Source of the DNA: Vineibacter terrae
GTDB taxonomy: Bacteria; Pseudomonadota; Alphaproteobacteria; Reyranellales; Reyranellaceae
Assembly: GCF_008039615.1 (NCBI RefSeq)
Contig: NZ_VDUZ01000018.1
Coordinates: forward strand, 1-64,000
Length of the DNA stretch: 64,000 bases
Direction of reading: 5' to 3'
Position 1 is the first letter of the stretch; every line of letters begins with the position of its first letter. The position numbers were made by a program, and so were the translations under genes. A model generated the notes under the pieces. It was not told the origin of the DNA. It was given only the letters and a program-made list of their open reading frames with translations, and did not search any database. Below are positions 1 to 64,000 of this stretch, one piece after another.

Positions 1-71
1 TTGCTACGATCCGTCCTCAGCAGGGGCTCGATCACCGACCATTGCTCATCACTCAGCGGCCGCCTGTTCAT
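1..71 (-). CDS. IS5-type transposase, N-terminus only (cut by window edge)
   Basis: The minus strand from an ATG at 71 reads MNRRPLSDEQWSVIEPLL, the typical opening of IS5/DUF4096 transposases (LSDEQWxxIEPLLP). The reading frame runs off the left edge of the window, so length and integrity are unknown. In the family this segment precedes the DDE catalytic domain, which is not seen here. It lies beside lower-GC, gene-poor DNA that ends at a tRNA gene, which fits an insertion-prone boundary. Confidence 0.75.
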   Translation of the reverse strand, partial: MNRRPLSDEQWSVIEPLLRTDRS

Positions 72-740
72 TGCTGCAACTCACGCAAAGAACAGCTTTG
101 AATCAAATTTCATTCCGAGTGACAAGTAAGATGTGACTCGGTTTGAAAACAGGCCCTAATACCGTGGTACGCGTTGACCACGATCACGGACTTTATTCGA
201 CTGCTCATCCAGTCGTTGTGGCGCGGCAACGCCTGGGCCTGTCTATATTGCCCTGCGCGATCTACTATGAAGACGGGAATGTCTCTTATACTTTTATAAG
301 AAACGCACCCATCGGTCAGCTGCCGAACATCTGGGACAAACCCGAAGCAAATCCCGAATAGGTCGATGTTGTGCGGTTGTCTTAACGGGGCACCGAACTC
401 GTCATCTTCGATGCCGGCACGGCGCACGAGCCGCTCCATCGAGGCCCAATCGGCGATGCCCTGTCGCTTCATCTCATCGGCGATCATGTCACGCACTGGT
501 GCTTAGCCGGGACCGGTCGAGGGCGCGCTTGCGTTCGGGTTTCGGATCATCGCCGCGAAATCTCGGTGGCTCAGGTGGCCCCATGTGCCGTGCCTCGGGG
601 CGGGGCAAGGTTCGGCCATGATGGTGATGGCCGGAACACGCGTGTCCAATCCGTGTCCATATAACGTGCGCGTTCCTGCGTCGTTCTGCGCGATCGTGCG
701 CTGAACCCGGCTCAAGCAATCGGTTAAGCTATTGAAATTC
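72..740. other. Lower-GC gene-poor stretch between transposase fragment and tRNA-Arg
   Basis: This stretch has visibly more A/T than the rest of the window, for example around 240-360. No open frame in it matches a family I recognise. It lies directly downstream of the 3' end of tRNA-Arg, a common integration site. It may be the decayed remnant of an integrated element. No integrase motif or direct repeat of the tRNA end could be identified within the window. Confidence 0.5.
110..496 (-). CDS. Hypothetical protein, possibly a remnant
   Basis: A 128-codon frame begins MRDMIADEMKRQGIADWASM and could be a real short protein in its first 40 residues, which look helical and charged. The remainder (YKSIRDIPVFIVDRAGQYRQ and onward) has no motif I recognise. 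Codon use is less G/C-biased than in neighbouring genes, which suggests foreign or decayed DNA. I cannot assign a function, and it may not be expressed. Confidence 0.25.
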   Translation of the reverse strand: MRDMIADEMKRQGIADWASMERLVRRAGIEDDEFGAPLRQPHNIDLFGICFGFVPDVRQLTDGCVSYKSIRDIPVFIVDRAGQYRQAQALPRHNDWMSSRIKSVIVVNAYHGIRACFQTESHLTCHSE

Positions 741-817
<77 letters not shown>

Positions 818-972
818 TGCGCCAAGAAGCGGACCTTGGTCCGACGCGGCGGACCATACTGGATCGGCGGGTGGGGGGCAACCGTGTGGTTGGGTGGCAT
901 CGGGCGTCCGGGCAGGCTAGCGTGCGGCCGATCAGCCGGCAGCCGGCAGGGAAGGGAGCCTCAGGCGAAGCT

Positions 973-1782
973 ATGTCCGAACCATCCGTGCGCATCGAGA
1001 AGGGGCTGGAGCCGCAGGGCCGGATCGCCGTCGTCCGCTTCGACCGCGGCGACAATATCAACGCGCTGTCGATGGCGGCGATCCGCGCGCTCACCGATGC
1101 CGCGCGCTCGTTCGAGGACGATGTCGACACCTCGGTGGTGGTCCTGACGGGCACCGCGCGCGCCTTCTCGGCCGGCTTCGACCTCAAGGAACCCGCGGGC
1201 AAGGCCCGCGGCACGCTGCCGCTGGGCCAGCGCCGCATCGCATTGCGCAACGGCCCGCGCCTGGCGCGCGCATGGTACGAGATGGACCAGGTCACGATCT
1301 GCGCCATCGAAGGCCATTGCATCGGCGGCGGCGTCGCGCTCGCGGTGGCGCTCGACTTCCGCTTCTGCGGCCGCAGCGCGCATTTCCGTGTGCCCGAGAT
1401 CGAGCTCGGCATGAACATGACCTGGGGCTCCGTGCCGCGCATGCTGCAGCTCATGGGCCCGGCGCGCACCAAGCAGGCCGTGATCCTGGCATCGGACCGC
1501 ATCTCCGCCGCCGAAGCCTATGACTGGCGGCTGGTCGAGAAAGTGGTCGACGACGGCCAGGCTTTTGCCGCCGCGATGGCCTTCGCCGAGCGTATCGCGG
1601 CGCAGCCGCCGATCCCGGTGCAGATGACCAAGCAGACGGTCAATCGCCTGGCCGGGGCGCTGGATGATCTGGCGAGCCAGATGGAGATGGACCAGTTCGC
1701 GCTGGCCACCGCCAGCGACGATCACCGCGAGGGCGTCGAGGCCTTCATCGCCAAGCGCAAGCCGGTGTTCCGCGGACGATAG
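973..1782 (+). CDS. Enoyl-CoA hydratase/isomerase (crotonase) family protein
   Basis: A 269-residue crotonase-fold protein acting on acyl-CoA thioesters in the cytoplasm. The two oxyanion-hole segments are visible: AFSAGFDL near residue 63 and GHCIGGG near 116. The first catalytic glutamate position is kept (VPEIEL). By alignment to rat enoyl-CoA hydratase by eye, the second glutamate (SLAMEM in rat) is replaced in RTKQAVIL, so simple hydratase activity is not assured. An isomerase or hydrolase role is possible. The ATG at 973 is preferred over an upstream in-frame ATG because it starts at the normal family N-terminus. It stands alone before the convergent DUF1289 gene. Confidence 0.9.
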   Translation: MSEPSVRIEKGLEPQGRIAVVRFDRGDNINALSMAAIRALTDAARSFEDDVDTSVVVLTGTARAFSAGFDLKEPAGKARGTLPLGQRRIALRNGPRLARAWYEMDQVTICAIEGHCIGGGVALAVALDFRFCGRSAHFRVPEIELGMNMTWGSVPRMLQLMGPARTKQAVILASDRISAAEAYDWRLVEKVVDDGQAFAAAMAFAERIAAQPPIPVQMTKQTVNRLAGALDDLASQMEMDQFALATASDDHREGVEAFIAKRKPVFRGR

Positions 1783-1897
1783 TTCCTGGGATCGCGGGTC
1801 ACTGGCTCGCATCGGCATGTAGCGCCGACCGCGATGATTTCGCCCTTCGCTTCGCGGCGGGCGAACGCGGACGGGACGCCAGCGGTCCAGAAAGACC

Positions 1898-2104
1898 CTA
1901 CGCCGCCTTCGTCGGATCGGGCCGGCCGGGCAATGCCTCCAGTACGGCCAGGCGCTGCTCGTCGGTCATCACCACCCAGCGCGAGATCTCGTCCAGCGTG
2001 CGCTTGCAGCCACGGCACAGGCCACTTTGCGGGTCGATGATGCACACCGACACGCAGGGCGACACGATGGGCCGGCGCTGCGGCCGTGGAGCTGGGTCGG
2101 TCAT
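1898..2104 (-). CDS. DUF1289 family cysteine-rich protein
   Basis: A 68-residue protein with the DUF1289 pattern SPCVSVCIIDPQSGLCRGC near residues 15-33, four cysteines that plausibly hold a metal or Fe-S site, followed by a conserved TLDEISRW segment. The function of the family is not established. It follows phaR on the same strand, and the hairpin at 2131-2159 lies between them. An in-frame ATG at 2128 would add eight residues; I chose 2104 because the family usually begins close to the cysteine motif. Confidence 0.85.
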   Translation of the reverse strand: MTDPAPRPQRRPIVSPCVSVCIIDPQSGLCRGCKRTLDEISRWVVMTDEQRLAVLEALPGRPDPTKAA

Positions 2105-2130
2105 GGGTGCACCATGCCAGCCGGTCATCC

Positions 2131-2159
2131 GGTCATCCCCGGCCGGGCCCGGGATGACC
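2131..2159 (-). terminator. Hairpin after phaR
   Basis: GGTCATCCCCGG pairs with the CCGGGATGACC arm ending at 2159, with one bulge and a short GC loop. It sits seven bases downstream of the phaR stop on the minus strand. It has no T-tract, so it may be a weak or factor-aided terminator, or a short repeat related to the GTCATCCCGAGCG repeats elsewhere in the window. Confidence 0.4.
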
Positions 2160-2166
2160 TGGCGGC

Positions 2167-2850
2167 TCAGCCCTCGCGCCGGGTCGAGATCTGGCTGAGC
2201 TGGCTCTGCAGCTCCTCCAGCTTGCGGCGCAGCTCGTCGATCGCCTGCGAGGCGTTGCCGCCGTCGCGCTGGCTTTCCGGCGGTGGCGGCGCCACCGGCG
2301 CGACCGGCGGCGTGGCGCCGTTGTCGCGCGCGTCGGCGGCCGGTGGCGCGGCACCCTGGCCGCCCACGCCCGGCATCCCCGCCATGAACGGGTTGAACAT
2401 CTTCATGGCCTGCTCGAACATGGCCATGCTCTGGCGCGTCTGCTGCTCCATCTGGGCGAACGGGTTGAAGCCGAAGGCGCCCTGCATCGCCTTGCGCATC
2501 TGCTCCTGGTTCTTGGCGAAACTCTGCATCGCCATTTCCAGGTACTGCGGCACCAGCCCCTGCAAATTGTCGCCGTAGAAGCCGATGAGCTGGCGCAGGA
2601 AGGAGATCGGCAGCAGGTTCTGCCCCTTGCTTTCCTCCTCGAAGATGATCTGCGTCAGGACCGAGCGCGTGATGTCCTCGCCGCTCTTGGCGTCGTAGAC
2701 CACGAAGTCGGTCTTGTCCTTCACCATCTGCGCCAGATGGTCGAGGGTGACATACATCGAGGTCGACGTGTTGTAGAGGCGCCGGTTGGCGTACTTCTTG
2801 ATAACCACCGGCGCCGGTTTCGCGCTCGGTGCACTCTCCGCTGCGGCCAT
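2167..2850 (-). CDS. phaR: PhaR, polyhydroxyalkanoate synthesis repressor
   Basis: A 227-residue PhaR. In characterised homologues it binds both PHA and TGC-rich operators and de-represses PHA-granule genes when polymer accumulates. The N-terminal DNA-binding domain is clear: IKKYANRRLYNTSTS at about 17-31 and YVTLDHLAQMVKD just after. The PHB-accumulation domain follows (SVLTQIIFEEESKG, LPISFLRQLIGFYGD at about 60-95). The C-terminal third is low-complexity Pro/Ala-rich and ends in a short coiled coil (DELRRKLEELQSQLSQI). It is divergent from the phaE-like/phaC pair. TGC-rich palindromes that it may bind lie at 2975-2988, 13668, 15200 and 15228. Confidence 0.95.
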   Translation of the reverse strand: MAAAESAPSAKPAPVVIKKYANRRLYNTSTSMYVTLDHLAQMVKDKTDFVVYDAKSGEDITRSVLTQIIFEEESKGQNLLPISFLRQLIGFYGDNLQGLVPQYLEMAMQSFAKNQEQMRKAMQGAFGFNPFAQMEQQTRQSMAMFEQAMKMFNPFMAGMPGVGGQGAAPPAADARDNGATPPVAPVAPPPPESQRDGGNASQAIDELRRKLEELQSQLSQISTRREG

Positions 2851-2888
2851 GTCGAGCCTCGCACGGTTTCGGATGTGGCGCTGCGTCT

Positions 2889-2902
2889 ACTGCGCTGCAC
2901 AA
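2889..2902. promoter_or_regulatory. TGC-rich element near phaR start (possible PhaR autoregulatory site)
   Basis: ACTGCGCTGCACAA lies about 40 bases before the phaR start codon. Read on the other strand it is TTGTGCAGCGCAGT, which resembles the TGC-rich motifs in front of phaA and phaB but is less regular. Autoregulation is known for PhaR in other alphaproteobacteria. The assignment here is weak. Confidence 0.25.
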
Positions 2903-2974
2903 AAAAGAAATGTAGCGCCCGACAGGGGGATCGACAAGGGCGGTGTGCGTTGCGAAAGAAACGGCGACGGCCGG

Positions 2975-2988
2975 ATGCTGCGCAGCAT
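2975..2988. promoter_or_regulatory. Perfect palindrome ATGCTGCGCAGCAT, probable PhaR operator
   Basis: A perfect 14-base palindrome built of TGC repeats. It occupies the -35/spacer position of the promoter whose -10 element is TATACT at 2998-3003. PhaR of Paracoccus is known to bind TGC-rich sequences, and phaR is the divergent neighbour. Binding here would block RNA polymerase at the phaE-like/phaC promoter. Similar TGC palindromes precede phaA and phaB. Confidence 0.55.
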
Positions 2989-2997
2989 GGGCTCGGT

Positions 2998-3003
2998 TAT
3001 ACT
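2998..3003 (+). promoter_or_regulatory. -10 element TATACT, leaderless promoter of phaE-like/phaC
   Basis: TATACT matches the sigma-70 -10 consensus at five of six bases and ends only six bases before the ATG at 3010. Transcription would therefore start at or beside the A of the start codon, giving a leaderless mRNA. No Shine-Dalgarno sequence is visible. The -35 position coincides with the TGC palindrome at 2975-2988 and has no good consensus of its own. Confidence 0.5.
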
Positions 3004-3009
3004 CGCATC

Positions 3010-3414
3010 ATGGCCGATGACACCAACTATGATGCGCTCGCCAAGCGCTATCTCGATCTGTGGCAGAGCCAGCTTTCGGCCCTGTCCACGGATCGCCAGC
3101 TCACCGAGACCATGGCGCGGCTGCTGGCCACCACCAACGCCAGCATGGCGGCCGCCTTCGACACCGCGCGGAGGACACACAACGATGCGCGACAACGCGA
3201 CGGTGCCGGCAACGCCGCGCCAAGGGCCCCGGCCGCTGCCGCTGCACCTGCTGACGGCGCTGCAAACCTGGGGGAGCTGCGAGCTCGGCTTGACGCCCTC
3301 GAACGGCGGGTTGCCGCGCTCGAATCCCGACCCCGCCGCCGGCCAGCCAAGCGCAAGCCCAAATCCAGCCGCAAGCCCAGACCCGACCGCGATCCGCCTC
3401 AGTCCGCCGGCTGA
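3010..3414 (+). CDS. PhaE-like small protein upstream of PHA synthase
   Basis: A 134-residue protein beginning MADDTNYDALAKRYLDLWQS. The first 60 residues look helical with a YLDLWQ motif reminiscent of PhaE subunits of class III PHA synthases. An Ala/Pro linker follows, then a heptad-like segment (LGELRARLDALERRVAALE, about 94-112) and a very basic tail rich in RRP/KRKPK. It could bind PhaC or the granule surface. It precedes phaC and overlaps it by up to 230 bases in another frame. The start is fixed by the -10 TATACT six bases upstream. Assignment to PhaE is an inference from position and motif, not proven by full-length similarity. Confidence 0.6.
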   Translation: MADDTNYDALAKRYLDLWQSQLSALSTDRQLTETMARLLATTNASMAAAFDTARRTHNDARQRDGAGNAAPRAPAAAAAPADGAANLGELRARLDALERRVAALESRPRRRPAKRKPKSSRKPRPDRDPPQSAG

Positions 3415-4534
3415 GGCCGCCGCCGACCCCGCGGCCTTCCGCGCCGCCCTGCGCCGCGAGATTCTGCGGCGGCTGGATCAGCTCGCGGCTGGCGTGCTCG
3501 CCTACCGCCAGCACCCGGCGCAGCGGCCGCTCGATGATCCGCCGCCGATCTGGCATGAGGGCGCCACCTGCCTGCGCGATGTCGGTGCCGCAAGCGGCGT
3601 GTCGGCGGCCGCCGATGCCGTGCCGATCGTCGTCGCGCCATCGCTGATCAACCGCTGGCAGGTGCTGGACCTCGCGCCGGGCAAGAGCTTCGTGCGGGCG
3701 CTGGCGGCCGAGGGATTCCGGCCGCTGATCGTCGACTGGGGCACGCCAGGGCCGGCCGAGCGTGACCTGGATGCGGCCGGCTGCGTCGAGCGCCTGGCGC
3801 GGGCGCTGGATTATGTGGTGGCCACGCGCGGCCGCCCGATCCCGGTGCTGGGCTATTGCATGGGTGGAACCCTGACGGTGGCCCTGGCCGCGATCCGGCC
3901 GCAGTCCGTGTCAGCGCTGGCGGCGCTGGCGGCGCCCTGGGATTTCCATGCCGACCGCACCGGGCAGGGCCTGCTGGTCAGCGTCGGGCCGGCGCTGGCC
4001 GAGATGGCGCGTGCCGCCGGCGAGCTGCCGATCGACCTCATCCAGACGCTGTTCTATTCGCTCGATCCCTGGCTGGTGGTGAACAAGTTCCTGCGCTTCG
4101 CAGCCATGGACATGACCTCCGACGCGGCGCGCGATTTCGTGCTGCTGGAAGACTGGCTCAACGACGGCGCGCCGCTGCCGGGGCAGGTGGCGCACGACTG
4201 CCTGATCGGCTGGTATGGCGACAACCTCACCGGCAAGGGGCTCTGGATGGTGGGCGGCCAGCCGGTGCGGCCGCGTGCCATCGCCACCCCGGCGCTGGTC
4301 GTCATCCCGGGCAGCGATCGCATCGTGCCGCCGCTGTCGGCGGCCGGCCTGGTGGGGCAGGACGGCCTGCCCAATGCCCGGCGCCTCGACCTGCCGCTGG
4401 GCCATATCGGCATGATGGTTGGCAGCAGCGCCGCCAAGCGCTGCTGGCGGCCGGTGGTCGACTGGCTGCGCGACCGCCATCTCGGGCATATGGCGGCGAC
4501 ATCGGTGCAAGACGCATCGTCGCGCGCGCAATGA
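3185..4534 (+). CDS. phaC: PhaC-type polyhydroxyalkanoate synthase (alpha/beta hydrolase fold)
   Basis: Polymerises hydroxyacyl-CoA into PHA at the granule surface. The PHA-synthase lipase-like box with catalytic cysteine is seen as GYCMGG, the aspartate in PGSDRIVPP and the histidine in LGHIGMM. The recognisable domain starts around base 3420 (AAFRAALRREILRRLDQLAA) and is about 370 residues, the size of short class III/IV-type synthases. The true start is uncertain: the in-frame choices are ATG 3185 and TTG 3290 or 3311, all inside the upstream gene. The first ~75 codons from 3185 are low-complexity and probably only a shadow of the upstream frame. It is likely translated by coupling to the upstream gene and co-transcribed from the 2998 promoter. 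Confidence 0.85.
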   Translation: MRDNATVPATPRQGPRPLPLHLLTALQTWGSCELGLTPSNGGLPRSNPDPAAGQPSASPNPAASPDPTAIRLSPPAEAAADPAAFRAALRREILRRLDQLAAGVLAYRQHPAQRPLDDPPPIWHEGATCLRDVGAASGVSAAADAVPIVVAPSLINRWQVLDLAPGKSFVRALAAEGFRPLIVDWGTPGPAERDLDAAGCVERLARALDYVVATRGRPIPVLGYCMGGTLTVALAAIRPQSVSALAALAAPWDFHADRTGQGLLVSVGPALAEMARAAGELPIDLIQTLFYSLDPWLVVNKFLRFAAMDMTSDAARDFVLLEDWLNDGAPLPGQVAHDCLIGWYGDNLTGKGLWMVGGQPVRPRAIATPALVVIPGSDRIVPPLSAAGLVGQDGLPNARRLDLPLGHIGMMVGSSAAKRCWRPVVDWLRDRHLGHMAATSVQDASSRAQ

Positions 4535-4624
4535 TGAAGCGGCTCCTTGATTTGTGGGAGACCGATGATTTCTTGCTTCAACTGTGTTAAGGTATGCCGT
4601 CCTGCAATCACGCGGGAGGTAGCA

Positions 4625-4693
4625 ATGGCCAAAGGTCAGAAGAAATCAGGCAGAGAGCCCAAGAAGCCGAAGAAAGAAGCCAAGGGCAAGTAG
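4625..4693 (+). CDS. 22-residue lysine-rich small protein (MAKGQ... type)
   Basis: A 22-codon frame reads MAKGQKKSGREPKKPKKEAK plus GK. It has an excellent ribosome site, GGGAGGT ending five bases before the ATG, and a strong hairpin at 4701-4738 right after the stop. To my recollection, similar tiny basic proteins opening MAKGQ and rich in KKPKK occur widely in proteobacteria and are usually left unannotated. The function is unknown; nucleic-acid or ribosome binding would suit the charge. Confidence 0.7.
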   Translation: MAKGQKKSGREPKKPKKEAKGK

Positions 4694-4700
4694 TCGCCTC

Positions 4701-4738
4701 GGTCATCTTCCCGACGCGGCCGAGCCGGGAAGATGGCC
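4701..4738 (+). terminator. Strong hairpin after the 22-residue gene
   Basis: GGTCATCTTCCCG pairs with CGGGAAGATGGCC over 13 positions with one G-T pair and a 12-base loop. It follows the stop codon at 4693 by eight bases and lies just before the convergent CoA ligase gene, so it probably insulates both. It has no T-tract. Confidence 0.6.
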
Positions 4739-4754
4739 ATCCAAGCCCGCGACG

Positions 4755-6473
4755 TCACGCGGAGCGATCGGACTGAAGATCAGGAAAGTCGGACTCCGAG
4801 AACCGGATTCTCGGCGTCGTGGGCTGCGCATCGCGCTCATGCTCGATGCGGCGCAGCTGCACGCGCCGGATCTTGCCGGAGATCGTCTTGGGCAGGTCGG
4901 TCACGAACTCGATCTGGCGGATGCGCTTGAACGGCGCCAGCCGGCCGCGCGTGTGCCGGAAGATCGAGAGCGCCGTGGCCGCGTCCGGCTTGGCGCCGGG
5001 CACCAGCGCGACATAGGCCTTGGGCACCGACAGACGGATCGCGTCGGGGGCCGGCACCACCGCGGCCTCGGCCACGGCATCGTGCTCGATCAGCACGCTC
5101 TCGAGCTCGAACGGGCTGATGCGGTAGTCCGATGACTTGAAGACATCGTCGGCGCGCCCGACGAAATGGAAGTAGCCGTCATCGTCCAGGTAGGCCACGT
5201 CGCCGGTGCGGTAGACCGCGGCGGCGGCGCTGGCGACGTCGCCGGCAGCGTCCTGGTAGCCCTGCATCAGGCCGGCCGGTCGTTGCGGTCCCAGGGTGAT
5301 GCTGACCTCGCCTTCGCGCGCGGCGTTGCCGTCCGGATCCAGCACCTGGATGTGATAGCCCGGCAACGGCCGGCCCATCGACCCTTCCTTGACCGGCTGG
5401 CCCGGCGGGTTCGCGATCTGGGCGGTGGTCTCGGTCTGGCCGTAGCCGTCGCGGATCACCAGCCCCCAGGCCTGCCTGACCTGGTCGATGACCTCAGGGT
5501 TGAGCGGCTCGCCGGCGCTGCAGACCTCGCGCAGCGCGGTCTTGCAGGCGGCCAGATCCTCCTGGATCAGCAGGCGCCACACGGTCGGCGGGGCGCAGAT
5601 CGTCGTCACGGCGCAGCGCTGCAGCGTCGCCAGCAGGCTCTTCGCCTCGAACCGGGGCTGGTTGACCACGAAGATGGTGGCGCCGGCATTCCAGGGCGTG
5701 AAGAACGAGCTCCAGGCGTGCTTGGCCCATCCCGGTGACGAGATGTTCATGTGGATGTCCCCTGGCTGCAGCCCGAGCCAGTACATCGTTGACAGCGCGC
5801 CGACGGGATAGCTGCGGTGGCTGTGCCGGACCAGCTTGGGCTTCGACGTCGTGCCCGACGTGAAATAGAGCAGCATCGGATCGTCGGCTGCCGTCGCGCC
5901 GTCCGGCGCGAAGGTGTCGGCATGGCCGGTCGCTTCGGCGTAGGAGCGCCAGCCGGCGCTGGCATCGGGCGCCGTGACGATCTTGGTGACACCGTCGGCG
6001 CGCAGGCTGTCGAACTTCGCGACCTGGTCGGCGCCGGCGACGACGAAGCGCGCGCGGCCGCGCTCGAGCCGGTCGGCCAGCTCGTCGGGCGTGAGCAGGG
6101 TCGTGGCCGGGATCACGACCGCGCCCAGCTTGATGGCCGCAAGCATCGTCTCCCACAGCGGCACGACATTGCCCAGCACCAGCAGCAGGGGATCGCCGCG
6201 CCGCAGCCCCAGCGCGCGCAGGAAATTGGCCACCTGGTTGGACCGGCGCGACAGCTCGGCGAAGCTCAGCCTGGCTTCGTCGCCGCTGGCGGTGTCGACG
6301 ATCCACAGCCCCGGCCGGTCGCGCAGCGCCGGATCCTGCGCCAGGCCGGCATCGAACCAGTCCAATGCCCAGTTGAACGGCACCGGCTCGGGCCAGCGGA
6401 AGCCGGCGACGGCAGCCGCGTAATCGACGCGGTACTGCAACAGGAATTCACGTGCTTCTCTGAAGGTCGGCAT
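4755..6473 (-). CDS. AMP-dependent acyl-CoA synthetase (medium-chain/benzoate-type)
   Basis: A 572-residue adenylate-forming ligase that activates a carboxylic acid to its CoA thioester through an acyl-AMP. Visible motifs are the P-loop YFTSGTTSKPKLVRHSH, the A5-type DGYGQTETT, the A8 hinge with YRTGDVAYLDDDGYFHFVGR and the A10 lysine in PKTISGKIRR. The arrangement is that of the ACSM/benzoate-CoA ligase branch. The start at 6473 (MPTFREAREFLLQYR) has AGGAG nine bases upstream and is preferred over an ATG nine codons earlier. It is the third gene of a minus-strand set with the dehydratase and the second ligase. Substrate unknown. Confidence 0.9.
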   Translation of the reverse strand: MPTFREAREFLLQYRVDYAAAVAGFRWPEPVPFNWALDWFDAGLAQDPALRDRPGLWIVDTASGDEARLSFAELSRRSNQVANFLRALGLRRGDPLLLVLGNVVPLWETMLAAIKLGAVVIPATTLLTPDELADRLERGRARFVVAGADQVAKFDSLRADGVTKIVTAPDASAGWRSYAEATGHADTFAPDGATAADDPMLLYFTSGTTSKPKLVRHSHRSYPVGALSTMYWLGLQPGDIHMNISSPGWAKHAWSSFFTPWNAGATIFVVNQPRFEAKSLLATLQRCAVTTICAPPTVWRLLIQEDLAACKTALREVCSAGEPLNPEVIDQVRQAWGLVIRDGYGQTETTAQIANPPGQPVKEGSMGRPLPGYHIQVLDPDGNAAREGEVSITLGPQRPAGLMQGYQDAAGDVASAAAAVYRTGDVAYLDDDGYFHFVGRADDVFKSSDYRISPFELESVLIEHDAVAEAAVVPAPDAIRLSVPKAYVALVPGAKPDAATALSIFRHTRGRLAPFKRIRQIEFVTDLPKTISGKIRRVQLRRIEHERDAQPTTPRIRFSESDFPDLQSDRSA

Positions 6474-6492
6474 CCCACTCTCCTGCCAGTCT

Positions 6493-6571
6493 GTCATCAC
6501 GAGCGTAGCGAGGGATCTCCTGGGAATGGAGTCTCCATTCGCGGGAGATCCCTCGCTGCGCTCGGGATGAC
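6493..6571. repeat. Palindromic dispersed repeat, copy 1
   Basis: The left arm GTCATCACGAGCGTAGCGAG and the right arm ending CTCGCTGCGCTCGGGATGAC are near-perfect inverted repeats that extend inward through GGATCTCC/GGAGATCC, enclosing about 20 bases. The same arms recur at 25713-25798, 31424-31562 and 50312-50397. This copy lies between the dehydratase stop and the ligase start, where it may act as an mRNA hairpin. Confidence 0.85.
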
Positions 6572-6577
6572 GGTTCG

Positions 6578-8278
6578 TTACTTCGGCGCTTCGACCAGGA
6601 AGTCGAAGTCGCAGCCCTGGTCGGCCTGCAGCACGCTGCGCTGGAACAGGCCGGCATAGCCGCGCGCCGGGGTCGTGACCTCGGCCGGCGGGCGCCAGGC
6701 CTGGCGCCGCGCGTCCAGTGTCGCGGTATCGACCAGCAGCTCGATGCGCCGCGCCGGCACGTCGAGGCGGATGCGGTCGCCGGTCCGGACCAGCGCCAGC
6801 GGCCCGCCGATGGCGGCCTCGGGCGTGATGTGCAGCACGATGGTGCCGAACGCCGTGCCGCTCATGCGCGCGTCCGATATGCGCACCATGTCCTTCACGC
6901 CCCGCCGCGCCAGCTTGCGCGGGATCGGCATGTAGCCGGCCTCGGGCATGCCCGGCGCGCCCTTGGGGCCGGCATTGCGCAGCACCAGCACGTCGTCCTT
7001 GGTGACATCCAGGCCGTCGTCGTCGATGCGCAAGGTCATGTCCTCGACCGAATCGAAGACCACGGCGCGGCCGGTATGCTGCATCAGCCCGGGCGAGGCC
7101 GCCGACTGCTTGATCACCGCGCCGCGCGGCGCCAGGTTGCCGCGCAGCACCGCCATCGCGCCGGTGCTGGAAAGCGCCGTGGCGCGGGTTCGGATGATGG
7201 TCTGGCCCGGCACGTCAGGCGCGGCGTCGATCGCCGCTCCCAGGGTCTGGCCGGAAATGGTCATGGCGTCGAGCGCCAGCAGCTCGCGCACCTCGCGCAG
7301 CATGCGCATGGTGCCGCCGGCCCAGTGGAAATGCTCCAGGTAGTGCTCGCCCGAGGGCTTGAGGTCGGCCAGCACCGGCACCTCGCGGCCCAGCTGGTCG
7401 ACCTCGTCGAGGTCGATCGCGATGCCGCAGCGGCCGGCGATCGCCGTCAGGTGCACCAGCCCGTTGGTCGAGCCACCCAGAGCCTGCAAGGTCACCAGGG
7501 CGTTGCGGAAGGCTGCCTTGGTCATGATCTCGCGCGGCCGCTGGCCGCCTTTGGCCAGGGCCACGGCGCGCGCGCCCGACGCCTCGGCGGCGCGCAGCCG
7601 GTCGGCATGCGTCGCCGGGATCGAGCCGCTGCCGGGCAGCGACATGCCCAGCGCCTCGGTGACGCAGGCCATGGTGCTGGCCGTGCCCATCACCATGCAG
7701 GTGCCCGTGGTCGGTGCCAGGCGGCCGCTGACCTCCTCGATCTCGTCTTCGGAGAAGGTGCCGGCGCGGTGCTGGCCCCACAGCCGGCGGCAGTCGGTGC
7801 AGGCGCCCAGCACCTCGCCCTTGTAGTGGCCCACCAGCATCGGGCCGGTCACCAGCATGATGGCGGGGATGTCAGCGCTGGCCGCGGCCATGAGCTGCGC
7901 CGGCACGGTCTTGTCGCAGCCGCCGATCAGCACCACCGCATCCATCGGCTGGGCGCGGATCATCTCCTCGGTGTCCATCGCCATCAGGTTGCGCAGGAAC
8001 ATGCTGGTGGGATTGGAGAACGACTCGTGGATCGACACGGTCGGGAACGACATCGGCAGCCCACCGGCCAGCATCACGCCGCGCTTCACCGCGTCGATCA
8101 GCTTGGGCACGTTGCCATGGCAGGGATTGAAGTCGCTGAACGTGTCGGTGATGCCCACGATCGGCCGGTCGAGCGCATCGTCGCTGTAGCCCATCGCCTT
8201 GATGAAGGCCTTGCGCAGGAACAGCGAAAAGCCGGGGTCGCCGTAGCTGGCCAGCCCCTTGCGCATGCCTGTGGCCAT
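6578..8278 (-). CDS. IlvD/Edd-family dehydratase (sugar-acid or dihydroxy-acid dehydratase)
   Basis: A 566-residue Fe-S dehydratase of the IlvD/Edd family, which removes water from 2,3-dihydroxy acids or aldonic acids. Cluster cysteines are visible in FNPCHGN, IGGCDKT and TTGTCMVMGTAS. The wording MRAQP-like MIRAQPMDAVVLIGGC and the length suit the pentonate-dehydratase branch as well as IlvD-like enzymes, so valine/isoleucine synthesis is not assured. The ATG at 8278 has AGGAG ten bases upstream. Placement between two CoA ligases suggests a catabolic set rather than the ilv pathway. Confidence 0.88.
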   Translation of the reverse strand: MATGMRKGLASYGDPGFSLFLRKAFIKAMGYSDDALDRPIVGITDTFSDFNPCHGNVPKLIDAVKRGVMLAGGLPMSFPTVSIHESFSNPTSMFLRNLMAMDTEEMIRAQPMDAVVLIGGCDKTVPAQLMAAASADIPAIMLVTGPMLVGHYKGEVLGACTDCRRLWGQHRAGTFSEDEIEEVSGRLAPTTGTCMVMGTASTMACVTEALGMSLPGSGSIPATHADRLRAAEASGARAVALAKGGQRPREIMTKAAFRNALVTLQALGGSTNGLVHLTAIAGRCGIAIDLDEVDQLGREVPVLADLKPSGEHYLEHFHWAGGTMRMLREVRELLALDAMTISGQTLGAAIDAAPDVPGQTIIRTRATALSSTGAMAVLRGNLAPRGAVIKQSAASPGLMQHTGRAVVFDSVEDMTLRIDDDGLDVTKDDVLVLRNAGPKGAPGMPEAGYMPIPRKLARRGVKDMVRISDARMSGTAFGTIVLHITPEAAIGGPLALVRTGDRIRLDVPARRIELLVDTATLDARRQAWRPPAEVTTPARGYAGLFQRSVLQADQGCDFDFLVEAPK

Positions 8279-8289
8279 GGTGCTTCTCC

Positions 8290-8452
8290 TCTTCCTTCCC
8301 CACGCAGTGGGGAAGGTGCCCGAATACGACATATCGACGCCTTGCGTCGATATGTCGGGGATGGGGAGCCGACGTGGTCCTGACTACTGAGACCTCGTCG
8401 GCTCCCCTCCGCCCTTCGGGGCACCTCCCCAGCTTCGCTGGGGAGGAATAAC
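8290..8452. repeat. Multi-hairpin intergenic cassette A
   Basis: This stretch folds into several nested hairpins. They are CTTCCCCAC-GCA-GTGGGGAAG; a perfect 14-bp stem CGACATATCGACGC/GCGTCGATATGTCG (8327-8340 with 8344-8357, loop CTT); GGGGAGCCGACG paired with CGTCGGCTCCCC; and CTCCCCAGC-TTC-GCTGGGGAG. The flanks GTGCCCGAA and TTCGGGGCAC also pair, giving a cloverleaf-like layout. A second cassette of the same layout but different sequence lies between phaA and phaB. Confidence 0.75.
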
Positions 8453-8453
8453 A

Positions 8454-9989
8454 CTATATCTGCCTTCCCGCCTTTTCCCAGTACGGGGCGCGGAGCTTGC
8501 GCTTGAAGATCTTGCCCGAGTCCTCGCGCGGCAGCCCGTGCTCGAACTTGATCAGCTTCGGCACCTTGTAGCCGGCGGTGCGCTCGCGCAGGAAGGTGCG
8601 CACGGCATCGGTCGTCAGCTCGGCGCCTTCCTGCGGCTCGACATAGGCGGCCAGCGATTCGCCGTACTCGTCGTCGGGGATGCCGAACACGGCGCAGTCC
8701 TGCACGCCGGGCATGCCGATCAGCACCGCCTCGATCTCGGCCGGATAGATGTTGACGCCGCCGGAGATCACCATGTCGCGCACGCGATCGCACAGGAAGA
8801 GGTAGCCGTCCTCGTCGACATAGCCCACGTCGCCGCAGGTCACGAGGCCCTGGCGGTCGACCTCGCGGCGCTTGTCGTCCATGCGGTTGTAGGTGAAGTC
8901 GGGAAAGCCGTCGAGCTTCAGGTAGACCTCGCCGATCTCGCCCGGGCCCAGCTCCTTGCCGGCCACGTCGAAGATCTTCACGGTGCCGCCGGGCACCGGC
9001 CGGCCCACCGTGCCCGGCTTCTTCAGCGCTTCTTCCGATGAATGGAAAACCACGGCGCCGGTCTCGGTGCCGCCGTAGTACTCGTTGATCACCGGTCCCC
9101 ACCACTCGATCATCTGGCGCTTCACGTCGGGCGGGCAGGGGGCCGCGGCATGCACCACGAACTGCAGCGACGAGAGATCGTACTTGCGGCGCACCTCGGG
9201 CGGCAGCTTGAGCAGCCGCACGAACATGGTGGGCACCATGTGCAGGTGGGTGATGCGATGCTGCTCGATCAGGCGCAGCAGCTCCTCGGAGTCGAAGCGC
9301 GGCTGCAGCACCACCAGCTCGCCGTCGCGCGCCGCCGCCAGCGCATAGGCGTTGGGCGCCGAGTGATAGATCGGGCCGGTCACCACCGTGCGCACCCCGG
9401 TGCCGGGGCGCACGCCGAAGACATAGGCCAGCCGCTCGGTCGCCACGGCCTGCAGCTCCGGCCCGGCCGGCTCGCGGCGCACCCCCTTGGGACGGCCGGT
9501 CGTGCCCGACGTGTAGATCATGTTGCTGCGCGTGGCGCGCGGCGGCTCCGTCCACACGGGCTGCCGGGCGACCCAGTCGTCCCAGGCGGTGGCGCCCGGC
9601 GGCACGGCGCAGGCGGCAGCATCGATGCCGTAGGCGTCCCGCACCTCCGGCGGCGTCGGCACGACGAAGATGCTGACATCGGCCGGGATGCCGTCCTTGA
9701 TCTGGGGCAGCAGGTCGGCATGCACCACCACGGCCTTGGCGCCGCAGTCGCGCACGATGTAGCCGGCCTCGTCGGCCTTGAAATGCCAGTTCACGGGCAC
9801 GGCGTAGGCGCCCACCAGGCTGGCCCCGATCGCCGCCTCGAAGAACGCGAAATCGTTGCGCAGCACCATCGCCACGGCGCCGTCCTCGCCGATGCCCAGG
9901 GATGCGAAGCCCGACGCGGCGCGCGCGCCGCGCTCGAGCATCGTCGCCTGCTTCAGTTCGCGTGTGCCGCTGAGGATGTGCCCGTCCAT
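8454..9989 (-). CDS. AMP-dependent acyl-CoA synthetase (FadD/bile-acid-CoA-ligase-like)
   Basis: A 511-residue adenylate-forming CoA ligase. Motifs seen: IYTSGTTGRPKGVRRE, YYGGTETGAVVF, YVDEDGYLFLCDR and the catalytic-lysine region REDSGKIFKRKLR. It lacks a long N-terminal extension and starts almost directly in the ligase fold, as in FadD3/BaiB-like enzymes acting on cyclic or branched acids. The start ATG at 9989 has GGGAG nine bases upstream. It heads the minus-strand set with the dehydratase and the other ligase and is divergent from the carboxylase at 10143. Substrate unknown. Confidence 0.9.
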   Translation of the reverse strand: MDGHILSGTRELKQATMLERGARAASGFASLGIGEDGAVAMVLRNDFAFFEAAIGASLVGAYAVPVNWHFKADEAGYIVRDCGAKAVVVHADLLPQIKDGIPADVSIFVVPTPPEVRDAYGIDAAACAVPPGATAWDDWVARQPVWTEPPRATRSNMIYTSGTTGRPKGVRREPAGPELQAVATERLAYVFGVRPGTGVRTVVTGPIYHSAPNAYALAAARDGELVVLQPRFDSEELLRLIEQHRITHLHMVPTMFVRLLKLPPEVRRKYDLSSLQFVVHAAAPCPPDVKRQMIEWWGPVINEYYGGTETGAVVFHSSEEALKKPGTVGRPVPGGTVKIFDVAGKELGPGEIGEVYLKLDGFPDFTYNRMDDKRREVDRQGLVTCGDVGYVDEDGYLFLCDRVRDMVISGGVNIYPAEIEAVLIGMPGVQDCAVFGIPDDEYGESLAAYVEPQEGAELTTDAVRTFLRERTAGYKVPKLIKFEHGLPREDSGKIFKRKLRAPYWEKAGRQI

Positions 9990-10142
9990 GTGCGATACTC
10001 CCGTTTGCCGTTGCGCCGACGGTAGCGAGGAATTCGCATCATCGGCTAGATGTGTTGCGTCGCATGGGCCGACAAACGGGTTGCCTGGCGGAATGCACGG
10101 CAGGATCGTCCTTCACGCAGCGCGGAAGCAGGAACGCAAACG

Positions 10143-13100
10143 ATGATCAGGAAGCTGTTGATCGCCAACCGGGCCGAGATCGCCATCCGTATCGCGCGCA
10201 CGGCGGCCGAGATGGACATCGCCACGGTCGGTATCTTCTCCGAGGACGACGCCACCTCGCTGCACACGCGCAAGGTCGACACGGCGCAGGCGCTGCGCGG
10301 CACCGGCGTGGCGGCCTATCTCGACATCGAGCAGATCATCCAGGCCGCGCGTGACATGCAATGCGACGCCGTTCATCCCGGCTACGGCTTCCTGAGCGAG
10401 AACGCCGCCCTGGCGCGGCGCTGCGAGGAAGCCGGCCTCGTCTTTGTCGGCCCGCGGCCCGAGACCCTGGCCACGTTCGGCGACAAGGCGCAGGCGCGGG
10501 CCCTGGCCCGCGACTGCAAGATACCGGTGCCGCCGGGCACTTCGGGGCCGACCTCGCTCGATGAGGCGCGCCAGTTCCTGGCGGCGCTCGGCGAGGGCGC
10601 CGCCGTGATGCTCAAGGCCGTGGCCGGCGGCGGCGGCCGCGGCATGCGGCCGGTGCACCATCCCGACGAGCTGGAGGCGGCCTATGCGCGCTGCGCGTCG
10701 GAGGCGCAGCAGGCCTTCGGCGACGGCGCCCTCTATGTCGAGCAGCTCCTGCCGCTGGTGCGCCATATCGAGGTGCAGGTGGCCGGCGACGGCACCGGCG
10801 CGGTCTGCCATCTGTGGGACCGCGACTGCTCCGTGCAGCGCCAGCGCCAGAAGCTGGTCGAGATCGCGCCGGCGGCGCACCTGCCTGCCGACATGCGCGC
10901 CGACCTGCTGCGCGCCGCCACGACCCTGACGGCGGCCGCGCGCTACGCCAATCTGGGCACGGTCGAGTTCCTGGTCGACGCCACGCCGGGCGGCAAGCCG
11001 CGGTTCTTCTTCGTCGAGGCCAATGCGCGCCTGCAGGTCGAGCATACGGTGACCGAGGAGGTGCTGGGGCTCGATCTGGTCCGCCTGCAGCTCGAGATCG
11101 CGGGCGGCCGCACGCTGGCGGCGCTGGGCCTGACGCAGGAGCAAGTGCCGGCGCCACGCGGCACGGCGGTGCAGGTGCGCATCAACATGGAGACCATGGC
11201 GGCGGACGGCACCAGCCGGCCGACCGGCGGCACGCTGTCCGCCTACGATCCGCCGTCGGGGCCGGGCGTGCGCGTCGACGGCTTCGGCTATGCCGGCTAC
11301 CGCACCGGCGTGCGCTTCGATTCGCTGCTGGCCAAGCTGATCGTGCACGCCGGCGCCGGCGACCTGGCGGCCGCGATCGCCAAGGCCTACCGCGCCCTGT
11401 GCGAGTTCCGCATCTCGGGCGTCGCCACCAACACCGCCTTCCTGCAGAACCTGCTGCACCACCCCGACATGGCGGCCGGCCGCGTCCATACCCGCTTCGT
11501 CGAGGCGCACATCACGGCCCTGCTGGCGCCGGCCGACGCCGACCATGCGCGACTGTTCTTCGAGCCGGCGTCATCGCCGGCGGCGCCGCAGCGCCTGGCC
11601 GGCGTGAAGCTCGGCAGCGCCGATCCCCTGGCCGTGCTGGCGCTGGGCAAGCAGGAGGGTCCGGCGCCGTCGGTCGCGTTCGACGAGCTGGTCGCGGGCG
11701 CGGCCGGCGAGGTGGAAGGCCCGGAAGGCACGGCGCCGCTGGTGGCGCCGATGCAGGGCACCATCGTCAGCCTGTCGGTGCGCACGGGCGATGCGGTGCG
11801 CGCCGGCCAGGCCGTGCTGGTGATGGAAGCGATGAAGATGGAGCACGTGATCACCGCCGATACCGGCGGCATCGTGCGCGAGCTGACGGTGGCGGCGGGC
11901 GACACCGTGTTCGAGGGCCATCCGCTGGCATTCGTCGAGCCGGCCGAGGTCGCGGGCGCCGTCGCGGCGCGCGACGATGACGGGGACCTCGATGCCATCC
12001 GGCCCGATCTCGCCGAGGTGCTGAAGCGCCAGGCGATCACGCAGGACGCGGCGCGGCCCGACGCGGTGGCGCGCCGGCGCAAGACCGGCCAGCGCACGGC
12101 CCGCGAGAACATCGCCGATCTGTGCGACCCCGGCTCGTTCGTCGAGTACGGCGCGCTGACGGTGGCGGCGCGCCGCCAGCGCAACACGCTGGAGGAGCTG
12201 ATCGAGCGCACGCCGGCCGACGGCATGGTGATGGGGCTGGGCCGCGTCAACGGCGATCAGTTCCCGGACGAGCGCGCGCGGGTGGCGGCGATCGCCTACG
12301 ACTACACCGTGCTGGCCGGCACGCAGGGCTACAAGAACCACGAGAAGAAGGACCGCATGTTCGAGCTGGCGACGCATTGGCGCCTGCCGGTGGTGTTCTT
12401 CACCGAGGGCGGCGGCGGCCGGCCCGGCGACACCGACGGCGTCTTCGCCGGCCAGCTGCATACCCGCGCCTTCGAGCTGTTCAACAAGCTCTCCGGCCTG
12501 GTGCCGCTGGTCGGCGTCGTGTCGGGCCGCTGCTTCGCGGGCAACGCCGTCATGCTGGGCTGCTGCGACGTGATCATCGCCACGGCCAACGCCAATATCG
12601 GCATGGGCGGTCCGGCGATGATCGAGGGCGGCGGCCTGGGCATCTTCCGGCCCGAGGAGGTCGGGCCGATGAGCGTGCAGGTCGACAACGGCGTGGTCGA
12701 CATCGCCGTCGCCGACGAGCGGGAAGCCGCGCGCGCCGCCAAGAAGTATCTCTCCTATTTCCAGGGCCCGGTCGGCGCCTGGGACTGCGCCGACCAGCGC
12801 CAGCTGCGCAAGCTGATCCCGGAGAACCGGCTGCGCGCCTATGACGTGCGCAAGGTGATCGAGACCCTGGCCGATGCAGGCTCGGTGCTGGAGCTGCGGC
12901 CGCGCTTCGGCCGGGCGCTGATCACGGCCTTCATCCGCATCGAAGGCCGGCCGCTGGGGGTGCTCGCCAACAACGCCATGCACCTGGGCGGTGCCATCGA
13001 CGCCGACGCCGCCGACAAGGCGGCGCGCTTCATGCAGCTGTGCGATGCCTTCGACATTCCGCTGCTGTCGCTGTGCGACACGCCCGGCAACATGGTGGGG

Positions 13101-13553
13101 CCGGAGGCGGAGAAGGCGGCGCTGGTGCGCCATTGCTGCCGCGTGTTCGTGACCGGCGCCAACCTCACCGTGCCGCTGTTCTCGGTGGTGCTGCGCAAGG
13201 CCTACGGGCTGGGAGCGCAGGGCATGGTGGGCGGCAGCTTCCGAGCCCCGTTCTTCGCCGTCGCCTGGCCCACCGCCGAGTTCGGTCCGATGGGGCTGGA
13301 AGGCGCGGTGAAGCTGGGCTACCGCAACGAGATCGCGGCCATCACCGACCCGGCCGAGCGCAAGGCGTTCTTCGACCGCATGGTGGCGCAGATGTACGAG
13401 AACGGCAAAGGCCTGAGCGCCGCCTCGCTGTTCGAGATCGACGATGTCATCGACCCTGCCGACACGCGGCGCTGGATCATGGCCGGCCTGCGCTCGCTGC
13501 CGCCGGCCAAGCCGCGCGAGGGCAAGAAGCGGGCGTGGGTGGACACGTGGTGA
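10143..13553 (+). CDS. Single-chain biotin-dependent acyl-CoA carboxylase (BC-BCCP-CT fusion)
   Basis: 1136 residues joining the three parts of a biotin-dependent carboxylase. Biotin carboxylase occupies about 1-450 (MIRKLLIANRAEIAIRI, KAVAGGGGRGMR, FVEANARLQVEH). A biotinyl domain has the acceptor VMEAMKMEH with lysine 565. A carboxyltransferase covers about 620-1136 (ADGMVMGLGRVNG, GGGGRPGDTD, SLCDTPGNMVGPE). It would carboxylate acetyl-, propionyl- or a longer acyl-CoA. The architecture resembles single-chain long-chain acyl-CoA carboxylases described from mycobacteria. The start at 10143 opens directly on the family N-terminus; an upstream in-frame ATG gives an implausible leader. It is divergent from the CoA ligase at 9989. 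Confidence 0.92.
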   Translation: MIRKLLIANRAEIAIRIARTAAEMDIATVGIFSEDDATSLHTRKVDTAQALRGTGVAAYLDIEQIIQAARDMQCDAVHPGYGFLSENAALARRCEEAGLVFVGPRPETLATFGDKAQARALARDCKIPVPPGTSGPTSLDEARQFLAALGEGAAVMLKAVAGGGGRGMRPVHHPDELEAAYARCASEAQQAFGDGALYVEQLLPLVRHIEVQVAGDGTGAVCHLWDRDCSVQRQRQKLVEIAPAAHLPADMRADLLRAATTLTAAARYANLGTVEFLVDATPGGKPRFFFVEANARLQVEHTVTEEVLGLDLVRLQLEIAGGRTLAALGLTQEQVPAPRGTAVQVRINMETMAADGTSRPTGGTLSAYDPPSGPGVRVDGFGYAGYRTGVRFDSLLAKLIVHAGAGDLAAAIAKAYRALCEFRISGVATNTAFLQNLLHHPDMAAGRVHTRFVEAHITALLAPADADHARLFFEPASSPAAPQRLAGVKLGSADPLAVLALGKQEGPAPSVAFDELVAGAAGEVEGPEGTAPLVAPMQGTIVSLSVRTGDAVRAGQAVLVMEAMKMEHVITADTGGIVRELTVAAGDTVFEGHPLAFVEPAEVAGAVAARDDDGDLDAIRPDLAEVLKRQAITQDAARPDAVARRRKTGQRTARENIADLCDPGSFVEYGALTVAARRQRNTLEELIERTPADGMVMGLGRVNGDQFPDERARVAAIAYDYTVLAGTQGYKNHEKKDRMFELATHWRLPVVFFTEGGGGRPGDTDGVFAGQLHTRAFELFNKLSGLVPLVGVVSGRCFAGNAVMLGCCDVIIATANANIGMGGPAMIEGGGLGIFRPEEVGPMSVQVDNGVVDIAVADEREAARAAKKYLSYFQGPVGAWDCADQRQLRKLIPENRLRAYDVRKVIETLADAGSVLELRPRFGRALITAFIRIEGRPLGVLANNAMHLGGAIDADAADKAARFMQLCDAFDIPLLSLCDTPGNMVGPEAEKAALVRHCCRVFVTGANLTVPLFSVVLRKAYGLGAQGMVGGSFRAPFFAVAWPTAEFGPMGLEGAVKLGYRNEIAAITDPAERKAFFDRMVAQMYENGKGLSAASLFEIDDVIDPADTRRWIMAGLRSLPPAKPREGKKRAWVDTW

Positions 13554-13667
13554 GGGACGGTCGCCGGCCCACGGTTTTCCAGGCAGGACCTTGCGGCAGA
13601 TCAATGTCCACCCGGGCCTGATCTGTACCTTCCTTGCCGCGCACGGCAGCGATGCGCGGTGTCTATG

Positions 13668-13680
13668 TTGCAATGCAGCA
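13668..13680. promoter_or_regulatory. TTGCAATGCAGCA, probable PhaR site upstream of phaA
   Basis: TTGCAATGCAGCA matches TTGCATTGCAGCA at 15200-15212 before phaB except for one central base. Both are TGC-rich partial palindromes of the kind bound by PhaR in Paracoccus, and phaR lies in this window. The site is about 170 bases before phaA. The 298-base gap between the carboxylase and phaA contains no other recognisable element besides the phaA ribosome site. Confidence 0.55.
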
Positions 13681-13851
13681 TAACCTGTGCGACAAGCTCG
13701 CAGACACCGCCCAAGGTGCCGTTGCAGGCGCGGCTTGAGCCGGCCGGAGCGGCGGGTCTAGAGTCGGGCGGTCGCAGTCCCGCGTGGCCATGCTTACCGC
13801 GGTCGTGGCGGTCGCCTCGGGCGCCCGGCCGCCTTTTCGGAGGGGATGTTC

Positions 13852-15027
<1,176 letters not shown>

Positions 15028-15035
15028 CGTTTGCT

Positions 15036-15184
15036 CCTCTCCCGCGAGCGGGAGAGGAAGAGGAAGGGGCCCATCGCGCAGCGATGGGAAGGTGAGGGAT
15101 CGCAGACCTCGACCTTAGACCCTCTCCGGCCGCCACTGCGCGGCGGCCACCTTCTCCCGCTCGCGCTCCCGCTCGCGGGAGAAG
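15036..15184. repeat. Multi-hairpin intergenic cassette B between phaA and phaB
   Basis: This stretch contains CCTCTCCCGC-GA-GCGGGAGAGG (15036-15057), CCCATCGC-GCA-GCGATGGG (15070-15088), GGCCGCC...GGCGGCC (15128-15148) and TTCTCCCGC...GCGGGAGAA ending near 15184. The outer hairpin arms can also pair with one another. The order of outer hairpin, inner hairpin, apical stem, hairpin, outer hairpin matches cassette A at 8290-8452, although the sequences differ. It may attenuate read-through from phaA. Confidence 0.7.
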
Positions 15185-15199
15185 GTTCGTCCATTGTTT

Positions 15200-15212
15200 T
15201 TGCATTGCAGCA
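15200..15212. promoter_or_regulatory. TTGCATTGCAGCA, probable PhaR site 1 upstream of phaB
   Basis: TTGCATTGCAGCA differs at one base from the motif before phaA. It lies about 108 bases before the phaB start, in a short A/T-richer patch that follows the hairpin cassette and probably holds the phaB promoter. A second TGC-rich site follows at 15228-15243. Confidence 0.55.
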
Positions 15213-15227
15213 TGACTGCGAGTGATC

Positions 15228-15243
15228 TTGCTGCAGTGCAGCA
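15228..15243. promoter_or_regulatory. TTGCTGCAGTGCAGCA, probable PhaR site 2 upstream of phaB
   Basis: This 16-base TGC-rich element ends in the same TGCAGCA as the sites at 13668 and 15200 and contains the CTGCnnTGCAG-like symmetry seen in PhaR targets. Its start lies 28 bases, nearly three helical turns, from the start of site 1, which would place two bound repressors on one face of the DNA. Confidence 0.5.
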
Positions 15244-15319
15244 TTTTCGCTAGAAGCTGATCCCGGCGGCGCCGCAGGGCGGTGCCGACGGGCAAGAGCG
15301 CGAAACCTGGGAGGATAGC

Positions 15320-16042
15320 ATGGCTCGCGTGGCATTGGTCACTGGCGGCACCCGTGGCATCGGTGCGGCCATCTCGAAGATGCTGAAGGACAAGGGCTAC
15401 ACTGTTGCGGCGAACTACGCCGGCAACGAGGTGGCAGCCAAGAAGTTCAAGGAAGAGACCGGCATCGCGGTCTACAAGTTCGACGTCGGCGATTACGCCG
15501 CGGTGCAGACGGCCGTGGCGCAGATCGAGAAGGATCTCGGGCCCATCGACGTCGTGGTCAACAACGCCGGCATCACCCGTGACGGCACCATGAAGCGGCT
15601 GAGCCGCGATCATTGGGATGCCGTGATCGACACCAATCTCGGGTCCTGCTTCAACGTCTGCAAGGCGGTGTGGGACGGCATGAACGGCCGCGCCTTCGGC
15701 CGTATCGTCAATATCGGCTCGATCAACGGCCAGGGCGGCCAGTACGGTCAGGTGAACTACGCCGCCGCCAAGTCCGGCATCCACGGCTTCACCAAGGCGC
15801 TGGCCCAGGAAGGCGCCGCCAAGGGCATCACGGTCAATGCCATAGCGCCGGGCTACACCGACACCGACATGGTCTCCGCCGTGCCGGCACCGGTGCTGGA
15901 AAAGATCGTCGCCAAGATCCCGGTGGGACGCCTGGGCAAGGCCGACGAGATCGCGCGTGGCGTGGTCTTCCTGGTGGCCGACGATGCCGGCTTCATCACC
16001 GGCTCGACGTTGAGCATCAACGGCGGCCAGCACATGTACTGA
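15320..16042 (+). CDS. phaB: Acetoacetyl-CoA reductase
   Basis: A 240-residue short-chain dehydrogenase that reduces acetoacetyl-CoA to (R)-3-hydroxybutyryl-CoA with NADPH, the monomer for PhaC. The nucleotide-binding TGGTRGIG is at 8-15, NNAG at 81-84, catalytic Ser134 in NIGSINGQ, and Tyr147/Lys151 in VNYAAAKSG. The GQ-G-Q-GQVNY sequence is typical of PhaB rather than FabG. GGGAGGA lies upstream of the ATG with usual spacing. It is separated from phaA by a hairpin cassette and two TGC-rich sites, so it probably has its own PhaR-regulated promoter. Confidence 0.95.
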
Positions 16043-16086
16043 TCCGTCTTCCCGCAGCAGGGAAGGGGCTACAGACACCAACACGA

Positions 16087-16111
16087 CGGCGCGCCATGGC
16101 ATGGCGCGCCG
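16087..16111 (+). terminator. Hairpin downstream of phaB
   Basis: CGGCGCGCCAT and ATGGCGCGCCG form a perfect 11-bp stem around a GGC loop, 45 bases after the phaB stop. It is followed by GTGCGTTTC, so it has only a weak T-tract. It also lies ahead of the DUF1348 gene and would separate that gene from phaB transcription. Confidence 0.55.
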
Positions 16112-16179
16112 GTGCGTTTCACCTTTCGCATCCGAAGCGAGCTCCTGCCCGAGCATCGTGCTCCTCAATGGAGGCAGAG

Positions 16180-16653
16180 ATGTCCGATGCACGTCCGCCG
16201 CTGCCGCCCTTCACACGTGACACCGCCATCCAGAAGGTGCGTGCCGCCGAGGATGGATGGAATACGTGCAACCCGGACAGGGTCGCGCTCGCCTATACCG
16301 TCGACAGCCGTTGGCGCAATCGCGCGGAATTCCTGCGTGGCCGTCCGGAGATCATCGCGTTCCTGACGCGCAAATGGAACAAGGAGCTGGAGTATCGTCT
16401 GATCAAGGAGCTCTGGGCCTGGGAAGGCAATCGAATCGCCGTCCGCTTCGCCTACGAGTGGCATGACGACTCCGGAAGCTGGTTCCGCTCCTACGGCAAC
16501 GAAAACTGGGAGTTCGATGACAACGGCCTGATGCGATTGCGCCACGCGTCCATCAACGACCTGCCGATCAATGCGGCCGACCGCAAGTTCCATTGGGATC
16601 GGACGGGTCCTCGGCCAGCCGACCATCCTGGACTGACGGATCTTGGGCTTTGA
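16180..16653 (+). CDS. DUF1348 / NTF2-like (SnoaL fold) protein
   Basis: A 157-residue NTF2-like protein of the DUF1348 type. The run [28 protein letters not shown], and [13 protein letters not shown] with [15 protein letters not shown] is characteristic. Family members are small cytoplasmic cone-shaped proteins of unknown reaction. GGAGG five bases before the ATG at 16180 fixes this start over an in-frame ATG at 16168, which overlaps the ribosome site. It stands between phaB and the convergent oxidase genes. Confidence 0.88.
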
Positions 16654-16708
16654 CGGCCCATCAGGCAGACCATGGCGGCCGGAAGCTGCTCCGGAATTGT
16701 GCCGGGCG

Positions 16709-16834
16709 CTACGTCAGCGTCAGCTTCATGATCGTGCGCACGGCGTAGGCGAAGCCGCCGATGGCGGCGACGCCGCCAGCCCACAGCAGCACGAACCATC
16801 CGATCCGGCGCCACCGTGCGGCTGCGGCGCGCAT
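16709..16834 (-). CDS. DUF2474 family small membrane subunit of bd-type oxidase
   Basis: A 41-residue protein, MRAAAARWRRIGWFVLLWAG and onward, with a basic N-terminus and one membrane helix. DUF2474 proteins are usually encoded directly after cydB/cioB and are thought to be a small oxidase subunit comparable to CydX. It starts two bases after the cydB stop, so it is surely co-translated with the oxidase. Confidence 0.85.
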   Translation of the reverse strand: MRAAAARWRRIGWFVLLWAGGVAAIGGFAYAVRTIMKLTLT

Positions 16835-16836
16835 GG

Positions 16837-17844
16837 TCAATGGTGATAGCCGCTGCCCGGCGTCACCTTGCCGCGGAACACCCAGTAGGCGTAGCCGGTG
16901 TAGGCCAGGATGATCGGCAGCAGGACCGCGCCGCCGGCCAGCAGGAACTTCAGGCTGGATTCGGGTGCGGCCGCGTCCCAGATCGTGAGCGATGGCGGCA
17001 CGATGTGCGGATAGAGGCTGATGCCCAGGCCGATATAGCTCAGCAGGAACAGCGCCAGCGCCAGCAGGAACGGCAGACGCTCGGCCCGGCGGCGGATCGC
17101 CCGCCAGAAGGCAAGCGATACGGCCGCCACCAGCAGCGGCACCGGCGCGGCATAGAGCACGGCCGGCCACGCGAACCAGCGCTCGGCATAGACGGGATTG
17201 AGCAGCGGCGTGGCCAGGCTCACGGCGACGATGAAGGCCAGCATCGCCGCGCCCAGGGGCAGCGCCCAGCGGAAGCAGCGCGCCTGCAGGTCGTCCTGGG
17301 TCTTGCTGATCAGCCACGTGGCGCCCAGCAGCGCGTAGCCCGCGACCAGCGCCAGCCCGGTCAGGATGCTGAACGGCGTCAGCCAGTCCCACCAGCCGCC
17401 GGCATAGGCGCGGCCTTCGATATGGATGCCCTGCACCAGCGCGCCCAGGGCGATGCCCTGGCACAGCGCCGCCACCATCGAGCCGCCGGCGAAGGCGCCG
17501 TCCCAGAAGCGCCGCCCGCGCACGGTGCGGTGGCGGAACTCGAAGGCGACACCGCGGAAGACCAGCGCCAGCAGCATCAGCGTGATGGGCATGTAGAGCG
17601 CCGGCAGCACCACGGCATAGGCCAGCGGGAAGACGGCGAACAGGCCCCCGCCACCCAGCACCAGCCAGGTCTCGTTGCCGTCCCAGACCGGCGCGATGCT
17701 GTCGATCGCTGTATCGCGATCCTGCGGATTCTTGATCGCGGGAAACAGGATGCCGATCCCGAGGTCGAAGCCGTCGAGGATCACATAGGCCAGCACCGCG
17801 AAGGCGATGATGCCGGCCCACACGAACGCCAGGTCGATCGTCAT
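16837..17844 (-). CDS. cioB: Cytochrome bd-type (CIO) quinol oxidase subunit II
   Basis: A 335-residue membrane protein of the CydB family. It opens MTIDLAFVWAGIIAFAVLAY, has the hallmark ILDGFDLGIGILFP and the APVWDGNETWLVLGGGGLFA segment, then eight or so further hydrophobic helices. It partners subunit I to reduce oxygen to water with quinol. Its ATG overlaps the subunit I stop (ATGA), and DUF2474 follows two bases after its own stop. The short Q-loop of subunit I suggests the cyanide-insensitive (CioAB) class. Confidence 0.95.
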   Translation of the reverse strand: MTIDLAFVWAGIIAFAVLAYVILDGFDLGIGILFPAIKNPQDRDTAIDSIAPVWDGNETWLVLGGGGLFAVFPLAYAVVLPALYMPITLMLLALVFRGVAFEFRHRTVRGRRFWDGAFAGGSMVAALCQGIALGALVQGIHIEGRAYAGGWWDWLTPFSILTGLALVAGYALLGATWLISKTQDDLQARCFRWALPLGAAMLAFIVAVSLATPLLNPVYAERWFAWPAVLYAAPVPLLVAAVSLAFWRAIRRRAERLPFLLALALFLLSYIGLGISLYPHIVPPSLTIWDAAAPESSLKFLLAGGAVLLPIILAYTGYAYWVFRGKVTPGSGYHH

Positions 17845-19253
17845 GGCGCGGGCTCCTCGGTGGCGAGCCGGCCGACGGCGCCGCCGGCAAGCGCCGGCTT
17901 GGCGACATCCGGCGCCGGTGTCGGCGCTGGCTCGTCGACGGAAGGCGGCCGCCGCATCAGCCGCAGCAGGTAGAAGACACCGGCGCCGAACACCGCGAAG
18001 TAGACGACCGCGAATGTCGCCAGCGACGTCGCCACCGCCGGCGTGGCGATCGGCGACACCGATTCGGATGTGCGCATCAGGCCGTAGACCGTCCATGGCT
18101 GGCGGCCGACTTCCGTCGTCACCCAGCCGGCGATCACCGCAATGAAGCCGCTCGGCCCCATCGCGACCGCGAAGCGATGCAGCCAGGGCGTGGCGTAGAG
18201 CGTGCTGCGCCAGCGCCCGAACAGGCTCCACAGGCCCAGCATGACCATCAGCACGCCGATGCCGACCATGATGCGGAACGACCAGAACACGATCGTCGCG
18301 TTCGGCCGGTCCTGGCGCGGCCATTCCTTCAGTCCCTTGAGCTCGCCGTCCCACTCATGGGTCAGGATCAGGCTGCCCAGCTTGGGGATCTCGATGGCAT
18401 AGCGCGTGGTTTCGGCTTCCATGTCGGGCAGGCCGAACAGGATCAGCGGCGCGCCGCGGTGGGTCTCGAAGTGCCCTTCCATGGCGGCGATCTTGGCCGG
18501 CTGATGCTTCAGGGTGTTGAGCCCGTGGAAGTCGCCGACCACGATCTGCACCGGCGCCACCAGCGCCGCCATCCACATCGCCATCGAGAACATCGTGCGC
18601 GCCGCTGCGTTTTCGCGATCGCGCAGCAAGTGCCAGGCGCCGACAGCGCCGACCACCAGCGCCGTCGTGAGATAGGCGGCCAGCACCATGTGGGCAAGAC
18701 GATAGGGGAACGACGGGTTGAAGACGGCCGCCCACCAGTCGACCGGCACGAACTGGCCGTTGGGCGCGATCTCGTAGCCCGCCGGCGTCTGCATCCAGCT
18801 GTTGGCCGACAGGATCCAGAACGCCGAGATCAACGTGCCGACCGCGACCATCGTCGTGGCGAAGAAATGCAGGCCGCGGCCGACGCGATTCATGCCGAAC
18901 AGCATGACGCCGAGAAAGCCGGCCTCGAGGAAGAATGCGGTCAGCACCTCGTAGCCCATCAGCGGCCCGAGGATGGGCCCGGTACGATCGGCGTACGGGC
19001 CCCAGTTGGTGCCGATCTGGTAGCTCAGCACCACGCCCGACACGACGCCCATGCCGAAGACCAGGGCGAAAATCTTCAGCCAGTAGCGGAACACGCGCAG
19101 ATAGACGTCGCGGCCGGTCCACAGCCACAGCCCTTCGAGCACGGCGAGATAGCTCGCAAGCCCGATCGAGAAGGCGGGGAACACGATATGGAATGTGATG
19201 ACGAAGGCGAACTGGAAGCGCGCCAACATCAACGCATCGAAGAGGTCGGGCAT
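17841..19253 (-). CDS. cioA: Cytochrome bd-type (CIO) quinol oxidase subunit I
   Basis: A 470-residue CydA-family subunit carrying the haems. His22 in VITFHIVFPAFSIG corresponds to the haem b595 ligand, and LAHMVLAAYL carries a likely haem b558 ligand. GRQPWTVYGLMRT is the conserved quinol-oxidase segment. The protein is shorter than E. coli CydA (about 520) and lacks a long Q-loop insertion, which fits the CioA type. The ATG at 19253 has GGGAG eleven bases upstream and begins at the family N-terminus. It is the first gene of the cioA-cioB-DUF2474 operon. A 176-base gap to the next gene shows no clear promoter. Confidence 0.95.
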   Translation of the reverse strand: MPDLFDALMLARFQFAFVITFHIVFPAFSIGLASYLAVLEGLWLWTGRDVYLRVFRYWLKIFALVFGMGVVSGVVLSYQIGTNWGPYADRTGPILGPLMGYEVLTAFFLEAGFLGVMLFGMNRVGRGLHFFATTMVAVGTLISAFWILSANSWMQTPAGYEIAPNGQFVPVDWWAAVFNPSFPYRLAHMVLAAYLTTALVVGAVGAWHLLRDRENAAARTMFSMAMWMAALVAPVQIVVGDFHGLNTLKHQPAKIAAMEGHFETHRGAPLILFGLPDMEAETTRYAIEIPKLGSLILTHEWDGELKGLKEWPRQDRPNATIVFWSFRIMVGIGVLMVMLGLWSLFGRWRSTLYATPWLHRFAVAMGPSGFIAVIAGWVTTEVGRQPWTVYGLMRTSESVSPIATPAVATSLATFAVVYFAVFGAGVFYLLRLMRRPPSVDEPAPTPAPDVAKPALAGGAVGRLATEEPAP

Positions 19254-19429
19254 CCCGTCTCTCCCGATGTCCCGGCGAGCCCGGCACATCGTCAGCTTTC
19301 TAACCTTAACGCATCCGCTACATAGGCGACAGGCCCGCGAATCGGGGCGGGACCCGTTGTCGCGGCGTCAGTTTCTATTCTGCTGCGTGTTGTCGCAGGC
19401 GCTCACGCGCGTGCGAAGCCCGACCGGCT

Positions 19430-20191
19430 CTACACCGCCACGCGCTCGAGCAGGTCCACCAGCGGGCCGGGCGCCGTCACCATCGCGTCGTGTCCGGTCG
19501 CAAGCTCGAGGATCTGCCAGCCGAGATTGGCCTTGGCCATCTGCCGGAACAGCGCGTGCTCCATCATCGCCGGTCGATTGCAGGCGACATAGATGCACTT
19601 GAGGCCGTTGCCGACCGGGTTCTGCAGGATCAACGGCAGCTCGAAGGTGCCAGCGGGATGCGCCGTGAGGTTCTGCTGCACCCAGGCAAGGTCGGCAGGA
19701 TTGGCGATGCCGAACGCCGTGGCCGGTGGCGGCGGGATCGCCGCCGGCCGCCGCGGATCGCGTCCGGCCGGGAAGCCCAGGCTCTGGCCGTTCTCCAGGA
19801 TCACGGCGTCGAGGAACACGAGCCGGCGCAGCCGCTGCGGCATGCGGTCGGCGACGCCGGTGATGACGGCCCCGGCATAGGAGTGGCCGACCAGCACGGC
19901 GTTCCACAGGCCGCGCTCGGTGAGCAGGGCCACGATCTGCTCGATGTGCGTGTCGAGCGTGATCTGCGCGCTCAGCTCGCCGACGCGCTCGCCGACTCCG
20001 GCCAGGGCTGGCGCCTCGACGCGATGGCCGTGCGACTCCAGCAGCGTCACCACGCGCTGCCAGCACCAGGCGCCATGCCAGGCGCCGTGGACCAGCACGA
20101 AGCTCTGGGCCTCCTGGGCATGTGCGGCAGTGCTGGCGGTGGCGGCCAATGTCGCGCCGGCGGCAGTTCGCAGGAAGGAGCGGCGGTCCAT
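19430..20191 (-). CDS. Exported alpha/beta hydrolase (esterase-like)
   Basis: A 253-residue alpha/beta hydrolase with a Tat-type signal (MDRRSFLRTAAGATLAATAS, cleavage after AHAQ near 26). The fold begins SFVLVHGAWHGAWCWQRVV, with the nucleophile in VGHSYAG and a C-terminal histidine in LATGHDAM. The pattern is that of plant methylesterase/hydroxynitrile-lyase-like bacterial hydrolases. The substrate is unknown. It is isolated: convergent with nothing and divergent from the AhpD-like gene across a 177-base gap. Confidence 0.85.
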   Translation of the reverse strand: MDRRSFLRTAAGATLAATASTAAHAQEAQSFVLVHGAWHGAWCWQRVVTLLESHGHRVEAPALAGVGERVGELSAQITLDTHIEQIVALLTERGLWNAVLVGHSYAGAVITGVADRMPQRLRRLVFLDAVILENGQSLGFPAGRDPRRPAAIPPPPATAFGIANPADLAWVQQNLTAHPAGTFELPLILQNPVGNGLKCIYVACNRPAMMEHALFRQMAKANLGWQILELATGHDAMVTAPGPLVDLLERVAV

Positions 20192-20368
20192 GGGAGCTCC
20201 GACATGGGACGGGCACTGTCATGGCCGAGCGGCCGTGCCCGCAAGCACAGAATTGAGGTCCCCCGATATGGCAGCCTTGGGGCGGCGGCGTCACGGTTGC
20301 GCGAGGTTGAAGGTCAGGTAGCGCACCCTATGCTGACAGGCGGCTCACAGGCGGACGAGGAGGCGATG

Positions 20369-20773
20369 ATGACCGAAGCTGTGCTGATCGAGTACGACCA
20401 GGCTGACCCCGAGGCGAAGGCGGTGTTCGACGAGATCGCGGCGGTGCGCGGCATCGATCCGCGGCAGGTCAACAATTTCTGGAAGGCGATGGCGCGGCAC
20501 CCGGCGCAGATGCGGCGGATGTGGTCGAACATGCGGGCGGTCATGACGCCGGGCGCGCTCGATATGCGCACCAAGGAAATGATCTACCTGGCGGTCTCCG
20601 TGACCAATGCCTGTGACTATTGCGTGGCTTCGCATGGTGCGCAGGCGCGCAAATGGGGCATGACCGAAGAAATGTTCGGTGAGCTGATGGCCGTGGTCGG
20701 GCTTGCCAATGAGACCAACCGCCTGGCGGCCGGCTATCGCGTGCCGGTCGATGCGGCATTCAAGGTGCCCTGA
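20369..20773 (+). CDS. AhpD-like carboxymuconolactone decarboxylase family protein
   Basis: A 134-residue protein with the AhpD/CMD fold. The redox-type CxxC with following histidine is present as CDYCVASH near residue 77, preceded by MRTKEMIYLAVSVTNA. Such proteins are alkylhydroperoxidase-like or of unknown activity. GAGGAGG sits five bases before the ATG at 20369; an adjacent ATG at 20366 is an equal alternative. It precedes a secreted small protein on the same strand. Confidence 0.87.
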   Translation: MTEAVLIEYDQADPEAKAVFDEIAAVRGIDPRQVNNFWKAMARHPAQMRRMWSNMRAVMTPGALDMRTKEMIYLAVSVTNACDYCVASHGAQARKWGMTEEMFGELMAVVGLANETNRLAAGYRVPVDAAFKVP

Positions 20774-20872
20774 TCTTTTCGGTGGCAAGCCGGGGATGTG
20801 GTCTTGGATGGCGCCGTAAGCAGCCACAAGACGGTTCGACACCTGCCGTCGATGCCACCCGAGGAACCACCC

Positions 20873-21265
20873 ATGTCGTCCATCGTCTTCCGTGCCGCGC
20901 CGCTGGCCATGCTGGGCGCCCTAGCCGTTGCAGGATTTTCGTCGACGGCCTCGGCCCAGGGCTTGAACACCGGCGCCTACGGCGGCACCGGGGCCTACGG
21001 TACCCGCACGCCTTACGTCGATGCGCGCGAGCACTATCAGCAGGACCGCATCTTCGCCGGCGCGCGCAATGGCTCGTTGACGCCGCGCGAGTTCCGCCAC
21101 CTCGAAGGGGGCGAATACCGCATCCGCGCCGCCGAGGCGCGCGCCAGGTCGGACGGCGTCGTGACCCCGGCCGAGCGCGCACGGCTCAACGGCATGCTCG
21201 ATCGCGAGAGCCGCGCCATCTACCGCCAGCGCCATGACGCGCAGCGCGTGGGCTGGTGGCGCTGA
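20873..21265 (+). CDS. Small exported protein of unknown function
   Basis: A 130-residue protein with a clear Sec signal (PLAMLGALAVAGFSSTASAQ, cleaved near 29). The mature part has a Gly/Tyr/Thr-rich stretch and a helical region (LTPREFRHLEGGEYRIRAAE, then ARSDGVVTPAERARLNGMLD). The DGxVTxxER spacing recalls a degenerate EF-hand-like loop found in small periplasmic proteins, but I cannot name a family. GAGGA eight bases upstream supports the ATG at 20873. A strong hairpin follows at 21291. Confidence 0.75.
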   Translation: MSSIVFRAAPLAMLGALAVAGFSSTASAQGLNTGAYGGTGAYGTRTPYVDAREHYQQDRIFAGARNGSLTPREFRHLEGGEYRIRAAEARARSDGVVTPAERARLNGMLDRESRAIYRQRHDAQRVGWWR

Positions 21266-21290
21266 GCCCGAGGATCGAGATCCACGTATC

Positions 21291-21317
21291 GACCGGCCCG
21301 CAAGGGCCGGTCGTCGT
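21291..21317 (+). terminator. Intrinsic-type terminator after small exported protein
   Basis: GACCGGCCC-GCAA-GGGCCGGTC forms a perfect 9-bp stem with a stable GCAA tetraloop, followed by GTCGTTT. It lies 26 bases after the stop and just before the convergent DUF1499 gene. Confidence 0.75.
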
Positions 21318-21325
21318 TTGCCGGT

Positions 21326-22297
21326 TCAGGCCGGCTGCTGCAGGCGGGCAAGAAACAGGCGGATGCGCGCGGCATTGGCGCCCAGGTCGCTGATGCCGAC
21401 GCGCGAGCGTGAACGGATGTCGATCCGGGTGCCGCCCGTGACCTCGGTGAGGCGCACGATGATGTCGTCCTTGAAGCCGAACCATGCCGTGGTCGCGACA
21501 GCTTCGAGTCGTCCCTGGGCGGGTTCGCGGGCGACGATCTCCCAGCCGAAACCGCGGGCGACGCGCTCGACATGCGTGAAGGCATCCGCCGACGACGCCT
21601 TCAGCGTCAGCGGCCTGATGTCGGGATAGCCGGCGCGCTGCGCCGCCGCCACGGCCGGGCCGGGATAGTCGGAGCCGTTGCCGGTATTGCCGCGCGGCGA
21701 CGGCAGCGCCACGAACGCCGGCGGGTGGATCGTGTCGGTGCTGATGTCGTTGATGCGCGGCAGGTTGTCGGCCGCGATCCGCCAGGAGATCGGCACGTAA
21801 GCCGCGGCCACGCCCAGGGCGACGCCCACCAGGGCGGAGAGCAATCCCGGCCGCGTCGTGCCGGCCGGTTGCGTCACGGCCAACAGGATCCCCACCACCA
21901 CGGCGAGCACCGCGCCCAGGCCGGCAAGGTCGAGCAGCTTGGTGGAGTCGGTGCGCGCGCCCAGGCTGGGGACCGCGCGCGACGCCAGGAACATCAGCGT
22001 GACGCCGAAGACGCACAACACGACCAGGCGGAACAGCCAGACGATCGCGGTCGACAGCAGGGTGCTGCGGTACTCGCGCACCGGCAGCAGCAGCGCCAGC
22101 GCCAGGCCGCCGACGATGGCCGCCAGCGCCGCCGAGGTGCCGATGCCGAAAGCGGTCTGGATGCCGGAGACATCGATATAGCCGAAACGATAGGCCGGCC
22201 CGGTGAGCAGCACGGCCAGCACGCCCAGCAAGCCGAGGCCGAAGACCGCCCGGGCCAGGCGCACCTTCGCTAGGCTGGGCGGTCGGCGAGTCGGCAT
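21326..22297 (-). CDS. DUF1499 family membrane protein
   Basis: A 323-residue protein. The first 170 residues hold about five hydrophobic helices (for example VFGLGLLGVLAVLLTGPAY and LAGLGAVLAVVVGILLAV). The C-terminal half is the soluble DUF1499 domain: LPRINDISTDTIHPPAF near 180, then AGYPDIRPLTLKASSADAFT and RIDIRSRSRVGISDLGANA. Function unknown; the DUF1499 part is often found alone. It is transcribed away from the toxin-antitoxin pair. Confidence 0.85.
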   Translation of the reverse strand: MPTRRPPSLAKVRLARAVFGLGLLGVLAVLLTGPAYRFGYIDVSGIQTAFGIGTSAALAAIVGGLALALLLPVREYRSTLLSTAIVWLFRLVVLCVFGVTLMFLASRAVPSLGARTDSTKLLDLAGLGAVLAVVVGILLAVTQPAGTTRPGLLSALVGVALGVAAAYVPISWRIAADNLPRINDISTDTIHPPAFVALPSPRGNTGNGSDYPGPAVAAAQRAGYPDIRPLTLKASSADAFTHVERVARGFGWEIVAREPAQGRLEAVATTAWFGFKDDIIVRLTEVTGGTRIDIRSRSRVGISDLGANAARIRLFLARLQQPA

Positions 22298-22440
22298 GGC
22301 GCGACTCTAACACACGACATATCGCAGGCCAGCAGGGACGGCCTCGCGCCGCGAGGCTGAGGACGTCAAAACGTCCGCTCTTGTGGACGAAGTCGTGTCG
22401 ATCGTATGGGGACTGGTGGCGGCGACTGCCCTACGTTAAG

Positions 22441-22468
22441 ATGGTCCACTTCCAATGGTCCAAGTGGA
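22441..22468. promoter_or_regulatory. Operator-like repeats before the antitoxin gene
   Basis: TCCACTT (22445-22451) and AAGTGGA (22462-22468) form an inverted repeat with a ten-base spacer. ATGGTCCA also occurs twice as a direct repeat (22441, 22455). The element ends seven bases before the antitoxin ATG. Phd/YefM antitoxins typically autorepress by binding palindromes in this position. Confidence 0.5.
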
Positions 22469-22474
22469 ACGGCG

Positions 22475-22735
22475 ATGCGAAAGGCAGCAGAGAAGGTGAT
22501 CGCGGTCAGTGCGTTCAAGCCGCGCAGCCTCGCCGTCATCGACGACGTCGCGTCGCGTCGGACGAGTCGCGTGGTGCTGACACGCCGCGGCAAACCCGTT
22601 GCCGCGATCGTGCCCGTGGATCCCGAGCCGCTCGAAGACCTGTGGGGGGCGATGCGTGGGTCCGTGAAGGTCCCCTCCGGTGTCGATGTCACCGAGCCGA
22701 TCGGGGAAAACTGGGATGCCGATCGGGACATATAG
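22475..22735 (+). CDS. Phd/YefM-type antitoxin
   Basis: An 86-residue protein whose N-terminal half fits the Phd/YefM fold (VSAFKPRSLAVIDDVA, then SRVVLTRRGKPVAAIVPV, the usual sheet with RxGKPxAxIVP). The C-terminal part (PLEDLWGAMRGSVKVPSGVD) matches the toxin-binding tail of antitoxins paired with VapC-like PIN toxins. The gene ends ten bases before the toxin gene. The operator-like repeats at 22441-22468 suggest autoregulation. Confidence 0.9.
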   Translation: MRKAAEKVIAVSAFKPRSLAVIDDVASRRTSRVVLTRRGKPVAAIVPVDPEPLEDLWGAMRGSVKVPSGVDVTEPIGENWDADRDI

Positions 22736-22745
22736 GTAGGTTCGC

Positions 22746-23156
22746 ATGAGCGCGGTGCTGCTCGACACGTGTGCCGCGCTCTGGCTGATGAATCGCGAAC
22801 CGTTTGCAGCGTCGGCGTTGAGCGCCATCCGGTCAGCCCAAGCCTCGGCAGGTGTTCATGTGTCGCCCATCAGCGCGTGGGAAATCGGGATGCTGATCGC
22901 CAAAAGTCGCCTCAGCCTCGACAGAGACCCGGAGGACTGGTTCGACACGCTCACCTCGCTCAAAGGTGTGCACCTCACCGAACTGTCTCCAACGATATTG
23001 ATCGCTTCCACGCGCCTGCCGGGCAACGCGCCGCGGGATCCTGCGGACAGGATCATTGCCGCGACCGCACGGCACTACAATTGCCCGGTCGTGACCCGCG
23101 ACGGTGAATTGCTGCCCTACGCCCGGGCGGGGCACTTGCGCGCCATCAGGTGCTAG
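22746..23156 (+). CDS. PIN-domain toxin (VapC-like ribonuclease)
   Basis: A 136-residue PIN-domain protein. The acidic metal-binding residues are visible: Asp7 in VLLDTCAALW, Glu46 in SAWEIGML, Asp101 in DPADRIIAATA and Asp119 in VTRDGELL. It would cleave RNA, often tRNA, when freed from its antitoxin. It lies ten bases after the antitoxin and its end overlaps the convergent cupin gene by eleven bases. All catalytic positions are intact, so the module could be active. Confidence 0.92.
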   Translation: MSAVLLDTCAALWLMNREPFAASALSAIRSAQASAGVHVSPISAWEIGMLIAKSRLSLDRDPEDWFDTLTSLKGVHLTELSPTILIASTRLPGNAPRDPADRIIAATARHYNCPVVTRDGELLPYARAGHLRAIRC

Positions 23157-23589
23157 TCGGCGCAGCCTGGCTCGGCGCCCAGCCGCCTGGCGCCAGCGTG
23201 AAGCCGGCGAACTCGAAGGCCGGCGACACGGTGCAGCCGACCAGGGTCCAGGCGCCCAGCGTGCGGGCTGCCTGCCATGCCAGCTTCGGCACCACCGCCT
23301 GCGGGCGCTGGCCGGCCGCGAAGTCGGTGCCGAGGATCGCATGGCGCGCCTCGCGGCCGTCGCTGCTGATCGCCAGCTCCAGCGGCGCGCCGGCATACCA
23401 GTGCCAGATCTCGACGGCGTCGACCTTGTGCCAGTGCGAGCGTTCGCCGGCGCGCAGCAGGAAATAGATCGCGGTCGTCGCGCCGCGGCCGCCGGCCTGG
23501 GCCGGCGGCGCGCGATAGGTCTCGACGTAGTGGCCGCCCTCGGGATGCGGCTGCAGCCCGAGGCGGCGGATCAGGTCGTCGGCGTCCAT
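23146..23589 (-). CDS. DUF985 cupin-fold protein
   Basis: A 147-residue cupin of the DUF985 type: LGLQPHPEGGHYVETYRAP at 11-29, TTAIYFLLRAGERSHWHKVD, EIWHWYAGAPLEL and VGCTVSPAFEFAGFTLAP near the end. The conserved His/Glu set could bind a metal or sugar ligand; the reaction is unknown. Its 3' end overlaps the toxin gene on the other strand. It is followed by the glutathione transferase on the same strand but with the stop nearer the toxin, so they are probably separate. Confidence 0.9.
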   Translation of the reverse strand: MDADDLIRRLGLQPHPEGGHYVETYRAPPAQAGGRGATTAIYFLLRAGERSHWHKVDAVEIWHWYAGAPLELAISSDGREARHAILGTDFAAGQRPQAVVPKLAWQAARTLGAWTLVGCTVSPAFEFAGFTLAPGGWAPSQAAPTST

Positions 23590-23605
23590 GCGGCCGCGCG
23601 GCGGC

Positions 23606-24223
23606 TCAGGTCGGCGGCATCGTCGCCTTCATCGACGGGCGCTGCGCGAACTTATCGTACCATGCCGCGAGCTTCTTGTGGCCCTTGCGCCAGCCCTCGT
23701 CGGCGAAGCGGAAATCGAGATAGGCCAGCGCGCAGGCGAAGGTGATGTGCCCGATGGTGGGCGAGCCCCTGAGCGTGCCGGCCTCCTTCTCCATCTGGTC
23801 GAGCGCGCTGCGGATCTTCTTCATCTGCGCTTCCTGCCAGGCCGCATTGCGCATGGGCTCCTCGCGCAGAGTCAGCTCGTAGCGCACCAGCAGGGCGGCA
23901 TCGAGCAGCCCGTCGCCCAGCGCCTGCTGGCGCAGCGCGTTGAAGCGCGCCTTGCCCTTGGCGGGAAAGAACTTCTTCTTGCGATGCTTGCTGTCGAGGT
24001 ACTCGCAGATCACCGGCGAATCGTAGAGCGACAGGCCCTCGGCCCGCAGCGACGGCACCTTGACCAGCGGGTTGGTCTTGGCGAGGTCCCGGTTCGGCGC
24101 GACCGGCGTCGTGGCCACGGTCTCCTTGTCGATCTTCTTGTCGAGGCCGGCCTCGATCGCCAGCACCATCACCTTGCGGACATAAGGTGAGGTCGGCGAG
24201 TACATCAGTTTCATCTTGGCCAT
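23606..24223 (-). CDS. Glutathione S-transferase family protein
   Basis: A 205-residue GST. The thioredoxin-like N-terminal half has the active-site region LMYSPTSPYVRKV (Ser/Tyr pair) and the glutathione-binding segment PLVKVPSLRAEGLSLYDSPV near 52-71. The helical C-terminal half carries GSPTIGHITFACALAYLDFR, the usual N-capping region. The ATG at 24223 (MAKMKLMYSPTSPY) is the family start, with AAGGAAAGAG upstream. Its stop is 16 bases from the start of the DUF985 gene, so the two form a plausible pair. Substrate unknown. Confidence 0.9.
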   Translation of the reverse strand: MAKMKLMYSPTSPYVRKVMVLAIEAGLDKKIDKETVATTPVAPNRDLAKTNPLVKVPSLRAEGLSLYDSPVICEYLDSKHRKKKFFPAKGKARFNALRQQALGDGLLDAALLVRYELTLREEPMRNAAWQEAQMKKIRSALDQMEKEAGTLRGSPTIGHITFACALAYLDFRFADEGWRKGHKKLAAWYDKFAQRPSMKATMPPT

Positions 24224-24397
24224 ACGCTCTCTTTCCTTTGCGCTGTTCACCCTTTCGTCGCCGGCATAGTCATCCGGAGCGCAACGATGGATCGACGCGG
24301 CACCCGCCAAGCGCGGCGACGAGGGTGGCCGTGACGTTAGCACCGGCGTTCCGCCGAAGTCACGGCCGGCGCGGGATGAAATCAGCCGACGGTGCTA

Positions 24398-24403
24398 TAT
24401 ATT
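24398..24403 (+). promoter_or_regulatory. -10 element TATATT, leaderless promoter of methyltransferase gene
   Basis: TATATT lies six bases before the ATG at 24410, the same spacing as TATACT before the phaE-like gene at 3010. No Shine-Dalgarno sequence precedes the ATG. Transcription would begin at the start codon. The -35 region is poor. Confidence 0.45.
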
Positions 24404-24409
24404 AGAGTC

Positions 24410-25174
24410 ATGTTCACCGACGTCGTCGACCTGCGCGACTTCTACGCCGAGACCGTGGGGCAGGTGACCCAGCGGCTGCTGCGCGCGCAGCTGCGCGAGC
24501 TGTGGCCCGACGTGCGCGGCCTGCGGGTGGTCGGCCTGGGCTATGCCGTGCCGTTCCTGCGGCCGTTCATGGACGAGGCGGAGCGGGTGCTGGCGCTGAT
24601 GCCGGCGGCACAGGGCGTGCTGCCCTGGCCCAATGAGCGGGCCAACCTCGCGGCCCTGGTCGAGGAGATCGACCTGCCGCTGCCCGACCGGTCGGTGGAC
24701 CGGCTGCTGATCGTGCACGCGCTGGAATGCTCGGAGCAGATCCGGCCGCTGCTGCGCGAAGCCTGGCGCGTGCTGGCCGATGGCGGCCGCATGCTGGTCG
24801 TGGTGCCCAACCGCACCGGCCTGTGGGCGCAGTTCGATCGCTCGCCCTTCTATCTGGGCCATCCCTATTCGGCGCGGCAGCTGGCGGCGCTGCTGCGCGC
24901 CAACATGTTCACGCCGCTGCGGGCGGCGCGCGCGCTCTACCTGCCACCCACCCGCTCCCGCCTGCTGCTGAGCGCGGCGCCGACGGTGGAGCGGATGGGC
25001 CGGCGCCTGTTCAGCCGCTTCGCCGGCGTGGCGATCGTGGAGGCCGGCAAGCAGATCTATGCCGGCGTGGCACAGCCCACCGTGATGGCCCGGCCGCGAT
25101 TGCGGGTAGCGCATTCGCGCAATCCGTCGCCGGCGGCTGGGCGCGTCGTGCCGCCGCCGCGGACCCGCGACTGA
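24410..25174 (+). CDS. SAM-dependent methyltransferase (class I, DUF-type)
   Basis: A 254-residue methyltransferase-fold protein. The glycine-rich SAM loop appears as VVGLGYAVPFLRPF near 45, a post-II acidic region as SVDRLLIVHALECSE near 100, and EAWRVLADGGRMLVVVPNR as the usual strand 4/5 region. Homologues occur widely in alphaproteobacteria beside glyoxalase II or related genes; the substrate is not known. It appears leaderless (see the -10 element at 24398). The C-terminal 25 residues are Pro/Arg-rich. The deacylase gene follows after 38 bases. Confidence 0.8.
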   Translation: MFTDVVDLRDFYAETVGQVTQRLLRAQLRELWPDVRGLRVVGLGYAVPFLRPFMDEAERVLALMPAAQGVLPWPNERANLAALVEEIDLPLPDRSVDRLLIVHALECSEQIRPLLREAWRVLADGGRMLVVVPNRTGLWAQFDRSPFYLGHPYSARQLAALLRANMFTPLRAARALYLPPTRSRLLLSAAPTVERMGRRLFSRFAGVAIVEAGKQIYAGVAQPTVMARPRLRVAHSRNPSPAAGRVVPPPRTRD

Positions 25175-25212
25175 CCTTCATCCCGCCGCCCTGTGCGCCA
25201 TCGGAGCCGTCC

Positions 25213-25728
25213 GTGAGCGAAGCCCCTGTCTTTGACCGCATCGTCGCGCTGTTGACCCGCGAGAAGGCGTCGTTCCGCGTCATCGAGCACGAGCCCGAAG
25301 GCCGCTCCGACCGGATCAGCGTGATCCGCGGCAACAAGCCGGACCAGGCAGCCAAGGCGATGGTGCTCGACGTGCGTGGCGGCGGTGGCGGGCGGCGGCA
25401 CGTGCTGGCCATCCTGCCCGGCAGCCGCAAGCTGGATTTCGACGCCGTCGCGCAGCATTTCGGCGCCCGCAAATGCGGCTTCGCCAGCCCCGAGACGGCG
25501 CAGGAGATCACCGGCTGCGCCATGGGCAGCGTGCCGCCGTTCTCGTTCGACCATTCGCTGGCGGTGCTGGTCGATCCCGACCTGCTGGCGCACACCACCA
25601 TCTTCTTCAACGCCGGCCGCCTGGACCGCTCGATGGAGGTCGACACCCAGGACTGGCTGCGCGTGGCCAGGCCGGTGCCGGTGAGGGTCGCGATGCAGCC
25701 TTTCGGAAAGCCGTCATCCCGAGCGTAG
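25213..25728 (+). CDS. YbaK/ProX-type aminoacyl-tRNA deacylase
   Basis: A 171-residue protein of the YbaK/EbsC fold, which hydrolyses mischarged aminoacyl-tRNA in trans. Conserved parts: FRVIEHEPEGRSDRIS near 22-37, QAAKAMVLDV with the catalytic lysine, GSRKLDF and SVPPFSF. It starts with GTG at 25213, supported by GGAG eight bases upstream and by the family N-terminus. Its last residues and its stop codon are encoded inside the dispersed palindromic repeat that begins at 25713, so the insertion set the C-terminus. Confidence 0.85.
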   Translation: MSEAPVFDRIVALLTREKASFRVIEHEPEGRSDRISVIRGNKPDQAAKAMVLDVRGGGGGRRHVLAILPGSRKLDFDAVAQHFGARKCGFASPETAQEITGCAMGSVPPFSFDHSLAVLVDPDLLAHTTIFFNAGRLDRSMEVDTQDWLRVARPVPVRVAMQPFGKPSSRA

Positions 25729-25798
25729 CGAGGGATCTCCCGCGAGTAGCGCACCGTGCGCCTTGCCGCAGGAGATCCCTCGCTGCGCTCGGGATGAC
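25713..25798. repeat. Palindromic dispersed repeat, copy 2
   Basis: Arms GTCATCCCGAGCGTAGCGAG and CTCGCTGCGCTCGGGATGAC with inner GGATCTCC/GGAGATCC and a central part GTAGCGCACCGTGCGCCTTG resembling that of copy 4. It supplies the stop codon of the deacylase gene and lies between it and the convergent metW. Confidence 0.9.
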
Positions 25799-25859
25799 AG
25801 GAGCCATATGCGATCGCCTGCCCCTTCGACGAATGTCCTGGAGGTGAGGGAAGTTCCCG

Positions 25860-26495
25860 CTACTTCCGCCGCAACAGGAACAGGCCTTGCTCGCCGATCA
25901 GGTTGGCGAGCGGTAGCGGCAGCAGGCCCAGCGTGCGGCCGCGGCGATCGAGCGACAGGGCTTTCTCGACCACGACTCCCATCTCGGCGCACAGATCACG
26001 GAAATCGTCGATGGTGCAGAGATGGATGTTGGGCGTGTCGTACCAGCGGTGCGGCAGCGCCTCGGTCTGCGGCATGTGGCCGCCGAACAGCAGGCGCATG
26101 CGCACGCGCCAATAGGCGAAGTTGGGGAACGACACGATGGCGCGCTTGCCCACCCGCAGCAGCTGCTCCAGCACGTCGCGCGGCGAGCGTGTCGCTGGCA
26201 GGGTCTGGCTGAGGATGACGTAGTCGAAGGCGCCGCTGGGATAGTGCTGCAGGTCGGTGTCGGCGTCGCCCTGGATGACGCTGAGCCCGCTGGCGACGCA
26301 GGCGTTCACGCCGGCCTGGCTCAGCTCCATGCCGCGGCCGTCGACCTGCTTGAAGCGCACGAGGTGGTCCAGCAGCGCGCCGTCGCCGCAGCCGACGTCG
26401 AGCACGCGCGTGCCCGGTGCGACCATGTCGGCGATGAGCTGCAGGTCGACGCGGATGCCGTCGCGCGGCACCGTCTTCTGATTGAGGTCGGCCAT
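25860..26495 (-). CDS. metW: Methionine biosynthesis protein MetW
   Basis: A 211-residue SAM-methyltransferase-fold MetW. RVLDVGCGDGALLDHL is the SAM motif near 30-45, followed by VDGRGMELSQAGV and the MetW hallmark SFPNFAYWRVRMRLLFGGHMP near 124-144 with HRWYDTPNIHLCTI. MetW partners MetX in homoserine O-acylation in several bacteria. It starts five bases after the metX stop, so the pair forms one operon. Confidence 0.95.
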   Translation of the reverse strand: MADLNQKTVPRDGIRVDLQLIADMVAPGTRVLDVGCGDGALLDHLVRFKQVDGRGMELSQAGVNACVASGLSVIQGDADTDLQHYPSGAFDYVILSQTLPATRSPRDVLEQLLRVGKRAIVSFPNFAYWRVRMRLLFGGHMPQTEALPHRWYDTPNIHLCTIDDFRDLCAEMGVVVEKALSLDRRGRTLGLLPLPLANLIGEQGLFLLRRK

Positions 26496-26500
26496 GCTGG

Positions 26501-27691
26501 TCAGGGCTTCAGGCCTCGCGCGTTGCCGGCGCCACGCAAAAAGCCCGCCAGCGTGCGCAGCATCTCGGGCTCGTCGAGCAGGAAGGCGTCATGGCCCTTG
26601 TCGCTCTCGACCTCGACGAAGGAGACGTTGGCGGCGACGGAGTTCAGCGCCCGCACGATCTCGCGGCTCTCGGCTGTCGGGAACAGCCAGTCGCTGGTGA
26701 ACGACATCAGGCAGAAGCGGGTCGGCGAGCCGCGGAAGGCCGTGGCCAGCGATCCGCCGTGCTGCGCGGCGAGGTCGAAGTAGTCCATGGCGCGCGTGAT
26801 GTAGAGATAGGCGTTGGCGTCGAAGCGCTCGACGAACGACTTGCCCTGGTGATGCAGGTAGCTCTCGACCTGGAAGTCGGCATCGAAGCCGAAGCCCAGC
26901 GCGTCCTTGCCCTGCAGCTGGCGCCCGAACTTGCGCTGCAGCGCCGCCTCGCTGAGATAGGTGATGTGCGCCGCCATGCGCGCCACGGCCAGCCCGCGCG
27001 CCGGCCGCGTGCCGTGCTTGATGTAGCTGCCGGCGTGCCACTCGGGATCGGCCATGATCGCCTGGCGTCCGACCTCGTGGAAGGCGATGTTCTGCGCCGA
27101 ATGCCTGGCCGCCGTCGCGACCGGGATGGCGGAGAACACTCGCTCGGGATAGGTCGCGGCCCATTGCAGCACCAGCATGCCGCCCATCGAGCCGCCGGTG
27201 ACGCAGAACAGGCTTTCAACGCCCAGGTGGTCGAGCAGGGCGGCCTGGGCCCGCACCATGTCGCCGATGGTCACCACGGGGAAGCTGAGGTTGTACGGCT
27301 CGCTGGTGCCGGGCCTGATGTCGAGCGGGCCGGTGCTGCCCATGCAGCCGCCCAGGACGTTGGCGCAGATCACGAAATGCTTCGCCGGATCGATCGGCCG
27401 GCCGGGGCCGACGAGCGTGTCGCCCCAGCCCGGCTTGCCGGTCACGGGGTGGGGATCGGCCACGAACTGGTCCATCGTCAGCGCATGGCAGATCAGCACG
27501 GCGTTGGATTTGTCGGCGTTGAGCGTGCCGTAGGTGCGGAAGGCGACCCGGTGGGCGTCGAGCGTGACGCCGCAATCGAGCTTCAGCGGCCCCAGGGTGA
27601 CGTGCTGGCTGGCAGCCAGCGCCCGGCATACGACGACGGTAGATCCGGCCGCCGCGACGGGCGAGGCAGGCTCGGACAGCGCGGTATCCAT
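26501..27691 (-). CDS. metX: Homoserine O-acyltransferase MetX
   Basis: A 396-residue alpha/beta-hydrolase-fold acyltransferase that acylates homoserine for methionine synthesis. The nucleophilic Ser is in [14 protein letters not shown], the Asp in FTSDWLFP and the His in [20 protein letters not shown] and the acyl-acceptor region YHHQ-like [16 protein letters not shown] are typical. Acetyl versus succinyl specificity cannot be told safely by eye. The ATG at 27691 is preceded by TGGAG. It has a good sigma-70 promoter at 27758-27786, and metW follows immediately. Confidence 0.95.
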
Positions 27692-27757
27692 CAGGCGCGA
27701 ACTCCAGCCGTCGCGCCAGCCCCGAACGTATCCGGTGGGGCGGCGGCAGGCCCGGCT

Positions 27758-27786
27758 AGCTATGGGGGCGGTCGTCGGGGTGTCAA
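27758..27786 (-). promoter_or_regulatory. sigma-70-type promoter of metXW
   Basis: On the minus strand TTGACA (27786-27781) is a perfect -35, separated by 17 bases from ATAGCT (27763-27758) as -10. Transcription would start near 27751, giving a leader of about 60 bases before metX. I looked for a SAM-II or other SAM riboswitch in the leader and could not recognise one. The divergent chorismate mutase gene starts at 27858. Confidence 0.6.
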
Positions 27787-27857
27787 CGTTTACTTTGCTT
27801 TTGGCCGGCCTTCCGACTAGAGGTATCGCCCTTGTGCCCAGGCCACAATTTGCATTC

Positions 27858-28703
27858 ATGGACGTCCCGACTCTCGACGAATTGCGCCGGCAGATCGACA
27901 GCATCGACGACACGCTGCACGATCTGTTGATGCGTCGCGCTGAACTGGTGGAGCGCATCGGCGCGTCCAAGCCTGCCGGCGGGTTGGCGCTGCGGCCTGG
28001 CCGCGAGGCCCAGGTGATCCGCCGGCTGCTCGAGCGCCATGCCGGGCGCTTCCCGGCCAATGCCATGGTGCGTCTTTGGCGCGAGATCATGGGCGCCTTC
28101 ACCTTCTTGCAGTGCCCCATCCGGATAGCGATCTGCCGGCCGGCCGATCAGCCCGGCTACTGGGACCTGGCGCGCGACCATTTCGGTGTGCAGATCCCGT
28201 TCACGGCCCACGAGACGCCAAGCCAGGTGCTGGCGGCGGTGCGGGCCGATCCCAACGTCGTCGGCATCGTGCCGGCGCCGGTGCAGGACGAGCCGCAGCC
28301 GTGGTGGCCGCGCCTGATGAGCGGCGACCCGACCACGCCGCATATCGTGCAGAAGCTGCCCTTCGTCGTCATGCCCAACAGCCGCGGCCGCGACCTCACC
28401 GGCTTCGTGCTGGCCCGGCTCGACGCCGAGCCCAGCGGCCACGACCGGGCGTTGATCGCCGTCGAGGCGCGCGCCGAGATCAGCCGCAGCCGCCTGGCGG
28501 CCGCGATCCGCAAGGCAGGCCTGCAGGACGCGACGGCCCTGTATGACGTCGAGCAGGCCGGCACCTACTGGGATCTGATCGAAATTCCCGAGTTCGTCGG
28601 CGATGCCGACCCGCGGCTTGCCGCATTGGCCCTGGCGCTGGGCATCGAGGGCGCCCGCGTCGTGGTGCTGGGCGCCTACGCCGTGCCGCCCGTGGTGCCC
28701 TGA
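27858..28703 (+). CDS. Chorismate mutase (AroQ type) with C-terminal extension
   Basis: A 281-residue protein. Residues 5-90 are an AroQ chorismate mutase ([50 protein letters not shown]). Residues from about 97 form a second alpha/beta domain ([59 protein letters not shown]) reminiscent of the prephenate-dehydratase lobe but without a TRF motif that I can see. It feeds prephenate to the dehydrogenase two genes downstream. It starts the aromatic run with hisC and the dehydrogenase and is divergent from metX. Confidence 0.88.
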
Positions 28704-28731
28704 GCGCCCCATCAATCGATCGGAGATCACG

Positions 28732-29820
28732 ATGACCGCTCCGCAGCCGCGTCCCGGAATCATGACCATGGCGCCCTATGTCGGCGGCAAGGACACGGTC
28801 GAGGGCAGGGCGACGGTGATGAAGCTCTCGTCCAACGAGGGCGCGCTGGGCCCCAGTCCCAAGGCGATGGAGGCCTACGCCAAGGCCGCCGCCGAGCTGC
28901 ATCGCTATCCCGATGGCGGCTGCGAGAAGCTGCGGGCCGCCATCGGGCGGCACTACGGCCTCGACCCGGCGCGCATCGTCTGCGGCGCCGGCTCCGACGA
29001 GCTTCTGAACCTGCTGGTGCGCGCGTATTGCGGGCCGGGCGATGAGCTGCTGTACAGCGCCCACGGCTTCATGATGTACCCGCTGAACGCCAAGGGTGTC
29101 GGCGCCATCCCGGTGACGGCACCCGAGAAGGACCTGCGCACCGACGTCGATGCCATGCTGGCCAAGGTGACCACCAAGACCCGCGTGGTGTGCCTCGCCA
29201 ACCCCAACAACCCGACCGGCAGCTACATCACCCGGGAAGACGTGCGCCGCCTGCATGCCGGCCTGCCCCGGCAGGTGCTGCTGGTGCTCGATGCGGCTTA
29301 CGCCGAATATGTGTCGCGCAACGACTACGATGCCGGGGTCGAGCTGGTGAATGCGGCCGAGAATGTGGTGATGTGCCGCACCTTCTCGAAGATCTACGCC
29401 ATGGGCGGCCTGCGCCTGGGGTGGATGTACGGGCCGGCGGCGGTCATCGACGTCATGAACCGGCTGCGCCAGCCCTTCAACGTCAACGCCGCGGCCCAGG
29501 CGGCCGGCATCGCGGCCCTGGACGACGTGGCGCATGTCGACGCCACCCGCACCAACAACGACATCTGGCTGCCGTGGCTGACGGCGGAGCTGACCAGGCT
29601 GGGCCTGCAACCGCGGCCCAGCGTTGGCAATTTCGTCCTGGTCGGGTTCGGCTCGCAGGCGCGCGCCGAGGCCGCCAACGCGCACATGATGAACGACGGC
29701 GTGATCCCGCGCATGATGCACGGCTACGGCCTGGGCGATCACCTGCGCATCACCATCGGCACCGAGGACGAGGTCAAGGCCGTGCGTGACTCGCTCGCCC
29801 GCTTCGTGGCGCAGCCATGA
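28732..29820 (+). CDS. hisC: Histidinol-phosphate aminotransferase family (HisC-like)
   Basis: A 362-residue fold-type I PLP aminotransferase. Seen: MKLSSNEGALGPSPKA near 30, YPDGGCEKLRAAIG, CLANPNNPTGSY, the Asp/Tyr pair in LDAAYAEYV and the PLP lysine in RTFSKIYAMGGLRLGW. Placement between chorismate mutase and prephenate dehydrogenase suggests it also transaminates phenylpyruvate- or prephenate-type acceptors, as known for several alphaproteobacterial HisC proteins. GGAG precedes the ATG at 28732. Its stop overlaps the next start (ATGA). Confidence 0.93.
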   Translation: MTAPQPRPGIMTMAPYVGGKDTVEGRATVMKLSSNEGALGPSPKAMEAYAKAAAELHRYPDGGCEKLRAAIGRHYGLDPARIVCGAGSDELLNLLVRAYCGPGDELLYSAHGFMMYPLNAKGVGAIPVTAPEKDLRTDVDAMLAKVTTKTRVVCLANPNNPTGSYITREDVRRLHAGLPRQVLLVLDAAYAEYVSRNDYDAGVELVNAAENVVMCRTFSKIYAMGGLRLGWMYGPAAVIDVMNRLRQPFNVNAAAQAAGIAALDDVAHVDATRTNNDIWLPWLTAELTRLGLQPRPSVGNFVLVGFGSQARAEAANAHMMNDGVIPRMMHGYGLGDHLRITIGTEDEVKAVRDSLARFVAQP

Positions 29821-30749
29821 GCGCAGCCAAGCCCGTGGCCGGCGCGACGGCCGACGCCCCGGCGCCGGCGGCGCCGATGTTCGAGAAGCTGGCGCTGATC
29901 GGTGTCGGCTTGATTGGCGCCTCGATCGCGCTCAAGGCGCGGCGCGAGGGCCTGGCCCGCCAGATCGTGGGCGCCACGCGCCGGCAGGACACCGCCGATA
30001 CCGCCAATCGGCTCGGGATCGTCGATTCCTGCGGCACCGATCTTGCGGCAGCGTGTGACGGCGCCGACCTGGTGATCATCTGCACGCCGGTCGGCGCCTG
30101 CGGCGATGTGACGAAGATCATCGCGCCGCGGCTCAAGCCGGGCGCGATCCTGTCCGAGGTGGGCTCGGTCAAGCAGGCCGTGATCCGCGACATGCGCCCA
30201 CACGTGCCGGCGGGCGTGCATTATGTGCCGGCGCACCCGATCGCCGGCACCGAGCATTCCGGTCCCGAGGCCGGCTTCCCCGAGCTGTTCGAGGGCCGCT
30301 GGGCCATCGTCACGCCGCTGCCGGGCGAGGATCGCGACGCTGCCGACAAGGTCGCGGAATTCTGGCGGCGCTGCGGCAGCATGGTCGAGTTCATGACGCC
30401 GGAATGGCACGACAAGGTGCTGGGCATCGTATCGCACCTGCCGCATCTGATCGCCTACACCATCGTCGGCACCGCCGACGACATGGCCGGCGAGCGCCGC
30501 TCCGAGGTGATCAAGTTCGCGGCCGGCGGCTTCCGCGACTTCACGCGCATCGCAGCCTCCGATCCCACGATGTGGCGCGACGTGTTCCTGAACAACCGCG
30601 ACGCCGTCCTGGAGATCCTGGGGCGCTTCCAGGAAGACCTGTTCTACCTGCAGCGTGCCATCCGCTGGGGCGAGGGCGACAAGCTGTTCGAGTTGTTCAA
30701 TCGCACCCGCGCCATCCGGCGGGCGCTGATCGACATGAAGCAGGCGTAG
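29817..30749 (+). CDS. tyrA: Prephenate/arogenate dehydrogenase
   Basis: A 310-residue TyrA/TyrC-type dehydrogenase making the tyrosine precursor. The NAD(P)-binding loop is LIGVGLIGASIALKA near 25-39. The catalytic histidine regions are PAHPIAGTEHSGPEAG and LGIVSHLPHLIAYTIV, with FAAGGFRDFTRIAASDP typical of the family. A 20-residue Ala/Pro N-terminal extension precedes the Rossmann fold. There is no chorismate mutase or ACT domain attached. Translation is coupled to hisC through a four-base overlap. Confidence 0.95.
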   Translation: MSAAKPVAGATADAPAPAAPMFEKLALIGVGLIGASIALKARREGLARQIVGATRRQDTADTANRLGIVDSCGTDLAAACDGADLVIICTPVGACGDVTKIIAPRLKPGAILSEVGSVKQAVIRDMRPHVPAGVHYVPAHPIAGTEHSGPEAGFPELFEGRWAIVTPLPGEDRDAADKVAEFWRRCGSMVEFMTPEWHDKVLGIVSHLPHLIAYTIVGTADDMAGERRSEVIKFAAGGFRDFTRIAASDPTMWRDVFLNNRDAVLEILGRFQEDLFYLQRAIRWGEGDKLFELFNRTRAIRRALIDMKQA

Positions 30750-30831
30750 GGCGGGATTGCGCAACCGGCGCGAATTTGCCGCAATTGGCGGTCAGGACAG
30801 CACGTCGCGCCTTCGGCTGGAGTGCCGGACC

Positions 30832-31389
30832 ATGAACCTCCGCGTCGTCCTTGTTCCGATCCTCGTCGCCATGCTGGCCGGCGGCGGCGCTGCGGCGCAG
30901 ACCCAGCCGCCGGCCGCGCCCAAGCCGGCGACGCCGCCCGCCGCGGCACCGCCGGCGGCGCCCAAGCCGATGCCGCCGCCAGGACCGCCGCCCGCCCCGG
31001 TGAGCCAGCTGCAGAGCGAGTTCGCGGTCGCGGTCGGCGATACGGTGATGTTTCCCTACCAGTCGACGGACCTCACCCTGCGGTCGCTGAAGATCCTCGA
31101 CAACCAGGCCAAATGGCTGATCGCCAAGCCCGAGGTGAAGGTCACGCTCGAGGCCTATTGCGATGACGATATCGAGCCGGCCAAGGCGCAGGAGTTCTGC
31201 CTGACGCGCGGCCGGCAGGTGCGGGACTACCTGGTGAAGCAGGGAGTCGCCTCGGAGCGCATCTCGTTGGTCGCCTTCGACGACAAGCAGGCGCCGCGCA
31301 GCGGTGCCAAGACGGACTCCAAGAAGGGCAAGAAGGACGACAAGAACCGGCGCACCAATCGCCGCGTCTCCACGCGCGTGTCGATGTAG
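30832..31389 (+). CDS. Exported OmpA-family C-terminal domain protein
   Basis: A 185-residue protein with a signal peptide (RVVLVPILVAMLAGGGAAAQ), a 35-residue Pro/Ala linker (PPAAPKPATPPAAAPPAAPK) and an OmpA-like peptidoglycan-binding domain from about 75. In that domain the first strand is FPYQSTDLTLRSLKILDNQA, followed by VTLEAYCDDDIE, LTRGRQVRDYLVKQGV and the final NRRTNRRVSTRVSM. The NxxxNRRV ending is the normal OmpA signature. A lysine-rich insert (KTDSKKGKKDDK) precedes it. It probably tethers something to peptidoglycan in the periplasm. Confidence 0.85.
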   Translation: MNLRVVLVPILVAMLAGGGAAAQTQPPAAPKPATPPAAAPPAAPKPMPPPGPPPAPVSQLQSEFAVAVGDTVMFPYQSTDLTLRSLKILDNQAKWLIAKPEVKVTLEAYCDDDIEPAKAQEFCLTRGRQVRDYLVKQGVASERISLVAFDDKQAPRSGAKTDSKKGKKDDKNRRTNRRVSTRVSM

Positions 31390-31423
31390 CATCGGCCCTG
31401 TCAGCTCGAGCTACGACCTCACT

Positions 31424-31562
31424 GTCATCCCGAGAGTGTGTGACTTGATCCTTCCCCCTCCGGGGGAAGGAAAAAATCACAAACTCCGAGCGTAGCGAGG
31501 ATCTCCCGGGAATGACGTAGCGTGCGTCCTTCCCAGGAGGTCCTCGCTGCGCTCGGGATGAC
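31424..31562. repeat. Palindromic dispersed repeat, copy 3, interrupted
   Basis: The left arm starts GTCATCCCGAG, is broken by 56 extra bases, then resumes CGTAGCGAGGATCTCC. The right arm ends CTCGCTGCGCTCGGGATGAC. Without the interruption it matches copies 1, 2 and 4. The interruption is the 51-base element at 31435-31485 plus one extra copy of CCGAG. Confidence 0.85.
31435..31485. mobile_element. 51-bp hairpin mini-element with terminal inverted repeats
   Basis: The ends AGTGTGTGA and TCACAAACT are inverted repeats with one mismatch. The centre CCTTCCCCC-TCC-GGGGGAAGG is a perfect 9-bp hairpin. The element is flanked on both sides by CCGAG (31430-31434 and 31486-31490), as expected for a 5-base target duplication, and interrupts an otherwise recognisable copy of the dispersed repeat. 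It has no coding capacity, so any movement would depend on a transposase acting in trans. Confidence 0.6.
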
Positions 31563-31634
31563 GTGGCAAGCTTCGCTTCGCGGCATGGCCGGTTGGGTGT
31601 AGAACGGCTCGATCCGCTTCCTGCGTTGCCCCGC

Positions 31635-32495
31635 GTGTCGTTCCGCACCGTCCTGCCGCCCGCCGTCTTCGTGTTCCTGTGGAGCACCGGCTTCATCGTC
31701 GCCAAGCTCGGCCTGCCCTATGCCCAGAGCGGCGTGTTTCTGACGCTGCGCTATTGGCTGGCGGCGGCGCTGCTGGGCCTACTGGCGCTGCTGAGCGCCG
31801 CGACATGGCCGCGCCGGGCCGCCGATGCCGGGCATTGCGCGGTGGCCGGCCTGCTGATGCATTTCGTCTATATCGGCGGCGTCTTCACCTCGATCGAGCG
31901 CGGGCTGCCGGCCGGTGTCTCGGCGCTGATCGTCTCGCTGCAGCCGCTGCTGACGGCGATCGCGGCCGGCCCGCTGCTGGGCGAGAAGGTGACGCGCTGG
32001 CAATGGCTCGGCCTGGTGCTGGGCCTGCTCGGCACGGCGCTGGTGGTCTGGGAGAAGGCGCAGCTTGGCGCCGCGAGCGCGGTGGCGGTGCTGCTGTCGG
32101 TGACGGCGCTTCTGGGCATGACCGCCGGCACGTTGTGGCAGAAGCGCTTCCTGGGCGGCATGGATCTGCGCGCCGGCACGGCGGTGCAATACATCGTGAC
32201 GGCGCTGGCCTACACGCTGTGCACGCTGCTGTTCGAGCCGCTGCGGGTGGCGTGGACCACGGACTTCACCATCGCGCTGGCCTGGTCGGTGCTGGCGATG
32301 AGCGTCGGCGCCGTCACCCTGCTTCTGTGGCTGATCCGTCATGGCGCCGCCACCGGCGTGGCGGCGCTGTTCTACCTCGTGCCGCCGTGCACGGCGGTGA
32401 TGGCCTGGCTGCTGTTTGATGAGCGGCTGGGAACGCTGGCGCTGCTGGGCATGGCCGTGACCGTCGTCGGCGTGGCCCTGGCGACCCGGCGCTGA
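31635..32495 (+). CDS. EamA/DMT-superfamily exporter
   Basis: An integral membrane protein of about 286 residues with two EamA repeats and about ten helices. FVFLWSTGFIVAKLGLPYA opens repeat one, SALIVSLQPLLTAIAAGPLL with GEKVTRWQWLGLVLGLLG closes it, and VAALFYLVPPCTAVMAWLLF with DERLGTLALLGMAVTV is the matching part of repeat two. The family exports amino acids or metabolites. The start is uncertain: GTG 31635 fits the family N-terminus, while a GTG at 31563 would run into the repeat. ChaC follows two bases after the stop. Confidence 0.87.
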   Translation: MSFRTVLPPAVFVFLWSTGFIVAKLGLPYAQSGVFLTLRYWLAAALLGLLALLSAATWPRRAADAGHCAVAGLLMHFVYIGGVFTSIERGLPAGVSALIVSLQPLLTAIAAGPLLGEKVTRWQWLGLVLGLLGTALVVWEKAQLGAASAVAVLLSVTALLGMTAGTLWQKRFLGGMDLRAGTAVQYIVTALAYTLCTLLFEPLRVAWTTDFTIALAWSVLAMSVGAVTLLLWLIRHGAATGVAALFYLVPPCTAVMAWLLFDERLGTLALLGMAVTVVGVALATRR

Positions 32496-32497
32496 GC

Positions 32498-33103
32498 ATG
32501 GCGGCCACGGCCTATCCGGCATCGAGCACGGCACCCGTCGCGGCGCGGCCGGACTGGGTGTTCGCCTATGGCTCGCTGATGTGGAACCCCGGGTTCGCCA
32601 CGCCGCGGTCGTTGCCGGCGCGGCTGCCCGGCTGGCACCGCGCCTTCTGCATCCGCTCCGAGCACTATCGCGGCACCAAGGAAGCGCCCGGCCTGATCCT
32701 CGGCCTGCTGCCGGGCGGCGTCTGCCGCGGCGTGATCCATCGCCTGCCGCGGGACGGATACGACGTCGTCCGGAAATACCTGTGGGACCGCGAGATCCTC
32801 AATGACGGCGTCTATCTCGAGACCGTCCGGCCCGTGACCCTGGCCGACGGCGCCAAGGTCGAGGCGCTGGTCTATCTCGCCAACCGCGACCACCTGCAAT
32901 ACGCCGGCAAGCTGCCGCAGACGGAGGCCGTGCGCCTGATCCGCCAGGGTGTCGGCGTCACCGGTCGCAATCTCGACTACCTCGTCAACACCGTTGAGCA
33001 GCTCGAGGCGCATGGCTTCCGCGATCCGTCGCTGCACGCGCTGCTGGAGGCGGTGCGCAGGTCACTTGTCCGGCCGGGAAGCAAGGCACCTGCCGCCAGT
33101 TGA
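32498..33103 (+). CDS. Gamma-glutamylcyclotransferase, ChaC type
   Basis: A 201-residue ChaC-family enzyme that cleaves glutathione to 5-oxoproline and Cys-Gly. The substrate-binding loop FAYGSLMWNPGF is at about 22-33. RLPGWHRAFCIRSEHYRGT, PGLILGLLPGG and the catalytic glutamate region YLWDREILNDGVY follow. It begins two bases after the EamA gene, so the two are co-transcribed. The transporter may export a breakdown product, though that is a guess. It is convergent with the carboxypeptidase. Confidence 0.92.
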   Translation: MAATAYPASSTAPVAARPDWVFAYGSLMWNPGFATPRSLPARLPGWHRAFCIRSEHYRGTKEAPGLILGLLPGGVCRGVIHRLPRDGYDVVRKYLWDREILNDGVYLETVRPVTLADGAKVEALVYLANRDHLQYAGKLPQTEAVRLIRQGVGVTGRNLDYLVNTVEQLEAHGFRDPSLHALLEAVRRSLVRPGSKAPAAS

Positions 33104-33111
33104 TACACGAG

Positions 33112-34311
33112 TCAACGGATCGTCGCGAAGCAGGAGAACTGGTTCGCCTCGAGCCGGTTGCAGGCCTCATGTGCGCTCGCGAGGTTTGCAAACCCCTCGA
33201 ACCTGGCGCGAAACAGCGTCTCACCGTCCACGTCGACACGCCGTGTCGAAGGCTCGGCATCCTTCGTGACCTCCAGGACGTAGGGCTGGGCGCGTTCGAT
33301 CAGGCTGAGCGCGGCATGCTTCGTCGTCATGGCGCCGAGCTGGATCGCGTAGCTGGACATCGACATGCGCGGCCCCGGCAACGGTGCTCGTCGCGCGACC
33401 TGCAAGCTGCCGGCGGGTGGACTGGCACGCCGTATCGAGGCCAGCAGCCCCGCGTAGTAGCCGCGGCCCGGCCGGGCCTGTGGCAGGACACGCTCGACGA
33501 GCGCCGCCGCGTAGGCATCGCGCGATTTGACCGTGCGGCCTCCCATGACCACGGCGACGATCTTGCGCGCGTCGCGCCGCAGCGACACTGCAATATTGTA
33601 GCCGGACGCGTCGATATATCCTGTCTTGATCCCGTCCACGCCGGGAACGCGGCTGAGAAGGTGATTGTGGGTCCGATAGGTGCGTCCCCGGTGCGTGAAG
33701 GATGAAGTCTCGAAATGGTGGTAGTAGTCGGGAAACCTCGCCTGGAGCGCCGCTCCGAGCAAAGCCATGTCCCTCGCCGTCGTGTACTGCCTCTTGTCGG
33801 GCAGGCCCGATGCGTTGCGGAAGCTTGTGTGCTCCATGCCGAGCAGTCGCGCGGTGCGAGTCATCCGCGCCGCGAAGGCGGCTTCACTGCCCGACCGGTT
33901 TTCGGCGACCACGACGGCAACGTCGTTGGCCGACAGGGTGACGAGGGCGCGGATGGCATCGAGGGCGGTGATGAACTGTCCTGGCCTCAGCCCCAGTCTG
34001 GAGGGCGGCTGAGCTGCCGCATGCCGCGACACGACGAACCGGCTGGCAGCGCTGACCCGCTTCCTTTCCATGTCTTCGAACAGCAGATAGAGAGTCATCA
34101 TCTTCGTCAGGGACGCCGGATAGCGACGCGCATTTTCGTTGCGCGCATAAAGGGCGCGACCGCTGGTGATGTCGATCGCATAGGCCGAGAATTTGCCGTG
34201 CGCCCATGCTTGCGGGCTGGAAAGGGCAAGAAGCGACAGGGCCAGGAATAGGGTAATCGTCGCGAAAGCCAGCGGAAGGCGCCCAGCGCCGGACAGCACG
34301 TTCGAGCTCAC
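33112..34311 (-). CDS. D-alanyl-D-alanine carboxypeptidase (S11) with SPOR domain
   Basis: A periplasmic penicillin-binding protein that trims peptidoglycan pentapeptides. Active-site motifs are intact: SLTK in YPASLTKMMTLY, SAN in TLSANDVAVV and KTG in GIKTGYIDASG. The C-terminal ~80 residues are a SPOR domain (SYAIQLGAMTTKHAALSLIE ... RLEANQFSCFATIR) that binds denuded glycan strands. The signal peptide is LAFATITLFLALSLLALSSP. I chose GTG 34311 because a promoter (-35 TTGTCG, -10 TATCAT) overlaps the upstream ATG at 34392, which would therefore not be on the message. GTG 34299 is also possible. Confidence 0.9.
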   Translation of the reverse strand: MSSNVLSGAGRLPLAFATITLFLALSLLALSSPQAWAHGKFSAYAIDITSGRALYARNENARRYPASLTKMMTLYLLFEDMERKRVSAASRFVVSRHAAAQPPSRLGLRPGQFITALDAIRALVTLSANDVAVVVAENRSGSEAAFAARMTRTARLLGMEHTSFRNASGLPDKRQYTTARDMALLGAALQARFPDYYHHFETSSFTHRGRTYRTHNHLLSRVPGVDGIKTGYIDASGYNIAVSLRRDARKIVAVVMGGRTVKSRDAYAAALVERVLPQARPGRGYYAGLLASIRRASPPAGSLQVARRAPLPGPRMSMSSYAIQLGAMTTKHAALSLIERAQPYVLEVTKDAEPSTRRVDVDGETLFRARFEGFANLASAHEACNRLEANQFSCFATIR

Positions 34312-34390
34312 CTTTGATCCCTGCCTGCGGTTGGAGACGCCGAAGCCGCTTCCATCGTCGTATCGACTCCGGACCCGGGATGTCCTGCCC

Positions 34391-34418
34391 ATGATATGGA
34401 ATTGAGGTTGATCGACAA
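34391..34418 (-). promoter_or_regulatory. Putative promoter of the SPOR carboxypeptidase gene
   Basis: On the minus strand TTGTCG (34418-34413) is separated by 16 bases from TATCAT (34396-34391). The -10 includes part of an in-frame ATG at 34392, which implies that translation begins further in, at GTG 34311 or 34299. Confidence 0.4.
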
Positions 34419-34514
34419 CCGGAACATCATGGAAACTGCCGCCGCACAGGCCATCGACGCCGATCCCGACGCAGGCAGCGGCGCACGGTTCACTCCCACC
34501 ATGGAGCCTATTGG

Positions 34515-34967
34515 ATGATCTGCCGCTTCCGTTGTCCGGTCCTTCTTCTTTCGGCTTTCCTTCTGCTGATCGCACAGCAGGCTGGCGCGCAGCGGATGGT
34601 GAGCGTGGCCGGCGAGGAGGTGAATCTGCGATCAGGTCCCGGGACGCAGTATCCCGCCGAGTGGATCGTGAGCAACGGCTATCCGCTCAAGGTCGTCGGG
34701 GAACGCGGGAAATGGCTTGAGGTGCGCGATTTCGAGAATGACGGCGGATGGATCTATCGGCCGCTCACCGCCAGCACGCCCTATTTCATCGTCAATGCCA
34801 AGGTCGCGAACTTGCGCAGCCAACCCACGACGCGCAGTCGGATCCTCGCCAAGCTTGCCTACGGCGACTTGCTGAAGACCCTTGAGCGCAAGAGCAACTG
34901 GGTCAAGGTGCAGCGTGAAGGCGGATTGCGGGGGTGGATCGCACGGCACCTGGTCTGGGGCTGGTAG
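34515..34967 (+). CDS. Exported bacterial SH3-domain protein
   Basis: A 150-residue protein with signal peptide LLLSAFLLLIAQQAGAQ and two SH3b repeats. The first is VSVAGEEVNLRSGPGTQYPA ... WLEVRDFENDGGWIYRPLT; the second is VNAKVANLRSQPTTRSRILA ... WVKVQREGGLRGWIARHLVW. NLRSGPG and NLRSQP are the usual repeat signatures. Such proteins bind cell-wall peptides. GGAG eight bases before the ATG supports the start. It is divergent from the SPOR carboxypeptidase, which suggests a shared cell-wall role. Confidence 0.88.
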   Translation: MICRFRCPVLLLSAFLLLIAQQAGAQRMVSVAGEEVNLRSGPGTQYPAEWIVSNGYPLKVVGERGKWLEVRDFENDGGWIYRPLTASTPYFIVNAKVANLRSQPTTRSRILAKLAYGDLLKTLERKSNWVKVQREGGLRGWIARHLVWGW

Positions 34968-34992
34968 CCGACGCCTGCGAGGGAGCGGATCG

Positions 34993-35991
34993 TCAGATTC
35001 TGAAGCCCCATCGCAGCGGATCGTCATCCTCCAGCCGGAACATACTCTCGCCGGTGTAGTGCGCCTCACCGGCGACTTCGACGATCACAGCCTTGCGGCC
35101 GCCGGCAGTTGTCTCGCGCACGGCATGGCCGGTGAAATGTGCGCTGGTGACGCTTTCATAGGTGCAAGTCTGGCCCAGCCTGGTCTGCCGCCGTGCCACT
35201 TGCAGGGCGATGCGTGCCGTCACACCGCTGCCGGTGGGGCTGCGGTCGACCTGCCGGCCGGCGAAAATGCAGACATTGCGGCTGGGTGATGCCGCTCCGG
35301 TGCCGCCGTCCGTGAAGATGGTGCCGTAGAGGAAGGCAAGATCCGGATCGTCGGGGTGCTGCAGCGGGACGAAGCGCCGGACGGTCTCAGCGATCGTTTC
35401 CCCGGCATCGACCAGCGCGCGGATCGGCGTGGCATGCACATCGAGCCCGATGCTGGCCGCGTCCAGGAACGCGTAGAAGGCACCGCCATAGCCGATGTCG
35501 ACGGTCACCGGTCCCCAGGTTTCGGTCGGCACGATGGCATCCAGCGCGAAGGCGAATCCGGGCACGCTCTCGAAGCGCACGCGGCCGGCGCGGCCACCAC
35601 GGATCACGACATGCGCCGTGACCAGCCCGCACGGGCATTGCAGGCGCACTGTCGTCTCCGGCTCCGTGCGCGGCACCCGCCCGGTGTCGACCGCCCAGCG
35701 CGCCAGCGCGATCGTGGCGTGGCCGCACATCGTGCTGTAGCCCTCGTTGTGCAGGAACAGCACGGCGAGATCGGCCTCGGGATGGTCCGGCGGCACCAGC
35801 AGCGCACCGTACATCTCGGCATGGCCGCGCGGCTCGTGCATCAGCGCCCGGCGCAGGTGATCGTGCTTCTCGCGCGCCTCGCGGCGCTTGCCCAGCAGGG
35901 TCGGCGCCTCGAGCCGGGGCCAGCCCTCCAGGATGATGCGCGTCGGCTCGCCGCCGGTGTGCATGTCGATGGTGCGCAGGATCACGGTCAT
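34993..35991 (-). CDS. Trans-3-hydroxy-L-proline dehydratase (proline racemase family)
   Basis: A 332-residue proline-racemase-fold enzyme. The first catalytic cysteine is present in STMCGHATIAL, but the second site reads DRSPTGSGVTAR, with threonine in place of the cysteine of racemases and epimerases. That Cys/Thr pair is the mark of trans-3-hydroxy-L-proline dehydratases, which form pyrroline-2-carboxylate. MHTGGEPTRII and GHAVRETTAGG-like segments agree. The start at 35991 (MTVILRTIDMHTGGEP) is the family N-terminus. No pyrroline-2-carboxylate reductase is adjacent. Confidence 0.88.
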   Translation of the reverse strand: MTVILRTIDMHTGGEPTRIILEGWPRLEAPTLLGKRREAREKHDHLRRALMHEPRGHAEMYGALLVPPDHPEADLAVLFLHNEGYSTMCGHATIALARWAVDTGRVPRTEPETTVRLQCPCGLVTAHVVIRGGRAGRVRFESVPGFAFALDAIVPTETWGPVTVDIGYGGAFYAFLDAASIGLDVHATPIRALVDAGETIAETVRRFVPLQHPDDPDLAFLYGTIFTDGGTGAASPSRNVCIFAGRQVDRSPTGSGVTARIALQVARRQTRLGQTCTYESVTSAHFTGHAVRETTAGGRKAVIVEVAGEAHYTGESMFRLEDDDPLRWGFRI

Positions 35992-36077
35992 GGATGTCGA
36001 CGGTTCGGTCCTCTCCGAAGGAAAAGCCCGCAACACGCTCCTGTCTTGTCGACGGACGACAGAGCGGAGTGTAGCCC

Positions 36078-36246
36078 ATGACTCGCATCGAGCACGACAC
36101 CGGCGTGATCTCGCGCATCAGCGACTAGGTCGAGATGCGCGGCAATCTGCGCTGCCTCAGCACCTCGGGCATGGCCTGAGATGCTGATCGAGATCCAGCT
36201 CGACGCCGTGAAGGCGGTATAGCGGCGCCTGCGTGGGGATGAACGG
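36078..36246 (+). pseudogene. Decayed RidA-like (YjgF) gene fragment
   Basis: From the ATG at 36078 the frame reads MTRIEHDTGVISRISD then stop (36126), then VEMRGNLRCLSTSGMA then stop (36177). After a shift of one base comes MLIEIQLDAVKAV, a stop at 36220, and RRLR. Joined together these resemble the N-terminal two strands and helix of RidA-family proteins (ISxxSDAVxxxGxLxxxSG ... QxxxxLxxVxxxL). Two stops and a frameshift make it non-functional. The family assignment is by eye and tentative. Confidence 0.35.
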
Positions 36247-36258
36247 GAGCCTGCAAAC

Positions 36259-37422
36259 CTACCGGCCGCGCAGCAGCGACTGGCCGATGCGTTCGTTCAT
36301 CATCTCGATTGTGCCGTCGGTGTAGCAGGCGATCTTGGCGCAGGCGAGGTGGCGTGCCAGCGGATAGTCGGCACGCAAGCCGTTGGCGCCCATCGCCTGG
36401 ATGCAATCGGCGATGCGCGCGAGCGCCATCTCGGTGGCGAACTTCTTGGCATGCGCCGCCGCCAGCACGGCATCGCCGCCGTGGTCGATCAGGCGCGCAG
36501 CACGATAGGTCAGTAGCCGGGCTGCCTCCAGGTCAGTCAGCGCGTCGACCAGCTTCCAGCGCAGGCCCTGGTGCTCGATCACCTTGCGGCCGAAGGTCCG
36601 GCGCTCGCTGGTGTAGGAAGCTGCCGTGTCGATCGCCGCCGCCAGCATGCCGCAGCACATCGCCGCGACATAGGCGCGGGCGCCGTTGATGCCGCCGAGC
36701 GCCATCTTGAACGCATCGCCGGGAAGCTGCAGCACCGCGTCGTCGGGTGCGAAGTAGGATTCCAGCCGGAAGCCGCCGGCGCCGTGGGCATGGCCGCCGT
36801 GCAGGGCGAACGGCGGCTCGCGATGGAAGCCCGGCCGGCCGGCCTCGATGGCGAAGCAGCCGATGCCGCGATAGCCTTGCGACGGATCGGTCTGGGCGTA
36901 GGCGGCGACGAAGCCGGCGACCGCGGCATTGCCGATCCACGCCTTGGCACCGTCGAGAATCCAGCCGCCGTCGACCTTGCGGGCGCTGGTCGTGATGGCC
37001 GCGAAGTCGCTGCCGGCGCCGGGCTCCGTCAATCCGGCGCAGCCGATGACCTCGCCGCTGAGCATGCGCGGCAGCAGCCGCGCGATCAGTCCCGGGCTGC
37101 CGTCGCGCGCCAGCCGCGTCGTGGCGTTGGCGTGGTTCACCAGCGCGAAGGCGAAGGCATAGTCGTGCCGCGCGATCTCCTCGCACAGCCGCAGCTTGGC
37201 GGAGAACGACAGGCCCCGGCCGCCATGCTTCACCGGCAGCTCGGTCGTATGCAGCTGCTCGGCGCAGGCCGCGCGCAGGGTCTCGGTGGGATGTCGCCGT
37301 TCCCATTCCCAGCGCGCCGCGTTGGGCCCGACCTGGGCGGCGGCGAAGGCGCGGCCCTGGTCGATCAGGTCGCGCTCGGGTTGCGTGAGGGTGGCGTCGA
37401 ACTCGGCTGTGATGCTGATCAT
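36259..37422 (-). CDS. Acyl-CoA dehydrogenase
   Basis: A 387-residue flavoprotein of the acyl-CoA dehydrogenase family. Seen: LPVKHGGRGLSFSAKLRLCE, the FAD/substrate segment CAGLTEPGAGSDFAAITTSA, DGAKAWIGNAAVAGF, YTSERRTFGRKVIEHQGLRW and DCIQAMGANGLRADYPLARH. The C-terminal TDGTIEMMNERIGQSLLRGR matches the helix that closes the active site. The catalytic base cannot be placed with confidence. The start at 37422 gives MISITAEFDATLTQPERDLI. It is divergent from the ABC cluster and could oxidise the product of that system. Confidence 0.9.
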   Translation of the reverse strand: MISITAEFDATLTQPERDLIDQGRAFAAAQVGPNAARWEWERRHPTETLRAACAEQLHTTELPVKHGGRGLSFSAKLRLCEEIARHDYAFAFALVNHANATTRLARDGSPGLIARLLPRMLSGEVIGCAGLTEPGAGSDFAAITTSARKVDGGWILDGAKAWIGNAAVAGFVAAYAQTDPSQGYRGIGCFAIEAGRPGFHREPPFALHGGHAHGAGGFRLESYFAPDDAVLQLPGDAFKMALGGINGARAYVAAMCCGMLAAAIDTAASYTSERRTFGRKVIEHQGLRWKLVDALTDLEAARLLTYRAARLIDHGGDAVLAAAHAKKFATEMALARIADCIQAMGANGLRADYPLARHLACAKIACYTDGTIEMMNERIGQSLLRGR

Positions 37423-37641
37423 GGCTGCGACGCTAGCAGCACGCGCGGGTCGGGCAAAGGCCCGCTGCCGGAAGCGGGAAGACACGGTTGACTCCGGTCA
37501 GGTCGATGATACGCTCGCGTCCATAAACTTACGCCAGCGTAACATTGCGCGGCATGCGGAGGGAGGAGGGTCCGCAGGCGGCGAGGCGCATCGGCCGGCA
37601 GGAAGCCGACCGCGACAGAACGAACGGTTTCAGGGACGGAA

Positions 37642-38673
37642 ATGAGCATGAGTGAGCAGGGTGCCTCGGGGCCCGGCGCGACGGTCGAGACGTTGCTGTC
37701 GGTCCGCGGGCTCAGCGTCTTCTTCAAGACCCGCGCCGGCGAGACCCAGGTCGCCAGCGACGTGAGCTTCGACCTCAGGCGCGGTGAACGTGTCGGGCTG
37801 GTCGGCGAGAGCGGCTGCGGCAAGACCGTGACGGGGCTCTCCATCCTGGGCCTGCTGCCGCGCGGTGCGGCACGCGCGGCCGGCGAGGTGCGCTTCGGCG
37901 GGCATGACCTGCTGGCGGCGCCCGAGCGCCATCTCAACCGCGTCCGCGGCCGCGCCATCTCCATGATCTTCCAGGAGCCGATGAGCGCGCTCGACCCGGT
38001 GTTCACCATCGGACGCCAACTCAGCGAGACCATCCGCAGCCATTTCGACGTCAGCACGCGCGAGGCGCAGGAGCGCGGCATCGCCGCCCTGGATGCGGTC
38101 GGCATCCCGCTGCCGCGCCAGCGCTACTTCGAGTACCCGCACCAGCTTTCCGGCGGCATGCGCCAACGCGCCATGATCGCGATCGCCACCGTGTGTCATC
38201 CCGACGTGCTGATCGCCGACGAGGCCACCACGGCGCTCGACGTCACGATCCAGGCGCAGATCATCGACCTGCTGATCCGCCTCAGCGACGAGAACGGCAT
38301 GGCCATCCTGTTCATCTCGCACGATCTGGGCGTGATCGCGGAGGCCTGCCATCGGCTGGTCACCATGTATGCCGGCCAGGTCGTCGAGGATGCGCCGCTG
38401 GACGATGCGCTGGTGCGGCCGCGCCACCCCTATACCGCCGGGCTGCTGGCCTCGATGCCGACGCGCCAGAAGGGCGCAAGGCGCCTGACCTCGATCCCGG
38501 GCCGGGTGCCGAGCCCGGCCGACATGCCCGACGGCTGCCGCTTCGCCATGCGCTGTACCCATGCGCAGCCGGACTGCCGGCGGGCGGCGGTGGCGCTGGT
38601 CACCACCGGGCCGGCGGCCCTGGCGCGCTGCCGGCGCGCCCACGAGCTCACCCTGGCCGGGGTCGCGGCATGA
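37642..38673 (+). CDS. Oligopeptide/nickel-type ABC transporter ATP-binding protein (OppD-like)
   Basis: A 343-residue ABC ATPase of the peptide-importer class. Walker A GESGCGKT is near 57, the signature LSGGMRQR, Walker [13 protein letters not shown] and the switch FISHDLGVI follow. The C-terminal oligopeptide-transporter extension [12 protein letters not shown] with the cysteines in [14 protein letters not shown] is present. It is the first gene of a ten-kilobase co-directional cluster, starting 219 bases from the divergent acyl-CoA dehydrogenase. Its stop overlaps the next start (ATGA). Confidence 0.95.
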
Positions 38674-39728
38674 ACGAGCGGGTGATCGCGATGCCTCGGC
38701 CGCCCGAGGGCGAGCGCACGCGGCTGGCGTCGGCCCAGGACCTGCAGGTGCATTTCCCGCGCCGCTCGGGCCCGCCGCTGCGCGCCGTCGATGGCGTGTC
38801 GTTCGACGTGGTCGCCGGCGAGACGTTCGGCATCATCGGCGAATCAGGCTCGGGCAAGTCGACGCTGGCGCGTGCGCTGGTGTGCCTGCAGCCGATCACC
38901 GGCGGAGCGCTGACGCTGTCGGGCCGCAGTCCGGCGAGCCTGTCGGCCGCGTCGCTGCGCCTGCTGCGCCGCGACTTCCAGATCATCTTCCAGGATCCGC
39001 GCGCGGCGCTGAACCCGCGCATGACCGTGCGCGCGCTCGTGGCCGAGCCTCTCGAGATCCAGAGCATCGGCACGCGCGACGGCCGGCGCGCGGCTGTGCT
39101 GGACCTGCTGGACCGGGTCGGGCTGGGGCCGGAGTTCGCCGACCGCTACCCGCACCAGCTCTCGGGCGGGCAGCGGCAGCGGGTCAACATCGCGCGAGCC
39201 CTGGCGGTGCGGCCCAAGCTGCTGGTCTGCGACGAGGTGGTGGCGGCGCTGGACGTGTCCATCCAGGCCGACATGCTGAACCTGTTCAAGGACCTGCAGG
39301 ACGAGCTCGGCCTCACCTACGTGTTCATCACGCACGATCTGGCCGTGGTCGCGCATGTCAGCGACCGTATCGCGGTGATGTATCTCGGCGTCTTCATGGA
39401 GCTGGGCTCCAAGGCGCAGATCACCGAGCGGCCGCTGCATCCCTACACTCGCGCGCTGCTCGACGCCGCGCCGCAGGCGGTGCCGTCATACCGCCGTGTC
39501 CACCGCGAGCCGTTGCAGGGCGAGATCCCGAGCCCGCTCGCGCCACCTTCGGGTTGCCGCTTCCGCACCCGCTGTCCGCTGGCGGTCGAGGTCTGCGCCG
39601 CCTCCGTGCCGGCCTGGCGCGAGGTGCAGCCCGGCCACTTCGTTGCGTGCCACCGCGCCGGCGAGGCCATGGTGTCGACCGACGGCACCGATCTGCGCTC
39701 GCAGGGCGTGCGGTCGGCGGCACGGTGA
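38670..39728 (+). CDS. Oligopeptide/nickel-type ABC transporter ATP-binding protein (OppF-like)
   Basis: A 352-residue second ABC ATPase. Walker A is GESGSGKST near 61, the signature LSGGQRQRVNIARAL, Walker B LLVCDEVVAALDVS and the switch FITHDLAVV. The C-terminal HPYTRALLDAAP and cysteine pair CRFRTRCPLAVEVC are typical of OppF/DppF. It works as a heterodimer with the preceding ATPase. It overlaps the preceding gene by four bases and the next by four (GTGA). Confidence 0.95.
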   Translation: MNERVIAMPRPPEGERTRLASAQDLQVHFPRRSGPPLRAVDGVSFDVVAGETFGIIGESGSGKSTLARALVCLQPITGGALTLSGRSPASLSAASLRLLRRDFQIIFQDPRAALNPRMTVRALVAEPLEIQSIGTRDGRRAAVLDLLDRVGLGPEFADRYPHQLSGGQRQRVNIARALAVRPKLLVCDEVVAALDVSIQADMLNLFKDLQDELGLTYVFITHDLAVVAHVSDRIAVMYLGVFMELGSKAQITERPLHPYTRALLDAAPQAVPSYRRVHREPLQGEIPSPLAPPSGCRFRTRCPLAVEVCAASVPAWREVQPGHFVACHRAGEAMVSTDGTDLRSQGVRSAAR

Positions 39729-40687
39729 GCGCGATGTCGGGCAACGCACGCTTCCTGTGGCGCCGGCTGTCGCAGTTCCTGCCGGTGATCCTGCTGGCCA
39801 CGATCGTGGTCTTCGGCCTGGTGCAGCTGATCCCGGGCGATCCCGCGGTCACCCTGGCAGGTGAATTTGCGACCAAGGAGCGGATCGAGGAGGTCCGCCG
39901 GCTCTATGGGCTCGACCGGCCGCTGATGGTGCAGTACGGCGCCTGGCTGTGGGATGCCCTGCGCGGCGACCTGTCGCAGTCGCTGCTGTCTTCGAAGCCG
40001 GTTGCCGACCTCATCATCGACCGCTTTCCGGCGACCCTGATCGTGGTCGTGGGCGCCGTGCTGCTGTCGCTGGCGGTGGGCATCCCGCTGGGCATGGCGG
40101 CCGCGACCCGCGCCCGCAGCCGCTTCGATGCGGCCGTGATGGCGTTCTCGTCCTTCGGCGTGGCGCTGCCCAGCTTCTGGCTGGCGATGGTGCTGGTCTA
40201 CTGGGTGGCGCTTTCCTGGCAGCTCCTGCCGGCGACCGGCTCGGTGCCGTTCAGCAGCGCGCCGGGCGATGCCATCGCGCACGCGATCCTGCCGGCCATC
40301 GCGCTGGCCGCGGCCGGCATCGCCGAGGTCAGCCGCCAGGTGCGCAGCGCCCTCATCGAGGTGCTGGCGTCCGACTACATCCGCACCCTGCGCGCCAAGG
40401 GCCTGCGGCGCTGGCGCATCCTGTGGCAGCACGGCCTCAAGAACATCGGCGTGACCCTGCTCACCGTGGTCGGCCTGCTGATCAACCGCCTGCTGGGCGC
40501 CACCGTGGTGATCGAGGCCGTGTTCGCCATTCCCGGCATCGGCAGCCTGCTGGTGCACGCCGCCATCAACAAGGATTTTGCCGTCGTCCAGGGAGTCGTC
40601 CTGGTCATGGTGCTGATCGTGATCTGCCTGAACCTCATAGTCGATTTCCTGTACGCGGCGATCGACCCGCGTGTGGCGAGGGGATGA
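39725..40687 (+). CDS. ABC transporter permease (OppB/DppB-like)
   Basis: A 320-residue inner-membrane permease with six predicted helices. The N-terminal part is FLPVILLATIVVFGLVQLIP followed by GDPAVTLAGEFATKERIEEV. The EAA loop that contacts the ATPase is YIRTLRAKGLRRWRILWQHG near 218-237. GTG 39725 overlaps the previous stop and fits the coupling pattern of this operon; ATG 39734 is three codons further in. It pairs with the OppC-like permease. Confidence 0.94.
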   Translation: MSAMSGNARFLWRRLSQFLPVILLATIVVFGLVQLIPGDPAVTLAGEFATKERIEEVRRLYGLDRPLMVQYGAWLWDALRGDLSQSLLSSKPVADLIIDRFPATLIVVVGAVLLSLAVGIPLGMAAATRARSRFDAAVMAFSSFGVALPSFWLAMVLVYWVALSWQLLPATGSVPFSSAPGDAIAHAILPAIALAAAGIAEVSRQVRSALIEVLASDYIRTLRAKGLRRWRILWQHGLKNIGVTLLTVVGLLINRLLGATVVIEAVFAIPGIGSLLVHAAINKDFAVVQGVVLVMVLIVICLNLIVDFLYAAIDPRVARG

Positions 40688-41532
40688 TGTCGCTGCGCCT
40701 CAGCCTGGGCCGTCCGGCCGCCATCCGCCGCCGCTTCGACCTCAGCAGCGTGCTCGCCATCTCCTTCCTGGCCGTGGTCGTGCTGGCGTCGCTGCTGGCG
40801 CCCTGGGTCGCGCCCTATTCGCCGATCGAGCAGGACTATACGCAGATGCTGGCGCCACCGTCGGCGGCGCATCTGCTGGGCACCGACGATCTGGGCCGCG
40901 ACGTCTTCAGCCGCCTCATCCATGGCGGCAAGGCATCGCTGTTCGGCGCGCTGCTGGCGGTTCTGGTCGGCACGCTGATTGGTGTCCCGGTCGGCCTCAT
41001 CGCCGGCTTTCGCGGCGGCTGGATCGACGACGTGATCGGCCGCCTGCTCGACACGCTGCTGTCGTTCCCCGCCATCGTGCTGGCGGTCGCCATCACCGGC
41101 GCGCTCGGCATCGGCCTCACCAACGGCATGATCGCGGTCGGGGTCGTGTTCTCGCCGGTGCTGGCGCGCCTGGCCCGGGCGCAGGCCATGGTGGTCAAGC
41201 AGGAGCTCTATGTCGACGCCGCCCGCAGCTTCGGTGCTACCAACACCCGCATCCTGTGGCGCCATGTGCTGCCCAACGCCGTGCAGCCGCTGATCGTGCA
41301 AGTGACGCTGATGCTGGCCGTGGCGCTGCTGGCCGAGGCCAGCCTCAGCTTCCTCGGGCTCGGCGTCCAGCCGCCGTGGCCGAGCTGGGGAGCGATGCTG
41401 ACGCGCGCCTATCACTACATGGAGGCCGCGCCGGAGCAGATGTTCGCGCCCGGCCTGGCGATCCTGCTCACCGCGCTTGCCTTCAATGCGCTCGGCGAGA
41501 CCGTGCGCGTGCTGCTCGATCCGACGAACTAG
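40684..41532 (+). CDS. ABC transporter permease (OppC/DppC-like)
   Basis: A 282-residue permease. After one N-terminal helix (VLAISFLAVVVLASLLAPWV) comes the OppC hallmark APPSAAHLLGTDDLGRDVFS, then FGALLAVLVGTLIGVPVGLI and the EAA loop YVDAARSFGATNTRILWRHV. It overlaps the preceding permease by four bases (ATGATG start, TGA stop). The binding-protein genes follow 40 bases on. Confidence 0.94.
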   Translation: MMSLRLSLGRPAAIRRRFDLSSVLAISFLAVVVLASLLAPWVAPYSPIEQDYTQMLAPPSAAHLLGTDDLGRDVFSRLIHGGKASLFGALLAVLVGTLIGVPVGLIAGFRGGWIDDVIGRLLDTLLSFPAIVLAVAITGALGIGLTNGMIAVGVVFSPVLARLARAQAMVVKQELYVDAARSFGATNTRILWRHVLPNAVQPLIVQVTLMLAVALLAEASLSFLGLGVQPPWPSWGAMLTRAYHYMEAAPEQMFAPGLAILLTALAFNALGETVRVLLDPTN

Positions 41533-41571
41533 GCCGGGCCTGCGGCCACGACGAACCAACGAGGAGGGAAC

Positions 41572-43134
41572 ATGTCCAGCAACACGCAGCGTCCGGCAGC
41601 GGCGATCCGCCGGCGGCAGGCGATGAGCTATGGCCTGAGTGGCGCCGGGCTGGCGATGCTTGGGCTGCCCGGCATCGCCGCGCCGGCAGCAGCGCAGCAG
41701 GCCGGCGTGCTCCGGGTGTCGGCCAACGTGAACCCCTCGACGCTCGATCCGGCCACCGGCCGCAGCGGCGGCGATCACCAGTTCCTCTACCCGCTCTACG
41801 ACACGCTCGTGGCGTGGGAGCCGACGACACTGGAGCCGCGGCCGGGGCTGGCGCAATCATGGACCTACAAGGACGCATCGACGGTGGTGCTGGAGCTGCG
41901 GCCGGGCCTCACGTTCCACGACGGCACGCCGCTCGATGCCGAGGCCGTCAAGTTCAACCTCGACCGCAACCGCAGCGATCCGAAATCGAACATCAAGGTC
42001 GACCTGGCCGGGGTGGAGAGCGTCGAGGCCACCGGCCCGACCACGGTCACGATCAAGCTGAAGCAGGCCGATCAGTCGCTGCCGCTGATCCTCTCGGACC
42101 GGGCCGGCATGATGGCATCGCCGACCGCGATCAAGGCCGGCGGCGGCAGCATCGACCGCGTGCCCGTCGGCGCCGGGCCGTGGAAGTTCGCGCGCTGGGA
42201 CGACAACGCGCTGGTTGCCTACGAGCGCAACCCGACGTACTGGCGCAAGGGCATCCCCAAGGTCGACCGTCTGGAGATGAAGGTCATCCCTGAGGTCAGC
42301 ACCGGTGTGCGTTCGGTGATCGCCGGTGAGAACGACGTGGTCGTCGCCGTCCCGGCCATCCAGAAGCCGTTGCTGGATCGCTCGGGCAAGGTGAAGGTGT
42401 TCACCACGCCGTCGCTCTATCTCTACATGATCTACCTCGACTTCTCCAAGCCGCCACTGAACGATGTGCGCGTGCGCCGGGCGATCAACCTCGCGATCGA
42501 CCGGGAAGTCTACAGCAAGGTGACCATGGGTGGGCTTGGCCAGCCGGCGACGACGCTCTTCCCCAAGGAATATTGGGCGCATGATCCAGCGCTGGCCAAC
42601 ATCATCACCTACGACCCGGACAAGGCGAAGGCGCTGCTGAAGGAGGCGGGCAGCCCGAGCGTGACGTTCACGGGCGTCGCGTATACCGACCAGGCGGCGG
42701 TGCAGCGCCAGGAGGTGTTGATGGAGATGTGGCGGCGCGTCGGCATCAACCCGAAGATCCACAACGCGTCCGTCCCCGAGGCATCGCAGGCCTTCTTCTT
42801 CAACCGCACGGTCAACTCCATGCTGGCGGCGATCACGGCGCGTCCGGACCCGTCGATGGCGCCGTATACGATCTTCGGCAAGGACTCGCCCTACAACGGC
42901 GGGCACCAGGAGATTCCCGGTATGGAAGCGGCGCTGGCCGCCTCGCGCGTCGGCGCGACCCCGGCGGCCCGCAAGGAGGCACTGTCGAAGGTCCAGCGCA
43001 TCGCGCTGGAGCAGGCGGTGTTCGTGCCGCTTGCATTCGACGTCAGCATCATCGCGCTCAGCAACAAGTACGCGGGCTTCCAGCCGAACTTGCTTGGCCG
43101 GCCGCGCTACGAGGAGATCGCGGCCGCGGGCTGA
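41572..43134 (+). CDS. ABC transporter substrate-binding protein, family 5 (paralogue 1)
   Basis: A 520-residue periplasmic binding protein of SBP family 5 (DppA/OppA class). The export signal has a twin-arginine look (AIRRRQAMSYGLSGAGLAML) with cleavage near AAAQQ. Mature parts include STLDPATGRSGGDHQFLYPL, the family signature FHDGTPLDAEAVKFNLDRN and PLLDRSGKVKVF. GAGGAGGG precedes the ATG. The ligand is unknown: the class carries peptides, nickel, glutathione, opines and other small molecules. A near-identical gene follows. Confidence 0.93.
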   Translation: MSSNTQRPAAAIRRRQAMSYGLSGAGLAMLGLPGIAAPAAAQQAGVLRVSANVNPSTLDPATGRSGGDHQFLYPLYDTLVAWEPTTLEPRPGLAQSWTYKDASTVVLELRPGLTFHDGTPLDAEAVKFNLDRNRSDPKSNIKVDLAGVESVEATGPTTVTIKLKQADQSLPLILSDRAGMMASPTAIKAGGGSIDRVPVGAGPWKFARWDDNALVAYERNPTYWRKGIPKVDRLEMKVIPEVSTGVRSVIAGENDVVVAVPAIQKPLLDRSGKVKVFTTPSLYLYMIYLDFSKPPLNDVRVRRAINLAIDREVYSKVTMGGLGQPATTLFPKEYWAHDPALANIITYDPDKAKALLKEAGSPSVTFTGVAYTDQAAVQRQEVLMEMWRRVGINPKIHNASVPEASQAFFFNRTVNSMLAAITARPDPSMAPYTIFGKDSPYNGGHQEIPGMEAALAASRVGATPAARKEALSKVQRIALEQAVFVPLAFDVSIIALSNKYAGFQPNLLGRPRYEEIAAAG

Positions 43135-43159
43135 GCGACGCCGGACGTCAGGAGGGATC

Positions 43160-44716
43160 ATGCGCAAGCAGACGCGGCCGGCAGCGATCAGCCGGCGACG
43201 GGGGATGCACTACGGCTTGAGCGGCGCCGGCCTGGCGATGCTCGGGCTGGCAGGTGCCGTTGGTTCGGCTGCGGCACAGGAGGGCGGGGTGCTGCGGGTG
43301 TCAGTCAATGCGAACCCCTCAACGCTCGACCCGGCAACCGGCCGTAGCGGGCGCGACTACCAGTACCTCTACCCGATCTATGACACGCTCGTCGCCTGGG
43401 AGCCGACGACGCTAGAGCCTCGGCCCGGTCTCGCGCAATCGTGGACCTACAGCGATGACACCACGCTCGTGTTGGAACTGCGGCCGGGCCTCACGTTCCA
43501 CGACGGCACACCGCTCGATGCTGAGGCCGTGAAGTTCAACCTCGACCGCAACCGCGGCGATGCGCGATCAAACTTCAAGGTCGACCTGTCGTCGATCGAC
43601 ACGGTCGAAGCCACCGGCCCAGCCACAGTCACCATCAAGCTGAAGATGGCCGACCGGTCGCTGCCGCTCATTCTGTCCGACCGGGTCGGGATGATGGTTT
43701 CGCCGGCGGCGATCAAGGCCGGTGGCGGCAGCGTCGATCGCACGCCGGTCGGCGCCGGCCCGTGGAAGCTCGTGCGCTGGGACGACAATGCGGTCGTGCT
43801 CTACGAGCGCAACCCGACCTACTGGCGTCAGGGTCTTCCCAGGATCGACCGCCTGGAGATCAAGGTCATTCCCGAGGTCAGCACCGGTGTCCGCTCGGTG
43901 ATCGCCGGCGAGAACGACATCGTCGTTGCTGTCCCGGCGATCCAGAAGCCGCTGCTGGACCGCTCGGGCAAGGTGAAGGTGTTCGCCAACCCGTCGCTCT
44001 ACCTCTTCATGGTCTATCTCGATTTCTCCCGTCCACCGCTGAACGACCTGCGAATCCGTCAGGCGCTCAACCTTGCCATCGATCGGGACGTCTTCAACAA
44101 GGTGACGCTGGCCGGGTTGGGGCAGCCGGCGACGACGCTCTTTCCCAAGGAGCACTGGGCGCACGATCCGGCGCTGACGAAGGTCCTTGCCTACGACCCC
44201 GACAGGGCGAAGGCGCTGCTTAAGGAAGCAGGCAATCCGACGGTCACTTTCACCGGCGTCGCCTTCTCCGACCAGCCGTCCGTGCAGCGTCTGGAGGTGC
44301 TGCTGGAGATGTGGCGGCGCGTCGGCATCAACGCGAAGTTCCAGAACAAAACCGTGCCCGAGGGGTCGCAGACCTTCTTCTTCGACCGCAAGGTCGACAG
44401 CCTCCTGGCGGCGATCCCGGCCCGGCCGGACGTGTCGATTGCTCCGTTCACGATCTTCGCCAAGGGTTCGCCCTACAATGGCGGACACCAGGAGATCCCG
44501 GGCATGGAGGCGGCGCTGGCCGCCACGCGTACCGGCGCGACGCAGGCCGCCCGCAAAGTGGCGCTGTCGCAGGTGCAGCGCATCGCGCTGGAGCAGGCGG
44601 TGTTCGTGCCGCTGGCGTTCGACGTCAGCATCATCGCACTCAGCAACAAGTACCAGGGCTTCCAGCCCAACCTGCTTGACCTGCCGCGGTTCGACGAAGT
44701 TGCGGTGGCGGGCTGA
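43160..44716 (+). CDS. ABC transporter substrate-binding protein, family 5 (paralogue 2)
   Basis: A 518-residue tandem paralogue of the preceding gene. The great majority of residues are identical by eye, including STLDPATGRSG, FHDGTPLDAEAVKFNLDRN, SVIAGENDIVVAVPAIQKPL and YNGGHQEIPGMEAAL. Differences cluster in the signal peptide and in short surface stretches such as SSIDTVEATGPA and KTVPEGSQTFFFDRKVDS. GGAGGG precedes the ATG at 43160, 25 bases after the first copy ends. Two receptors on one permease may widen the ligand range. Confidence 0.93.
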   Translation: MRKQTRPAAISRRRGMHYGLSGAGLAMLGLAGAVGSAAAQEGGVLRVSVNANPSTLDPATGRSGRDYQYLYPIYDTLVAWEPTTLEPRPGLAQSWTYSDDTTLVLELRPGLTFHDGTPLDAEAVKFNLDRNRGDARSNFKVDLSSIDTVEATGPATVTIKLKMADRSLPLILSDRVGMMVSPAAIKAGGGSVDRTPVGAGPWKLVRWDDNAVVLYERNPTYWRQGLPRIDRLEIKVIPEVSTGVRSVIAGENDIVVAVPAIQKPLLDRSGKVKVFANPSLYLFMVYLDFSRPPLNDLRIRQALNLAIDRDVFNKVTLAGLGQPATTLFPKEHWAHDPALTKVLAYDPDRAKALLKEAGNPTVTFTGVAFSDQPSVQRLEVLLEMWRRVGINAKFQNKTVPEGSQTFFFDRKVDSLLAAIPARPDVSIAPFTIFAKGSPYNGGHQEIPGMEAALAATRTGATQAARKVALSQVQRIALEQAVFVPLAFDVSIIALSNKYQGFQPNLLDLPRFDEVAVAG

Positions 44717-44740
44717 CACGGCGCGGCCGGGGAGAGACGC

Positions 44741-46354
44741 ATGTTGGACAAGAGAATGCCGCCGCGCGACGAGTGCGTGATCCGCGACCTCATCGACCGG
44801 CGCGCCCGGGAGATTCCGGACGACGTCTTCTCGATCTTCGACGACGGCACGCAGTGGACCTATGGCCGGCTGCGTGAGGAGGCACGCAGCTGCGGCAGCG
44901 CGCTGCAGCGCCTGGGCGTGCGGCAGGGCGATTTCGTGCTGGTCTGGCTACCCAACGGCGCGGCCTGCATGCGCGTGATGTTCGGCCTCAACTATATCGG
45001 CGCGGTCTACGTGCCGATCAACACCGGCTACCGCGGCGGCCTGCTGGAGCACGTCATCGACAATTCGGGCGCCAGCCTGATGGTCGCGGACGGCCAGCTC
45101 GTCGAGCGGCTGGATGGCGTGAAGCACGCCGGCCTGCGTGACGTGGTCGTGGTCGGCGGTGATGCCGCGCCGGTGCCCGGCCTGCGGCCGCTCGACGCCG
45201 GCGCGCTGGTGGCTTCGGCCGACGCGCTGCAGGAGCTGGAGCGCGACATCGAGCCCTGGGACACGCTGTCGGTGATCTACACGTCGGGAACGACCGGCCC
45301 GTCCAAGGGCGTGCTGTCGTCGTCCCTGCATGTCCACGCCACGTTCCTCTCGAATACCTCAACGGCGCCGTCGGACCGCTCCCTGGTCACGCTGCCGATG
45401 TTCCATATGGGCGGTGCCGGCCCGATCTGGGGCGCGCTGATGCGCGGCGGCTCGTTCGCTCTGGTCGAGTCGTTCAAGACCGCCGAGTTCTGGTCGAAGA
45501 TCCGCGCCTTCGGCATCACCCAGACCATCCTGCTGGGGGCGATGACGCCGTTCCTGCTGAAGGAGCCGCCTTCGCCGGGCGACCGAGATCATCCGCTGAA
45601 GAAGGTCGTGATGGTGCCGCTGAGCGATCAGCACCAGGAATTCGCCGACCGTTTCGGCGTCGAGGTGTTCACGGCCTTCAACATGACGGAGACCTCCTCG
45701 CCGCTGTTCGTGGGCCCCCATCCGCCGATCCGCGGCACCTGCGGCCGGCCGCGCGCCGGCGTGGAGGTGCGCGTCGTCGACGAGAACGATTGCGAGGTGC
45801 CGACCGGCACGGTCGGCGAGCTCATCATCCGCACCGACATGCCGTTCGCCCTCAATCACGGCTATCACAAGAACCCGGAGGCCACCGCCAAGGCCTGGCG
45901 CAACGGCTGGTTCCATACCGGCGACGCCTTCCGGGTCGACGACGACGGCAATTTCTTCTTTGTCGACCGCATGAAGGACGCGATCCGGCGCCGCGGTGAG
46001 AACATCTCGTCGTTCGAGGTCGAGAAGGAGATCGTCGCCCACGAGGACGTGCGCGACGTGGCGGTGGTCGCGGTGCCCAGCGAGTTCGGCGAGGACGAGG
46101 TGATGGCCGTGCTGAGCGCGGTGGCCGGCCGCGTCATCGACCTCCCGGGCCTGGTCGCGTTCCTGCGGCCGCGCCTGGCCCACTTCATGGTGCCACGCTA
46201 CTTCCGCATCATTCCTGACCTGCCGCGCACGCCGACCGAGAAGGTGCAGAAGCACCTGCTGCGCAGCGAGGGCGTCACGGCCGACACCTGGGATCGCGAG
46301 AAGGCCGGCATCGTGCTGAAGCGGGACCGGCTGACACGCATATCGGCGGCTTGA
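44741..46354 (+). CDS. AMP-dependent CoA ligase (CaiC-like)
   Basis: A 537-residue adenylate-forming ligase. Motifs: VIYTSGTTGPSKGVLSS, the A5 region AFNMTETSSPLF, WFHTGDAFRVDDDGNFFFVD and the C-terminal RRRGENISSFEVEKEI followed by the catalytic-lysine segment PRTPTEKVQKHLLR. The overall pattern is closest to crotonobetaine/carnitine-CoA ligases and their relatives. It begins 25 bases after the second binding protein with GGGGAGAG upstream, so it probably activates the imported compound. Confidence 0.9.
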   Translation: MLDKRMPPRDECVIRDLIDRRAREIPDDVFSIFDDGTQWTYGRLREEARSCGSALQRLGVRQGDFVLVWLPNGAACMRVMFGLNYIGAVYVPINTGYRGGLLEHVIDNSGASLMVADGQLVERLDGVKHAGLRDVVVVGGDAAPVPGLRPLDAGALVASADALQELERDIEPWDTLSVIYTSGTTGPSKGVLSSSLHVHATFLSNTSTAPSDRSLVTLPMFHMGGAGPIWGALMRGGSFALVESFKTAEFWSKIRAFGITQTILLGAMTPFLLKEPPSPGDRDHPLKKVVMVPLSDQHQEFADRFGVEVFTAFNMTETSSPLFVGPHPPIRGTCGRPRAGVEVRVVDENDCEVPTGTVGELIIRTDMPFALNHGYHKNPEATAKAWRNGWFHTGDAFRVDDDGNFFFVDRMKDAIRRRGENISSFEVEKEIVAHEDVRDVAVVAVPSEFGEDEVMAVLSAVAGRVIDLPGLVAFLRPRLAHFMVPRYFRIIPDLPRTPTEKVQKHLLRSEGVTADTWDREKAGIVLKRDRLTRISAA

Positions 46355-46368
46355 GGAACGAGAGCAGC

Positions 46369-47895
46369 ATGAGCAGCACGACGACCGTTGACGAGCTGGG
46401 CCAGCGCCGCCGCAAGGTGCGCGCCATGGGCGGCGAGGCCAAGCTCAAGGCCCGACGCGACCAGGGCATCCTCAATGCCCGCGAACGCATCGAGCTGCTG
46501 TGCGAGCCGGACAGCTTCGCCGAGATGGGCGAATTCGCCTATTCGGCGCGCAGCGAGGATCGCGAGCGGACACCGGCCGACGGGATCGTGACCGGCTTCG
46601 GCCGGGTCGACGGGCGCGACGTCGCCATCGCCTCGTTCGACCTCACCACGCTGGGCGCGTCGTCGGCGGCGATCAACATCCGCAAGCTCGGCTTCCTGAA
46701 GGACAGCGCCTCGCGCGCCGGCATCCCCTGTGTATTCCTGATCGAGTCGGCGGGCGCGCGCATGCCCGACATCCAGGGCGCCGTCGGCATGGGCCGGATC
46801 GGGCAGATGTCGAGCACCAACCGGGTGCGTGACGTGCCGTGGGCCAGCGCCGTGCTTGGCCCGTGCTACGGCATGGGCACCTGGTATACCGTGCTGGCCG
46901 ACTTCGCGGTGATGCGCCGGGACGCGGCCTTCTCCGTGTCGAGCCCCAAGGTGACGTCGGTGGCGCTGAGCCAGGAGGTAACGCCCGAGGCCCTGGGCGG
47001 CGCCGACGTCCATGCCGACGTGACCGGCCAGATCGACCTGGTGACCGATACCGACGCGCAGGCCATCGATGCTCTGCGGCGCTTCCTGTCGTACCTGCCG
47101 TCCAACAGCGCCGAGGCGCCACCGCGTGCCCGGGCGCCAGTGCAGGCGCCGCCGCCGGCCGTGGTCGAAGCCCTGGTTCCCGTGGCGCGCAACAAGGTCT
47201 ATGACGCGCGCAAGCTCGTCGAAGGCTTGGCCGATATCGGCTCGGTGATGCCATTTCGCGACAGCTACGGCCGCACGCTGCATACCGCCCTGGCGCGGCT
47301 GGATGGCCAGCCGGTGGGCTTCATCGCCAGCAATCCCCTGCGCAAGGGCGGCGCGATCGACGGTCCGTCCTGCAACAAGATGACCGAGTTCGTCGTGCTG
47401 TGCGACAGCTTCAACATCCCGCTCGTGCTGCTGGCCGACACGCCCGGATTCCTGGTCGGCCTGCAGGCCGAGCATGACGGCGTCGCCGGCAAGATCATGA
47501 ACAACCTGCGGGCGCTGGCGCTGTCGACGGTGCCGAAGATCGCCGTCGTGGTGCGCAAGAGCTACGGCCAAGCCTATCTGAACCTGGGCGGTGGCGTTGC
47601 CGATGCGCTGGCGGTGATGACCACGGGCGAGGTGGGCTTCGTCGATCCGGCGGTGGCCGTCAGCGTGGTTCACAACCGCCGCGCCGACGACGGCGATGGC
47701 GACTACGCGGCGCTGGTCGACCAGATGGTGGTCAGCAACTCGCCCTTCGAGCTCGCCGGCATCTTCGCGGCGCACGCCGTGATCCGGCCCGGCGAGGCCC
47801 GCGCCTGGATCATCCGCATGCTGGAGGTCTATCGCCGGCGCAGCCATGGCGGTATCGGCCAGCACCGGCTGGCCACCTGGCCGACGAGCCTGTGA
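46369..47895 (+). CDS. Acyl-CoA carboxylase carboxyltransferase subunit (AccD/PccB-like)
   Basis: A 508-residue carboxyltransferase with both crotonase-like halves. The N-half includes LNARERIELLCEPDSFAEMG, ADGIVTGFGRVDGRDVAIAS, IESAGARMPDIQG and GPCYGMGTWYTVLADF. The C-half has PLRKGGAIDGPSCNKMTEFV, LLADTPGFLVGLQAEHDG and VVVRKSYGQAYLNLGGG. No biotin carboxylase or biotinyl carrier is in this operon. The enzyme may borrow them, or act without biotin on an acyl-CoA. It starts 14 bases after the ligase; an alternative TTG overlaps the ligase stop. Confidence 0.9.
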   Translation: MSSTTTVDELGQRRRKVRAMGGEAKLKARRDQGILNARERIELLCEPDSFAEMGEFAYSARSEDRERTPADGIVTGFGRVDGRDVAIASFDLTTLGASSAAINIRKLGFLKDSASRAGIPCVFLIESAGARMPDIQGAVGMGRIGQMSSTNRVRDVPWASAVLGPCYGMGTWYTVLADFAVMRRDAAFSVSSPKVTSVALSQEVTPEALGGADVHADVTGQIDLVTDTDAQAIDALRRFLSYLPSNSAEAPPRARAPVQAPPPAVVEALVPVARNKVYDARKLVEGLADIGSVMPFRDSYGRTLHTALARLDGQPVGFIASNPLRKGGAIDGPSCNKMTEFVVLCDSFNIPLVLLADTPGFLVGLQAEHDGVAGKIMNNLRALALSTVPKIAVVVRKSYGQAYLNLGGGVADALAVMTTGEVGFVDPAVAVSVVHNRRADDGDGDYAALVDQMVVSNSPFELAGIFAAHAVIRPGEARAWIIRMLEVYRRRSHGGIGQHRLATWPTSL

Positions 47896-47925
47896 AATGC
47901 GCTGGTCTGTCACGGCGCTTGCGGT

Positions 47926-47953
47926 TTGACGGCCGATGATCCCCGGTTGTAAT
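47926..47953 (+). promoter_or_regulatory. sigma-70-type promoter of tetR-family gene
   Basis: TTGACG (47926-47931) and TGTAAT (47948-47953) each match consensus at five of six bases and are 16 bases apart. Transcription would begin near 47960, 16 bases before ATG 47976. The regulator therefore probably has its own promoter in addition to read-through from the operon. Confidence 0.6.
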
Positions 47954-47975
47954 CGGCAGCCCGGCGTCGCACCGC

Positions 47976-48629
47976 ATGAGCCGCGGCAAGGGAACTTCTG
48001 ACGTGGCCCGGATCAAGCTCAGATGGAACGGCGAGGTCGAATCGTCCGAGGAGCAGCAGCGGCTGAAGCGTCGCGTGATCTTGCGCGAGGCCGGCCGGGC
48101 CTTCAACGAGCGCGGCTTTCACAACGTGTCGCTCGACGAGGTCGCGCTGGAGCTCGGCATCTCCAAGACGGTTTTCTACTACTACTTCAGGAACAAGAAC
48201 GACGTGCTGCTGAGCTGCGTCGAGATCGGCTTCGAGCTGGCCGAGGAAGCCCTGCGGGCGGCCGAGACCCAGGAGGGGACCGGGCTGGATCGGATCGCGA
48301 CGTTCGTACGGACTTACGTCGAAGGCATCAATTCCGAGCTCGGCACCTGCGCCGTGTTCTCCGAGCTGAACTCGCTGCATCCGGACGACCTGAAGAAGGT
48401 GCGCAAGCGCCAGCGGATGTTCGGCCGCCGCGTGATGAAGCTGGTCACGCAGGGCATCGCCGACGGCAGCGTGGCCGTCGAGGATGTGAAATCGGCGGCC
48501 GGCTGGATCATCAGTCCGCCGCTGATGATGCCGCGGGTGCCGGAGTTCTGGCGCGACCGCAGCGGCGCGCAGCTTGCCACCTGGTATGCCGATTTCGCGC
48601 GCCGCGCGCTGATGCCGCCGCGCGGCTGA
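47976..48629 (+). CDS. TetR-family transcriptional regulator
   Basis: A 217-residue TetR-type repressor. The DNA-binding domain is at about 30-75 (RRVILREAGRAFNERGFHNV, then SLDEVALELGISKTVFYYYF). The ligand-binding half includes YVEGINSELGTCAVFSELNS and a C-terminal TetR_C-like helix set. The sequence resembles regulators of acyl-CoA metabolism, so an acyl-CoA ligand is plausible. A GTG at 48003 is an alternative start. It lies 80 bases downstream of the carboxyltransferase and is the obvious candidate to control the 37642-47895 cluster. Confidence 0.9.
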   Translation: MSRGKGTSDVARIKLRWNGEVESSEEQQRLKRRVILREAGRAFNERGFHNVSLDEVALELGISKTVFYYYFRNKNDVLLSCVEIGFELAEEALRAAETQEGTGLDRIATFVRTYVEGINSELGTCAVFSELNSLHPDDLKKVRKRQRMFGRRVMKLVTQGIADGSVAVEDVKSAAGWIISPPLMMPRVPEFWRDRSGAQLATWYADFARRALMPPRG

Positions 48630-48649
48630 TGCCGTGCTAGGCTGCCGCG

Positions 48650-49534
48650 ATGCGGCCGCCGGCACCTACGCGTCTCACGGCCGCGGCCGTGGCCCTGCTG
48701 GGACTGCTGGCCGCGGTGCCGGCGCTCGGCCAGTCGCCGGGCCCGCAGGAGCCGGAGCACGAACAGGATCGCGAGCAGCGCTGGCTGATCCCGGCCGATG
48801 ACGGCTCCGGCCGGCTGATGCGCACCATCGTCTATCGGCCGCCGGGCGAGACGCCGCGGCGGCTGCTGGTGATCAACCACGGGGCGCCGACCAGCGGCGC
48901 GGCGAGCGCGCCGCAGCCGCGCTTCGCCAATGCCGCGCCCTGGTTCGTGGCGCGCGGCTACGTCGTGGTGGTGCCGCAGCGTCGTGGCTATGGCGCGACC
49001 GGCGGCCGTCAGAACGAGTCGTACGGCCATTGCGACAATGCCGACTTCCTGGGCGCCGGCCGCGAAGGTGCGCGCGATATCGCGGCTGCTGTCGCCTTCA
49101 TGCGGCAGCAGCCTTTCGTGCGGCCGGACGGCACCGTGATCGCTGGCCACTCGGCGGGCGGCTGGGCCACGCTGGCCTATGCCGGCCGCAATCCGCCCGG
49201 CGTGGTGGCGATGCTGAATTTCGCCGGCGGCCGCGGCGGGTGGCGCGACAACCTGCCCAACTACAATTGCGCGCCGGACAATCTCGTGCGCGCGGCCGGC
49301 GAGTATGGCCGCACGGCACGGGTGCCGTCCTTATGGATCTACGCCGAGAACGACTCGTTCTTCGGTCCCGCCCTCAGCCGGCGCATGGTCGATGCCTACC
49401 GCAATGCCGGCGGCATCGCGACCTATGTGCTGACGCCGCCATTCGGCCAGGACGGCCACAGCCTGTTCGTTGCGCGCAGCGGCGTGGCCGTCTGGTCGCC
49501 GACCGTGAAGATTTTCCTCGACCGCCATCCTTGA
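48650..49534 (+). CDS. Exported alpha/beta hydrolase (dienelactone-hydrolase-like)
   Basis: A 294-residue hydrolase with signal peptide AVALLGLLAAVPALGQ. The fold has RRLLVINHGAPTSGAASAPQ, GYVVVVPQRRGYGATGG, the nucleophile VIAGHSAGGWATLAYAG, an Asp in WIYAENDSFFGP and a His in FGQDGHSLF. The pattern suits dienelactone hydrolase or prolyl-oligopeptidase-like enzymes acting in the periplasm. Substrate unknown. It starts 20 bases after the regulator and may share its transcript. Confidence 0.86.
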   Translation: MRPPAPTRLTAAAVALLGLLAAVPALGQSPGPQEPEHEQDREQRWLIPADDGSGRLMRTIVYRPPGETPRRLLVINHGAPTSGAASAPQPRFANAAPWFVARGYVVVVPQRRGYGATGGRQNESYGHCDNADFLGAGREGARDIAAAVAFMRQQPFVRPDGTVIAGHSAGGWATLAYAGRNPPGVVAMLNFAGGRGGWRDNLPNYNCAPDNLVRAAGEYGRTARVPSLWIYAENDSFFGPALSRRMVDAYRNAGGIATYVLTPPFGQDGHSLFVARSGVAVWSPTVKIFLDRHP

Positions 49535-49583
49535 GGCGCGCCACCGTCCATGCCATAGCGCCGCCAGCAAAGGGGTCGACAGC

Positions 49584-50297
49584 ATGGCATGGCAGGGCAG
49601 GACGGTTCTGGCGGTGGTGCCGGCGCGCGGCGGCAGCAAAGGTGTGCCGCGCAAGAACATCGCCGAGGTCGGGGGCCTGTCGCTGATCGCGCGTGCCGCT
49701 GCGGTGATCAAGGCGCTGCCCTGGATCGACCGGGCGCTGATCACCACCGACGATCCCGAATTCGCGGCCGAAGCGCGCCGGCACGGGCTCGACGCGCCCT
49801 TCCTGCGCCCGCCGGAGCTGGCGACCGACACGGCCATTGCCGTGGAGGTCTGGATCCATGCCTGGCTCGCTGCCGAGGCGCAGCACGGCATGCGCTTCGA
49901 CACCGCGCTCTACCTGCAGCCGACCAGCCCCTTCCGCACGCCGGCGCATGTCGAGGCGACGCTGCGGGCGATGCTCGAGGGCGGCCACGCGGCGGCCTGC
50001 ACCGTCAGCCGTGTGCCGGGGCACTTCACGCCGCCCAAGCTGCTGCTGCGGGACGAGGCCGGGGTGATCGCGCCGTTCTCGCCCGACGCGCGCCTGCACA
50101 AGAACCGCCAGACCATACCGCCCTATTGGTACCGCAACGGCTATTGCTACGCCGCCCTGCGCCGCACGGTGGTGGACCAGCGGCAGATCGACGAGGCGGA
50201 TTGCGTCGGCGTGCCGGTCGATGGCCCGATCGTCAACATCGACGACCCGTTCGAGCTCCAGGTCGCGCGTTGGATGGCATCGCAGGGAGGGGTGTGA
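49584..50297 (+). CDS. Cytidylyltransferase, CMP-sugar synthetase-like (NeuA family)
   Basis: A 237-residue nucleotidyltransferase. The nucleotide-binding signature AVVPARGGSKGVPRKNIAEV is at about 10-29, with TTDDPEFA, YLQPTSPFRTPAHVE and WYRNGYCYA as in CMP-N-acetylneuraminate or CMP-pseudaminate synthetases. It would activate a nonulosonic or similar acid sugar. No sugar synthase or transferase gene is nearby, so the partner pathway must be elsewhere or the substrate differs. The next feature is a copy of the dispersed repeat. Confidence 0.88.
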   Translation: MAWQGRTVLAVVPARGGSKGVPRKNIAEVGGLSLIARAAAVIKALPWIDRALITTDDPEFAAEARRHGLDAPFLRPPELATDTAIAVEVWIHAWLAAEAQHGMRFDTALYLQPTSPFRTPAHVEATLRAMLEGGHAAACTVSRVPGHFTPPKLLLRDEAGVIAPFSPDARLHKNRQTIPPYWYRNGYCYAALRRTVVDQRQIDEADCVGVPVDGPIVNIDDPFELQVARWMASQGGV

Positions 50298-50311
50298 TCC
50301 AGCCGCACACT

Positions 50312-50397
50312 GTCATCCCGAGCGCAGCGAGGGATCTCCTGTGAATAGCGCGCAGTGCGTCTTGCCGCGGGAGATCCCTCGCTGCGCTCGGGATGAC
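50312..50397. repeat. Palindromic dispersed repeat, copy 4
   Basis: Arms GTCATCCCGAGCGCAGCGAG and CTCGCTGCGCTCGGGATGAC with inner GGATCTCC/GGAGATCC. The central part ATAGCGCGCAGTGCGTCTTG resembles the middle of copy 2, so the loop is conserved as well as the arms. It lies between the cytidylyltransferase and the convergent dehydratase and may terminate both. Confidence 0.9.
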
Positions 50398-50427
50398 GTT
50401 GATGCCGACCGCGCCTTTCCGCCGCCG

Positions 50428-51375
50428 CTACCCGAGCGATCCCGGATCGAGATTGGCGCCGCACACCAGGACACCGACCTTCTCGTCCGCTGCCGGGGTG
50501 TAGGCGCCGGACATCAGCGCGGCCAGTCCGGTGGCGCCGGCCGGCTCGGCCATGACGCGCAGCTCGCTCCACAGGGCGCGCTGCGCCGCGCGCACGGCGT
50601 CGTCGCTGACCAGCACGCTGCGGGCGACGCGGTTGCGGGCGATCTCGAAATTGGGTGCGCCGATGCGGCTGGCGCCCAGGGCGTCGGCGGCCAGGCCGCT
50701 GATGTTGACGTCGACGGGCTGCCCGGCAGCCAGGGCCGCATGCAGGGTCGGCGTGCCCTCGGTCTCGACCGCCACCACCTTCACCCGCGCGCCGCACCAC
50801 AGCGCGCAGCCGGCGATCAGGCCGCCGCCGCCCACCGCCACCAGCAGCGTGTCGAAGGCCGCCTGCAGCTCGAACTCCAGCGCCGTCGTGCCGGCGCCGA
50901 CAAAGACCTCGGGATCGTCATAGGCGCCGACGGTGAGCGCCCCGGTCTCCTGCGCCCGCGCTTCGCTGGCGGCCCGGGCCTCGGCGTAGACGGCGCCGAC
51001 CTGGTGCACGACGGCGCCGTAGCTGCGCAGCCGCTCGACCTTGGCCGGGGCCGAGATGGTGGGCACGAAGATCTCCGCCCGGTGGCCCAGCGCCCGCGCC
51101 GCGTAGGCCACGGCGGCGCCATGGTTGCCGCCCGAGGCGGCAATCACGCCGGCCGGTCCCGGCGCGCTCACCAGCAGCTTGTGGAACGCACCGCGGCCCT
51201 TGAACGAGCCGCTGTGCTGCAGCGATTCAAGCTTCAGGGCCAGCTTGTGCTCGAGGCCGAAGGCGCCGGCCGGCAGATCGATCGCCGGGGTGTGGCGGAT
51301 ATGCGGCTTGATGCGCACATAGGCGGCGGCGACGGCATCGGACGAGACCGTGCGAGCGACAGGTGTATCAGGCAT
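50428..51375 (-). CDS. PLP-dependent threonine/serine dehydratase family protein
   Basis: A 315-residue fold-type II PLP enzyme. The PLP lysine is in LQHSGSFKGRGAF, the glycine loop ASGGNHGAAVAYAA follows, and the phosphate-binding VAVGGGGLIAGCALW lies near 185. There is no ACT regulatory domain, so it resembles catabolic threonine/serine dehydratases, or serine racemase-like enzymes, rather than IlvA. LRVMAEPAGATGLAAL is typical of the C-terminal domain. It is a single gene; the two membrane proteins behind it have their own coupling. Confidence 0.9.
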   Translation of the reverse strand: MPDTPVARTVSSDAVAAAYVRIKPHIRHTPAIDLPAGAFGLEHKLALKLESLQHSGSFKGRGAFHKLLVSAPGPAGVIAASGGNHGAAVAYAARALGHRAEIFVPTISAPAKVERLRSYGAVVHQVGAVYAEARAASEARAQETGALTVGAYDDPEVFVGAGTTALEFELQAAFDTLLVAVGGGGLIAGCALWCGARVKVVAVETEGTPTLHAALAAGQPVDVNISGLAADALGASRIGAPNFEIARNRVARSVLVSDDAVRAAQRALWSELRVMAEPAGATGLAALMSGAYTPAADEKVGVLVCGANLDPGSLG

Positions 51376-51384
51376 GGCCCGGTG

Positions 51385-51711
51385 TTAGCCGGTTCCGGCG
51401 GGGCCGTCCATGGGGGGCCGCCGCCGTTCGGCTGCCATCAGCTGCTGCAGCTTGCGCTGCTCCCAGTCCGGCGCCAGCAGGCGCAGCGGCCACTCGAATG
51501 CCGAGGCGGCCTGGACCGTGATCGCGATGCCCCAGCCCAGCAGCGGCCAGATCGCCCAATAGCGGTGCCCGTTGACCAGGTTGATCAGGTGCAGCAGGGC
51601 ATTGACGCCGATATAGACAGCGAGGTGGCGGTAGAAGGCCTTGAGCATCGCCAGCCGGCGGTGGGCGCGGCGCGCGATCTCGAATTCGGCGGCGTCCGGG
51701 AGCTGCGGCAT
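51385..51711 (-). CDS. 2TM-domain membrane protein
   Basis: A 108-residue protein matching the 2TM domain family: a basic amphipathic start (AAEFEIARRAHRRLAMLKAF), then two helices (HLAVYIGVNALLHLINLV and IWPLLGWGIAITVQAASAF) and a charged tail. In histidine kinases and stand-alone proteins this domain is often linked to LytTR systems, and a LytTR regulator is close by. Its ATG overlaps the stop of the upstream membrane-protein gene (ATGA). Function unknown. Confidence 0.8.
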   Translation of the reverse strand: MPQLPDAAEFEIARRAHRRLAMLKAFYRHLAVYIGVNALLHLINLVNGHRYWAIWPLLGWGIAITVQAASAFEWPLRLLAPDWEQRKLQQLMAAERRRPPMDGPAGTG

Positions 51712-52238
51712 CACGCAGCCTCCATCACCCGGCCGGTCCGCAAGGCACGCCGGTAGCGCAGCAACAGCCTGGCCAGCCACCCCAGCCCGATGCCGGCAAT
51801 GGCGCCGCCGATGGCGGCGGCGGCCACGATCCAGGTCAGGTCTGCCGCCAGCGACGGCTGCCGGCCGACGGCGACGCCCATGGCGTAGCGCACGACGAAG
51901 ATCGACAGGCCCAGCGCCATGGGGAACCAGCTGCCAGCCAGCTGCAGCTGGCCCTGGCCGGATGCGACGCTGAGGCCGCGCCGGGCGGCGATCAGCCCGC
52001 CCAGCGGCGCGGCCAGGCAGGCGGCCAGCAGCCAGGCGGGAACCGACAGCGCCGGGTGGGCCGTGCTCATGGCGTTGAACAGCGACACCGAGACCGCCAC
52101 CGCGGGCAGGATCGCCAGCCGGACCGGTGCGACGGTCTGCACCTGCAGGCCGCGCCATCCCAGCCATAGCACCAGGGCGAGCAGGCCCCAGACCCAGACC
52201 GGGGTATGGAGGAATGTCTGAACGATCGCGGTCGTCAT
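51711..52238 (-). CDS. Membrane protein of unknown function (about five helices)
   Basis: A 175-residue hydrophobic protein beginning MTTAIVQTFLHTPVWVWGLL, with further helices at VWGLLALVLWLGWRG, LAILPAVAVSVSLFNA, VPAWLLAACLAAPLGGLIAA, FPMALGLSIFVVRYAMGVAV and WIVAAAAIGGAIAGIGLGWL. I recognise the TPVWVWxLL opening from small DUF-type membrane proteins but cannot name a function. It is translationally coupled to the 2TM gene and divergent from the LytTR regulator at 52361. Confidence 0.7.
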   Translation of the reverse strand: MTTAIVQTFLHTPVWVWGLLALVLWLGWRGLQVQTVAPVRLAILPAVAVSVSLFNAMSTAHPALSVPAWLLAACLAAPLGGLIAARRGLSVASGQGQLQLAGSWFPMALGLSIFVVRYAMGVAVGRQPSLAADLTWIVAAAAIGGAIAGIGLGWLARLLLRYRRALRTGRVMEAA

Positions 52239-52360
52239 GTGGTGCGCCTTGCGTCGGTGGATAGCCCGGCCGGTATGCGCGGCCAGCGGCGGACGGGGCC
52301 ACGGCAAGTTCGTGGAAGCGCTGGTGTTTTGCGCCAAAGATCGGCATTGATCGCTTCGCG

Positions 52361-53221
52361 ATGCGCCAATCGACGTTCTTTCAAGCGCTGCCGTTCCAGC
52401 TTTTGTGCATGTCGATTGCCGCCATCGTGCTGGCGATGATCGGTCCCTACGGCACCTATGTCGACCTGCCCCTGCCGGTCCGCCTGGTCTATTGGGCGCT
52501 GAGCATGGCCTGTGGCTGGTTCCTGATGATGGGGCTGGCCATGGCCATCAACCGGATCGAGCCGCTGCAGGCCTGGCCGGTGGCTGGCCGGATGGCATTG
52601 GCCGGCGTGCTGGGCGGCGTGCCCATGGCCGGGATCGCCTGGACGATCGAGGCCCTGTTCCGGCGTCCGTTGCCGCTCGCGGCCGTGCCCGAGCTGCTGA
52701 TGAACACCACCGTGCTGACCGTCGTGCTGGCCATCGCCATCGGCCAGCTGGTCGAGCTGCGCCTGCAGGCGCGGGCCGGCGCGGCCGAGATCACGGCGCC
52801 GCCATCGCCGCTGGCCGAGCCGTCTCCGCCGCCCGCGGCCGGCCCGGCGCAGGAAGCGCCGACCCTGCCTGTCGCGGCCGCGCCGGCCGGGAACTTCCTG
52901 CGCCGCCTGCCGCCGGAGCTGGGGCGCGACCTGCTGGCCCTGGAGATGGAGGATCACTACGCGCGCGTGCACACGATGCGGGGCAGCACGCTGATCCTGA
53001 TGCGCCTGCGCGACGCGGTGGCCGAGCTGGGCGGGGGCAGCGGCCTGCAGGTGCATCGCTCGTGGTGGGTGGCGCGGGACGCCGTGGCGGACGTCGAGCG
53101 CGCCGCCGGCAAGCTGACCCTGGTGCTGCGCAATGAGCTGCGCGTGCCGGTGAGCAAGACCTATCGCGAGGCGGTCAGGGCCACCGGCTGGGACGGGCCA
53201 CGAGGCGCCTCCCACGGCTGA
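52361..53221 (+). CDS. Membrane-anchored LytTR-type transcriptional regulator
   Basis: A 286-residue protein with about four N-terminal helices (LLCMSIAAIVLAMIGPYG, VYWALSMACGWFLMMGLAMA, GRMALAGVLGGVPMAGIAW, VLTVVLAIAIGQLVEL), a Pro/Ala linker near 145-175 and a C-terminal LytTR DNA-binding domain. In that domain are LLALEMEDHYARVHTMRGST, LRDAVAELGGGSGLQVHRSW and ELRVPVSKTYREAV. There is no phosphoacceptor domain. It probably senses a membrane signal and regulates nearby genes such as the divergent membrane-protein pair starting 123 bases away. Confidence 0.88.
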   Translation: MRQSTFFQALPFQLLCMSIAAIVLAMIGPYGTYVDLPLPVRLVYWALSMACGWFLMMGLAMAINRIEPLQAWPVAGRMALAGVLGGVPMAGIAWTIEALFRRPLPLAAVPELLMNTTVLTVVLAIAIGQLVELRLQARAGAAEITAPPSPLAEPSPPPAAGPAQEAPTLPVAAAPAGNFLRRLPPELGRDLLALEMEDHYARVHTMRGSTLILMRLRDAVAELGGGSGLQVHRSWWVARDAVADVERAAGKLTLVLRNELRVPVSKTYREAVRATGWDGPRGASHG

Positions 53222-53222
53222 T

Positions 53223-54194
53223 TCAGTCGACCGTCGCGCCCGACGCCTTCACGACCTTCGCCCACTTCTCGATCTCGGCCCTCACGAACGTGCCCAGCTC
53301 GGCCGGCGAGGAAGTGATCACCTCGAAGCCCGCCTTGGCGGCCACATCCTTGACCTCCGGCAGGGCCATGGCCTTCAGGATATCGCCGTTGAGCCGGGTC
53401 ACGATGTCGGCCGGCATGCCGGCCGGCGCGAACAGGGCGAACCAGGCATCCGATTCGAAGCCGGGGAACAGCGTCTCGGCCACGGTTGGCACACCGGGCA
53501 GGGCCGGCGCGCGCGCCTTGCCGGTGGTGGCCAGCGGCCGCAGCTTGCCGGCGCGGATCTGGCCGATCACCGACGGCATGGTCTGGAAGCTCGTCGACAC
53601 CTGGCCGCTGACCAGGTCCTGCACGGCCGGCGCGGTGCCCTTGTACGGCACATGCGTCAGGTCGATCTTGGCCAGGCCTTTGAACAGCTCCATCGTCAGA
53701 TGCGAGGCCGAGCCGTTGCCGGTCGAGGCATAGTTCACCTTGCCGCCCTGGGCCTTGGCCCAGGCGACGAAGCCACGGATGTCGGTGGCTGGCACGTCGG
53801 GGTGCACCACCAGCACATGAGTGACCCCCGCCACCAGGGCGATCGGCGCGAAATCCTTGGCCGCATCGTAGGGGTGGTTCGGGAACAGGCTCTGGTTCGT
53901 GGCGTGGGTGGCATTGTTGCCCATCACCAGTGTGTAGCCGTCGGCCGGCGCCTTGGCGACGAGGTCGCTGCCCAGGTTGCCGCTGGCGCCCGGCTTGTTG
54001 TCGACGATCACCTGCTGGCCCAGCGTCGCCGTCAGCCGCTCGGCAATCACGCGGGCCAGGACGTCCGTGGAGCCGCCGGCCGGGTACGGCACGACCAGGC
54101 GGATCGGCTTGGCCGGCCAGGACTGTGCCCGGGCCGCGGGCGCAGCAGCCAACAGGCTGAGGCCGGCAAGGAACGAACGGCGGTGAAACGGCAT
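53223..54194 (-). CDS. Bug-family (tripartite tricarboxylate transporter) substrate-binding protein
   Basis: A 323-residue periplasmic binding protein with a Tat-like signal (MPFHRRSFLAGLSLLAAAPA, cleaved after ARAQ). The Bug signature is clear: KPIRLVVPYPAGGSTDVLAR, QVIVDNKPGASGNLGSDLVA, LVMGNNATHATN and VNYASTGNGSASHLTMELF. It captures carboxylates or related ligands. No TctA or TctB membrane genes are adjacent, so it is an orphan receptor, as is common for Bug proteins. The start at 54194 is preferred over a TTG at 54206. Convergent with the LytTR gene. Confidence 0.92.
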   Translation of the reverse strand: MPFHRRSFLAGLSLLAAAPAARAQSWPAKPIRLVVPYPAGGSTDVLARVIAERLTATLGQQVIVDNKPGASGNLGSDLVAKAPADGYTLVMGNNATHATNQSLFPNHPYDAAKDFAPIALVAGVTHVLVVHPDVPATDIRGFVAWAKAQGGKVNYASTGNGSASHLTMELFKGLAKIDLTHVPYKGTAPAVQDLVSGQVSTSFQTMPSVIGQIRAGKLRPLATTGKARAPALPGVPTVAETLFPGFESDAWFALFAPAGMPADIVTRLNGDILKAMALPEVKDVAAKAGFEVITSSPAELGTFVRAEIEKWAKVVKASGATVD

Positions 54195-54437
54195 GAAGAA
54201 CCCCAAGAAAACCCGGAAATCACAGGCGCTGTCGCCTTAACATGCGCCGCCCGTAGTGACCTCGGTGGATTTTGCGCGTCGGGTTTTCGCAGGTGGGCTT
54301 CAAGGCGGCTGTAGCGCGCGTGCTGGACAACAGCTGGCATCTGTGGTGCGGGTAGCGCACCGGCGCCCTCTTCCCGCCCGATTCTCGGTCGAACGTAACG
54401 TCATGCCGGTCGTTTGTTTCGACCGGCTATTTTCGTG

Positions 54438-56591
54438 ATGACCGCCGCCGATTATCCCATCGCCCTGCCGCCGCGCCACGCGCTGCACGAATATCGGATC
54501 GAGCGGGTGCTGGGCCATGGCGGCTTCGGCATCACCTACCTCGCCGTCGATTCGACGCTGCGCAAGAAGGTCGCGCTGAAGGAGTATCTGCCGGCCCAGT
54601 TCGCCGTGCGCGTCGAGGGCGCCACGGTGATGCCACGCACGCGCCGGCTGGCGGACGACTACCGCTGGGGTCTGGAGCGCTTCCTCGACGAGGCGCGCAC
54701 CCTGGCACGTTTCCGTCACGTCAACATCGTGCCGGTGCTGCGGTTCTTCGAGGCCAACGGCACGGCCTACATCGTCATGGAATACGAGGAGGGGCGGCCG
54801 CTGGCGGCCTTGCTGGCCGGTCCGGGCCGCCTGCCGCCGGTCCGGGTCCGGGCGCTGCTCGATGGCCTGATGGACGGGCTGGCGCAGATCCATGCTGCCG
54901 GCTTCCTGCACCGCGACATCAAGCCATCCAACGTCATCGTGCGCGCCGACGGCACGCCGGTGCTGATCGATTTCGGCGCGGCGCGGCAGGCGCTGCTGCG
55001 CGGCGGGGCCACGCTCACCAGCATCGTCACCCCGCGCTATGCGCCGCTGGAGCAGTACCAGGCCGAGGCCGAGCAGGGGCCGTGGACCGACATCTATGCT
55101 CTGGCCGCCGTGGCGCGGCACGCCATCACCGGCGAGCCGCCGCCGGAAGCGCCGGGGCGGGTGCGCAAGGATCCGTGCCGGCCTTTGGCCGACGGCGACA
55201 TCGCCGGTTACGGCAAGCCGTTCCTGGCCGCCATCGATCACGGCTTGGCCGTGCATCCCGAGGATCGGCCGCAGACGATCGCCGCCTGGCGCGAAGCGAT
55301 GGGCGTGCCGCCACCCCATGTTGCGCCGGAACCGGACACCGCGGCCGAAGACGTGCCGGCCGCCGCCCGCACGCGCCTGATGTCGGCGCCGTTGACCCAG
55401 GCCGTGCCGGCGCCGCGGGCCGCGGCGGCGAAGGCGGCGGTGATGCCGATCCGTCTGGGCGGCGCCGACGACACGCACCGCGTGCGGCCGGCGGTGCCGG
55501 TTCCGCCGCGCCGCTCCGGCCGGATGCTGGGCCGCTTGCTGAGCCTTGTTGTCGCCACGGCTGTGCTGGGGGCCGGCGTCTATGCATGGCAGAAGCTGCC
55601 GGACGGCAGCGATGCGCCGCCGCGGCCTGACGCCAAGCCGCCGTCCAGCGCGACGGCGCCGCCGCCGGTTGCCGTGCCGCCGTCGACCAGGACAGCAGGC
55701 ACCCCCGGTAGGCACATGCCGGAGTCCAAGGGCGACCCGGTGCCGCTGCGGCCGCCGGCCAACCCGGAACCGCCCCCGGGTCAGATCGGGTCGATCGATG
55801 ACCTGCTGCGTCGCGGCGATGCGCCGCCGCCGGCTGCTGCGCCGGTGTCGGCCACGGCCAAGGCCGGGCGCGACAGGGTGATGGAAACGACGCTCCAGGC
55901 TGCCACCCAGGCGAAGGCGGCAGCCGATCTTGCGGCGCAGGCCCAGCGGCGCGCCCAGGCGCGCGCCGGCGATGCCCGGATCCGGGCCGCCGAGGCCGGC
56001 AAGCCCGACCTCGCGGCGGTCGAGCATCTGACCTTCGACGATGGCTCGAGCTATGCCGGCCAGCTCGCCGACGGCCGGCGCGGCGGCCTGGGCGTGGCCG
56101 AGCTGCGCGGCGGCGAGCACCAGGCCGGCGACTGGAAGGCCGATCGTCTCGATGGCCTGGGTGTCCTGCAGGCCAGCGATGGCCGCGGCTACGAAGGCGA
56201 GTGGCGCAACGGGATGCCCGATGGCGTCGGCATGTTCAAGCTGGGGCCCGACGAGCGCTATTTCGGCGAGGTGAAGGGCGGCCAGCCGCAGGGTGCAGGG
56301 GTGCGGGTGCTGGGTGACGGGCGCGAGACGACCACGCTCGCCGGCATGTGGCAGAACGGCGTGCTGGAAGGCCCGGGTGTCGAGACGACGTCCTCGGGCT
56401 GGCGCTACGAGGGTGGCTTCCGCGGCGGCAAGCGCCACGGCCCCGGCACGCTCACGGCGCCCGACGGCAGACGCTTTCACGGAACGTTTGTCGATGGCGT
56501 CGCTGACGGCTACGGTGTCTCCGTTGCACCCGATGGCCGCATGTCGTCGGGCGAGTGGCGTGCGGGCAACCTGGCGCGCGCCGACGACTAG
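54438..56591 (+). CDS. Membrane Ser/Thr protein kinase with periplasmic MORN repeats
   Basis: A 717-residue fusion. Residues about 18-290 are a Hanks-type kinase: glycine loop GHGGFG at 26-31, Lys48 in VALKEY, HRDIKPSN with Asp160, DFG at 178-180 and the activation segment VTPRYAPLEQY. One membrane helix lies at about 364-384 (GRLLSLVVATAVLGAGVYAW). A Pro-rich linker and a coiled-coil-like Ala/Gln/Arg stretch lead into MORN-type repeats at about 533-710 (SSYAGQLADGRRGGLGV, GYEGEWRNGMPDGVGMF, WRYEGGFRGGKRHGPGTL). The kinase faces the cytoplasm and the repeats the periplasm, so it could sense the envelope. The antiporter gene follows after 45 bases. Confidence 0.92.
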   Translation: MTAADYPIALPPRHALHEYRIERVLGHGGFGITYLAVDSTLRKKVALKEYLPAQFAVRVEGATVMPRTRRLADDYRWGLERFLDEARTLARFRHVNIVPVLRFFEANGTAYIVMEYEEGRPLAALLAGPGRLPPVRVRALLDGLMDGLAQIHAAGFLHRDIKPSNVIVRADGTPVLIDFGAARQALLRGGATLTSIVTPRYAPLEQYQAEAEQGPWTDIYALAAVARHAITGEPPPEAPGRVRKDPCRPLADGDIAGYGKPFLAAIDHGLAVHPEDRPQTIAAWREAMGVPPPHVAPEPDTAAEDVPAAARTRLMSAPLTQAVPAPRAAAAKAAVMPIRLGGADDTHRVRPAVPVPPRRSGRMLGRLLSLVVATAVLGAGVYAWQKLPDGSDAPPRPDAKPPSSATAPPPVAVPPSTRTAGTPGRHMPESKGDPVPLRPPANPEPPPGQIGSIDDLLRRGDAPPPAAAPVSATAKAGRDRVMETTLQAATQAKAAADLAAQAQRRAQARAGDARIRAAEAGKPDLAAVEHLTFDDGSSYAGQLADGRRGGLGVAELRGGEHQAGDWKADRLDGLGVLQASDGRGYEGEWRNGMPDGVGMFKLGPDERYFGEVKGGQPQGAGVRVLGDGRETTTLAGMWQNGVLEGPGVETTSSGWRYEGGFRGGKRHGPGTLTAPDGRRFHGTFVDGVADGYGVSVAPDGRMSSGEWRAGNLARADD

Positions 56592-56636
56592 GGGAAGCCG
56601 GCGCGCGTCGTCGGCACGGCGACGCACGAGGGCTGC

Positions 56637-59105
56637 TTGACGGAAATTGTCGTCGCGATATTGGCGATCGCGCTGGCATTGGTGCTGGTCAGCGTGCTGC
56701 TGCCGGTGGCCGAGCGCCTGCGCATCCCCCACACCGTGCTGCTGGCTGTCCTGGGTATCGCGCTCGGCGTCACCGGGGCGTGGCTGGTCGGTGAGACCGA
56801 GCGGTTCGGCCTGCTCGGTGATTTCTTCGAAGGGTTGACCGCGGTCGGCGTCAGTCCTGCGGCATTCCTCTACATCTTCCTGCCGCCACTGCTGTTCACC
56901 GCCGGCCTGACCATCGACGTGCGCCGTCTGTTCGACGAGATGTCGGCGGTGCTGCTGCTGGCGATCGTGGCCGTGTTCGTCTGCATCGGGGTGGTGGGCG
57001 GTGTTGTCCACGCCGTGACGGGCATCGATATTTTCGTCTGCCTGCTGCTCGGCGCCATTGTCTCGACCACCGACCCGGCGGCCGTCATCGGCATCCTGCG
57101 CGAGGTCGGCGCGCCCAAGCGCCTGTCGATCCTCGCCGAGGGCGAAGCGCTGTTCAACGACGCCGCGGCCATCGCCACCTTCACCATCCTGATCGACGTG
57201 CTGGTGCATCACATCGTGCCGGACGCGGCCGCTCCGGGGCTCGACTTCCTGCGCGAGTTCGTGGGCGGCATCATGCTGGGCATCGTGCTGGCCCATGTGG
57301 CGCTGTTCATCGTCACGCGCCTCGGCGGCTCGATCACCGGCCTGGCCTCCGTCACCGTCGGCCTCGCCTATGTCGCCTACATCCTGGGCGACCAGTACCT
57401 GCACGTATCCGGCGTGGTGGCCGTCGTGGTGGCGGCGCTGACCCTGGCGACGCTGGGGCCGACGCGCCTGCAGCCGCACCAGTGGGAAGCATTGCGCCAT
57501 ACCTGGCACCAGCTCGAATTCTGGGCCAACTCCCTGATCTTCCTGCTGGCCGCCATCGTGGCGGTGCGGGTCCTGGCCGGCATCCGCTGGTGGCACCTCG
57601 TCGCCGTCGCGGCGCTCTACATCGCCGCCTTCGGCGCCCGTGCCCTGGTGCTGTTCGGGCTGCTGCCGGTGCTCGAGTTCTTCGGCCGCGTACAGCCTGT
57701 CGACCGCCGCTACAAGACCATGATCGTCTGGGGCGGCCTGCGCGGCGCCGTGACTGTGGCGCTGGCCCTGGTGGCCTACGGCAATGACAGGCTGCCGCAG
57801 GACGTCCGCGATTTCGTGGCCATCATCGCCACGCTGTTCGTGCTTGCCACCCTGTTCATCAACGCGCCCACCCTGCGACCGCTGATGCGCTTCTTCCGCC
57901 TGAACGAGCTCGACGAGACCGACAAGGCCCTGCGCGACCGGGTGCTGCTGCTGTCCTGGGCATCGGTGGCGGCGCAGGTGCGCGACGTCGCCAAGGTCTA
58001 TGGCGCCGACGCCGACATCGCGCAGCGCCTGCCGCACCTGGAAGCCGGCGATGCCGCGATGTCGGCGGGGGGCGACATCGCCCTGCCGATGGACAAGCGG
58101 ATCGCCTACGGGTTGCGCACGCTCTGCGCCCGCGAGCGCGAGCTCTATCTCTGGCGCTTCGGCCAGCAGTCGATCTCACGGCACATCGCCACCATGCTGG
58201 TGGTCGACGCCGACCGGCTGATCGACCAAGTGCAGACCGATGGCGTCGCCGGCTACGCGCTGGCGCTGCAGCAGGACGTCATGCTCGATCGCGGTTTTCG
58301 CATCGCGCTGTGGCTGCACCAGACCTTCGGCCTGGAGAGGCCGCTTGCCGACCGCCTAGCCGATCGCTTCGAGACTCTATTGGTCGAGCGCAGCGTGATG
58401 CACGAGCTGATCGACTTCAACCGCGCCGACATGGCGGACCTGCTGGGCGAGCCGGTCGCCGACAAGCTGCACGCGCTGCTCGACGAGCGGCTGCAGGGCA
58501 TCGATGGCGCGCTCAAGGCATTGTCGCTGCAGTACGGTGACTATGCCGACACCATTCGCGCCCAGCACTTGCAGCGCATCGCGATCCGCCTCGAGTCGGC
58601 GGAATACGACCGCCAGCGCCGCAACTTCGCCATCAGCCAGGAGGTCTATCGCGACCTGCAGCATGCCCTGCAGGAGCGCCGTGCCGAGGCAGCGCGTCGT
58701 CCGCCGTTGCGGCTGGGCCTCAAGCTCACCGCGATGGTCGAGCGCGTGCCGCTGTTCGCGGGCTTGGCGGCCGGCGAGGTCTCGGCGGTCGGCAGGCTGC
58801 TGCGCGCCCGCGTCGTGCTGCCGGGGCAGAAGATCGTCACCCGCGGCGAGCGCGGCGATGCGATGTACTTCATCGCTGCCGGGGTCGCGCAGGTGAAGCT
58901 GGCGATGGGCGACGTCGAGCTGGGTGAAGGCGCCTTCTTCGGCGAGGTGGCGCTGCTGGAGCACAAGCCGCGCAACGCCGATGTCGTCGCCAAAGGCGTC
59001 TGCCATCTGCTGCGGCTCGACGCGCGTGATTTCCGCCGCCTGCTGGCTGCCCGTCCTGACATGCGCCAGGAGATCGAGAGCGTGGCCGCGCAGCGGCGCG
59101 GCTAG
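56637..59105 (+). CDS. Na+/H+ antiporter (CPA1 family) with C-terminal cyclic-nucleotide-binding-like domain
   Basis: An 822-residue cation/proton exchanger. The first ~420 residues hold about twelve helices with CPA1 hallmarks FLPPLLFTAGLTID, GAIVSTTDPAAVIGIL, ILAEGEALFNDAAAI and VWGGLRGAVTVALALV. A long helical cytoplasmic region follows, then a cNMP-binding-like domain at 704-822 (VPLFAGLAAGEVSAVGRLLR, VTRGERGDAMYFIAAG, FFGEVALLEHKPRNADVV). The phosphate-binding cassette has Asn where Ser or Thr is usual. The start is TTG 56637 with GAGGG eight bases upstream. A hairpin terminator lies at 59113. Confidence 0.9.
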   Translation: MTEIVVAILAIALALVLVSVLLPVAERLRIPHTVLLAVLGIALGVTGAWLVGETERFGLLGDFFEGLTAVGVSPAAFLYIFLPPLLFTAGLTIDVRRLFDEMSAVLLLAIVAVFVCIGVVGGVVHAVTGIDIFVCLLLGAIVSTTDPAAVIGILREVGAPKRLSILAEGEALFNDAAAIATFTILIDVLVHHIVPDAAAPGLDFLREFVGGIMLGIVLAHVALFIVTRLGGSITGLASVTVGLAYVAYILGDQYLHVSGVVAVVVAALTLATLGPTRLQPHQWEALRHTWHQLEFWANSLIFLLAAIVAVRVLAGIRWWHLVAVAALYIAAFGARALVLFGLLPVLEFFGRVQPVDRRYKTMIVWGGLRGAVTVALALVAYGNDRLPQDVRDFVAIIATLFVLATLFINAPTLRPLMRFFRLNELDETDKALRDRVLLLSWASVAAQVRDVAKVYGADADIAQRLPHLEAGDAAMSAGGDIALPMDKRIAYGLRTLCARERELYLWRFGQQSISRHIATMLVVDADRLIDQVQTDGVAGYALALQQDVMLDRGFRIALWLHQTFGLERPLADRLADRFETLLVERSVMHELIDFNRADMADLLGEPVADKLHALLDERLQGIDGALKALSLQYGDYADTIRAQHLQRIAIRLESAEYDRQRRNFAISQEVYRDLQHALQERRAEAARRPPLRLGLKLTAMVERVPLFAGLAAGEVSAVGRLLRARVVLPGQKIVTRGERGDAMYFIAAGVAQVKLAMGDVELGEGAFFGEVALLEHKPRNADVVAKGVCHLLRLDARDFRRLLAARPDMRQEIESVAAQRRG

Positions 59106-59112
59106 CTCATGT

Positions 59113-59184
59113 GGGAGCGCCGGCTTCCAGCCGGTTCATGATTTCGGCGCTTCGCGCCGATGCCGGCTGGAAGCTGGCGCTCCC
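59113..59184. terminator. Nested long hairpin after the antiporter gene
   Basis: GGGAGCGCCGGCTTCCAGCC (59113 on) pairs with GGCTGGAAGCTGGCGCTCCC (ending 59184) with one mismatch over 22 positions. Inside it TCGGCGC-TTC-GCGCCGA (59144-59160) forms a second hairpin. The long arms look like a mobile palindromic repeat recruited as a terminator. Confidence 0.65.
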
Positions 59185-59446
59185 GTCCATGTCTGGTCGC
59201 TGATGCGCCTGTCAGCGCAGCGAGGATCGCCTGCGAGGGACGCACGGGCTCCATTCATGGGAATTTTCTCACGGAAATCGTGGCCATCGGCCCGGTCACC
59301 AAAAAATCTTTGTTCACTTGAATGATTGTTCTCAGGAAATGAGCGCTCATCTTAAAAGGCAAAAAAAGGTTTGCTATCAAGCTATTGGGCGTTAAAACTG
59401 CCGTTGCATTTCTGCAACACCTCCCCCGCAGCGGAGTGAAGCGTTC
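59185..59446. other. A/T-rich upstream region of the DUF882 peptidase gene
   Basis: No gene is seen in this stretch. Between about 59290 and 59400 the DNA is clearly richer in A/T than elsewhere (AAAAAATC, AAAAAAAGG). The best promoter-like pair is TTTGCT (59370-59375) and TAAAAC (59393-59398) with 17 bases between them. GTTGCATTTCTGCAAC at 59402 is a short hairpin in the leader. Confidence 0.4.
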
Positions 59447-60334
59447 ATGACGGCCGCAAAGTTTGTAACGGCGTTGCTGGCGTTCGGTGTCGGCATGTCG
59501 ATCGTTTCTTCCGGAATGGCGCAGTCGACGGCATTGCCGCCGGCGGTGAAGCAAGCTCCCCCCAAAAAGGTCACAGCCAAGCGGGCGGTCGCGACGGCGC
59601 AGAAGCCGGTCACCAAGCCTGTGGCCGCTTCCCGCAACGTCAAGGGCACGGCCACCCGCCCGGCGACGGTCGCGAAGACGACGGGATCGAAAACCGCTGT
59701 CGGCAAGCCGGGCCAGCAGGTGGCGGCGCGGCAGGTCGCGCGCGGGCCGGTGGCGCGGGCCAATGGCGGGCGGGCGATCAGCTCGCGGGCGCCCTCGACG
59801 CTGCGCAGCACGCGCTTCGGCGCCGTGCCGGTGATGCCTTCGCTCTATGCTCCGCCGCAGGAGAAGCTGCCGCCGCCGCCCGATGACGGCAGCCCGCGGA
59901 CGCTGTCGTTCTATTCCGTCAACACCCAGGAATCGGTCACGGTCACCTACCGGCGCGACGGCCGCTATGTGCAGTCCGAGCTCGACAAGGTGAACGCGTT
60001 CCTGCGCGATTCGCGCAACGGCGATCAGGTCCAGATGGACCCGCAGCTGTTCGACGTGCTGTGGCACGTGCAGCGCAACCTGGGCACGGACGGCCCCTAC
60101 CAGGTGCTGTCGGCCTATCGCTCGCCGGAGACCAATGCCTGGCTGGCCAGCGCCAGCCGCGGCGTGGCCTCCGACAGCCTGCACATGCGCGGCCAGGCGA
60201 TGGACGTGAAGCTGCCGGGCTTCTCGCCGTACCAGATCCGCGAGGCGGCGCGCGCGCTGGGCCTCGGCGGCGTCGGCTACTACCCGCGTTCAGGCTTCGT
60301 GCACCTCGACACCGGGCCGGTGCGCTACTGGTGA
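59447..60334 (+). CDS. DUF882 / peptidase M15-like periplasmic protein
   Basis: A 295-residue exported protein (signal KFVTALLAFGVGMSIVSSGM, cleaved near MAQ). Residues 30-140 are a basic Lys/Thr/Ala/Val-rich disordered stretch. The C-terminal ~150 residues are the DUF882/YcbK domain: RTLSFYSVNTQESVTVTYRR, YQVLSAYRSPETNAWLA, the zinc-ligand region SDSLHMRGQAMDVKLPG and GFVHLDTGPVRYW. It probably cuts or binds peptidoglycan peptides. It has a probable promoter in the A/T-rich region upstream and an intrinsic terminator after it. Confidence 0.9.
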   Translation: MTAAKFVTALLAFGVGMSIVSSGMAQSTALPPAVKQAPPKKVTAKRAVATAQKPVTKPVAASRNVKGTATRPATVAKTTGSKTAVGKPGQQVAARQVARGPVARANGGRAISSRAPSTLRSTRFGAVPVMPSLYAPPQEKLPPPPDDGSPRTLSFYSVNTQESVTVTYRRDGRYVQSELDKVNAFLRDSRNGDQVQMDPQLFDVLWHVQRNLGTDGPYQVLSAYRSPETNAWLASASRGVASDSLHMRGQAMDVKLPGFSPYQIREAARALGLGGVGYYPRSGFVHLDTGPVRYW

Positions 60335-60359
60335 TGCCGCGCTTGGATGCGCGCAAACA

Positions 60360-60390
60360 AAAAGGCCGGCGGATGCCGGCCTTTTCTTTT
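60360..60390. terminator. Bidirectional intrinsic terminator
   Basis: AAAAGGCCGGC-GGAT-GCCGGCCTTTT is a perfect 11-base inverted repeat with T-rich (CTTTTCTTTT) and A-rich flanks on both sides. It ends the DUF882 gene on the plus strand and the dps gene on the minus strand. Confidence 0.92.
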
Positions 60391-60404
60391 GCCGTCGCGC
60401 CGGC

Positions 60405-60875
60405 TCAGCCGACGTGGCTGCGCAGCATCCAGGCCGCCTTGGCGAGCGCATCCATCCGCTCGATCATGAGGTCGCCGCTCTCGGCATCGCCCAGACTCTC
60501 GGCAAGCTCGCGCGCCACGCGGCAGCGCTGCACCAGGCTGTCGTTGTCGGCCGCCAGCTGCTCGCACATCTGGCTCCAGCTCTCGCCGCCTTTGGCTTCC
60601 GTCAGAGTCGCGATCTTGCCGTAGACCGCGAAGCCGCCCGGTGCCGGATAGCCCAGCGTGCGGATCCGCTCGGCGATCTCGTCGACGGCGGCGTGCAGCG
60701 CCTCGTACTGGCCACCGAACAGGGTATGCAGCCCCTGGAAGTTCGGTCCCGTCACGTTCCAATGGAAGTTGTGCGTCTTCAGCGCCAGCAGGTAGTGGTC
60801 GGCCAGAATCGGCCCCAGCGACTCGGCGACCTGCTTGCGGGCGTTGTCGGACAGCCCCAGGCTGACAGCAGCCAT
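60405..60875 (-). CDS. dps: Dps family DNA-binding ferritin-like protein
   Basis: A 156-residue Dps. The ferroxidase ligands at the dimer interface are visible: HNFHWNVTGPNFQGLHTLFG near 35-54 and EALHAAVDEIAERIRTLGYP. The fold includes LVQRCRVARELAESLGDAES. Dps stores iron and shields DNA under oxidative or starvation stress. AGGAG seven bases before the ATG at 60875 supports the start. There is no basic N-terminal tail. It is divergent from the macrodomain gene. Confidence 0.93.
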   Translation of the reverse strand: MAAVSLGLSDNARKQVAESLGPILADHYLLALKTHNFHWNVTGPNFQGLHTLFGGQYEALHAAVDEIAERIRTLGYPAPGGFAVYGKIATLTEAKGGESWSQMCEQLAADNDSLVQRCRVARELAESLGDAESGDLMIERMDALAKAAWMLRSHVG

Positions 60876-61065
60876 TTCTTGCTCCTTCTTTTCTGTTGCC
60901 TGCTCCAATGTAGTGCCGATTTCCGGGGGCTCAACCGCGACGTTCGCGCACGGCGGAATGGTTGCCGCGGAGGTGATGCATGACAAGCAAAGTGTGGCTG
61001 GATATGCGCGCCGCCCTGAAGCCGCCGTCGCGGGGGGCGCAGGGCTGACGGCAATGGAGGCAGCG

Positions 61066-61587
61066 ATGATGACATGGAAGGAGCATGTTGAAATCGTCGA
61101 AGGCGACATCACCGCGCTCGATGTCGATGCCATCGTGAACGCGGCCAACGAGACGCTGCTGGGCGGTGGCGGTGTCGACGGCGCCATCCACCGTGCCGCC
61201 GGGCCAGGGCTGCTGGCGCAATGCCGCGCGCTCGATGGCTGCCTCACCGGCCAGGCGAAGATCACCGACGGCCATGACCTGAAGGCGCGGTATGTCATCC
61301 ACACCGTCGGCCCGATATGGCGCGGCGGCAGCCATGGCGAGGCCGCGCTGCTGGCGTCGTGCTATCAGACGTCGCTGGCGCTGGCCGATGCGCACCGGCT
61401 GCGCTCGATCGCCTTTCCCGCGATCAGCACCGGCGTCTACGGCTATCCCTGGGAGGGGGCCACCCGCGTCGCGATGACCGAAGCCGGTGCCTACCTGAAG
61501 GCCGAGGGCTCGATCGAGCGGCTCATCTTCTGCTGCTTCGGCCGCCCGATGTTCGACCTCTACCAGCGCACGCTCGCGGCGGCGTGA
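61066..61587 (+). CDS. Macrodomain protein (O-acetyl-ADP-ribose deacetylase-like)
   Basis: A 173-residue stand-alone macrodomain of the YmdB class, which removes ADP-ribose or deacetylates O-acetyl-ADP-ribose. Seen: IVEGDITALDVDAIVNAANE, TLLGGGGVDGAIHRAAGPGL, YVIHTVGPIW, the loop AFPAISTGVYGYPWEGATRV and a C-terminal helix. All ligand-contact motifs are intact. GGAGG five bases before ATG 61066 sets the start; ATG 61069 is equivalent. Divergent from dps and convergent with DUF924. Confidence 0.93.
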   Translation: MMTWKEHVEIVEGDITALDVDAIVNAANETLLGGGGVDGAIHRAAGPGLLAQCRALDGCLTGQAKITDGHDLKARYVIHTVGPIWRGGSHGEAALLASCYQTSLALADAHRLRSIAFPAISTGVYGYPWEGATRVAMTEAGAYLKAEGSIERLIFCCFGRPMFDLYQRTLAAA

Positions 61588-61592
61588 CGGGA

Positions 61593-62165
61593 CTACTGGC
61601 CGTAGCGCTCGTGCGGCGCGCTCAGATAGGCCGCTTCGCCGAGGGTGTCCATCCGGCCCAGCGCCGCGTTGCGGTGCGGGAACCGTCCGAAGCGCACCAC
61701 GATGTCGCGATGCCCGACGGCATATTTGAAGGCGCCCGGCCGGCTCACCGGCCACAGCAACCCGACGCAGCGATTCTGATCGCCGCGCGACTCGCTGTGG
61801 TGGAACGGCATGTACAGGAAGGCGCGCTGATAGGGCGGCAGGCGCTGGTCGAAGCCGCGCACCACCGCGGACCGGGCGACACGCCGGGCGCGGGCGTCGC
61901 CGGAGAAGGCGCGCGGGCTGCCGCGGAACACATTGCGCGTCATCTGGTCCAGCAGCAGGCACAGCGCCAGCGCGCCGCGCGGCGACGACGCCAGATGGTT
62001 CAGGCGGCCATGCAGCGCCTTCTCGATATCGGCCCCGAAGCGGCGGGCGATATCCGCATCGATGGCCGGCGTGCCGTTGAACCACATGGCACGGTCGCGG
62101 CCATGGCCCGGATCATCCGGCGGCAGGAACCAGTAGTCGAGAATGCGGGAGGCGAGGCCGGCCAT
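61593..62165 (-). CDS. DUF924 family protein
   Basis: A 190-residue DUF924 protein, all-helical with a TPR-like character. Signature parts: ILDYWFLPPD at 8-17, MWFNGTPAIDADIARRFGAD, ALALCLLLDQMTRNVFRGSP, and PPYQRAFLYMPFHHSES. The function is unknown, although it is widely conserved in proteobacteria. It is convergent with the macrodomain gene, five bases from its stop, and divergent from the sulfatase-like gene. Confidence 0.92.
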   Translation of the reverse strand: MAGLASRILDYWFLPPDDPGHGRDRAMWFNGTPAIDADIARRFGADIEKALHGRLNHLASSPRGALALCLLLDQMTRNVFRGSPRAFSGDARARRVARSAVVRGFDQRLPPYQRAFLYMPFHHSESRGDQNRCVGLLWPVSRPGAFKYAVGHRDIVVRFGRFPHRNAALGRMDTLGEAAYLSAPHERYGQ

Positions 62166-62239
62166 TCCGGATCGGTATCAGGGATCGGGCAATGGCGCTA
62201 TGCTCATGATCGTCCCTGACACTTGGTTCCCTGGATCCC

Positions 62240-63808
62240 ATGCGCGCCGTTCGCAACGTCCTCTTCATCATGTGCGACCAGCTGCGCGCCGATCACCTGT
62301 CGTGCGCCGGCCACCCGCATCTGAAGACACCCAACATCGACGCGCTGGCGCGCCGGGGCGTGCTGTTCCCGCGTGCCTATGTGCAGTCGGCGGTGTGCGG
62401 ACCCTCGCGCATGTCGTTCTACACCGGCCGCTACATGTTCAGCCATGGCGCGACATGGAACCGCGTGCCGCTGAGCGTGCGCGAGAAGACGATCGGTGAC
62501 TACCTGCGGCCCGCCGGAATGCGCGTCGCGCTGGCGGGCAAGACGCATGTGCTGCCCGACCTGGACGGGCTGGAGCGCTACGGCATCGAGGCCGGCTCGG
62601 CGTTCGCCACCTTGCTGCGCCAAGGCGGCTTCGAGGAGCTCGACCGCTATGACGGTCATTCGCCGCCCGGCGGCGAGAGCGGCTACCCGGCCTTCCTGCG
62701 CCGGCACGGCTACCGCGCGGATGACCCGTGGAGCGAGTTCGTGATCGCCGCCGATGGTCCTGATGGCGAGACCCTGTCGGGCTGGCACATGCGCAACGCG
62801 CGGCTGCCCGCCCGCGTGCAGGAGGCGCACTCCGAGACCGCCTATATGACCGACCAGGCGCTGCGCTTCATCGAGGCGCAGGGCGACAAGCCCTGGTTCC
62901 TGCACCTGAGCTACGTCAAGCCGCATTGGCCCTATATGGCGCCGGCGCCGTATCACGCGCTCTACGGGCCGCAGGATTGCCTGGTGCCGAACCGTAGCGC
63001 CGCCGAGCTCGAGGACCAGCATCCGGTGCTGGCGGCCTATCGCCAGCACGAAGAGTCGGTGAGCTTCAGCCGTCCCGATGGCCCCGCGACGGTGCGGCCC
63101 ACCTATATGGGGTTGATCGCGCAGATCGACGATCACCTGGGCCGCCTGTTCGCGGCCATGGAGCGCCTCGGCCGCTTCGACGACACCTTGATCGTCTTCA
63201 CCGCCGACCACGGCGATTTCCTGGGCGACCATTGGCTGGGCGAGAAGGAGATCTTCTACGAGGAGGCGGTGAGGGTGCCGTTCATCCTGGTCGATCCCGA
63301 CCCGGCGGCCGCGGCGGCGCGCGGCACGGTCGACCGGCGCTTCGTGGAAGGCGTCGATGTCCTGCCCACCGTCCTGGACGCGCTCGGCCTGCCGCCGGCG
63401 CGCCATCTCATCGAAGGGCGCTCGCTGCTGCCGCTGACGCGGCCGGGCGCGGCGGCGCCGGCCTGGCGCGACGCGGTCTTCTCGGAGCTGGACTACGCCT
63501 TCCGCGAGGCGCGCCGCCTGCTGGGCCGCCACCCGCGCGACTGCCGCGCCTTCATGGTCCGCACCGAGCGCTGGAAATATGTCTGGTGGCTGGATTTCCC
63601 GCCGCAGCTGTTCGACCTTGTCGAAGACCCGCACGAGATGGCCGATCGCGGCCGCGATCCCGGCTACGCTCAGGTGCGCGATGAGATGCAGGCCCGCCTG
63701 TTCGACTGGATGCGCGGGCGCAAGACGCGGGTGACGGTCGACGATGCCTATGTCGAGGCCCGCACCGCCAGCCACAAGAAGCACGGCATCTTTTTCGGTG
63801 TCTGGTAG
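62240..63808 (+). CDS. Sulfatase / phosphonate monoester hydrolase-like enzyme
   Basis: A 522-residue member of the alkaline-phosphatase superfamily. The metal-site start is VLFIMCDQLRADHLSC and the formylglycine signature CGPSR lies in SAVCGPSRMSFYTGRY, so the cysteine would be converted to formylglycine. FTADHGDFLGDHWLGEKEIF carries the second metal ligands, and AGKTHV the catalytic Lys/His. No signal peptide is visible, so it is cytoplasmic. The layout resembles phosphonate monoester hydrolases, but a true sulfatase cannot be excluded. A stand-alone gene. Confidence 0.88.
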   Translation: MRAVRNVLFIMCDQLRADHLSCAGHPHLKTPNIDALARRGVLFPRAYVQSAVCGPSRMSFYTGRYMFSHGATWNRVPLSVREKTIGDYLRPAGMRVALAGKTHVLPDLDGLERYGIEAGSAFATLLRQGGFEELDRYDGHSPPGGESGYPAFLRRHGYRADDPWSEFVIAADGPDGETLSGWHMRNARLPARVQEAHSETAYMTDQALRFIEAQGDKPWFLHLSYVKPHWPYMAPAPYHALYGPQDCLVPNRSAAELEDQHPVLAAYRQHEESVSFSRPDGPATVRPTYMGLIAQIDDHLGRLFAAMERLGRFDDTLIVFTADHGDFLGDHWLGEKEIFYEEAVRVPFILVDPDPAAAAARGTVDRRFVEGVDVLPTVLDALGLPPARHLIEGRSLLPLTRPGAAAPAWRDAVFSELDYAFREARRLLGRHPRDCRAFMVRTERWKYVWWLDFPPQLFDLVEDPHEMADRGRDPGYAQVRDEMQARLFDWMRGRKTRVTVDDAYVEARTASHKKHGIFFGVW

Positions 63809-64000
63809 GGCGCGTGTTGAAACCACGGCGATCGCCGGTGGCCTGGTGTCGCGGGATCGCCAAGCGGGACAGGTGATGAGCCTACTCTTGAAGCAGCAGC
63901 GTGGCCGGCGCAGGGCGGTTTCGTGGCGTTCCGGCACGGCCATGTGATCGGCATGCGGTATATGCAGTGGCTGAACGCGTTGTCCTTGCCGTCGCCGCGA
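63809..64000. other. Terminal stretch without a recognisable gene
   Basis: I see no gene, strong hairpin or promoter that I can support here. Short open frames are present on both strands, but none has a ribosome site or a recognisable motif. An ATG at 63954 stays open to the window edge and could begin a gene that is mostly outside the window. Confidence 0.4.

Follow-up and report, generated by a model that had tools for sequence, protein, structure and literature searches.

The combination of a Na+/H+ exchanger and a C-terminal cNMP-binding domain (CNBD) in one protein is found in plant SOS1 (AtSOS1 7y3e/8jd9, OsSOS1 8iwo/8j2m) and in the sperm Na+/H+ exchanger SLC9C1. In Arabidopsis, a beta-CTD and then an autoinhibitory tail follow the CNBD of SOS1, the Arg of the phosphate-binding cassette is replaced, and SOS1 is activated by the kinase SOS2; salt tolerance was not reduced when the reported SOS2 sites S1136/S1138 were altered, and further sites are suspected (excerpts of PMC10372031). 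SLC9C1 additionally carries a voltage-sensor domain, and neutral replacement of the equivalent cassette Arg abolished the effect of cAMP (excerpts of PMC6052114). The exchanger-CNBD combination has been called 'not present in bacteria' (review, excerpts of PMC7573149), and the terms 'cyclic nucleotide', 'cNMP' and 'SOS1' have 0 occurrences in a review of prokaryotic Na+/H+ exchangers (PMC9408914). Among the matches listed for the open-licence literature, titles and abstract openings described neither bacterial exchanger-CNBD proteins nor bacterial MORN kinases, and the matches listed on Reyranella genomes hold nothing on the kinase or antiporter genes treated here. The present locus from Vineibacter terrae encodes an antiporter with the domain order of SOS1, placed directly behind a kinase with MORN repeats.

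The locus and its two proteins

The window, i.e. the whole stretch of DNA analysed, comprises the initial 64 kb of contig C18 in a genome of 8.76 Mb. The elements of the locus are as follows:

54405..54427, + strand: hairpin with an 8-pair stem and a T-rich tail, a terminator-like scan match 10 bases 5' of the kinase ATG
54438..56591, + strand: kinase gene, ORF of 717 aa counted from the ATG
56592..56636, + strand: intergenic gap between kinase and antiporter genes, 45 bases as read from the sequence
56637..59105, + strand: antiporter gene, ORF of 822 aa with a TTG start
58935..58991, + strand: phosphate-binding cassette FFGEVALLEHKPRNADVVA, antiporter residues 767-785
59447..60334, + strand: DUF882/M15_2 peptidase-like gene (Pfam PF05951, E 3e-55)

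The preliminary description had recognized a transmembrane MORN Ser/Thr kinase followed, after 45 bases, by a CPA1 antiporter with a C-terminal CNBD, and open reading frames and Pfam agree with this. The two genes are operon-like neighbours on one strand. The shared strand, the 45-base gap and the lack of a promoter-like site within it favour a single transcript, and the genes are probably co-transcribed; the underlying scan of 54150-59500, which returned no promoter-like site, covered sigma-70 only and has little power (0.4 matches expected by chance). An alternative TTG start of the kinase ORF is also open at 54414. The hairpin before the kinase, one of 4 terminator-like matches in the scanned region (2.2 expected), recurs in the leaders of genera g1 and g3 with altered stem letters and possibly serves translational control or attenuation of the kinase. 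Covariation controls over 8 leaders were mixed: 82.8 % of the hairpin cells are paired and 7 cells are double-changed, values each reached by 1/500 shuffles, but neither the number of double-changed pairs nor that of pair types exceeded shuffles (368/500 and 374/500), and the covariation score of 0.335 was slightly surpassed by that of a +3 slide (0.357). The leaders also share a common element 5' of the hairpin (54371-54427 region), and by eye no ribosome-binding site is obvious before the kinase.

The kinase domain (Pfam Pkinase, residues 19-237, E 6e-30) matched PpkA (PDB 5hnv) over residues 9-286 with E 5.2e-64, and with E 3.7e-63 in a PDB sequence search. Following this domain (9-286) are Pro-rich linkers, one predicted transmembrane segment (~363-385), a long helix (472-520) and a MORN beta domain (528-715), the latter matching MORN1 (PDB 6t6q) over 533-715 (E 1e-24). 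Pfam likewise assigned MORN repeats (E 2.3e-22), just 2 of which pass individually. In the AlphaFold model (mean pLDDT 52.7), the MORN strands (528-715) have mostly good confidence and the kinase part is poor. The protein possesses the glycine loop, Lys, HRD, DFG and activation loop of Hanks-type (PpkA-like) Ser/Thr kinases; glycine loop, HRDIKP, DFG and TLTSIVTPRYAP show little or no variation across 7 aligned kinases (that of the window and 6 from genomes with the same gene pair), and the enzyme is predicted from these motifs to be catalytically intact. Compared to PpkA and PknB-like kinases, which have the same kinase domain, it adds the predicted transmembrane segment and the C-terminal MORN domain. 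Classification as a PASTA kinase (PknB/Stk1) was rejected, since the score of 111.2 bits compares with an NCBIfam cut-off of 450 and Pfam detected MORN, but no PASTA. Hydropathy revealed one hydrophobic segment (~363-385) preceded by Arg-rich residues. By the positive-inside rule, this places the MORN domain outside; the predicted topology has the kinase domain inside and the MORN domain in the periplasm. A function of the MORN domain as lipid sensor was set aside, because lipid binding by MORN repeats is doubted in a structural paper (excerpts of PMC7725318).

With 21 Pkinase matches in the genome, this kinase is one among many. Another protein joining kinase and MORN domains (754 aa; L263:5137-7401, contig C1) reads HRDVRP by eye and is devoid of DFG, which suggests that it is probably a pseudokinase. 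At L264:5470-7614 (contig C2), the gene of a 250-aa protein with MORN alone converges on a DUF882/M15_2 gene at a distance of 4 bases, with a similar-looking gene behind this pair; a MORN gene beside an M15_2 gene occurs twice in the genome.

The antiporter consists of an exchanger domain (residues 1-424, with GEALFND and WGGLRGAV; Na_H_Exchanger PF00999, 17-417, E 2.3e-50), a helical cytoplasmic domain (~427-703) and a CNBD (~707-822; cNMP_binding PF00027, 726-804, E 1.3e-16). SLC9C1 and SOS1 ranked first in a PDB sequence search: residues 7-809 aligned to OsSOS1 11-830 nearly end to end, and SLC9C1 was the best match to the exchanger part (22-426). Foldseek returned AtSOS1 (7y3e) as best hit for the AlphaFold model (mean pLDDT 80.8, pTM 0.68; E 3.7e-29, 848 columns, TMq 0.66), with SLC9C1 providing the next-best fold matches; the rmsd of 9.6 against AtSOS1 renders the domain arrangement of the model uncertain, and the exchanger part by itself superimposed on SOS1 (8jda) with an rmsd of 2.9 over 431 columns. 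N174-D175 are invariant in alignments of 21 and of 41 antiporter rows. The protein is thus a CPA1 antiporter of the SOS1 type, a CPA1 exchanger domain being followed by a helical cytoplasmic domain and then the CNBD, and is predicted to perform Na+(K+)/H+ exchange. It resembles the core of SOS1 and not a full SOS1: the order of exchanger, helical cytoplasmic domain and CNBD is shared, whereas the beta-CTD and autoinhibitory tail are not present, the antiporter ending at residue 822 just past the CNBD. SLC9C1 likewise combines an exchanger with a CNBD containing the ligand Glu and Arg, but has a voltage-sensor domain, compared to a middle domain that looks helical and soluble in the model of the present antiporter. 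NhaP-type antiporters (a_cpa1, TIGR00831) differ by the absence of ~400 residues with the CNBD; the exchanger domain matched this family at 169.8 bits, below the cut-off of 279.6. A second SOS1-type antiporter, 44-46 % identical, occurs in two genomes of Reyranella proper (genus g4; G059 and G068, contexts L252 and L253) behind VTT-domain, alpha/beta-hydrolase and YHS-like genes.

The cassette reads FFGEVALLEHKPRNADV starting at antiporter residue 767. Its R-N-A motif had been described beforehand as a change to the phosphate cassette; the letters are correct, the supposed deviation from the family is not. Among 106 distinct rows, the residue following the cassette Arg is most commonly Asn (44 rows; Ser/Thr in 30), and PKA RI-alpha (cAMP-dependent regulatory subunit according to the PDB) reads R-A-A at both sites, so that R-N-A does not point to a lost pocket. 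The antiporter of the window has both ligand residues, Glu770 and Arg779, and a degenerate CNBD was rejected for it on these grounds. Glu770 is kept in 98 and Arg779 in 86 of the 106 rows; both are present in all 9 rows from genomes with the pair and in all 25 rows from g4 and g5, and in the remaining 72 rows Glu is kept 64 times and Arg 52 times. As it retains the Arg that was replaced in Arabidopsis SOS1, the antiporter looks from its residues more ligand-competent than SOS1, and the 40 class III cyclase matches in the same genome represent possible ligand sources. Outside the order, the cassette Arg is missing in 20/72 and the Glu in 8/72 rows. Such Arg-less, in part also Glu-less cassettes were found in Alcaligenaceae, Saccharibacter and some related rows (L096-L104, L106-L110, L112-L114, L244, L247, L248); since the Arg-less rows stand apart in the tree, ligand binding may have disappeared repeatedly.

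Gene neighbourhoods of kinase and antiporter

Of 75 Reyranellaceae genomes surveyed, 70 have the antiporter (E <= 1e-30) and 74 have kinase matches (E <= 1e-50); G001 (g2) yielded no antiporter match. In 9 genomes, the kinase gene is located directly 5' of the antiporter gene. They represent three lineages within one order, namely genera g1 (4/4) and g3 (4/4) of family f1 and the other family, f2 (1/1). Both genes share the strand in these genomes, with gaps of 22-145 bases or an overlap of 36 bases (by open frames). In G075 (f2), the sole genome of the order outside the family and 81 % complete, the kinase lies 75 bases 5' of the antiporter. A genome survey for adjacency, as advised in the preliminary description, hence shows that the pairing is not a singularity of the window genome; a module conserved wherever both genes occur did not emerge either, adjacency missing in g4, g5 and 57 antiporter contexts outside the order.

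In all of these 57 contexts, a kinase resembling that of the window (phmmer E <= 1e-4) was absent, and a universal kinase-antiporter module was rejected on this basis; the contexts extend up to 5 kb per side, some are cut by contig ends, and more divergent kinases escape the search. They derive from 60 genomes of the class outside the family which contain the antiporter, the fragmentary G213, G269 and G300 having been left out. Families f96 and f115 possess the antiporter without a similar kinase (E <= 1e-20) in 5/5 genomes. Among 80 named antiporter loci, 74 are without a similar kinase (E <= 1e-5), many of these matching the exchanger part only, and all 6 that carry the pair are records of the Reyranellaceae family. 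The closest named relative of the antiporter is that of Reyranella sp. CPCC 100927 (86 %).

Both genes are present in 61 of 65 g4 genomes, yet neighbours in none of the 61 (contig tables compared by eye). In most of them, the best kinase and antiporter reside on separate contigs, which is weaker evidence in fragmented assemblies; in G011, G012, G049 and G052 they share one contig at a distance of >2 Mb. In eight antiporter contexts (L076-L083; 7 from g4, 1 from g5), gatC and gatA follow the antiporter, and none of the eight contains a similar kinase. The g4 kinase is instead followed by nitrate/siroheme assimilation genes in all 27 contexts read from the 65 genomes, 22 of them harbouring best-scoring kinases of the survey (L047-L068, L085-L088, L256-L259, L261). 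Directly downstream are genes for an ANTAR regulator, an NMT1-like binding protein or both (22/27), siroheme synthase or a piece thereof (4/27) and nitrite/sulfite reductase (1/27), all presumably serving nitrate assimilation. The distance from the kinase to the next gene is <=66 bases, or the genes overlap, in 25/27 contexts (exceptions G017 and G064), and a NIR gene is located ~4.5-5.3 kb downstream in 4 of 6 ANTAR-type contexts read further. Neither gene set directly follows the kinase in g5 (G071). The slot behind the kinase thus changes its content by lineage, from the antiporter in the pairing genomes to nitrate/siroheme genes in g4. Orthology of the kinases is supported by G012, G052 and G064 (g4), where the M15 and macro-domain neighbours known from the window come after the kinase.

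The DUF882/M15_2 gene lies directly 3' of the antiporter gene in g1 and g3. In G075, an L,D-transpeptidase-like gene (L251:1636-3336) lies between antiporter and M15 genes, such that cell-wall-type enzymes come after the kinase-antiporter pair. The antiporter tree (83 rows; quick search, SH-aLRT only) has G075 outside, followed by g1+g3 as sister to g5+g4 on starred branches. Because this topology tracks the lineages, transfer or hidden paralogy behind the split was rejected. The simplest history has the pair already present in the ancestor of the order, with a single loss on the g4/g5 branch; two separate gains are conceivable.

Shared expression or kinase-substrate link

The lineage-dependent cargo of the kinase suggests that the pairing provides for joint expression and not for a dedicated link between kinase and substrate. 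We consider it somewhat better than an even chance that kinase and antiporter are co-transcribed neighbours, with a general kinase of changing cargo, an antiporter gated mainly by cNMP and no dedicated link between the two. The PpkA-like transmembrane Ser/Thr kinase would read some envelope state through its periplasmic C-terminal MORN domain and, as a more general signalling protein, head a slot filled differently in each lineage. The SOS1-type antiporter would swap Na+ or K+ for H+ and be gated mainly by its own cytoplasmic tail, with cAMP or cGMP acting at the CNBD and probably no specific phosphorylation step involved. Some observations run counter to this explanation: the adjacency persists between f1 and f2 at ~42 % (kinase) and ~53 % (antiporter) identity, so that a functional link could be real, and the retention of both genes, though apart, in 61/65 g4 genomes makes a link in trans conceivable. 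The poor model of the kinase domain also counts against it.

That the genes are neutral neighbours whose order is conserved as part of a long collinear block, each with its own promoter or co-transcribed only incidentally and without common function, appears rather unlikely. Of 13 mutual best pairs between the contig and G075, 11 are collinear, in a series that starts with the kinase and extends to 78 kb (54-78 kb), and conservation of a pair inside this longer block is weak evidence for the pair itself; moreover, in G012, G052 and G064 the kinase stays near the M15 gene and the antiporter is elsewhere. The same-strand gap of 45 bases without a promoter-like site argues against neutrality, within the little power of the sigma-70 scan.

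The preliminary description had proposed that the kinase senses the envelope or ionic state and phosphorylates the antiporter tail, a bacterial parallel of SOS2 acting on SOS1; we regard this as unlikely. Adjacency in 9 genomes of three lineages, the intact catalytic motifs of the kinase and the SOS1 architecture of the antiporter tail are consistent with it, SOS1 being activated by SOS2 (excerpts of PMC10372031). However, the antiporter is devoid of the autoinhibitory tail which bears the reported SOS2 site in SOS1, although the missing plant tail alone does not preclude phosphorylation, considering the outcome for S1136/S1138 and the further sites suspected (excerpts of PMC10372031). A single Ser/Thr column of the tail tracks pairing, versus 0-3 columns for other residue classes in this comparison of low power. 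This column, T519, is Ser/Thr in 8/9 paired and 4/97 unpaired rows, and Ala in G072 (L095), itself a pairing genome. S440, S514 and S630 are Ser/Thr in 9/9 paired rows, but equally so in 25/25 rows from g4 and g5, and thus do not track pairing. A pair-specific phosphosite was rejected, as T519 stands alone, was picked post hoc and shows no enrichment over other residue classes. Furthermore, the kinase heads other genes in g4, and all 57 antiporter contexts read outside the order are without a similar kinase. A dedicated kinase-to-antiporter switch is therefore weakly supported; a regulatory module is possible, but not favoured, and the findings agree better with co-encoded neighbours in which the partner of the kinase changes. 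Quite improbable is a gating of bacterial SOS1-type antiporters by two inputs, cNMP at a ligand-binding CNBD and, in this order, phosphorylation by the co-encoded envelope-sensing MORN kinase, which, if true, would constitute an independent bacterial counterpart of SOS2-SOS1 with the ligand-binding CNBD not lost.

Exchangers with a CNBD in Alphaproteobacteria

The antiporter was detected in 65 of 385 sampled alphaproteobacterial genomes (E <= 1e-70). Both Pfam domains are present in all 41 rows of an alignment that combines the proteins of the window and G075 with those from 39 of the 57 class contexts; in the other alignment, the exchanger was found in 21/21 and the CNBD in 20/21 rows. Alphaproteobacterial exchanger-CNBD proteins thus contradict the statement 'not present in bacteria' (excerpts of PMC7573149); protein databases probably list such architectures already. 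Their wide distribution in Alphaproteobacteria is a firmer point than the kinase link. Regulation of the antiporter would lend the kinase neighbour greater importance, but is not favoured by the comparative data, and it is the antiporter that is more informative, as a bacterial SOS1-type exchanger with the ligand residues of its CNBD kept. The bacterial exchanger-CNBD set shares the design of plant SOS1 and animal SLC9C1 and has mostly retained the ligand residues; a form with neither the plant autoinhibitory tail nor the animal voltage sensor would represent a simple system for the control of an exchanger by a CNBD.
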